Assembly: GCA_024687165.1 (NCBI GenBank)
Contig: JAILEY010000065.1
Coordinates: 1-32,288, forward strand
From: Treponema sp.
GTDB taxonomy: Bacteria > Spirochaetota > Spirochaetia > Treponematales > Treponemataceae
Reading direction: 5' to 3'
DNA: 32,288 nt
Below, piece by piece: positions 1 to 32,288 of this stretch. The notes under the pieces were generated by a model. It was not told the origin of the DNA, did no database searches, and saw only the letters and a program-made list of their open reading frames with translations. The translations under genes and the position numbers were made by a program. How positions within the stretch are numbered: the first letter of the stretch is position 1; the number at the start of each line of letters is the position of its first letter.

Positions 1-859
1 TTTCCATTCTGCACCCATGTGTCGGTAGTTAAAGCCGAAAAAATATTTATACATTCTGTAAAAGAATAAAGCGAAACACCAGTGCAGTTAGTCGATGAAT
101 AAAAATCAAATTTTACTTTATGAGAACCTTCAGGCATTCCACCTTCTAATTCATCCTCTGTAATTTCTCCAAAAAGGAAACGCATTTTTCCGGAATTATT
201 TATTGCACGAATATAAGCGCTTTCATGATCATTATAATTTACAGATGCCCTTGCAGATTTTATTTCTGTGCCGGTACAGTCAACTTCAAGATCAAGAATT
301 CCAAACTCACTGCTGTCTTGAGGTACAGAAAGAGTAATATTCTGATTTGTAACAGTTTTCAAATTGCTGATTTTAACATTCTCAATTTTGCCTTTTAAAA
401 TTTCGTAGCGCGTATCAAAAGGTTTAATTGCAAGACTTACTTCAATCTTATATTTTTTCTCTGAATCTGCAGCGGGAATACCGATTTTATATTTTACACT
501 TTCGCCGTCAGTTACAGTTTCACCTGTATAAACTTCAGTACTATCATCAGCGTTAACGGCTTTTATTTCAAAATCAAAATTCTCAGTCGGAATTGAAGGA
601 AATGCAGTTCTAAAATTTTCTTTATCTGTCTGTGCTGGAATTTTAAGTGTCTGTGCAATTTTTCCCGGAAGTGCGCTGTAAATCAATTTTCCGGAAACTT
701 CTACAACGTTTGATTTTGAATCGTTCTTTTCAACTTTACTTGAATCAACAAAATTGCTGCAGGAATAAAAAATCGTGCTAAAAATCAGAGCGGCAAAAAG
801 CTTAAATCTGAATTGCCCCCCCTAGAAGAATGTATAGCAAATTTTGACATAAACTTCAT
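1..859 (-). pseudogene. Putative surface lipoprotein, partial, out of frame at a G7 tract (possibly phase-variable)
   Basis: The reading frame is open from base 821 to the window edge (about 273 codons, continuing beyond). It encodes a basic stretch, a hydrophobic segment (LFAALIFSTIFYSC) ending in a lipobox-like Cys, then a Ser/Lys/Glu-rich, beta-rich-looking exported region with no domain I recognise. No ATG, GTG or TTG lies in that frame upstream of the lipobox, and a TAG closes it at 822-824. An ATG at 859, with GGAG 11 bases upstream, enters the gene one frame off because the G tract has seven Gs; as read it ends after 24 codons (stop at 785-787). Eight (or five) Gs would join the two parts. 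It starts 29 bases after the 889-1428 gene on the same strand, so the two are probably cotranscribed. I infer an outer-surface lipoprotein in an OFF state; a sequencing error in the homopolymer is the main alternative. Confidence 0.72.
816..822. repeat. Homopolymeric G/C tract (seven) at the frame break of the lipoprotein gene
   Basis: Seven Cs on the plus strand, read as seven Gs by the minus-strand gene. The tract lies between the ATG at 859 and the lipobox, exactly where the reading frame must shift by one base. Long G runs are otherwise absent from this AT-rich window. Variable poly-G tracts are known to switch genes in Treponema pallidum. Confidence 0.85.
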
Positions 860-888
860 ACTTTTATAAACTCCACAAAGCAAGTTTA

Positions 889-1428
889 TTATATGGAAAG
901 AAAAATGTCAGCAGTTTCATCATCTTCAGCAAGTGAATCCCGGATTGCTTCAGCTTGTTCCAGATCATCAACAACAATCGCAACAGAGCCTTCTGTAATC
1001 GGCATTCTGATCATAGCACAAATAAGAATCTTGCCACATGCAATGATACAAAGCTCTTTATTTAAATTTTCTTTCGTAATTTTTGCAAATAAATCTCTAC
1101 CCTCATCAGTTAAAACAAAATTCACCTGAGGTTTTATTCCATAGAAATCTTTTTCAATCTGTACATTTTCAATATATCTGCCATCCATAAGAACTTCTTT
1201 TTTTACGACGACATAGGAATTTGTTAAATCAGCATCAGTAGCATTAGCCTTCATAAAGATTTCACAATCTGCAGGAATTTTTTCAAGACCCTTTTCATAT
1301 GATTCTGCATATTTAAAATCACGAGTCGCATCAGAATCTGCAAGCTGAAAAGTAACTTTATCTTTGGCATGCAAAATCGATCCGGCAGTAAAAATCATAA
1401 TCAAAATTAAAAAAGCTTTTTTCAACAT
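889..1428 (-). CDS. Small exported protein resembling the SecD P1 head subdomain
   Basis: A 179-residue protein with a clear signal peptide (MLKKAFLILIMIFTAGSILHA). Residues about 95-155 read like the periplasmic P1-head region of SecD: a DFYGIKPQVNFVLTDEGRDLF stretch, an ITKEN.NKELCII segment, then a PITEGSVAIV segment, in the same order as in SecD. There are no transmembrane helices after the signal peptide, so it is not a complete SecD. GAGG precedes the ATG, and a good promoter lies just upstream. The lipoprotein gene follows 29 bases downstream. The role is unknown; it may be a periplasmic factor that borrowed the SecD head fold. I am confident of the coding region and fairly confident of the SecD resemblance. 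Confidence 0.85.
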   Translation of the reverse strand: MLKKAFLILIMIFTAGSILHAKDKVTFQLADSDATRDFKYAESYEKGLEKIPADCEIFMKANATDADLTNSYVVVKKEVLMDGRYIENVQIEKDFYGIKPQVNFVLTDEGRDLFAKITKENLNKELCIIACGKILICAMIRMPITEGSVAIVVDDLEQAEAIRDSLAEDDETADIFLSI

Positions 1429-1444
1429 AGCAACCTCGACTCAG

Positions 1445-1473
1445 ATTATATTAATCATATCATTCAAGTTCAA
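1445..1473 (-). promoter_or_regulatory. Sigma-70-type promoter for the SecD-head-like gene
   Basis: On the minus strand TTGAAC (1468-1473) and TATAAT (1445-1450) are separated by exactly 17 bases. Transcription would start about 10 bases before the ATG at 1428 and include the GAGG ribosome-binding site. It probably also serves the downstream lipoprotein gene. Confidence 0.75.
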
Positions 1474-1507
1474 TAATCGTGCAAGAGACTAGATTTATTC
1501 TTTGTGA

Positions 1508-1519
1508 TATACTCCAGCC
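1508..1519 (+). promoter_or_regulatory. Minus-10 box placed for a leaderless transcript of the 1520 gene
   Basis: TATACT (1508-1513) is followed by only six bases and then the ATG at 1520. There is no Shine-Dalgarno sequence between them, and normal start-point spacing would put +1 at or next to the A of ATG. The minus-35 region (around 1485-1490, GAGACT) is weak. Confidence 0.5.
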
Positions 1520-1849
1520 ATGAAAGCAACAGATACATTTAGAAATCCACAGTTCGGTCATAACTGTGCACAGGCAGTCGCAAATAAATACAGGGAACTT
1601 TACAGCGATAAAAACATTGTTTCAACTTACTCACCTTATGTCGGAGGTCGTGCTCCCGGCGGATTATGCGGGGCACTTTTTGCAGCAAAAGAAGCACTTC
1701 CTGAACATGCGGAAAAAATCGAAGAAGAATTTATAAAACTTTGTGGCGCCGTTACATGCCGCGATATTAAAACTCAAAACAAAACTCCATGCACCGTTTG
1801 CGTAGATACAGCAGACAAGCTTGTTGAAAAATATTCAAAGGGAAAATAA
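1520..1849 (+). CDS. C_GCAxxG_C_C family small redox-type cysteine protein
   Basis: A 109-residue cytoplasmic protein with the conserved cysteine spacing of the C_GCAxxG_C_C family: HNCAQAV near residue 15, GGLCGALFAA near 50, then CGAVTC and PCTVC toward the C-terminus. Members are thought to be redox-active or metal-binding, but the reaction is not established to my knowledge. There is no signal peptide. The stop codon overlaps the ATG of the HD-domain gene (TAATG), which suggests translational coupling. The start is chosen because it is the only ATG near the upstream minus-10 box. Confidence 0.85.
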   Translation: MKATDTFRNPQFGHNCAQAVANKYRELYSDKNIVSTYSPYVGGRAPGGLCGALFAAKEALPEHAEKIEEEFIKLCGAVTCRDIKTQNKTPCTVCVDTADKLVEKYSKGK

Positions 1850-2553
1850 TGACAACAGAAGAACTTGAAAAGCTGACTGAAGAATCAAAAGAACTTGTTT
1901 CAATTTTTGAAAAACATAATTTTCTTTCAGACGCAGAAATTGATTCAGAAAAAATAAAATCCGCAGTTTTTGAGATGGCAGAAAAATGCATTCAGAATAA
2001 AGAAGAATGTGCTGCTTTTACAAAATGGATGAATGAGCACGAATTCTTCACTTCTCCGGCTTCAACAAAATTCCACGGAAATTTTCAGGGCGGACTTTCG
2101 GTTCATTCTCTAATGGTTGCATACCAGGCACTTAAACTTGCACCGGCAATTTTTTCTGACTGGATGAAATCAAAGGTTGCAGGACAATTTACATTTACTG
2201 CAGAAGATGTTTTTGTTGCAGCGATTGCACACGACTTTTGTAAGGCGGGATTTTATTCAACAAGCTTTAAAAATACAAAAGATATTTTCGGCAACTGGAA
2301 GAAGACTCCGTATTTTACAGTTAAATCTGAAACAAGAACTCTTGGGCACGGAAATGAATCAGTTCTTCTGCTTTTAGAATCAATGCCTTCATATCTTAAA
2401 AAACGGTCTGTGCTCGAAGCAATAAGCCGCCACATGGGATTCAGCGATTTGACGGATACAGAAAAAATGAATTATTCAAACTTTCTGCAGAATCCGCTTG
2501 TAATGCTGATTCAAATTGCGGATCAAAGCGCTTCAGCCTGGTATGATTATTAA
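1849..2553 (+). CDS. HD-domain phosphohydrolase-like protein
   Basis: A 234-residue soluble protein. A His in LSVHSLMVAY (about residue 84) and the His-Asp pair of AIAHDFCKAGF (about 127-128) give the HD-superfamily metal-binding pattern, and GHGNESV and ISRHMGFSD supply further conserved-looking His residues, in the order seen in phosphohydrolases of this fold. The N-terminal 70 residues are helical and charged. It is translationally coupled to the preceding cysteine protein by a one-base overlap. The substrate cannot be told from the sequence; nucleotide hydrolysis is the family tendency. Confidence 0.82.
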   Translation: MTTEELEKLTEESKELVSIFEKHNFLSDAEIDSEKIKSAVFEMAEKCIQNKEECAAFTKWMNEHEFFTSPASTKFHGNFQGGLSVHSLMVAYQALKLAPAIFSDWMKSKVAGQFTFTAEDVFVAAIAHDFCKAGFYSTSFKNTKDIFGNWKKTPYFTVKSETRTLGHGNESVLLLLESMPSYLKKRSVLEAISRHMGFSDLTDTEKMNYSNFLQNPLVMLIQIADQSASAWYDY

Positions 2554-2563
2554 ATTTTTATGA

Positions 2564-2592
2564 ATGACAAAATGTCTCAAAAAATATAAAAT
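2564..2592 (+). promoter_or_regulatory. Promoter of aroC, placed for a leaderless transcript
   Basis: ATGACA (2564-2569) and TAAAAT (2587-2592) are 17 bases apart. Seven bases (AGCCTCC) separate the minus-10 box from the ATG at 2600, so +1 would fall at the start codon. No Shine-Dalgarno is present. Confidence 0.55.
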
Positions 2593-2599
2593 AGCCTCC

Positions 2600-3661
2600 A
2601 TGAGCGGAAACACTTTTGGTACAATTTTTAAGGTAACGACATTCGGCGAAAGCCATGGAACAGCACTCGGTTGTGTAATCGACGGACTTCCTGCGGGAAT
2701 TGAAGTTGATGAAGCTTTTCTTCAGTCCGAGATGGACAGACGTAAACCGGGAACAAAAGGTGCTTCTGTTACGGCAAGAAAAGAAGATGACTGCGCAAAA
2801 ATTTTAAGCGGCACTTTTGAAGGAAAAACAACAGGCTGTCCGATTGCAGTAATGATTGAAAATACAAATCAACATTCAAAAGATTATTCAAACATCATGA
2901 ATAAATTCCGCCCGGGACATGCTGATTACACCTTTGAAAAAAAATACGGCATCCGTGATTACAGAGGCGGCGGAAGATCAAGCGGAAGAGAAACCTGTGC
3001 CAGAGTTGCAGCAGGTGCTTTTGCAAAAATGTATCTGAAAAAATTTGGAATCGAGATTAAAGCCTATACAAAAAAAATTGCAGACATCGAATGTAAAAAA
3101 ATCGATTTTTCAGAAATTGAAAATAATACAGTTCGAACTGCTGATAAAGAGGCCGCAGTTTTGATGGAAGAAAAAATCAACGAAACAAGAATGAACAAAG
3201 ATTCAATCGGTGCAGTTGTTGAATGTGTCGTAAAAAATCCACCTGTGGGACTTGGTCAGCCTGTATTCGATAAGCTTGATGCACTTCTTGCTCATGCGAT
3301 GCTTTCAATCGGGGCTGTAAAAGGAATTGAATTTGGTGCAGGATTTGAAGTTGCTTCAATGACTGGAAAAACAAACAACGACTGCATGACAAAAGGCTTC
3401 GGTTTTGCAACAAATAATGCTGGCGGAATTCTCGGAGGCATTTCAAACGGAAACGACATTGTATTCCGTGTTGCAGTAAAACCTGTTCCAAGCATTTATC
3501 TGAATCAGAAAACTGTTGATAAAGACGGAAACGAATGTGATCTGTTAATTGAAGGACGCCATGATGTATGTCTTGCACCACGAATCGTTCCTGTAATCGA
3601 AGCAATGACTGCAATCACATTAGTTGACCTCATTCTCCAAAATCAAACTTCAAGAGTATAA
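2600..3661 (+). CDS. aroC: Chorismate synthase
   Basis: Converts 5-enolpyruvylshikimate-3-phosphate to chorismate, the last step of the shikimate pathway, using reduced FMN. The 353-residue protein begins SGNTFGTIFKVTTFGESHG, with the family signature GESHG, then RPGHADYTFEKKYG and RGGGRSSGRET, and ends with the expected GRHDVCLAPR region. Length is normal. An upstream ATG in frame at 2564 would add 12 residues with no family similarity and falls on the minus-35 box, so 2600 is preferred. The carboxypeptidase gene begins one base after the stop codon, an odd partner for a shikimate enzyme. Confidence 0.97.
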   Translation: MSGNTFGTIFKVTTFGESHGTALGCVIDGLPAGIEVDEAFLQSEMDRRKPGTKGASVTARKEDDCAKILSGTFEGKTTGCPIAVMIENTNQHSKDYSNIMNKFRPGHADYTFEKKYGIRDYRGGGRSSGRETCARVAAGAFAKMYLKKFGIEIKAYTKKIADIECKKIDFSEIENNTVRTADKEAAVLMEEKINETRMNKDSIGAVVECVVKNPPVGLGQPVFDKLDALLAHAMLSIGAVKGIEFGAGFEVASMTGKTNNDCMTKGFGFATNNAGGILGGISNGNDIVFRVAVKPVPSIYLNQKTVDKDGNECDLLIEGRHDVCLAPRIVPVIEAMTAITLVDLILQNQTSRV

Positions 3662-3662
3662 A

Positions 3663-5006
3663 ATGAAAAACAAAAAGCTTATTGTTTCTGTCTCATCCGC
3701 ACTGGCTGTAATTCTTTCAGCAGCAGTAACTTTTGCAGTATCAATAAAAAATGCAAAAACTCCTCATGTGCCACAAAAGCTTACAGCAGAAGAACAGAAT
3801 GAACTCGATTTTTTTCTGAACACAAAATATTCTCAGCGAAAAGAAATAATAACTCGTCTTCCTTACAGAACGGTTTCAGCAGACCTTAACATTCATGCAA
3901 GAAGTGCAATCCTTGTAGACATAAACACAGGCAATATTTTATTTGAAAAAAATGCTGATGAACTTATTCCGCCTGCAAGCATGACAAAGCTGGTTGAGAT
4001 GTTCGTTGTATTTGAAGAAATCAACACTGGAAGAATTTCTCTTGATGATATTGTACCTCTTCCGCCTCAAAGCTGGTGGAGGAATCTTCCGTCTGATGCA
4101 TCAAAAATGTACATCGATGAAGGACACATTGTCACACTCCGCGAACTGCTTCTTGGACTTTCCATAGCAAGCGGAAACGATGCTTCAATCGCAATTGCAA
4201 ATTATGTCTGCGGTGACATGGACACTTTTGTAAAAAGGATGAATGAAGTAATAAAAAGCATTGGTCTTGAAAAAACTCATTTTGTAGAAAGTTCGGGGTA
4301 CAGCGAAAAAAATATTACAACTGCAAGAGAGTTTTCAAAATTCTGCATGGTATACATCAAAAAATTTCCTTTTGCACTTGAACAGTTTCACAGCATAAAA
4401 AAACTTGTATATCCACAGGAGAAAAATTTATCCGCTGAACAAAAAAAGCTTGCAATAGAACCGGTTGAAAAAAAGAACACAAACAAACTTCTTGAAACAC
4501 TTCCCGGCTGTAACGGATTAAAAACAGGATACATCGATGAAAGCGGATACAACATTTCTGTTACTGCAACACGCGGAAACAAAAGTTACCTGAGCATAAC
4601 GATGGGTGGTCCCGGGACAAATACAAAAGAAGGCGATAAATACAGAGTTCTGGACGGAACTGAACTGATGGAATTTGCATTCAAAAAATTCAGCCCATAC
4701 AAAGCAAAGGAAGCACATACTGCAATTGTAAATACTTTGGGAACACAGGAAAAAAGTATTCTACTTGTACCTGCTGTTCCAGAAAATTTTTCAATTCCAT
4801 TTGATGAAGAAGAATTAAGTGCAACAGTTACCGCACCAGAAATGATTTACGGCGCAGTAAAATGTGGTAAGCCGCTTGGAAAAATAATTTATTCATTACA
4901 TGGGCAGGTACTGTTTACAATTCCGCTGGTTGCATCAAAGACATGCACGGAAGCAAATTCACTCATGAAGCTTTATGATCGTGCAGTCTTTAAATTTGCA
5001 AAATGA
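3663..5006 (+). CDS. dacA: D-alanyl-D-alanine carboxypeptidase (PBP5/DacA type)
   Basis: A periplasmic serine peptidase that trims the terminal D-Ala from peptidoglycan pentapeptides. The 447-residue protein has an N-terminal hydrophobic signal segment (residues 6-27) and all three active-site motifs: SMTK at 106-109, SGN at 170-172 and KTG at 287-289. A C-terminal region (about 355-430) looks like the PBP5 beta-sandwich domain, and the last residues could form the amphipathic membrane anchor. The start is the ATG one base after the aroC stop; the longer frame upstream lies within aroC. Its stop lies three bases from the stop of the convergent deacetylase-like gene. Confidence 0.93.
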   Translation: MKNKKLIVSVSSALAVILSAAVTFAVSIKNAKTPHVPQKLTAEEQNELDFFLNTKYSQRKEIITRLPYRTVSADLNIHARSAILVDINTGNILFEKNADELIPPASMTKLVEMFVVFEEINTGRISLDDIVPLPPQSWWRNLPSDASKMYIDEGHIVTLRELLLGLSIASGNDASIAIANYVCGDMDTFVKRMNEVIKSIGLEKTHFVESSGYSEKNITTAREFSKFCMVYIKKFPFALEQFHSIKKLVYPQEKNLSAEQKKLAIEPVEKKNTNKLLETLPGCNGLKTGYIDESGYNISVTATRGNKSYLSITMGGPGTNTKEGDKYRVLDGTELMEFAFKKFSPYKAKEAHTAIVNTLGTQEKSILLVPAVPENFSIPFDEEELSATVTAPEMIYGAVKCGKPLGKIIYSLHGQVLFTIPLVASKTCTEANSLMKLYDRAVFKFAK

Positions 5007-5009
5007 TTA

Positions 5010-7220
5010 CTAAAGCTTTTGATGCACAAAATCTGTCATAGGAACAATTTCGTATCCTGCATCAAGAAGAGCTGCAATCAGAAGATCAAGTTTTTCATAC
5101 AGGTAATCTTTTCTTGTACCGCCAGTCTTTCCGATTGTAACAAAGATATGTGAACTGTTTTTATCTGCAACAAGATTTTCTACACAGTCATCAATTATTT
5201 CATTTGCACTTTTATAAACACCTTTACCTTCTGCGGCATTTTCAAAAGTAACTTCATCATTTAATCTGAATGACGGACTTATCCATGTGTAGCCCGCTTC
5301 TTCCGCTGCTGAATTGATTGACTTGTTTGTATGATAATATGGTGCATGCCAAAACAGTGAAAGCTCTTTTCCTGTTGCTGCAAAAAATTCATCTTCATTT
5401 CGAGCAAGGCCGCGCTTAACAAATGCTTTATCCGCTGTAAAATCAGCTCCAGTTAAATCTGCAGAACTAAAGAATAATGAAGCGCATAAATTTCCCGACT
5501 CTGCAACCTGCTTTGCTTTTTCAGGATAACGGCGGATAAACTCACCGTTTAAAAAGAATGTTCCCTTGATATTAAATTCTTCAAGCGTATAAAGAACATT
5601 TGCGAGACCATCAGCATTTTCAAGAACATCAAAAGAAAGTGTTATTTTTTTCTTTGCAAGCGATGAAGAATCAGCCTCACCGTAAACTGAATAAGTTACA
5701 ACATCATCCGCGAGCGAGCGAACATAAATCCCGTTTTCAAATTTAGGATTCTGAGATTTTGCAGTATAAACTCTAAAGATTCCGTTTTTTTCCGTATGCT
5801 CATTTTTTAAAACAGTGGGCTTATATGCAGACCATGTATTTTTCAAGGCTTCATAAACGTAATAGTCTTTTCCATTTTCAAGTCTGCAGATTATTCTACC
5901 GCCATCCCAATATGCGAAATTTGCAGAAGAAATAAAAAGCACTGTACTCTGACCGCCGACATTCCAGAGTTTTACAGTTTCATTTCCGCCGACAAAAAGA
6001 TTTGCATTATTTGCCCAGACTGCAGATACAACATTTGAATTCTCAAGGCTTGCAGAAAGTTTCCATGAGCTTGTATCGTACACGCAGAATTTTCCATCCA
6101 TGCAGAATGCAACTTTTCTCTTGTCAGGTGAAAGAATCGGAGTAACACCGCCTTCTACCTGAAGAACTTTTTCATGACCTGATGATACTCTGTTTACAGT
6201 GCTCAATTTTTTTCCTGTTGAATTGCTGATTAAATCAGACCAGAGGACAGGTTCATTTTTTTCAGTCCAGAAAATCTGATGAGATACAACAGATCCATCC
6301 AGAGATGAAAGCGAAATCATATTTTTAATTTTTGATTTTTCATAATAGAAAAGAATATTTCCTGAAATTACAACGACATTTTCTCCATCACTGCTGCATG
6401 AAAATTTTTCAACAAACGGATTAAACGGATTTGAAAGTCTTGCAGAAATTTTTCCGTATCCGATTACAGAAGAATAAAGTCCGCGTGTATATAATTCATT
6501 TTCGTTTATGTGATATACAATATCATCTTTAATATAAACAATTTTTGATAAAGCCCACTGAACGCTGTTTATTGTTCCTTCCCCAATTTTTCTGTAATTT
6601 TCAGAAAGACGAATTTTCTTAAAAACTGCTTCTGGAGAATCAAAATAAATCATGTTGTTTTTTTCGTAAAGAAAAGCTTTGCTGTCTGCGGCCCATCTTA
6701 CACCTGTGTCGCTGTAACTGAACGGATATGAATCAGCAAGGATTTCAGTCTGCTTTGTCTGAACGTTATAAATTACAAGCTGTCCCATTGCATTTTTTTT
6801 CTGAATTACATAACAGATCCACTTACCGTCAGGACTTACACTCTGCGGACCAAGATGAGTATATTCAGTTGGAATTCTGCTTGCCTGAGAAACCCATTTT
6901 AAAGTTCCAGCTGAAACAGAATAATTTGCAATTCCATATCGGTTTCTAACCTGAAGAATTCTTCCGCCTTCAAGCAACTCAAGTTTTTCTGGAAAGCACG
7001 TAATTAAAACAGGAGAAGCTGCAAGTTTTTTTTCATCAAGCTTTGTGAGAAACAGACTTTTATATTCTGGAGTGCCCGGAAAATTATGAGAGGCCGTATA
7101 AATCAAATAGTCATCATTGTTCAAATCAAGATTGTCAAACTTTATTCCCGCATAAACAGGAAAAGCGATTGCACACACAGCAACCGCTAGAATAAATTTA
7201 CTGAAAATAATTTTTTTCAT
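5010..7220 (-). CDS. Exported beta-propeller-like protein with degenerate NodB (polysaccharide deacetylase) domain
   Basis: 736 residues. GGGAG five bases before the ATG at 7220 fixes the start over an ATG 15 bases upstream. A signal peptide (MKKIIFSKFILAVAVCAIAFPVYA) is followed by about 480 residues with repeated WD/TolB-like strands (for example SVSPDGKWICYV, LSPDKRKVAFC). A NodB-like domain then starts near residue 524 (KKITLSFDV, GTFFLNGEFIRRYPEKA, FWHAPYY, AEEAGYTW). The metal triad of active enzymes is gone: the FDDG motif reads FDVL, and the HxxxH motif region reads NLCASLFFSS with no His. I infer a periplasmic protein with a non-catalytic or altered NodB fold, perhaps sensing or binding cell-wall material. 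It follows the M23 gene by 24 bases, so they are probably one operon. Confidence 0.85.
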   Translation of the reverse strand: MKKIIFSKFILAVAVCAIAFPVYAGIKFDNLDLNNDDYLIYTASHNFPGTPEYKSLFLTKLDEKKLAASPVLITCFPEKLELLEGGRILQVRNRYGIANYSVSAGTLKWVSQASRIPTEYTHLGPQSVSPDGKWICYVIQKKNAMGQLVIYNVQTKQTEILADSYPFSYSDTGVRWAADSKAFLYEKNNMIYFDSPEAVFKKIRLSENYRKIGEGTINSVQWALSKIVYIKDDIVYHINENELYTRGLYSSVIGYGKISARLSNPFNPFVEKFSCSSDGENVVVISGNILFYYEKSKIKNMISLSSLDGSVVSHQIFWTEKNEPVLWSDLISNSTGKKLSTVNRVSSGHEKVLQVEGGVTPILSPDKRKVAFCMDGKFCVYDTSSWKLSASLENSNVVSAVWANNANLFVGGNETVKLWNVGGQSTVLFISSANFAYWDGGRIICRLENGKDYYVYEALKNTWSAYKPTVLKNEHTEKNGIFRVYTAKSQNPKFENGIYVRSLADDVVTYSVYGEADSSSLAKKKITLSFDVLENADGLANVLYTLEEFNIKGTFFLNGEFIRRYPEKAKQVAESGNLCASLFFSSADLTGADFTADKAFVKRGLARNEDEFFAATGKELSLFWHAPYYHTNKSINSAAEEAGYTWISPSFRLNDEVTFENAAEGKGVYKSANEIIDDCVENLVADKNSSHIFVTIGKTGGTRKDYLYEKLDLLIAALLDAGYEIVPMTDFVHQKL

Positions 7221-7244
7221 AATTTCTCCCATCAAGAAGATAAT

Positions 7245-8438
7245 CTATTTTAACACTGTAAAAGGATCTATAGGAACAGAATTCTTGTAAACAGTAAAAT
7301 GCAAATGAGGCCCGGTCGAGTATCCTGTGTTACCGACAAGACCGATTTTTGTATCCTGATTAACAGTCTGTCCTTTCTTTGCAATTATTTTACTCATGTG
7401 TCCATACAAAGTCTGATATCCGTCTGAATGTTTAAGAATCACATGATAACCATAAACTGATGACCATCCGGTAAACATAACAGTTCCGCTCTTTGAAGCA
7501 TAAATCGGAGTTCCGGTTGCACAGGCCAGATCAATTCCCTTGTGATAAGAAGAAACTCCGGTAATTGGATCTTTTCTTGGACCAAATTTTGAAGTAAGTC
7601 TGTATCTGATTTTAATCGGCTTTGCAAAAATTTCACCGAGTGCTTTCTGTATAGATTCACTGCTGAGTTTTGCTCCTGGAATATAAAGTTTCTGCCCCTT
7701 CTGAAGAGTTTCACTTGAAAGGTCATTCACGTCGATTATATCTGTAAGAGAAACTTTATATTTTGCAGAAATTGATTCAAGAGTTTCATTCGATGCAACA
7801 ATATGATACAAGCCGTCAACAGAAGGAACTGTAAGCTTCTGTCCAACATAAAGAGCTCTTGCGTTGCTGATGCTGTTAATTGAAATCAATGTAGAAATAT
7901 TTGAAAGTCCGAATTTTAAACTTATGCCGCCGAGAGTATCTCCTGATTTTACAATATAAGTCTGGAATGAAACCGGCTCCTTAAATGATGAAGCTTTTGC
8001 AACAGTCTCCCCAGTGAGCGAAACAATATTTCCTTCACTATCAATGCATGAATCTTTATCAAAAGCAAAATTGAACATCAACTCATCAAGAGGATCTGCT
8101 GTTGAACCTAAACTGATTTTTGATGTATCTGCAGAATTTTCAAAAATTGACCAGACCTTAAAGCCGAATGCAGGAAGAAGTACAAGAACTAAAAAAGCAG
8201 GAATAAGCCAGCTGAACTTTGCAACTGATTTTATACGCTTTGAGAGAATAATCATTCTGCCGTTAAAATTTAAAAATGCAGATCGAAGAGAAACTTTTCT
8301 TGTTGAATTAAAAAAACTTTTTGCAGAAACTCTTGAATAAGAATATGAAGACGGTTTTGTAATTTTCAAAACCCTTGGTACTCTTACTGATTTAATTCTT
8401 ATACGGTCTGCGCCGTTACAACAGTTGATTATTTCCAT
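7245..8438 (-). CDS. Membrane-anchored LysM / M23 zinc endopeptidase
   Basis: A peptidoglycan hydrolase of 397 residues. Residues 1-72 are basic and cytoplasmic, one transmembrane segment spans about 75-95, and two LysM domains follow (about 160-204 and 211-254; YIVKSGDTLGGIS and YHIVASNETLESIS). A complete M23 domain begins near 300: YHKGIDLA, LYGHMS and GPHLHF hold all four expected zinc ligands. No Shine-Dalgarno precedes the ATG at 8438; an internal ATG (Met62) is possible, but the first 61 residues keep normal codon use. It is divergent from lepB and leads the operon with the NodB-like gene. Confidence 0.92.
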   Translation of the reverse strand: MEIINCCNGADRIRIKSVRVPRVLKITKPSSYSYSRVSAKSFFNSTRKVSLRSAFLNFNGRMIILSKRIKSVAKFSWLIPAFLVLVLLPAFGFKVWSIFENSADTSKISLGSTADPLDELMFNFAFDKDSCIDSEGNIVSLTGETVAKASSFKEPVSFQTYIVKSGDTLGGISLKFGLSNISTLISINSISNARALYVGQKLTVPSVDGLYHIVASNETLESISAKYKVSLTDIIDVNDLSSETLQKGQKLYIPGAKLSSESIQKALGEIFAKPIKIRYRLTSKFGPRKDPITGVSSYHKGIDLACATGTPIYASKSGTVMFTGWSSVYGYHVILKHSDGYQTLYGHMSKIIAKKGQTVNQDTKIGLVGNTGYSTGPHLHFTVYKNSVPIDPFTVLK

Positions 8439-8441
8439 ACT

Positions 8442-8471
8442 TTGAATATCGTCAAAAAAAGTTCTTAATAT
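8442..8471 (+). promoter_or_regulatory. Probable promoter of the lepB-pbp-maf operon
   Basis: TTGAAT (8442-8447) and TAATAT (8466-8471) are 18 bases apart in the divergent gap. The leader would be about 20 bases without a clear Shine-Dalgarno. A second TATAAT (8492-8497) directly abuts the ATG and cannot be the minus-10 box for this start. Confidence 0.4.
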
Positions 8472-8497
8472 TAGCGATTATTGTCGATGAATATAAT

Positions 8498-8968
8498 ATG
8501 AAGAAAAAAACTAAAATTGTATTTTCAATATATATTCTTGCAGGGATTTTGTGCGGAATCCTGATTAAACTTTTTCTCTTTGATGTTCTTAAAGTTCACG
8601 GAACATCAATGGAGCCACTGATAAAAAATAATGATTCTGTACTCGTCTGCAAATTCATTTATCACATCAGAAAACCAAGAGCAGGTGAAATTGTAATTTA
8701 TAAACATAAAGGAAATCTTGTAGTTAAACGCTGCGTCGCTACAGAATTTACTCCACTAGAATTTTCACAAGATTCGGGGTATACTCTTGATGTTGCAGGA
8801 AGAAAAATTCCGCTCACAGAATATCAGTTTCACAAGCTGAACGGTGTGCAACAGGTTCCCGAAAATACAGTTCTGCTGATTGGAGATAACGTGAGTAATT
8901 CAGTTGACTCAAGGGATTACGGATTTGTTTCTGCAAATGAAATTCTGGGCAAGGTACTTTCTAGATGA
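8498..8968 (+). CDS. lepB: Signal peptidase I
   Basis: A membrane serine protease that removes signal peptides from exported proteins. The 156-residue protein has one N-terminal transmembrane helix (about 8-30), the catalytic Ser37 in GTSMEPL, the catalytic Lys77 in VVKRCV, and the GDN (129-131) and SRDYG (138-142) boxes. It is short for the family, like Gram-positive SipS-type enzymes. Its stop overlaps the ATG of the transpeptidase gene by four bases (ATGA). No clear ribosome-binding site precedes the start. Confidence 0.94.
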   Translation: MKKKTKIVFSIYILAGILCGILIKLFLFDVLKVHGTSMEPLIKNNDSVLVCKFIYHIRKPRAGEIVIYKHKGNLVVKRCVATEFTPLEFSQDSGYTLDVAGRKIPLTEYQFHKLNGVQQVPENTVLLIGDNVSNSVDSRDYGFVSANEILGKVLSR

Positions 8969-10836
8969 ACAGTTTCTTAAAAAGACAACGAATTTTTCTG
9001 ATAATGATTCCATGCCTTATTTTTCTTGCAGTAATCTATTTAAAATTCATTAAGCTTTCGTCAGGCAAAAAAAGCACTTTTATAATTCCGCAAGTTACTG
9101 TTGAACGCGGTCTGATTGTAGACAGAAACGAAAAACCGCTCGCAATTTCAACAACGTTTTATCATTTTTCAGTTACTCCAAAGCTGATTAAAAATCCTTC
9201 ACATTTTTCAAAACTCGTTGCACCGATTCTTCAGATGAATGAAGAAGAAATTGAAAAAAAGATTTCTGAAAACAAAAGCCTTTCATTTCTTTATCTGAAG
9301 AAAAAAATTTCTCAGGAACAGTTTGAAGATCTTTCAAGAATCATTTCACAAAACGATTATTATAATGCGTGTAAGTTCGATACAATTCCGGGAAGAATCT
9401 ATCCTGAAAACAATCTTGCAAGTCAGCTGATTGGATACATGGGAGATGAAGGACGCGGCTTAAGCGGGATAGAATATTCACAGCAGGATGTTTTGAGTCC
9501 ACAGATTAAACCAAATCAAACAGGTGCATTTTTTGGAAACAATGTTTACCTGACAATTGATGCCGGACTTCAGTACAAGCTTGAAAAAATCGTGCAGAAC
9601 GCAATGGAAGAAACAAAAGCTGATAACCTCCGCCTTATTGCAGCCAATGCAAAAACCGGAGAAATTCTTTCCTACATAAGTCTGCCATCGGTAAACCTCA
9701 ATGAATACAGTTCTGCATCCGCAAAAGAAAAAATTGACCGTCCTGCAGTTCTTCCATACGAACCGGGAAGCGTATTTAAAATCTTTTCTGTAGCAGCCTT
9801 TCTCAACTCACGAGTAATTTCTGCGGATGACAGTTTTCTCTGTGACGGAATTTACTCAAGGAAAACAAGCAGAGGTGAAGTCGTAAAGATTACTTGTCTT
9901 GCACACCACGGCTGGCTGAATGCCCGAAAAGCACTTGAACTTTCCTGCAACGACGCACTTGCACAGATGAGTGAAAAAATCAACACGGAAGATTTTCTTG
10001 TTTACATACATAAATTTGGATTTGGTGAAAGAACTGGAGTTGAACTTCCGTCTGAAACACCTGGCTTTGTAAGAAACACAGACGACAGATTCTGGTCGGC
10101 ACGCTCAAAGGCTACAATTTCAATCGGACAGGAAATTCAGGTAAGTGCACTTCAGCTTGTTCAGGCTGCAACTGCTCTTGCAAATAAAGGTCAGATTATC
10201 AAGCTTTCTTTAATTCACAAAATCTGCGACAAAGACAGAAACGTAATTTATGAACACAAAGTTGTTCCTGGAGAAAAAGTTTTAAGCGCATCAACGGCAG
10301 ATTATATTTTAAGCTGTATGGAAACTACAACAGAACGAGGAAACGCAACAAGAGCCTTCATCGGTGACATTTCAATAGGTTCAAAAACCGGAACCGCACA
10401 GATGGCAGAAAACGGAACCTACAGCAAAACAGACTTTCTCGCAAATGAAATTGCAATTTTTCCTGTAAACGATCCGCAGATAATTCTTTACATCGCAATT
10501 GAAAAACCTCAGGGCGGAGAAACCTACGCAGGACGAATCGTTGCACCTGTAATCAAAGCAACGGCAAACGAAATCATCGATCATCTTGGAATTGCCAGAG
10601 AAAATGCTGCTAGTCTTGCACACTCGGGGCGTACAAGAATTTCTTCAACTCAGCCTGTTGAATTAAAAACAAAAGTCCCTGATTTTACAGGAAGATCAAA
10701 AAGAGACCTTCTGCCTCTTCTTCAGCGTGATGACATAAGAGTAATCATCAAGGGTGAAGGATGGGTAACAAGCCAGACCCCGGAAGCGGGAACTCCAGTT
10801 ACAGGAAACATGACAATTGAACTCAATCTGGAATAA
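8965..10836 (+). CDS. ftsI: Penicillin-binding transpeptidase with C-terminal PASTA domain (FtsI/PBP2 class)
   Basis: A class B penicillin-binding protein that crosslinks peptidoglycan, probably septal. The 623-residue protein has a single transmembrane anchor (about 10-28), a dimerization domain starting at TVERGLIVDRN, and a transpeptidase domain with SVFK at 269-272, SCN at 327-329 and KTGT at 474-477. A PASTA domain occupies about 560-622 (VPDFTGRSKRDLL, SQTPEAGTPV). Length and layout fit FtsI; the symbol is likely rather than proven, since the usual dcw-cluster neighbours are absent. Translation is coupled to lepB upstream, and the next gene starts inside its last 20 bases. Confidence 0.9.
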   Translation: MNSFLKRQRIFLIMIPCLIFLAVIYLKFIKLSSGKKSTFIIPQVTVERGLIVDRNEKPLAISTTFYHFSVTPKLIKNPSHFSKLVAPILQMNEEEIEKKISENKSLSFLYLKKKISQEQFEDLSRIISQNDYYNACKFDTIPGRIYPENNLASQLIGYMGDEGRGLSGIEYSQQDVLSPQIKPNQTGAFFGNNVYLTIDAGLQYKLEKIVQNAMEETKADNLRLIAANAKTGEILSYISLPSVNLNEYSSASAKEKIDRPAVLPYEPGSVFKIFSVAAFLNSRVISADDSFLCDGIYSRKTSRGEVVKITCLAHHGWLNARKALELSCNDALAQMSEKINTEDFLVYIHKFGFGERTGVELPSETPGFVRNTDDRFWSARSKATISIGQEIQVSALQLVQAATALANKGQIIKLSLIHKICDKDRNVIYEHKVVPGEKVLSASTADYILSCMETTTERGNATRAFIGDISIGSKTGTAQMAENGTYSKTDFLANEIAIFPVNDPQIILYIAIEKPQGGETYAGRIVAPVIKATANEIIDHLGIARENAASLAHSGRTRISSTQPVELKTKVPDFTGRSKRDLLPLLQRDDIRVIIKGEGWVTSQTPEAGTPVTGNMTIELNLE

Positions 10837-12601
10837 AAATTTAGAATCTTTTAAAAACAGATTTCCTCAGCTTGAACAGCAGCTTTCAAAAGAAACTTGC
10901 AAAGAAATAATCATAGAAGAAACAAAAAACGGCAGCGTAACTGCAACAGAAAACGGACTTCTTCTTCATTCAAAATACAATCCACAACGGGAAGCTCAAA
11001 CTTTAATTTCTACATTTGACAGCTCAAAAAAAGAAGCGGCAATTTTTTTAGGATTCGGACTTGGACACGCACTTATTGAATTTGCAAAAAAAAATAAAAA
11101 TTCAACGATGATTGTTTTTGAAGAAAACATTCCGCATTTTTTTTCAGCACTTGAAGCTCTGGACTGGAGTGAAGTTTTTGCTCATGAAAAATTAATTCTT
11201 GCGTTAGGAGCAACAGCAGAAAATGCAGCCTCTTTAATCAACGGATTCAAGGCAGAAGAACTTCAAGTTTTCAAAGTTAAATCACAAACTGCACATGCAG
11301 AAGCTTACTTCAGCACAATAGAAGCAAAAATTGAACAGACAAAACAGAAAGAAGAAATTAATACAAATACTCTTGAAAAATTTGCAACTCTCTGGACAAG
11401 CAACAGCTTCAGAAACCTTGAATACATGGACAGTCTTTCAGGTGTAAAAAAATACTCTTCACGTGGAACTGAACTTCCATTTGTAATTCTTGCAGCAGGA
11501 CCAAGCCTTCAAAAACTTCTTCCGCATCTTGCCGAAATAAAAAAACGAGCTGTAATTGTCTGCGTTGATACAGCAGTTCATGCATGCATTAAAGCAGGTG
11601 TTGAGCCGGATTTTATAATTCTTGCGGATCCTCAGTATTACTGTGCGCTTCATCTGGAATTCTTAAAATGTCCTTCATCAATTTTAATAACAGAAATTGC
11701 AGCCTATCCTATGGTATTCAAATTTCCATGCAAGGAAATAGTTCTTTTTTCATCACTCTTCCCGATTGGAAATTATTTTGAAAAAAAATCAGAGGAAAAA
11801 GGTAAGCTCGCAGCAGGTGGAAGCGTAACAACAACAGCATGGGATTTTGCACGCCTTTGTAATGCAAAAGAAATTTTTGTTGCAGGAATGGATCTTGGAT
11901 TTCCTGGGAAACAGACACATATTCGTGGCTCACAGTTTGAAGAAAAAGCCCACATGGCAAGCACGAAAATTAAAAATGCAGAAACAGATAATGCAGTAAG
12001 TCTCTTTGGAGCAGCACCTTATATTGCAAAAGATTACAACGGCACTCCGATTCTTACTGACAAAAGAATGTCTCTCTTCAGCTGGTGGTTTGAAAATGAA
12101 ACTGCAAAAGCAAATGCTGCAGGAACAAAAACTTACACACTTACAGCGGAAAGTCTTTTCATAAAAGGAATTGAAAAATATCCTTTAGAAAAATTTCTTG
12201 AAAAAAAAGAAATCTCAGAATGCAAAAAAATCTTCTTTGATCAGGCTGAAAAAAATATTTCTGAAATCAAGACAAAAAGCATAAAAGAATTGAAAAAAGA
12301 ATTTTTCAGTAATCTTGAAAAACTGGAATCGCTTTCAAAACGCGCAATCAACCTTTGCAAAAAAGCTTCAGAAAACAGAATGCGTCTTCAAGAATATCTT
12401 GGAGAGCTTTCAAAAATTGACTCAGAAATTCTTAATTCAGAATGCAAGGATGCAGCATCATTAGTATTCCCTACTCAACGTCAGCTTGCAAAACTTTCAG
12501 AAAATCTTTCACAGGACAAACAGACATTCCAGATTCAGTACTCAAATCTGATTTACAGTGAACTCTTAAAATCCGTAAGAAACCTTCAAAAATTTATTTA
12601 A
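10817..12601 (+). CDS. DUF115 / MptE-like motility-associated glycosyltransferase-type protein (Maf family)
   Basis: 594 residues. The start is a TTG 20 bases inside the transpeptidase gene, with GGAAAC eight bases before it. Residues about 210-330 carry the DUF115/MptE-like core (FVILAAGPSLQKLLP, VDTAVHACIKAGVEPDF, LADPQYY), followed by FVAGMDLGF; the C-terminal 150 residues are helical and Lys/Glu-rich. In flagellated bacteria such Maf proteins transfer nonulosonic or related sugars to flagellin; several Treponema flagellins are known to be glycosylated. A flagellin substrate here is inferred from family and from the sigma-28-like promoters just downstream. The gene is cotranscribed with cell-wall genes, which is unusual for a Maf gene. 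Confidence 0.85.
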   Translation: MNSIWNKNLESFKNRFPQLEQQLSKETCKEIIIEETKNGSVTATENGLLLHSKYNPQREAQTLISTFDSSKKEAAIFLGFGLGHALIEFAKKNKNSTMIVFEENIPHFFSALEALDWSEVFAHEKLILALGATAENAASLINGFKAEELQVFKVKSQTAHAEAYFSTIEAKIEQTKQKEEINTNTLEKFATLWTSNSFRNLEYMDSLSGVKKYSSRGTELPFVILAAGPSLQKLLPHLAEIKKRAVIVCVDTAVHACIKAGVEPDFIILADPQYYCALHLEFLKCPSSILITEIAAYPMVFKFPCKEIVLFSSLFPIGNYFEKKSEEKGKLAAGGSVTTTAWDFARLCNAKEIFVAGMDLGFPGKQTHIRGSQFEEKAHMASTKIKNAETDNAVSLFGAAPYIAKDYNGTPILTDKRMSLFSWWFENETAKANAAGTKTYTLTAESLFIKGIEKYPLEKFLEKKEISECKKIFFDQAEKNISEIKTKSIKELKKEFFSNLEKLESLSKRAINLCKKASENRMRLQEYLGELSKIDSEILNSECKDAASLVFPTQRQLAKLSENLSQDKQTFQIQYSNLIYSELLKSVRNLQKFI

Positions 12602-12619
12602 TTTTTCTTCAGATTAAAT

Positions 12620-12646
12620 TAAAGATTTTCAAACTCCGTCCGATAA
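12620..12646 (+). promoter_or_regulatory. Sigma-28-like (FliA) promoter of the small RNA
   Basis: TAAAGATT (12620-12627), 11 bases, then TCCGATAA (12639-12646). The sigma-28 consensus is TAAAGTTT-N11-GCCGATAA, so 14 of 16 positions match with the exact spacing. It begins about 20 bases after the DUF115 stop codon and points into the noncoding stretch. Confidence 0.72.
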
Positions 12647-12652
12647 TAATAT

Positions 12653-12801
12653 TAGCTTGAACAGCAGTTTTAATACAGACGGTTCTTGAGAGAAATCAAG
12701 AGGACATCCAGACGCCTGTGTTAAAATTAAGCATTGTTTTTTCAATGTAAATATCTCCATGTGAAAGGCCTTGAGGGTTTAGACTCAGGGCTTTTCTTTT
12801 T
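12653..12801 (+). ncRNA. Predicted small RNA (or structured leader) under a sigma-28-like promoter
   Basis: This stretch has no usable reading frame; its ATGs are followed at once by stops. It holds, in order, a hairpin TCTTGA/TCAAGA (12684-12689 with 12696-12701), a possible enclosing pair of ACAG/CTGT arms, a hairpin CATTG/CAATG around a T6 loop (12732-12747), and a 12-bp terminator hairpin with a T-rich tail. The predicted length is about 145 nt, from a start near 12653 to the tail near 12801. It does not match the c-di-GMP, TPP, 6S or SRP RNA patterns I know. A flagellar-regulon small RNA is my inference; an attenuated leader of the HD-GYP gene is the alternative. Confidence 0.6.
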
Positions 12802-12806
12802 CTTTT
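12764..12806 (+). terminator. Intrinsic terminator of the small RNA
   Basis: A 12-bp stem (12764-12775 with 12784-12795, two G-U pairs) around an 8-base loop, followed by a tract of T with few C. It lies before the second sigma-28-like promoter, so the upstream transcript would end here. Confidence 0.85.
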
Positions 12807-12815
12807 TAAATCAAT

Positions 12816-12843
12816 TAAAGATTTTTGATATTTCTGCCGATAT
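12816..12843 (+). promoter_or_regulatory. Second sigma-28-like promoter, facing the HD-GYP gene
   Basis: TAAAGATT (12816-12823), 12 bases, then GCCGATAT (12836-12843). The minus-10 half keeps the GCCGATA core; spacing is one base longer than the consensus. The start point would fall near 12850, leaving about 11 bases before the ATG. Confidence 0.6.
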
Positions 12844-12860
12844 ATAGAAAGGGTTTATTT

Positions 12861-14339
12861 ATGTTTACGTACGAACTTTCTGAAATTACAGCAGGTACAC
12901 ATTTTGATTCTCCAGCAAAGATAGATGAGCTTTTTGTCATCACACTTCCTCCATGTCCAATCACAAGAGAACAGCTTTCGGCACTTCAGCACTGGGGATT
13001 TTTAAGAATCAATGTTGACTCAGAAATGAAGAAACAAGCTCAACCCGCAGAAAATAAAGAAAAATCTGCTTCATCATCAGCACCAAAAAATTCAGCTTCA
13101 ATTGGAAAAATTGAAACAGTTGATCTTTCAGAATTTTCAGATGACGAAGGAAAAATACCGGAAGATCAGATCCCGGACAAATTTAAAACTTCAGAAGAAG
13201 TTGACATTTCAGATTTTACATCAGGATTTTCTGAACCAGCTGAAGAACCAAAAACATCTTCTGCAAAAAAACAGGTTCCTGATGATCTTAAAAATACAAC
13301 ACATGCAGCAAGCACATCACTCGCAGCATATGTAAACTCTCATTCAGGCGGGGCAACTGCAATACCTTCTGCAGTAGGTGGAACTGACGATATTTCCTCA
13401 GAAGAAGATGAACAGAAAAAAATTGAAGCTGCGCAGGAAACTTACGAAAAATTTCTTGATTTCATAAATCAGGTTTATACACACTATGCAACACACAAAG
13501 AATTTTCAATTCCTGAAATAAACGGAAAAGTTCTTGAACTTTGTAATTTCGTAAGGGAAAACAGAAGCTTTATTCTCCGCATTTCACCTAACTTTGAAAC
13601 AAGAAATAAAAATTTTATTCTGACACACAGCATGCGTACAACAGTTCTCTGCATTGTCATGGGACTCCAGCTTAACATGCCGTATGACAAACTGATTGAA
13701 CTTGGAGTTGCAAGTATCCTTCATGAAATCGGGCAGATTCGTCTTCCGCCTCAGCTTTACATGACAGACAAAATGCTTTCACCTTCAGAAAAAGCACAGA
13801 TGCAGACTCATACTGTGATCGGATATAAAATTCTCAAAGATGCAGGATTTCCTCTTTCAGTACAGCTTGGTGTTCTTGAACATCATGAGCGTGAAACAGG
13901 TACAGGATATCCGCGTGCATTGAAGGGCGATAAAATTTCACTCTATGCAAAAATCATTTCGATTGCTTGTTCTTTTGATGCAATTACAAGTCCAAGAACT
14001 TTTAAAGAATCAAAGACAACTTATGAAGGAATGATCGAGCTTTTAAAGAATGAAAATCACGCATACGACGATACTGTTGTTAAAGCACTTTTGTTCAGCA
14101 TCTCACTCTACCCTATTGGAGCATACGTTTATCTTTCAAACGGAAAAGTTGCTCAGGTTGTAAATGTTTCTCCAGTAAGCCCGAAAAATCCGATTGTAAA
14201 AATCATAGGTTCGGTAAATGCTGACGGGAAACCAAAGATCGTACAGACAGATGATGTTAATCTTAAAATCATCCGCGCAATGACTAAAAAAGAAACCAAA
14301 GACCTCAAGCAGGCACTTGGTGAAACTGAATCTGAATAA
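12861..14339 (+). CDS. HD-GYP-type c-di-GMP phosphodiesterase-like protein, variant HD dyad
   Basis: 492 residues, soluble. AAAGGG eight bases before the ATG supports 12861 over an ATG 36 bases upstream that lies inside the promoter. Residues 1-55 form a small N-terminal domain, 56-190 are acidic, Ser-rich linker, and about 195-470 carry the HD-GYP domain: H256 in THSMRT, a HEIGQ motif at 288-292, H317, HHE at 341-343 and GYP at 349-351. The canonical HD...K of HDIGK reads HE...Q here, so metal binding or catalysis may differ. HD-GYP proteins normally degrade c-di-GMP and control motility; the sigma-28-like promoter fits that. It is convergent with the AKR gene, 17 bases between stops. Confidence 0.88.
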   Translation: MFTYELSEITAGTHFDSPAKIDELFVITLPPCPITREQLSALQHWGFLRINVDSEMKKQAQPAENKEKSASSSAPKNSASIGKIETVDLSEFSDDEGKIPEDQIPDKFKTSEEVDISDFTSGFSEPAEEPKTSSAKKQVPDDLKNTTHAASTSLAAYVNSHSGGATAIPSAVGGTDDISSEEDEQKKIEAAQETYEKFLDFINQVYTHYATHKEFSIPEINGKVLELCNFVRENRSFILRISPNFETRNKNFILTHSMRTTVLCIVMGLQLNMPYDKLIELGVASILHEIGQIRLPPQLYMTDKMLSPSEKAQMQTHTVIGYKILKDAGFPLSVQLGVLEHHERETGTGYPRALKGDKISLYAKIISIACSFDAITSPRTFKESKTTYEGMIELLKNENHAYDDTVVKALLFSISLYPIGAYVYLSNGKVAQVVNVSPVSPKNPIVKIIGSVNADGKPKIVQTDDVNLKIIRAMTKKETKDLKQALGETESE

Positions 14340-14356
14340 AAAAAATCGATCTGCAA

Positions 14357-15145
14357 TCAGTTGAAAAACATTTTCTGCATTTCAAGGTCATCAACAAATT
14401 TTTTATCTATCACAGGCTGATGATCATTGAAGTACAGAATCTGCTGAAGTTCTTCCTGCGTATGAATGCCCCAGACAGGCACGACATTTTCACATTTTTC
14501 CTGCATGAAAAATCCAAGGGCAAGAGGAATATCATTTACAATTCCACCATTCAGCGGCTGCATCGCAACACAACCGACATCATTTTCTTCACAAAGATGA
14601 ACGATTTCATAAACCTCATCAGGTGAAATCATGCTGAACGGAAACTGAACAACTTCATAAAGATCACTCTGAATTACTTCGCGTGCCATATCAAGATTTT
14701 CTGTTGCAACTCCAAAATGGCGGATTATTCCTTTTTCTTTCTGAGCAAGCAGTTCGTTGTAAAGTCCATCCTGTTCATTTGGTCTGGGAATGAACAGAGG
14801 ATTTTCAAGCTGAAAAAGATCGACGGTTTTACTCTGAAGACAATCAAGACTTTCCTGAATATCAAGCCTAAGCTCGCGGGAATTTTGTGCAGAACTTTTT
14901 GTTGCAATAAAAACATTGTGCCTGATTCCGCGAAGTGCAGAACCAAGTCTTTTTTCACATACAGGCTTTGAATGTGAAGTATCAAAAAAATTCATTCCAC
15001 CTGAATATGCCTGATGAACAAGCGCCCATGCTTTTCTGTCTGCCTCTGCCCCGAATGCTTCAATCTCTTTGCAATCAAGACTTTCCGCACCAAAGGCAGT
15101 TTTAGAAACGAGAAGTTTAGTTTTTCCAAGTGAAATATAATCCAA
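14357..15145 (-). CDS. Aldo/keto reductase-like protein lacking catalytic Tyr and His
   Basis: 262 residues. It starts at TTG with GGAG eight bases upstream. The aldo/keto reductase barrel is recognisable: YISLGKTKLLVSKTAFGAE at the N-terminus, GMNFFDTS with Asp55, VFIATKS with Lys83, GIIRHFGVATE and VQFPFSMIS. The catalytic tetrad is Asp-Tyr-Lys-His in the family; by alignment of FDTxxxY the Tyr position holds Lys60, and the usual His in LQxH reads Glu114 (LFQLENPLF). It is probably unable to do classical NADPH-dependent carbonyl reduction. It lies downstream of glyS, separated by a perfect inverted repeat. Confidence 0.82.
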   Translation of the reverse strand: MDYISLGKTKLLVSKTAFGAESLDCKEIEAFGAEADRKAWALVHQAYSGGMNFFDTSHSKPVCEKRLGSALRGIRHNVFIATKSSAQNSRELRLDIQESLDCLQSKTVDLFQLENPLFIPRPNEQDGLYNELLAQKEKGIIRHFGVATENLDMAREVIQSDLYEVVQFPFSMISPDEVYEIVHLCEENDVGCVAMQPLNGGIVNDIPLALGFFMQEKCENVVPVWGIHTQEELQQILYFNDHQPVIDKKFVDDLEMQKMFFN

Positions 15146-15159
15146 GTTTTTTTCTCCGA

Positions 15160-15197
15160 CTTTAACAGACAGCAGAAAAATCCACCGTCTGTTAAAG
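15160..15197. repeat. Perfect 11-bp inverted repeat between glyS and the AKR-like gene
   Basis: CTTTAACAGAC (15160-15170) and GTCTGTTAAAG (15187-15197) around a 16-base loop. On the minus strand it stands between the glyS stop and the GGAG of the AKR-like gene, but no T run follows, so it is not a standard terminator. It may be a processing or regulatory hairpin. Confidence 0.65.
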
Positions 15198-15213
15198 CAA
15201 GCTTATTTTTAAA

Positions 15214-16668
15214 TTATTTCTTTACCGGCTTGTAGCTCTTAATCTGGTTAAAGATATAGCCAGTAAGTTCATCAACTTTAACACGTTCCTGTTCCATTGT
15301 GTCGCGGTTGCGAACTGTAACTGTATTAAAGTTTGCGCTTGAACTGTCGAGAGTGTCATAGTCTACAGTTACACAGAATGGAGTACCAACTTCATCCTGA
15401 CGGCGGTAACGCTTTCCTACTGTTCCGCTCTGATCGTAATCTGTAACAAAATCTTCTCTGAGCGTATTCTGGATTTCCTTTGCTTTTTCAGCAAGTCCGT
15501 CTTTCTTCATCAATGGAAGAACTGCAACTGTTATTGGAGCAAGCTTTGGATGAAGATGAAGAACTGTTCTGTAATCTTCTTTTCCGTCTGTACCAACATT
15601 CTGTTCTTCGTAAGCTTCACAAAGGAACATGAGGAAGTTGCGGTTAAGACCTGCAGAAGTTTCAACTACATATGGAACATAGCGTTCATTTCCGTTGTCC
15701 TGATCGATGTAATGAAGATCCTTCTTTGAATACTGTTCATGCTGTGAAAGGTCAAAATCTGTGCGTGAGTGAATTCCTTCAATTTCTTCAAAACCGATTG
15801 GGAAATTATATGTAATATCGTAAGCATCTTTTGCGTAATGAGCAAGCTTGTCATGATGATGCCACTTAAGCTGATTTTCCGGAATACCGTACTTAAGATA
15901 GAATGCCCAGCGGTCCTTGCGCCATCTGTCAAACACTTCATCTTCAGTTCCAGGCTTACAGAAATATTCCATTTCCATCTGTTCAAATTCACAAGTACGG
16001 AAAATAAAATTCTTGAAAATGATTTCGTTGCGGAATGACTTACCAACCTGAGCTACACCAAAAGGTACCTTCATGCGGTTAGACTGAATTATGCTCTTGA
16101 AGTCAGTAAAGATCCCCTGACAAGTTTCAGGACGAAGGTAAACAATATGAGCTGCATCTGCAACAGGTCCCTGATATGTTTTAAACATAAGATTGAATTC
16201 ACGAACGTCTGTCCATTTGTGTTCATTTCCACAAGTAGGACACTTTATGTTTGCATCGATAAAATCATGCATTTCCTGATGAGTCCATGTATCAACAGGC
16301 TTTTCTGGCTGAGTTCCAGTTTTTTCAAAATATTCTTCAATAATTGTATCAGCACGGAAACGAGCCTTACATTCTGTACAGTCAACCATTGGATCTGAGA
16401 AGTGTCCAACGTGACCAGAAGCTTCCCAAGTTGTGTGATGCTGGAAAATTGCTGAATCAAGTCCAACAACATCATCATGAAGCTGAGTCATGTAATGCCA
16501 CCATTCGTTCTGAATGTTGCGCTTAAATTCTACACCGAGAGGACCATAATCCCAGGCTCCTGCCATACCGCCGTAAATTTCAGATGCCTGATAAACAAAT
16601 CCGCGGCGCTTACACAATGAGATGATCTTATCCAGTGTGCATGAATGATCTACAGTTTTTTCTGCCAT
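15214..16668 (-). CDS. glyS: Glycyl-tRNA synthetase, alpha2 type
   Basis: Charges tRNA-Gly with glycine. The 484-residue class II enzyme is of the homodimeric type rather than the GlyQ/GlyS two-subunit type: it has GFVYQASEIYGGMAGAWDYG near the N-terminus, paired CxxC motifs (CTEC and CPTC), VYLRPETCQGIF, the motif-2 segment RNEIIF with RTCEFEQMEMEYF, and the C-terminal anticodon-binding region (HPKLAPITVAVLPL). The length is about normal for the family (roughly 460). AAGGAG eight bases before the ATG fixes the start. Confidence 0.96.
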   Translation of the reverse strand: MAEKTVDHSCTLDKIISLCKRRGFVYQASEIYGGMAGAWDYGPLGVEFKRNIQNEWWHYMTQLHDDVVGLDSAIFQHHTTWEASGHVGHFSDPMVDCTECKARFRADTIIEEYFEKTGTQPEKPVDTWTHQEMHDFIDANIKCPTCGNEHKWTDVREFNLMFKTYQGPVADAAHIVYLRPETCQGIFTDFKSIIQSNRMKVPFGVAQVGKSFRNEIIFKNFIFRTCEFEQMEMEYFCKPGTEDEVFDRWRKDRWAFYLKYGIPENQLKWHHHDKLAHYAKDAYDITYNFPIGFEEIEGIHSRTDFDLSQHEQYSKKDLHYIDQDNGNERYVPYVVETSAGLNRNFLMFLCEAYEEQNVGTDGKEDYRTVLHLHPKLAPITVAVLPLMKKDGLAEKAKEIQNTLREDFVTDYDQSGTVGKRYRRQDEVGTPFCVTVDYDTLDSSSANFNTVTVRNRDTMEQERVKVDELTGYIFNQIKSYKPVKK

Positions 16669-16718
16669 ATTAATTGCTCCTTTTCGCTATTGGCTTGTAG
16701 CGATAAAAAATAATGCTA

Positions 16719-16747
16719 ATATTACCATATAGACAAAGAATTGTAAA
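16719..16747 (-). promoter_or_regulatory. Promoter of glyS
   Basis: On the minus strand TTTACA (16742-16747) and TAATAT (16719-16724) are 17 bases apart, leaving a leader of about 45 bases with AAGGAG. I see no T-box features in the leader. Confidence 0.6.
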
Positions 16748-16764
16748 ACATGAGTTGGAATGAG

Positions 16765-16793
16765 TTGTAAATGGTAAGATTTTTCTATAAAAT
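16765..16793 (+). promoter_or_regulatory. Promoter of the 16803 gene, placed for a leaderless transcript
   Basis: TTGTAA (16765-16770) and TAAAAT (16788-16793) are 17 bases apart. The next ATG follows immediately and the second ATG nine bases later, so +1 falls at or just before the ATG at 16803. No Shine-Dalgarno is present. Confidence 0.55.
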
Positions 16794-16802
16794 ATGGAAA
16801 TT

Positions 16803-17861
16803 ATGAATTTTAATAAGAAAAAAAGAAAGATTTTAATTCCATCACTTTGTATAATCAGCATAATATATATTTTCGTTGCAACACATCCTGTAAAACCAGA
16901 GCTTTCACTTACTCCGGAATGGACTGTTGATATTTCGAACGTACAGGAATCAACTGCAAAAGATTTAATTCCCTATAGACTCGGACAGAGCATCGGATAT
17001 TTTACAAATGACGGAAAAGTAGTTTCAAACGTTACATTTCCATTTAAGGCTTCAATTTCAGAATCAAGATATACAACTTATACACCTGATAATAAAGCAG
17101 CAGAATTTTTTAATGCAGACGGATCAAAAGCAGGTGTTCTTGAAGAAGACGGATTTCCATTCTTTCAGGATAATAAAATTTATGTGATGAAGCCGGGCGG
17201 AACTTCTTTTGCAAGATTCGATTCGAACGGAAAAAAAATCTGGGACTTTGAATACTACGCACCGATTACAGCTTTCAACACAAGCAAAAATGCAACTGTA
17301 GCAGGTTATGCAGACGGAACAATAATTTCTTTTGATGAAAAAGGAAATATCGACCAGAAATTTACACCGGGTGGAAGCAGCGTCGAAGTTATTCTTGGAG
17401 CAGCAGTTTCTGATGACGGAAAAAGAATTGCATGTATCTGCGGACAGGATAAACAGCGTTTTGTAGTCGCAGAAAGAAACGGCAATCATTCAAAAATCGT
17501 TTACCACGAATACCTGCCGTCAGAACTTAAAAGACAGACTCTCGTAAAATTCAATAAAACTTCAGACGTCGTATATTTCAATTATTCAAACGGTCTTGGA
17601 ATTCTCGATCTTGCAACATCAAAATGCTACAAGCTTCCTGTATACGGAAAAATCTCACAGATTGAATTTTCTTCTTCAGGTTTGATTTTCGTTTTGAGCA
17701 AAAATCTTTCTACATACAAAGTTTCAGTTCTGGAACCACTCAAATATCCGCTTGCATCTTTTGAATTCTTTGGCAAAACGGCATTCATTCAGATTAAAGA
17801 CAAAAATCTTTTTGTAGGATGTGACAGCAAAATTTCAAAGATTTCAATTTCAAGAAAATAG
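16803..17861 (+). CDS. Membrane-anchored beta-propeller-like protein of unknown function
   Basis: 352 residues. An N-terminal basic stretch (NFNKKKRKIL) and one hydrophobic segment (about 12-27) form a signal anchor. The rest is extracytoplasmic and shows repeated short beta-strand units of the PQQ/WD type (YFTNDGKVVSN, RFDSNGKKIWDF, SFDEKGNIDQKF, VSDDGKRIACICG). The frame also has an ATG at 16794, but that one abuts the minus-10 box, so 16803 is more likely. The degenerate M23-like gene starts seven bases after the stop, so they probably act together in the envelope. No enzymatic motif is visible. Confidence 0.8.
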   Translation: MNFNKKKRKILIPSLCIISIIYIFVATHPVKPELSLTPEWTVDISNVQESTAKDLIPYRLGQSIGYFTNDGKVVSNVTFPFKASISESRYTTYTPDNKAAEFFNADGSKAGVLEEDGFPFFQDNKIYVMKPGGTSFARFDSNGKKIWDFEYYAPITAFNTSKNATVAGYADGTIISFDEKGNIDQKFTPGGSSVEVILGAAVSDDGKRIACICGQDKQRFVVAERNGNHSKIVYHEYLPSELKRQTLVKFNKTSDVVYFNYSNGLGILDLATSKCYKLPVYGKISQIEFSSSGLIFVLSKNLSTYKVSVLEPLKYPLASFEFFGKTAFIQIKDKNLFVGCDSKISKISISRK

Positions 17862-17868
17862 GTAATTT

Positions 17869-18735
17869 ATGAAACATACAGCAGCAATAATTTCAACATT
17901 GATTCTTACAGCATCTTCACTTTTTGCTTTTGAATGGCCGCAGGAAAACGTAACTTCAGAATCATTCAGCAGTTACTACGGACAGTCCCGCGGAAAAACA
18001 GTCAACTCATCTTTAATTTTTAAAGACTCTTCGGAGATACAAGCTGCAGAAGACGGAACTGTTACAATCGTTCTCTCAGATCATGATGATGACTTCGGCT
18101 GGTTTGAATCAACTTTGGGAAACACTGTAATCATCCAGCACAAAGATGCTCTTTCAATCGTCTATTCAAATCTTGATGAAGACTCAATTCCGCTTTCAAT
18201 CACAAAAGAAGCTGAAATTAAACAGAAGCAGCTTATCGGTTCAAGTGGAAACTCAGCATGGCAGGAAGGACAGAACTGTCTTGAACTTAAAGTTTTCGAT
18301 TCAAAAAGAGGCTCTTCAGTTAATCCGCGTGTACTTATGCCAAGAATCGGAAAAGAGCTTAAACTTTCAGTTGGTACAGTTGTGTTAATTGACAGTAACG
18401 GAGAAGAACACAATCTTCTTCTTGAACGCAAACTGCCTTCAGGAAAATATAAAATCTACAAAACAAGACAGCCTGTAACGGTTCCTTATAAAACTGTTAC
18501 TGCAATAAACGGAGCTTCCGTGGAAACGATTAATTTCGATATTCTGAAAGAAAAAAACGGCAAGCTTTGTGTTATAGGAAACAGAATGTATTCATTTGAA
18601 GAATTATATCCTGATGACAAAAAGCATCTTGTTTCTGAAATCATGCTGAACAAAGGACATGTAACGCTTTCAATCACCGTTGTAAATATTCTTGGTGCAG
18701 CAGAAACAATTTCATACAATCTGGATATTCAGTAA
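17869..18735 (+). CDS. Exported M23-like (LytM) protein lacking all zinc ligands
   Basis: 288 residues with a signal peptide (MKHTAAIISTLILTASSLFA). Residues about 45-160 follow the M23/LytM fold in order: an AAEDGTVTIV strand, LGNTVIIQHKDALSIVYSNL, KQKQLIGSSGNS, CLELKVFD and SSVNPRVLMP. The ligands of active enzymes are absent: the HxxxD region reads SSLIFKD, the GH of YGH/YAH reads YSN, and HLHF reads CLEL. In other bacteria such degenerate LytM proteins (EnvC, NlpD) activate amidases rather than cut peptidoglycan; that role here is inference. The C-terminal 120 residues are beta-rich and unrecognised. Confidence 0.82.
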   Translation: MKHTAAIISTLILTASSLFAFEWPQENVTSESFSSYYGQSRGKTVNSSLIFKDSSEIQAAEDGTVTIVLSDHDDDFGWFESTLGNTVIIQHKDALSIVYSNLDEDSIPLSITKEAEIKQKQLIGSSGNSAWQEGQNCLELKVFDSKRGSSVNPRVLMPRIGKELKLSVGTVVLIDSNGEEHNLLLERKLPSGKYKIYKTRQPVTVPYKTVTAINGASVETINFDILKEKNGKLCVIGNRMYSFEELYPDDKKHLVSEIMLNKGHVTLSITVVNILGAAETISYNLDIQ

Positions 18736-18750
18736 TTCAATGATTTCAAA

Positions 18751-18779
18751 TTGTAAAAAAAATTAAAAATCAATATAAT
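18751..18779 (+). promoter_or_regulatory. Sigma-70-type promoter of the glycosyltransferase gene
   Basis: TTGTAA (18751-18756) and TATAAT (18774-18779), 17 bases apart. The start point would be near 18786, giving a leader of about 30 bases that includes the GGAG before the ATG at 18816. Confidence 0.7.
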
Positions 18780-18815
18780 CTGACAATATCTAAAAAGCTA
18801 ATGGAGCGGACTTTT

Positions 18816-19991
18816 ATGTCTAAAAAATCTGTTTTTCTTTCACTGGACAACTGGTATCCATACATTACAGGTCCAAATGTAGTCGTAGAAAACTACACAA
18901 AACACATGAACGCAAACGGCAACAAATGCAGTCTTATTGTTCCTTCTTTCGGTAAAAAAACAGATGCTGAAGTAGACAGCAAAAGATCATTCCATCCATT
19001 CCGCGTAAAAAGTATTGTTCTTGGGCCACTCGGACTTTCAGGTGCAACACCAAATCATGATAAAAAACTCTGGAAGTTTCTTGATGAAGAAAAGCCTGAA
19101 CTTCTTCACAGTCATACTCCATTCATTCTTGGACGTTATTTTGCAAAATACGGAAAGAAGCATCACATTCCAACTATCATGACTGTACATACAAATTATA
19201 AAAATGATTTCATGCGCGTAACTCACAGCCGCCTTCTTACAAGATTCATGACCTGGTACTCACTTCAGAACATGAACAACACGGATTATATCTGGACTGT
19301 TTCAAATGGTGCTGCAGAACTCATCCGCGACTTTGGTTACAAGGGAGACATTACGGTAATCAGAAACGGAACTGACATGACTCCGCTTTCTGAAGACAAA
19401 GCAAAATTTTATCTTGATAAATTAAACAGCGAATACAATCTTACCGAAAAAGAAAATATTCTTCTCTTTGTCGGACGAGTTGTTACTTCAAAAAATCTTG
19501 AACTGATTTTTGACACACTGAGACTTCTCAACAAGGGCGAAAAAAAGTTTACAATGCTGATTGTTGGAAAAGGCGAAATGCTCAAGCCTTACAAGAAAAG
19601 CACTGCAGACCTTGGAGAAAATATAATCTTCACCGGAGAAATTACAGACAGAGATTATCTTAAAGCATTCTACATGCGCTCAGATCTTTTTGTATTCCCG
19701 TCTTCATACGACACAGCATCTCTTGTTCCAATTGAAGCTGCAACATTCTCTTTACCGACAATCCTTATAAAAGGCTGTCCTACAAGCGAAACCGTTCAGG
19801 ATGATTTCAGCGGATTCTGTGAAGAACCTGTTGCTGAAAAATGGGCTGAAAGAATTAACAGCATTTTTGCAGACAAAGAAAAACTTAAGACAGTAAGTGA
19901 AAATGCAAAGAAATATGTTTACAGAAGCTGGGCTGATGTTGTCCGCGAAGTTGAAGAACATTACGACGCAATTCTCAATAAAAGCAAATAA
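18816..19991 (+). CDS. GT4-family glycosyltransferase (glycolipid glycosyltransferase-like)
   Basis: 391 residues. GGAG eight bases before the ATG at 18816 selects it over the in-frame ATG at 18801. The two-lobed GT-B layout is clear: SLDNWYPYITGPNVVVENYTKHM in the N-lobe, HSHTPFILGR, VHTNYKNDF, VSNGAAELIRDFG and VIRNGTDM at the hinge, LLFVGRVVTSKNL starting the C-lobe, and SSYDTASLVPIEA at the donor site, where Asp stands at the first acidic position of the usual EX7E motif. It resembles diacylglycerol glucosyltransferases of low-GC bacteria, so a glycolipid product is plausible but not shown. The HAD gene follows two bases after the stop. Confidence 0.88.
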   Translation: MSKKSVFLSLDNWYPYITGPNVVVENYTKHMNANGNKCSLIVPSFGKKTDAEVDSKRSFHPFRVKSIVLGPLGLSGATPNHDKKLWKFLDEEKPELLHSHTPFILGRYFAKYGKKHHIPTIMTVHTNYKNDFMRVTHSRLLTRFMTWYSLQNMNNTDYIWTVSNGAAELIRDFGYKGDITVIRNGTDMTPLSEDKAKFYLDKLNSEYNLTEKENILLFVGRVVTSKNLELIFDTLRLLNKGEKKFTMLIVGKGEMLKPYKKSTADLGENIIFTGEITDRDYLKAFYMRSDLFVFPSSYDTASLVPIEAATFSLPTILIKGCPTSETVQDDFSGFCEEPVAEKWAERINSIFADKEKLKTVSENAKKYVYRSWADVVREVEEHYDAILNKSK

Positions 19992-19993
19992 AA

Positions 19994-20650
19994 ATGAAAT
20001 TGTTTAACCTGTCAGGGGAAAGCATACGTAAAAAGAAAACTCTAATTTTTGACATTGACGGAACCTTATATACAAGCGATGAATATGTCCGTGAACAGGT
20101 TGATGTTCAGATAAGGCACTGGGCCGATTTAACCGGAATGACTCATGAAGAAGCAAGAAAAAAAATTGCAGACTACAGAGCTGACTATGAAATTAAAACA
20201 GGAAAAAAAATCAGTCTTGGAAACACATTTACTGCATTCGGCATAGACATCGACACAAGCATCAAATGGCGTAACACTTTAATGAACCCGGAAAAATATC
20301 TTAAAGCAAATCCAGAGTTAAAACAGACTCTTGAAAAATCTGCATCAAAATTCAAAATGATCTGCGTAACAAACAATCCGGTTGATGCAGCAAAAAAAAC
20401 ACTCTCTGTAATTGGAATTGAAAAAATACTTACACAGATAGTCGGACTTGATTCCTGCAAAAAATCAAAACCTTCAAAAGAGATGCTTTTGATGGCCCTT
20501 GAAAAAACAAATTCAAAACCAGAAGAATGCATCTCAATCGGCGACAGATACGATATAGACATTTCACTTCCACTTGAAATGAAAATGAGCGGTGTACTCG
20601 TAAACGGCGCCGAAGAAGTAGTTGACTTTCTCAATTCCTTAAATCAATAA
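19994..20650 (+). CDS. HAD-superfamily phosphatase
   Basis: 218 residues, cytoplasmic. HAD motif I is LIFDIDGTLYTSDE (DxDGT, near residue 18), motif II is CVTNNP (about 121-126), motif III Lys lies in CKKSKPSKEM, and motif IV is SIGDRYDIDISLP. A helical cap lies between motifs I and II, as in phosphoglycolate- or pyrophosphatase-like members. It is almost fused to the glycosyltransferase gene upstream (two bases between), suggesting it removes a phosphate in the same pathway; the substrate is unknown. It is convergent with the VIT/VWA gene with seven bases between stops. Confidence 0.88.
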   Translation: MKLFNLSGESIRKKKTLIFDIDGTLYTSDEYVREQVDVQIRHWADLTGMTHEEARKKIADYRADYEIKTGKKISLGNTFTAFGIDIDTSIKWRNTLMNPEKYLKANPELKQTLEKSASKFKMICVTNNPVDAAKKTLSVIGIEKILTQIVGLDSCKKSKPSKEMLLMALEKTNSKPEECISIGDRYDIDISLPLEMKMSGVLVNGAEEVVDFLNSLNQ

Positions 20651-20657
20651 AGCAAAA

Positions 20658-23348
20658 CTAATTAAACTCAATTTCACCAATAAAGAATGTCTGCTTTACA
20701 TCATCAAGCTGAAGTGTAAGAACTTCACGTTTCTGATTTTCACGACCGAAGTTTGTGTATACTTCTGCCTGCACCACAACCGGCTGCAAAATTTTCTGCT
20801 GATGATTTCCAAAATAATTTGCTTCAATTTTATATTTTCCTTTTGGAGCAGATTTAATCATAAACTCTTCAGGACCATACCCCTGAGTAAAATCACGGGA
20901 CATTCTGCCGCCTGCAAAAGTAAGCTTATGTCCATAAAAACATTTTTCTCCATCAGGATCTGTTACCCAAAGATCGATATCACAATCATCAGTATTCCAT
21001 GTAAGAACGATTCGAACATCAACATCAAAATTCTGCATCAGCTTTTTATCAATTTTTGAAAGATCAAGTTTTTTATTCTTTGAAGCTTCAATAATTGCAT
21101 TCATGTCATTCAAAGCAATCTGCTGAATTTCACGATAACGGCCATCCCAATCTTTTAAAGCAATATGATAAAGAGCATCTATTGCTTTCTGAGTTTCTCC
21201 ACATAAATTACATGCAAGCGCATAATCGCGGAAAAACTGCGGTACATCACTTCTGATTTTTGTAAGCTTTTCAAAAACTGATGATGCAAGAGAATATTCT
21301 TTTCTTTCAATGAGCTTATTTCCCAAAGCACGAAGCACGTCAGTGTTTTCAAGATTCAATTCCACAAGATTAGAAAGTATGCGTATTGATTCTTTTTCAA
21401 ATCCCTCTTCTGCAAAATAATCACTCACTTCCATGTAAAACGCCGGAGATTTTTCATAAGCTTTTTTAAGCTCAAGATATTTTTCATACATTTTTTCAGA
21501 AGGAGTTTTCTTGAGAATAGAAATATAATCTGCATTGCTGTTCCATGACTGAAGTGAAATTGTAGATTGAGATTGAGTTTGAGGGATAGAAGATTTTTCT
21601 TTAGAAGCAAGAGATTGATTTAAAGCATAGTTTCTATGTAATTGACGGCCTTCAATTGTGACAGTATCAGCTGCACTTTCAGTTTCAAAAAGCATATCAG
21701 CCTCACCTTCTGCAGATAATGAAGTACCATAAAGCGTATCCATTACGATTTGAGGTTCAGTTTCATCTTTTTTTATAAACTCTCCGCTTTTTTTATTCCA
21801 CCATTTTTTTACCTGATCAAAATTTTCATAAACATAAGCTGGAATTCCTTCAGAGGATTTTTTGCTGATATTATTGCGGCTTATATATTTTTCATATTCA
21901 TCTTTTAATTCAGCTGGAGGAACGATTCCATAGCGGACATAATCAGAAATATTTTCAAGAACAATCAAAGAAGTTTCTTTTGTAACTATTGTAAACTTTT
22001 TTGCAAGCTCAAGTATTTCATTTTTATTTAACTCATAATCTGCTTCAAGAGAATCGATTTTTTTCATTGCCCACAGACGAGAGATTTTTTCTGATTCCTG
22101 TGAATCAACTGCTGAAACTGTTTTCTCAATTACTTTTTCAACTTTACCGTTTCTGCCTAATGAAATTTTTAACTTGCCTTTTTTCTTTTTGAGAATTCCG
22201 GAAACTGAAAATCCTTTTTCTACAATTTCATTCTGCATCGGAAAAATATCAGAAAAATCTTTTGAATTAAACTCAACACTGATAATTCTTAAAGGTTCAA
22301 TACAAAGCTTTTCAAGTGCAGATGAAACATCACATTCTTCAAGATTTATAAACACACCTTTGTTCTGATATGCAATTTTTTTCAGTTTGGAGTAATTTGC
22401 TGATTTTGAAGAATTAACTGTAAAAACAGGGATTTTAATTCCGTCAAAAAATTTATTTTTATCAGCCTCATTCCAGTTTTCAATTCCATCAGTAAAAAGA
22501 ATAATTTCATCAGAATTAATTTTACCAGTATTAAAACTATAACTTGTGGCACCGTCGAAATTCTGACTGCTGATAAAATTCTCAAGATCTGATTTTAATG
22601 AATCAGAAAATTTAAATTTCTTTGATTCATGAACAGAATTGCTGAAAGTTATAAAATCAATTTCAGGTTCACCGCCAATTTTCTTTGCATACAAATCAAT
22701 CAATTCTATTTCTTTTTTTACATCACGATTTTTAGCAGAAGATGAAACATCAAACAAGACCGTAATTTTCTTCGGGAGATTTCTTGTGCAGACAATATTC
22801 TTTAAATCAACATTTTCATAAAAATAAAAATAAGTATCTTTACCAATTGTCTGTGTAAAAATTTTTGAAGAAACATTTACATCAGCAATTTCTTTTTCTA
22901 CAGTCACCTTAAGATGCCTTACACCATTTGCAGGAATAGGATAAACTCTTGTCTTAAAATTATTTCCTTCTGTCATTTCAACAAGTCCAGGATCCACTCC
23001 CCTGCGGACAATATCTTCAAACATCAAACTGCCTTTTTCTTTTTCTACAGAAACTGCATCACGCATTTTTCCGTTTATATCTAATGCAAAACCAGAAACA
23101 CATTCTCCATCCTTAAGAGGAAATTCAAATTCTCCTTCAAGGATTCTGTCTGTTCTGTTTTCAATCATGTATTCAATTATTTCTGCAGAATAATTTCCTA
23201 TTATTTCTGATGAGCGTTCAATCTCATAAACACGCACTGCATTTTTTTCAAGAGTCTTTACGCTGACAGCACGCTCAATTTTTTCAACCTGCGCAAAAAC
23301 TACAGTACAGGCTAAAAATGTAAAAATAAATGCAATTTTCTTTTTCAT
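20658..23348 (-). CDS. Exported VIT / VWA / TPR / DUF2135 protein
   Basis: 896 residues. A signal peptide (MKKKIAFIFTFLACTVVFA) precedes a VIT domain (about 25-155; EGEFEFPLKDGECVSGFAL, RVYPIPANGVRHL). Next is a VWA domain (about 193-350) with an intact MIDAS: D200-x-S202-x-S204, T268 and D287. A Ser/Gln-rich linker then leads to helical TPR-like repeats (about 610-745) and a C-terminal DUF2135 (YfaP-like) domain from about 775 (VRIVLTWNTDDCDIDLWVTD). The VIT+VWA pairing recalls inter-alpha-trypsin inhibitor heavy chains and bacterial envelope proteins; metal-dependent protein binding is the likely activity. GGAG five bases before the ATG fixes the start. Confidence 0.9.
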   Translation of the reverse strand: MKKKIAFIFTFLACTVVFAQVEKIERAVSVKTLEKNAVRVYEIERSSEIIGNYSAEIIEYMIENRTDRILEGEFEFPLKDGECVSGFALDINGKMRDAVSVEKEKGSLMFEDIVRRGVDPGLVEMTEGNNFKTRVYPIPANGVRHLKVTVEKEIADVNVSSKIFTQTIGKDTYFYFYENVDLKNIVCTRNLPKKITVLFDVSSSAKNRDVKKEIELIDLYAKKIGGEPEIDFITFSNSVHESKKFKFSDSLKSDLENFISSQNFDGATSYSFNTGKINSDEIILFTDGIENWNEADKNKFFDGIKIPVFTVNSSKSANYSKLKKIAYQNKGVFINLEECDVSSALEKLCIEPLRIISVEFNSKDFSDIFPMQNEIVEKGFSVSGILKKKKGKLKISLGRNGKVEKVIEKTVSAVDSQESEKISRLWAMKKIDSLEADYELNKNEILELAKKFTIVTKETSLIVLENISDYVRYGIVPPAELKDEYEKYISRNNISKKSSEGIPAYVYENFDQVKKWWNKKSGEFIKKDETEPQIVMDTLYGTSLSAEGEADMLFETESAADTVTIEGRQLHRNYALNQSLASKEKSSIPQTQSQSTISLQSWNSNADYISILKKTPSEKMYEKYLELKKAYEKSPAFYMEVSDYFAEEGFEKESIRILSNLVELNLENTDVLRALGNKLIERKEYSLASSVFEKLTKIRSDVPQFFRDYALACNLCGETQKAIDALYHIALKDWDGRYREIQQIALNDMNAIIEASKNKKLDLSKIDKKLMQNFDVDVRIVLTWNTDDCDIDLWVTDPDGEKCFYGHKLTFAGGRMSRDFTQGYGPEEFMIKSAPKGKYKIEANYFGNHQQKILQPVVVQAEVYTNFGRENQKREVLTLQLDDVKQTFFIGEIEFN

Positions 23349-23382
23349 AAAATCTCCAATTTTTACAAAATATAAAATTATA

Positions 23383-23533
23383 AAAATTGGCTCCCAGTCG
23401 TTTTGTGTGTAACGAAAACGATGCTACCGCATCTATATGCTGTTTGTTGTAAAGTAACTATTTACTTTGTCGCTTCGCGACATCAATAAACAGAATATTT
23501 TCGTTCCACTCAATACTCCTTCGCGCCAATTTT
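23383..23533. repeat. 151-bp nested palindromic element (MITE-like or structured RNA)
   Basis: Terminal inverted repeats AAAATTGGC (23383-23391) and GCCAATTTT (23525-23533). Inside, AACGAAAA (23411-23418) pairs with TTTTCGTT (23498-23505). Within that are a hairpin GATGC/GCATC (23420-23433) and an arm formed by 23440-23449 with 23484-23493 (one mismatch), which encloses two perfect hairpins, AAAGTAA/TTACTTT (23451-23468) and GTCGC/GCGAC (23469-23481). An alternative hairpin TCGTTTT/AAAACGA (23398-23421) overlaps. It encodes nothing. It could be a mobile palindromic repeat or a transcribed folded RNA; it abuts a TATAAT-like box of the VIT/VWA gene (23377-23382, minus). Confidence 0.7.
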
Positions 23534-23601
23534 ATTATATCTGCAAAAATTTAAAATTAAGACCATATAAACTTTCTACAAATAACAAAATTAATCTTCT
23601 T

Positions 23602-23631
23602 TTGTTACAGTTTTAATTCATATTGTATATT
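23602..23631 (+). promoter_or_regulatory. Probable promoter of the thiamine operon
   Basis: TTGTTA (23602-23607) and TATATT (23626-23631) are 18 bases apart, placing the start point about 25 bases before the TPP aptamer. An alternative minus-35, TTACAG at 23605, would have 15-base spacing. Confidence 0.45.
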
Positions 23632-23660
23632 TTTACTTTTTTTTCTAAAATACGCATCAA

Positions 23661-23745
23661 CATGGGGAGCTGGATAAATCCGGCTGAGAGTAGACTGTCA
23701 GTCTTGACCCTTTGAACCTGTCCGGATAATACCGGCGTAGGGAGA
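23661..23745 (+). promoter_or_regulatory. TPP (THI-element) riboswitch controlling the thiamine operon
   Basis: The conserved blocks are all present in order: GGGGAGC, GCTGG/CCGGC (P2), GGCTGAGA (23682-23689), a P3 hairpin AGACT/AGTCT (23692-23704), GACCCTTTGAACCTG (23706-23720), GGATAATACCGGCG (P4/P5) and TAGGGA. The last block continues as AGGGAG, which is the only Shine-Dalgarno for thiM, seven bases before its ATG. There is no separate terminator or expression platform, so binding of TPP would hide the ribosome-binding site directly. Confidence 0.96.
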
Positions 23746-23750
23746 ATTAT

Positions 23751-24575
23751 ATGAAACAAACACTTCTTGCAGAAATAAATTCTGCACTCGAAATGGTGCG
23801 CAAAAATAATCCGCTTGCACCATCAATCACAAACACAGTTACAATCAATTTTGTTGCAAACGCACAGCTTGCATGCGGTGGATCTGCAGCCATGGTTTAT
23901 CTTGCAGATGAAGGCGAGATGATGGCAAAAATCAGCAAATCAATGTACATCAACATGGGAACACAATTTACCTGTTATCCTGAAACATTGCCACGCACAG
24001 CAAAAGCATGTTTAGAAAACGGGAACAACTGGGTGCTTGATCCTGTAGGAATTGGCATTGGTGAGCAGAGAGAAAATATTCTCAAACAATTTAAGAATTA
24101 CAAGCCAAAAATTGTCCGTGCAAATGCAAGTGAAGTTATCGCGCTGGCTTCTCTTTGGGAACTGACAGAAAAATCAGAAAATAAAGTTCGTGGCGTAGAC
24201 AGTACAGATGAAGTTATTTCTGCAAAAAATGCTGCAGAAGCAATTGCAAAATTTACAGGTGGTGCTGTTGCAGTCAGCGGAAAAACAGACCTTGTTACTG
24301 ACGGCACAACTTCAGTTTTATGTCACGGAGGTTCTGAATATCTTCCGATGATTACAGGGGCTGGCTGTTCACTCGGTGGAGTCTGTGCTGTTTATGCAAA
24401 CGTTACAAATCCATTTTATGCAGCCCTCACAGCAACTGTTCTTTACAATGAAGCCTCTATGAATGCTGAAAAAATCTCAAAAGGTCCGGGGACATTTCAA
24501 TCAAATTTTCTTGATCAAATTTATTCTGTTTCAAAGAACGGCATAAAAGATTCAAACATCGAGATCATAAAATAA
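23751..24575 (+). CDS. thiM: Hydroxyethylthiazole kinase
   Basis: Phosphorylates 4-methyl-5-(2-hydroxyethyl)thiazole with ATP, the salvage route to the thiazole half of thiamine. The 274-residue protein shows the family landmarks PSITNTVTINFVANAQLACGG, GTQFTCYPETL in the position of the usual INIGT segment, NNWVLDPVGIG, RANASEVIAL, AVAVSGKTDLVTDG and MITGAGCSLGG (the catalytic anion-hole Cys-containing GxGC motif). Length is normal. It is the first gene behind the TPP riboswitch, so its translation should fall when TPP is plentiful. Confidence 0.95.
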   Translation: MKQTLLAEINSALEMVRKNNPLAPSITNTVTINFVANAQLACGGSAAMVYLADEGEMMAKISKSMYINMGTQFTCYPETLPRTAKACLENGNNWVLDPVGIGIGEQRENILKQFKNYKPKIVRANASEVIALASLWELTEKSENKVRGVDSTDEVISAKNAAEAIAKFTGGAVAVSGKTDLVTDGTTSVLCHGGSEYLPMITGAGCSLGGVCAVYANVTNPFYAALTATVLYNEASMNAEKISKGPGTFQSNFLDQIYSVSKNGIKDSNIEIIK

Positions 24576-24596
24576 TACTGAAGCTGGAGAAAAAAA

Positions 24597-24905
24597 ATGA
24601 ATACATTGATTGCAGTTGCAATTGCACCTTTTGGAGTTGGAGACGAACTGAGTGAATATGTTGCTCAAGCTTGTAAAGTAATTGCTCAGTCAGGATTAAA
24701 ATACAAAACCTGTTCCATGTTCACAGAAATTGAAGGTGGATGGGATGATGTAATGAAATGCGTAAAAGACGCAACAATGGTCCTTGCAGAAAAAGGAATC
24801 CGAACTGAAGTAATTTTAAAAGCTGATATTCGTCCCGGATTTACAAATACAATGGAAGGAAAACTTGACCGTCTTAATGAACAGCTTAATGCATCGGAGA
24901 AATAA
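24597..24905 (+). CDS. Thiamine-binding protein, MTH1187/YkoF-like family
   Basis: 102 residues, cytoplasmic. MNTLIAVAIAPFGVGDELSEYV, then GLKYKTCSMFTEIEGGWDDVM, then TEVILKADIRPGFTNTMEGK match the small ferredoxin-like MTH1187 family, whose members bind thiamine or its pyrimidine. GGAG eight bases upstream gives the start. The thiE ATG follows immediately after the stop codon. It may buffer or deliver thiamine or HMP; there is no transporter gene beside it, so the role is inferred from family and operon. Confidence 0.88.
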   Translation: MNTLIAVAIAPFGVGDELSEYVAQACKVIAQSGLKYKTCSMFTEIEGGWDDVMKCVKDATMVLAEKGIRTEVILKADIRPGFTNTMEGKLDRLNEQLNASEK

Positions 24906-25535
24906 ATGAAAAAAGAAGATTTACTTTTATATGCAATCACAGACAGATACTGGCTTAATGGACGAAATCTTGCTGATGATGTTGAACTTACACTCAAAGG
25001 CGGAACAACAATTCTTCAGCTTAGAGAAAAAAATCTTGATGAAGAATCTTTCTATAAAGAAGCTGTTGAAATAAAAGCATTGTGCAGAAAATACAATGTA
25101 CCTTTTATCATCAACGACAATGTTGAACTTGCAAAAAAAATCGATGCAGATGGAGTTCATGTCGGGCAGAATGATATGCAGGCTCAGGATGTAAGAGCGA
25201 TTATCGGGCCGAATAAAATTCTTGGAGTTTCAACACAGACTGTAGAAGAAGCAATTCTTGCTGAAAAAATGGGAGCAGATTATCTTGGAGTCGGTGCAGT
25301 TTTCCCTACAGGTTCAAAAGATGACTGCTGGGTTCTTGATCACAATCTTTGCCGTGACATTTGCAATGCAGTAAAAATTCCGGTTGTTGCAATCGGGGGA
25401 ATTACAAAAGATAACGTTACGCAGCTAAAAGGGCTTGGATTTTCAGGCATCAGCGTTATCAGCGCAATTTTTGCACAAAAAGATATTTTTCAATCAAGCA
25501 AAGATCTTCTTGAAAAAGCGAGGTGCATTATCTGA
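24906..25535 (+). CDS. thiE: Thiamine-phosphate synthase
   Basis: Joins HMP-pyrophosphate and thiazole-phosphate to thiamine monophosphate. The 209-residue TIM-barrel protein has YAITDRYWL at the N-terminus, LTLKGGTTILQLREKN, FIINDNVELA, DGVHVGQNDM, LGVSTQTVEEA, ADYLGVGAVFPTGSKD and PVVAIGGITKDN, all standard ThiE landmarks. Its own GGAG lies at the end of the preceding gene. The stop overlaps the ATG of the HAD gene by one base. Confidence 0.96.
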   Translation: MKKEDLLLYAITDRYWLNGRNLADDVELTLKGGTTILQLREKNLDEESFYKEAVEIKALCRKYNVPFIINDNVELAKKIDADGVHVGQNDMQAQDVRAIIGPNKILGVSTQTVEEAILAEKMGADYLGVGAVFPTGSKDDCWVLDHNLCRDICNAVKIPVVAIGGITKDNVTQLKGLGFSGISVISAIFAQKDIFQSSKDLLEKARCII

Positions 25536-26140
25536 TGATGAAGGCAGCAATTTTCGATGTAGACGGAACAATTCTTGACACAATGCCTATGTGGGAAGGT
25601 GCAGCAGACGCGTACCTTGCAACACTTGGAATCGTTTCTGATGAAGACCTTAATAAAAAATTTCTTTCTGCGACTGTAGAAACTGTTGCGTCCTACATGA
25701 AAGAAAAATTCAACCTTAAACAGACGGAAGAAGAAATTCAAAAAGGCGTTCAGAAAGTTGCTGAAGATTTTTATGCTAACGAAGCACAAATAAAAGACGG
25801 AATGCTTGATTACATAAAATCACTTCACAAAAAAAATATTCCAATGGTTGTAGCTTCAAGCGGAATAAGAGTTTTAATCGACAGCGCTTTCACAAGACTT
25901 GACCTTCATAAATATTTCAAAGAGATTTTAACAGGAGACAAAAATAGTCCTGAACTTTTTGAAAAATGTCTTGAAGCACTTGAAACAAAACCAGAAGAAA
26001 CTTTTGTTTTTGAAGACGGAATTCATGCAATTGAAACAGCAAAAAAAATCGGACTGAAAACTGTTGTCGTAAAGGACATCCAGCATAATTATGAAGAAAT
26101 AAAAAAATCTGCAGATTATACACTGGAGGAATTATTGTGA
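25535..26140 (+). CDS. HAD phosphatase in the thiamine operon (candidate TMP phosphatase)
   Basis: 201 residues. Motif I is AIFDVDGTILDTMPMW, motif II lies in VVASSG, the motif III Lys in TGDKNSP, and motif IV in FVFEDGIHAIETA. The helical cap type resembles beta-phosphoglucomutase-like HADs. The start is taken at ATG 25535, overlapping the thiE stop; an ATG three bases later or a GTG at 25523 are alternatives. It sits between thiE and thiD, with a four-base overlap to thiD. I infer that it removes the phosphate from thiamine monophosphate or salvages a pyrimidine phosphate; no thiL or thiN is visible here. Confidence 0.87.
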   Translation: MMKAAIFDVDGTILDTMPMWEGAADAYLATLGIVSDEDLNKKFLSATVETVASYMKEKFNLKQTEEEIQKGVQKVAEDFYANEAQIKDGMLDYIKSLHKKNIPMVVASSGIRVLIDSAFTRLDLHKYFKEILTGDKNSPELFEKCLEALETKPEETFVFEDGIHAIETAKKIGLKTVVVKDIQHNYEEIKKSADYTLEELL

Positions 26141-26925
26141 AAACAGTTTTAACAATTGCAGGAAGCGATTCAATCGGAGGAGCTGGAATTCAGGCTGATA
26201 TAAAAACAATCACATGTAACGGCTGCTATGCAATGAGCGCAATAACTGCACTGACTGCACAAAATACTCTTGGAGTAAAATCGATTCAGGAAAGTACACC
26301 TGATTTTCTTGCAGATCAGCTTGATGCAGTTTTTACTGATATTGTTCCTGATGCAGTTAAAATCGGAATGGTTTCAAATGCTGAACTGATAAAAGTAATT
26401 GCAGAAAAATTAAAATTCTATGAAGCACAAAAAATCATTGTAGATCCAGTGATGGTTGCAACAAGCGGTTCTTCTTTGATTAAATCAGAAGCAGTTGAAG
26501 TTTTAACAAAAGAATTAATTTCACTTGCAACACTTATTACTCCGAATATTCCTGAAGCAGAATTATTAAGCGGAATAAAAATTCATTCAGAGAACGATAT
26601 GCTTTCTGCCGCAAAAATTATTTTTGAAAAATACAAAGCACCTGTTCTTGTAAAAGGCGGACACAGCATCAACGACGCAAACGATGTTCTTTTCAGCAGT
26701 AATGATTTTCTCTGGTTCATGTCAGAGAGAATTGAAAATTCAAACACACACGGAACAGGCTGCACACTTTCATCTGCAATTGCTTCGAATCTTGCAAAAG
26801 GATACAACCTTGAATGTTCAGTTCAGTTTGCAAAAAATTATATTACAGAATGTCTGAAAGCGGATTTAAATCTTGGAAAAGGTTCAGGTCCTTTAAAACA
26901 TAATTACATGATTGGAGAAAACTAA
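26137..26925 (+). CDS. thiD: Hydroxymethylpyrimidine (phosphate) kinase
   Basis: Phosphorylates HMP and HMP-phosphate to HMP-pyrophosphate, the pyrimidine donor for ThiE. The 262-residue protein has [20 protein letters not shown] at the N-terminus, [55 protein letters not shown] and [14 protein letters not shown], the last being the ribokinase-family catalytic GTGC motif. It starts at GTG, with GGAGG seven bases upstream, overlapping the HAD gene by four bases. Confidence 0.96.
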
Positions 26926-28229
26926 TGGAACAGTACGCAACACAAATGGATGCTGCAAAACGCGGCATTGTAACAGAACAGATAAAAATCGTAGCGGCAA
27001 AAGAAAAGATGAGCGTTGAAGAACTTATGCCTCTTGTTGCTTCAGGAAAAGTTGCAATCTGCGCAAACAAGCATCACAAATGTCTTGATCCTGAAGGTGT
27101 TGGTTCAATGCTGAGGACAAAAATAAATGTGAACCTTGGAATCAGCCGTGACTGCAAGGACTATGATATTGAAATGAAGAAAGTTAATGCTGCAGTTGAA
27201 ATGGGTGCAGAAGCAATCATGGATCTTTCAAGTCATGGAGACACAATTCCTTTCCGCAGAAAACTCACGTCAGAATGTAAAGCAATGATCGGTACAGTTC
27301 CTGTTTATGACAGCGTGATTCATTACAAGAGAGATCTTGCAACTTTAACTGCAAAAGATTTTATTGATGTAGTGCGTCTTCATGCAGAGGATGGCGTTGA
27401 CTTTGTTACACTTCACTGCGGAATCACAAGACACACAATCGAACAGATAAAAAAACACAAGCGCAAGATGAACATCGTAAGCCGCGGAGGTTCTCTTGTT
27501 TTTGCATGGATGAGCATGACTGGAAATGAAAACCCTTTCTATGAATACTACGATGAAATTCTTGATATCTGCCGTGAGCATGACGTAACAATTTCATTAG
27601 GTGATGCATGCCGTCCTGGCTGTCTTGCAGATGCTTCTGATGTCTGTCAGATAGAAGAACTTGTACGTCTTGGAGAACTTACAAAACGAGCATGGGCAAA
27701 AGATGTTCAGGTAATGGTTGAAGGTCCGGGACACATGCCGATGGATCAGATTGCAGCAAATATGAAAATTCAGCAGACAATCTGCATGGGAGCACCATTC
27801 TATGTTCTTGGACCTCTTGTAACAGATATAGCTCCTGGATACGACCACATCACTTCTGCCATCGGTGGAGCAATTGCAGCACAAAACGGTGCAGCATTTC
27901 TTTGCTATGTAACACCTGCAGAACATCTTGCACTTCCAAATGTTGACGATGTAAAACAGGGAATCATTGCAAGTAAAATTGCAGCGCATGCAGCAGATAT
28001 TGCAAAAGGTGTAAAAGGCGCAATAGATATTGATAATAAAATGGCTGATGCAAGACGAAAGCTTGACTGGGAGGCTCAGTGGGAATGTGCACTCGATAGC
28101 GAAACTGCAAAAGCAATCAGGGACAGCCGCGCTCCTGAACACGATGACACCTGCTCAATGTGCGGAAAGTTCTGTGCAGTACGCAGCATGAACAAAGCAC
28201 TCGCCGGTGAACAAGTAGATATTCTGTAA
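26925..28229 (+). CDS. thiC: Phosphomethylpyrimidine synthase
   Basis: A radical-SAM-type iron-sulfur enzyme that converts aminoimidazole ribotide to HMP-phosphate. The 434-residue protein is of the short form. It has [64 protein letters not shown] and [13 protein letters not shown]. The cluster-binding Cys motif is CSMCGKFC (410-417), a CX2CX3C spacing, one residue shorter than the CX2CX4C of Escherichia coli ThiC. GGAG seven bases before the ATG fixes the start, overlapping thiD by one base. Confidence 0.96.
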
Positions 28230-28236
28230 AAAAAAT

Positions 28237-28293
28237 TGGCTTCCAGTTGCATTGAGCATTACAAAATAACTGGAAGCCATTTAAATTTTATTT
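28237..28293. terminator. Bidirectional terminator between thiC and the GH5 gene
   Basis: A perfect 12-bp stem, TGGCTTCCAGTT (28237-28248) with AACTGGAAGCCA (28268-28279), loop of 19 bases. On the minus strand it is followed by an A and a run of eight Ts, an excellent terminator for the GH5 gene. On the plus strand it is followed by TTTAAATTTTATTT and would end the thiamine operon. Confidence 0.85.
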
Positions 28294-28307
28294 ACAAAAG
28301 ATCAAAG

Positions 28308-29486
28308 CTATTTAGTTACTTCCATAATCTTTTTAATCAAATCAGGGAAATACCATTCGTTTGTTGTACGGTTAAGATATCCGAATCGTTCTGATTCATC
28401 TTTATTATTCGGTGCATTGTTATCCCAGAGCACACAAAGAATTCCATATTTTTTTGCACTTGAAAGATAAGCATCAAACCACTTTAAGCGATCCTTGTCA
28501 TTATGTTTATTTGTAGCTCCATATTCACCCATGATTACAGGAACACCTTTTGAAACAAATTTCTTGTTCAGTTCACCGAACATATCCATAAGTTCCTTTT
28601 TATGATTTGGAGTGAATTTAGAAGTTCCGCCTTCTTTATTTTTCTGCATTGCAAACGGATACGGACTGTATGCATGAGCTGAAAGACAGATTCTTTTTTC
28701 TTTATCATTTGGAATCTTAAATGATTTATCAAGTGCTGCCCATGGAGCTGCAACATAAGAAGGAACCATAATCAATCTTTTAGAATTATTTCCACCTGTT
28801 GCTCTGATTGTATCAACAGCTTTCTGATTAAGTTTATTGATACATCTCATTGCTTCTTCACATTCAGGACAACCAGATACAAAATTCCATTCATGTTCAT
28901 TTCCGCGAAGACGAGGTTCATTCAAAGCTTCAAAAACAAGATGACCGTCATAATCCTTGAATTCTTTTCCAATCTGTTCCCACATGCGTACAACAAATTT
29001 TTCTGATTCAGGATAACATTTTTCAAGCGGATAATATCCTCTTCCATATTTTAATGAATCAGGAGAATAATAATTATCGTGGTGAATGTTAATGATTACA
29101 TAAAGATCATATTTAATTGCCCAGTCAACAGCTTCCTTAACCTTTGCCATCCATTCCGGGTCGATTTTGTAATTATTATCAACAATATGATTTGACCAGC
29201 TGACAGGAATACGGATTGTTTTAAATCCTGCATCAGCAAGAGTTTTCATTGTCTTTTCTGTAGCAGCAGGAACTCCCCAGGATGTAATTGAACTTACACC
29301 ACCATTTTGTGCCTGGAACAAATCAATGTTTCCATTTGCATCAAAAGAATTTCCAAGATTCCATCCTGTCTTCATATCTTTGACAAGTTCAAAAATATTT
29401 TTATCGACAGGAACCTTTTCAGCAGACACAGCAGTAAAACACAAAGCAAAACAAATCAGCAGAACCGCTTTCAAAAATTTTTTCAT
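28308..29486 (-). CDS. Secreted glycoside hydrolase family 5 endoglucanase-like enzyme
   Basis: 392 residues. GGAGG seven bases before the ATG at 29486 fixes the start; longer frames upstream are not coding-like. A signal peptide (MKKFLKAVLLICFALCFTAVSA) is followed by a single GH5 catalytic barrel: GWNLGNSFDA, IRIPVSW, NIHHDNYY, the acid/base Glu190 in EALNEPR, HAYSPYPF and the nucleophile Glu321 in VIMGEYGA. Both catalytic Glu residues are present. The pattern fits cellulase, lichenase or xyloglucanase activity; which of these cannot be decided by eye. There is no carbohydrate-binding module or dockerin. Confidence 0.93.
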   Translation of the reverse strand: MKKFLKAVLLICFALCFTAVSAEKVPVDKNIFELVKDMKTGWNLGNSFDANGNIDLFQAQNGGVSSITSWGVPAATEKTMKTLADAGFKTIRIPVSWSNHIVDNNYKIDPEWMAKVKEAVDWAIKYDLYVIINIHHDNYYSPDSLKYGRGYYPLEKCYPESEKFVVRMWEQIGKEFKDYDGHLVFEALNEPRLRGNEHEWNFVSGCPECEEAMRCINKLNQKAVDTIRATGGNNSKRLIMVPSYVAAPWAALDKSFKIPNDKEKRICLSAHAYSPYPFAMQKNKEGGTSKFTPNHKKELMDMFGELNKKFVSKGVPVIMGEYGATNKHNDKDRLKWFDAYLSSAKKYGILCVLWDNNAPNNKDESERFGYLNRTTNEWYFPDLIKKIMEVTK

Positions 29487-29505
29487 ATAATTTCCTCCGC
29501 TACAC

Positions 29506-29511
29506 ATTATA
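29506..29511 (-). promoter_or_regulatory. Minus-10 box of the GH5 gene
   Basis: TATAAT on the minus strand, preceded by TG. A weak TTGATG lies 19 bases upstream (29531-29536). The leader would be about 14 bases, with GGAGG near its 5' end. Confidence 0.5.
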
Positions 29512-29576
29512 CAGCATGTTTTCATTTTTTCATCAAAAAAAAACATGCAGGAGCCATACATGCAGAGCCCATAATC

Positions 29577-29605
29577 TTGAACAGACAGCATGATTGGAAT
29601 ATAAT
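29577..29605 (+). promoter_or_regulatory. Sigma-70-type promoter of ilvC
   Basis: TTGAAC (29577-29582) and TATAAT (29600-29605) with exact 17-base spacing, a near-consensus promoter. It predicts a start point near 29612 and a leader of about 40 bases. Confidence 0.78.
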
Positions 29606-29621
29606 GTAAAAACTTTTTACA
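29605..29621. promoter_or_regulatory. Palindromic operator-like site over the ilvC start point
   Basis: TGTAAAAA-C-TTTTTACA, a perfect 8+1+8 palindrome beginning at the last base of the minus-10 box and covering the predicted +1. A repressor bound here would block the promoter. I do not recognise the regulator. Confidence 0.6.
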
Positions 29622-29650
29622 AAATGAAGAATGTTTTTAGGAGTTAAATT

Positions 29651-31126
29651 ATGGGTGAGAATTATTTCAACTCAATTCCATGGCGCAAAGCCAGAATGCA
29701 GCTTGGACATTGTCGTTCAATGGCTCGTGAAGAATTTGCAGACGGTGTAAATGCACTTAAAGGGAAAAAGATTGTTATCGTCGGATGTGGTGCACAGGGT
29801 CTTAACCAGGGGCTTTGTCTCCGCGATTCAGGACTTGATGTTTCATACGCTCTTCGCGCAGAAGCAATTGCAGAAAAAAGACAGTCTTGGAAGAATGCAA
29901 CTGAAAACGGATTTAAAGTTGGAACTTACGAAGAACTCATTCCTACAGCTGACCTTGTTGGAAACCTTACTCCAGACAAGCAGCATACTCCAGTAATCAC
30001 AGAAGTTCAGAAGCACATGAAGCAGGGTTCTGCTCTCTGGTATTCACACGGATTCAACATGATTGAAGAAGGAATGCAGATCCGCAAAGACATCACAGTT
30101 ATTATGTGTGCACCAAAGGGTCCAGGTACAGAAGTATGGCATGAATTCCAGCGCGGATTTGGAGTACCTGATCTTATCGCTGTTCATCCGGAAAATGATC
30201 CAGAAGGAAAAGGATGGGCATATGCAAAAGCTCTTGCAGTAGGCATGGGCGGAGCAAAAGCAGGTGTTCTTGAATCAGACTTTGTTGCAGAAGTTAAGTC
30301 TGACCTTATGGGTGAACAGACAATCCTCTGCGGTATGCTTCAGACTGGTACAATCCTCTCTTACGAAAAAATGGTTAAGGAAGGAATGGATCCAAAATAC
30401 GTTACAAAATTCCTTATGCACGGATGGAATGTAATTACAGAAGCCCTCAAATGGGGTGGAATTACAAACATGATGGACCGTCTTTCAAATCCTGCAAAAA
30501 TCCGCGCAAACGAACTTTCAAAGGAAATCAAAAAAATCTGTGCACCACTCTACCAGAAGCACATGGACGATATCATCTCTGGTGAATTCTCAAGCACAAT
30601 GATGAAGGACTGGGCAAACAAAGATGCTAACCTTCTTAAGTGGCGTGAAGAAACTGGAAAGCTTGATTTTGAAAAGATGGAAGAATCTTCAGAAGAAATT
30701 TCTGAACAGGAATATTTTGACAAGGGAATCCTTCTTGTTGCAATGGTAAAAGCAGGTTGTGAACTTGCATTCGAAACAATGGTTGATGCAGGAATCAAGG
30801 AAGAAAGCGCATACTACGAATCACTTCATGAAGTTCCACTTATTGCAAACCTCATCGACAGAAAGCGCCTTTATGAAATGAACCGCGTTATTTCTGACAC
30901 TGCAGAATACGGCTGCTACCTCTTTGCAAACGCAGCAGTTCCACTCCTCAAAAACTTCATGGAAACAGTTACTCTTGCAGATATCGGAAAGGGACTTGCA
31001 AACAAGGATGCATGTGTTTCAAACAGCCAGCTCGTTACAGTTAACGCAGAAATCCGCAACCACCCGATTGAAGTTGTAGGTCGTAAACTGAGAGCCTATA
31101 TGACAGCAATGAAAGCAATTATTTAA
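29651..31126 (+). CDS. ilvC: Ketol-acid reductoisomerase, class II
   Basis: Rearranges and reduces acetolactate or acetohydroxybutyrate with NADPH and Mg2+, the second common step of valine, leucine and isoleucine synthesis. The 491-residue length and duplicated C-terminal knot domain mark the long class II form, as in Escherichia coli. Landmarks are [16 protein letters not shown] (nucleotide-binding), [36 protein letters not shown] with its metal-binding Asp/Glu, and [16 protein letters not shown] seven bases before the ATG sets the start. It is alone, with no ilvB, ilvN or leu genes beside it. Confidence 0.97.
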
Positions 31127-31129
31127 TTC

Positions 31130-31155
31130 TGAACATCCACGTCAGAGAATGTTCA
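31130..31155 (+). other. Hairpin after ilvC
   Basis: TGAACAT (31130-31136) and ATGTTCA (31149-31155), a perfect 7-bp stem directly after the ilvC stop codon and just ahead of the terminator. It may protect the 3' end of the transcript. Confidence 0.5.
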
Positions 31156-31157
31156 AC

Positions 31158-31197
31158 ATCCCGGAAGTTTGCACTGCAGATTTTCGGGATTTTTTTT
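31158..31197 (+). terminator. Intrinsic terminator of ilvC
   Basis: A 9-bp stem ATCCCGGAA (31158-31166) with TTTCGGGAT (31182-31190), one G-U pair, followed by seven further Ts. Standard rho-independent terminator. Confidence 0.9.
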
Positions 31198-31222
31198 GCA
31201 AAAATAACTGCGAAATTCTTTG

Positions 31223-31228
31223 TATAAT
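31223..31228 (+). promoter_or_regulatory. Minus-10 box of the last gene
   Basis: TATAAT preceded by TG. The minus-35 region is weak. The start point would fall in the TATGT repeats that follow. Confidence 0.45.
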
Positions 31229-31230
31229 GC

Positions 31231-31245
31231 TATGTTATGTTATGT
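31231..31245. repeat. Three tandem TATGT pentamers in the leader
   Basis: TATGT occurs three times in a row directly after the minus-10 box, followed by a GC-rich patch (GGACGCCCGCACTGGGGC) that could form a GCCC/GGGC hairpin. Such a GC-rich leader is unusual in this window. Confidence 0.6.
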
Positions 31246-31283
31246 GGACGCCCGCACTGGGGCACTTGGTATTAGGAAAAAAA

Positions 31284-32288
31284 ATGAAAATAAGAAATCT
31301 TTTTTTAGTATTATTTTTTTTATTAATTTCACAATTGAATCTATTTGCATCAAATTCTCGAAAATCAGAAATTGATCATATTTTGTATTGGAAAAATTGG
31401 GTGTATGATAATGAGTATACCACTTATGAAGATTATGAAAGTGAATTAAATTTTAAAACTATTGATTCTTCTGTTGATGACAAATATGAATTTACGGAAA
31501 CTGAAATTTATTACACGAAAAAGAATAACCTATACTGCACAGAAATTTATCTTAAAGGCATAAAAGACCGCATGCTCGCTATGATGCAGGTAGAAGGAAG
31601 CGGATGGTTTCCGTATCTCAAGATTTTCAGATTTGATAATAAAAAACAAAAATGGACAATATACTATTTCGGAAATGGATCGCTGGGTGAATGCGGTTTA
31701 GTCTATCCGATTAGAGATCCAATTACAGGTTATACTTTCTTTTTTGAAGAAGTAAGAAATTTTGACAACAAGCGGCTCATATCATATGACCTGCTCTCTT
31801 TCGAAAATAAAAAGTGGAAAGTATTTGCAAGTGCCAGAGCCTCTTATGTTTACAATCTTTCAGCTGAAGAACAAGAATGGATTTCCAATGATATAATTGA
31901 AAAAATGGCTGCATTTGATTATTCATTCATGGGTATAAAAGAAAATCATCCTGGAACAATTGAACGTGAAGTTTCAGACAAAAAAATCATCGCAAAACTG
32001 TATCACACATCTGTAGGTCGCATGGCTTCGAATTATGAAATAAGCATTTATAAAAGAGAACGTGAAGTTTTCAAAACCAATGGAAAATCATCTGAAGAAG
32101 AAAAAGAATTATTACAGCTTGGGAACTGTTGGTGGGGATTCAATATTGTTGAAAAAAATAATAAGTCTTATCTGGTTTTTATTGGAATGGGCAATTCCGG
32201 AGAACCCCGAGTTTCTACAATAGAATCTTTTATGCTCAACGTTTTAGATTTATCTACACTAGAAATTGTATATAGAAGTTATATAAAC
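31284..32288 (+). CDS. Exported protein of unknown function, cut by the window edge
   Basis: At least 335 codons, open to the end of the window. AGGA seven bases before the ATG gives the start. A signal peptide (MKIRNLFLVLFFLLISQLNLFA) is followed by an aromatic-rich, Lys/Glu-rich region (for example DHILYWKNWVYDNEYTT, GWFPYLKIFRF, KQKWTIYYFGNG) with no domain I recognise. Codon choice is noticeably more AT-rich than in ilvC next door (many TTA, GTA and ATA codons), which could mean less expression or recent acquisition. Two Cys residues (about 92 and 137) and no catalytic motif are visible. Confidence 0.85.
   Translation, partial: MKIRNLFLVLFFLLISQLNLFASNSRKSEIDHILYWKNWVYDNEYTTYEDYESELNFKTIDSSVDDKYEFTETEIYYTKKNNLYCTEIYLKGIKDRMLAMMQVEGSGWFPYLKIFRFDNKKQKWTIYYFGNGSLGECGLVYPIRDPITGYTFFFEEVRNFDNKRLISYDLLSFENKKWKVFASARASYVYNLSAEEQEWISNDIIEKMAAFDYSFMGIKENHPGTIEREVSDKKIIAKLYHTSVGRMASNYEISIYKREREVFKTNGKSSEEEKELLQLGNCWWGFNIVEKNNKSYLVFIGMGNSGEPRVSTIESFMLNVLDLSTLEIVYRSYIN

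Follow-up and report, generated by a model that had tools for sequence, protein, structure and literature searches.

Comparison of treponeme genomes shows that two hairpins encoded at separate loci have loops that co-evolve as complements of one another. One is the core of a small RNA (sRNA) whose gene, with a promoter of the sigma-28 type, is strongly supported by its conservation; the other lies in the 3'UTR of the operon that holds a pair of flaB flagellin genes. We consider it very likely that the RNA is a sigma-28-dependent, trans-acting sRNA that kisses the loop in the flaB-flaB 3'UTR and thereby alters the fate of the flaB1-flaB3 message.

The small RNA locus

The window, the whole stretch of 32,288 nucleotides that was analysed, contains a sigma-28 (FliA)-type promoter at 12620..12646 (+ strand) that can be read directly as TAAAGATT-N11-TCCGATAA. 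The -35-side element TAAAGATT occupies positions 12620-12627 and TCCGATAA positions 12639-12646, and with a score of 14/16 this is the top sigma-28-like site of the 32-kb window; shuffled windows held 0.0 sites at 14/16. The promoter with N11 spacing that an earlier note had claimed for this DNA was thus recovered. A small RNA gene follows at 12653..12801 (+), as evidenced by covariance model matches and by the fold of this 149-nt stretch (-47.7 kcal/mol, z = -4.7), which was equalled by none of 200 shuffles. With its start inferred from the promoter, the predicted transcript is about 145-150 nt long. The intrinsic terminator at 12763..12808 (+), described as strong and 12 bp long in the earlier note, has a stem of 13 pairs (12763-12796) followed by a T-run.

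The conserved core hairpin of the RNA, with a covarying stem of 10 bp, lies at 12670..12724 (+), where the window is matched by a covariance model (models R1 and R2). It presents the near-invariant recognition loop GACATCCAGA at 12703..12712 (+; family consensus RACATCCRGA), which is complementary to TCTGGATGTC. A second small hairpin at 12731..12748 (+) is predicted from the fold of the window sequence. Of the two hairpins proposed earlier, the structured stretch as such stood, while the first is a single conserved stem in the homologues into which the lineage of the window has inserted a helix (12682-12702). In this lineage the recognition loop adjoins that helix and is partly masked by G-C pairs (P unpaired 0.1-1.0).

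The flanking genes encode a Maf-type flagellin glycosyltransferase (10817..12601, +; Pfam MptE-like and Maf_flag10_N) and an HD-GYP-type protein (12861..14339, +; Pfam HD_5), and the Pfam domains on both sides confirm the placement given before. Both are frequent but inconstant neighbours. With about 1.5 kb read on each side they flank the RNA in most genomes, and one or both are absent in several; as the RNA is kept where this synteny breaks, we regard it as an independent gene. Directly before the HD-GYP gene lies a second sigma-28-like promoter (12816..12843, +; TAAAGATT-N12-GCCGATAT, score 13.5), so that this gene probably belongs to the flagellar regulon as well.

A sigma-28-like promoter, located 27-88 nt ahead of the core, is present in all of 34 homologues that were fetched without selection for one. 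Its spacing is N11 in 32 of them; the same promoter score is reached by 4% of shuffled upstream stretches of these homologues. A U-run is present downstream of the core in 28 of the 34. A FliA-type promoter at the 5' end of the RNA, as expected of a sigma-28-dependent sRNA, is thus found as a sequence signature. In T. denticola, a CCGATAA -10 and a TTAA -35 element lie upstream of the mapped start of flaB2 (PMC9481697), and on the strength of this likeness we read the sRNA promoter signatures as FliA promoters; transcription of the sRNA would then be driven by FliA.

Other readings and segments of the RNA were also considered. A small open reading frame was rejected, as the length of the loop varies by non-multiples of three and yet the stem covaries, and a role as a CsrA sponge was discarded because the sRNA has no conserved GGA motifs. 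An anti-Shine-Dalgarno role of the open window segment AAAUAUCUCCAUG found no support: with AUCUCC, the two flaB starts reach -9.7 to -10.1 kcal/mol versus up to -11.4 kcal/mol for other starts. Pairing of the segment with flaB starts is thus no stronger than with the starts of other genes, and it indicates no second target. Note that AUCUCC precedes the sRNA terminator in the window lineage, and that a GUGUGAG-like terminator loop is common to 22 of the 34 homologues despite differing stems (e.g. L004, L011, L038 and L047). The terminator loop and AUCUCC region may possibly form a second functional element of the sRNA.

A new RNA family of the Treponemataceae

The window RNA represents a new family that Rfam does not contain. 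None of all 4227 families matched it at the gathering score and the best sub-threshold match was at chance level, in agreement with the earlier note, which had no fitting family for it; a scan of the oral-type homologue L134 and of the scanned flaB loci also gave nothing at the gathering threshold. Conserved RNA structures limited to treponemes are represented in Rfam by the TD-1 and TD-2 motifs. The window RNA differs from them in that it has no cmscan match, occurs as a single copy and follows a sigma-28-like promoter. Elsewhere in the window, a TPP riboswitch at 23653-23761 (+), upstream of a gene at 23751, scores above the gathering threshold. A search of the open-access literature returned no description of the window RNA or of any treponeme flagellar sRNA, and no treponeme RNA appears in the accessible part of a paper on noncoding RNA in periodontitis (PMC7160235).

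At the DNA level, diverged copies were found at the equivalent position of related genomes (L003, L004 and L005), sharing the core GACATCCAGACRCC with the window. The exact 14-base core pattern has a single match in each of 102 of the 274 genomes of the family, and control matches were few. A wider pattern, in which the sigma-28 -35 and -10 elements were joined to the core, was run over 84,980 species genomes and occurred at 64 places, every one of them in a treponeme record or in one labelled Spirochaetaceae, Spirochaetia, Spirochaetales or Spirochaetes. The treponeme records include Ca. Avitreponema, and T. bryantii, T. parvum and Treponema sp. JC4 and C6A8 are among the isolates.

The covariance search across Treponema genomes that had been called for earlier extended this distribution. 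The model of the core hairpin matched 193 of 274 Treponemataceae genomes in 14 of 20 genera, with one copy each except for two genomes that have two. A second, order-wide search with another covariance model matched 91 of 294 genomes, all of them Treponemataceae and none from other families of the order. As evidenced by models R1 and R2, the core stem covaries, with 186 double-change cells versus 74 in shuffled and at most 66 in slid control alignments.

Co-variation of the sRNA loop with a hairpin in the flaB 3'UTR

The complement of the recognition loop was looked for in 15 genomes, and flagellin genes in seven. In all seven, a complement of 9-10 bases lies 25-67 nt past the stop codon of the second flaB gene of a pair, in the loop of a short hairpin that is followed by a GC-rich hairpin or terminator and then by flaG and/or fliD. 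In G000, the genome designation used here for the coordinates, TCTGGATGTC is found in the flaB 3'UTR at G000:C53:45494-45503 on the minus strand, and it also occurs 3' of flaB in relatives. The stem of this target hairpin covaries, and its loop is mostly unpaired in the fold. The fliD gene of G148 has a separate sigma-28-like promoter, situated downstream of the hairpin, which assigns the hairpin to the flaB message in this genome.

At least nine consecutive Watson-Crick pairs join the sRNA loop and the flaB target in 27 of 30 genomes. The three that remain below this mark are G306 and G307, in which a single mismatch sits at the edge of the loop and a count begun at the opposite end still gives nine pairs, and G119, with one internal mismatch. 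In matched genomes the loop duplex amounts to about -13 to -16 kcal/mol. Note that whole-molecule duplexfold, which ignores intramolecular folding, gave values no better than shuffles, so that the pairing figures rest on the loop level.

Where the loop varies, the target varies with it. The oral-type genomes of g42 combine the RNA loop AACATCCAGA with the target TCTGGATGTT; the g43 genomes, G150, G164 and the clade of G172, G178 and G195 have GACATCCGGA with CCGGATGTC, and G204, G061, G170, G020, G229 and G030 have AACATCCAGA with CTGGATGTT. Within a single genus, the two species G163 and G164 differ by A versus G in the RNA and by T versus C in the target at exactly the paired position. Among 20 clade representatives, the two variable positions are Watson-Crick paired in 38 of 40 cases versus 23.5 in shuffles, with none of 200,000 shuffles as good. 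Joint changes of loop and target occurred in about ten lineages, with a permutation p-value (p<1e-5) that is only indicative because clades were assigned by hand from genus labels and sequence similarity. Conserved complementarity at another locus and compensatory change, the marks of a trans-acting base-pairing sRNA, are thus both present.

In G149, a genome of T. pallidum size (1.14 Mb), neither the model nor the pattern nor a piecewise scan recovered the sRNA; this genome keeps a flaB3 3'UTR hairpin with the loop TTCGGATGTC at L275 3802-3812. Its label, like that of G148 as oral-type, was given from genome size and gene order. In the genus g41 (G136-G147) neither the flaB-type target site nor the sRNA was found, the latter giving two weak matches only.

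These results also bear on the function suggested in the earlier note, a small RNA gene with a sigma-28 promoter that links flagellar assembly to c-di-GMP control. The gene itself is upheld by the conservation of promoter, core structure and terminator. The link to c-di-GMP is not supported, with nothing to speak for it beyond gene neighbourhood and the shared promoter type: the conserved partner of the loop is the 3'UTR of the flaB operon and not the HD-GYP gene, and in several genomes the HD-GYP and/or the Maf gene is absent from the flanks of about 1.5 kb that were read.

Proposed action and competing explanations

In the mechanism that we propose, the sRNA would be produced once the hook is complete and sigma-28 is active. 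Its core hairpin would present the loop RACAUCCRGA and pair loop to loop with YCYGGAUGUY, in the hairpin between the stop codon of the second flaB and the terminator that precedes flaG/fliD. Kissing at this 3' end of the mRNA would change the lifetime of the flaB1-flaB3 message and match flagellin supply to the sigma-28 regulon. That the two loops kiss in the cell is what we infer from their co-variation; lifetime control is in our view the most likely outcome for the flaB message, and we lean slightly towards stabilisation, the effect that GadY has at the gadX 3'UTR, over repression. Published promoter assignments for T. denticola are sigma-70-like for the flaB1-flaB3 operon and sigma-28 for flaB2 (PMC9481697). 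If flaB1-flaB3 is driven by sigma-70, the sRNA would bring these flagellins under the influence of sigma-28 activity. Note that upstream of the flaB pair there is a sigma-28-like site in G148 as well (14.5/16), and one of lower score in G000. A more tentative proposal, which we think rather less probable than not, is that the kissing pair would serve as a co-evolving lock and key that sets flagellin stoichiometry (flaB1-flaB3 versus sigma-28-driven flaB2), or the location or export-coupled translation of flaB mRNA, instead of ordinary repression of translation.

As co-variation demonstrates pairing and not its direction, the roles might be reversed, with the flaB 3'UTR hairpin as the regulator and the flaB message, very abundant in motile cells, as a sponge for an sRNA that has other mRNA targets. 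TCTGGATGTY does occur at several other places per genome, but the flaB site alone was seen as a hairpin repeatedly conserved beside the same gene, individual study having been given to the flaB loci, and the AUCUCC segment indicates no second target; we consider such a reversal unlikely. Equally unlikely in our judgement is that the sRNA would act by masking a putative CsrA-binding hairpin and so antagonise CsrA on flagellin mRNA. The GGA of the target loop (GGAUGU) would fit this, since GGA within a hairpin loop is the recognition element of CsrA, and the target positions outside GGA nevertheless co-vary with the sRNA, as expected of pairing and not of CsrA. Sites for T. denticola CsrA have been reported near the Shine-Dalgarno sequences of flaB1 and flaB2 (PMC9481697); the sRNA, for its part, is devoid of conserved GGA motifs.

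Far less probable is that no independent RNA exists and that the element serves the HD-GYP gene as a leader or attenuator, or the Maf gene as its 3'UTR, as a position between the two, shared by the window and many relatives, could suggest. A cis-regulatory leader would keep a constant place upstream of HD-GYP on one transcript, but the synteny is broken in several genomes that keep the RNA, the element has promoter and terminator signatures of its own, and the HD-GYP gene has a sigma-28-like promoter downstream of it. A structured intergenic stretch that arose by chance would have to account for the core-pattern and covariance model matches, the stem covariation and the co-variation of loop and target, and we regard this explanation as negligible.

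Parts of the proposed sRNA mechanism have counterparts in other bacteria. OxyS of E. coli forms a loop-loop kissing complex with fhlA, and GadY, a cis-encoded antisense RNA of the same organism, acts at the gadX 3'UTR and raises the mRNA level; neither system is flagellar, and neither joins kissing in trans with a flagellin 3'UTR. E. coli has the sigma-28-dependent sRNAs UhpU, MotR, FliX and FlgO, the first three of which pair with flagellin mRNA (PMC10578931). These are derived from UTRs, bound by Hfq and reported to pair within the fliC coding sequence (PMC10578931), whereas the treponeme RNA is intergenic, has its own promoter, is predicted to pair with a 3'UTR hairpin loop and comes from a different phylum. 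For Campylobacter, the parts of the reports available to us describe CjNC1/CjNC4 and CJnc170 (FlmR) as FliA-dependent small RNAs, the former with conserved predicted flagellar targets and the latter affecting flagellar length and motility (PMC4626219, PMC11187230). Compared by description only, CjNC1/CjNC4 differ in their predicted binding to 5'UTRs of sigma-54 genes, and those parts report no 3'UTR kissing hairpin.

The periplasmic flagella of treponemes contain several flagellins in defined ratios, and how these are controlled is little understood. A conserved sRNA whose target in a flagellin operon has evolutionary support offers a specific handle on this control, with exact loops to mutate in the tractable T. 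denticola. It further provides a clear case from nature in which the loop of a trans-acting sRNA and that of a 3'UTR have varied together, and it argues for an interaction ahead of experiment.

Further conserved elements were observed around the flaB genes. In the flaB leaders there are motifs of strong conservation and apparent structure, GTTCCTGCTGT...TCTAAAAC...GGGGGCGCAA and, just past the promoter, TATAGGGTGGTAAACC, for which Rfam gave no match in the flaB loci scanned; they were seen between two flaB genes (L190, L193, L194, L196 and L198) and at a third flaB (L202, L203, L204 and L205). The GC-rich hairpin that follows the target site has a conserved top containing GCGCC across genera (L274, L276 and L277).
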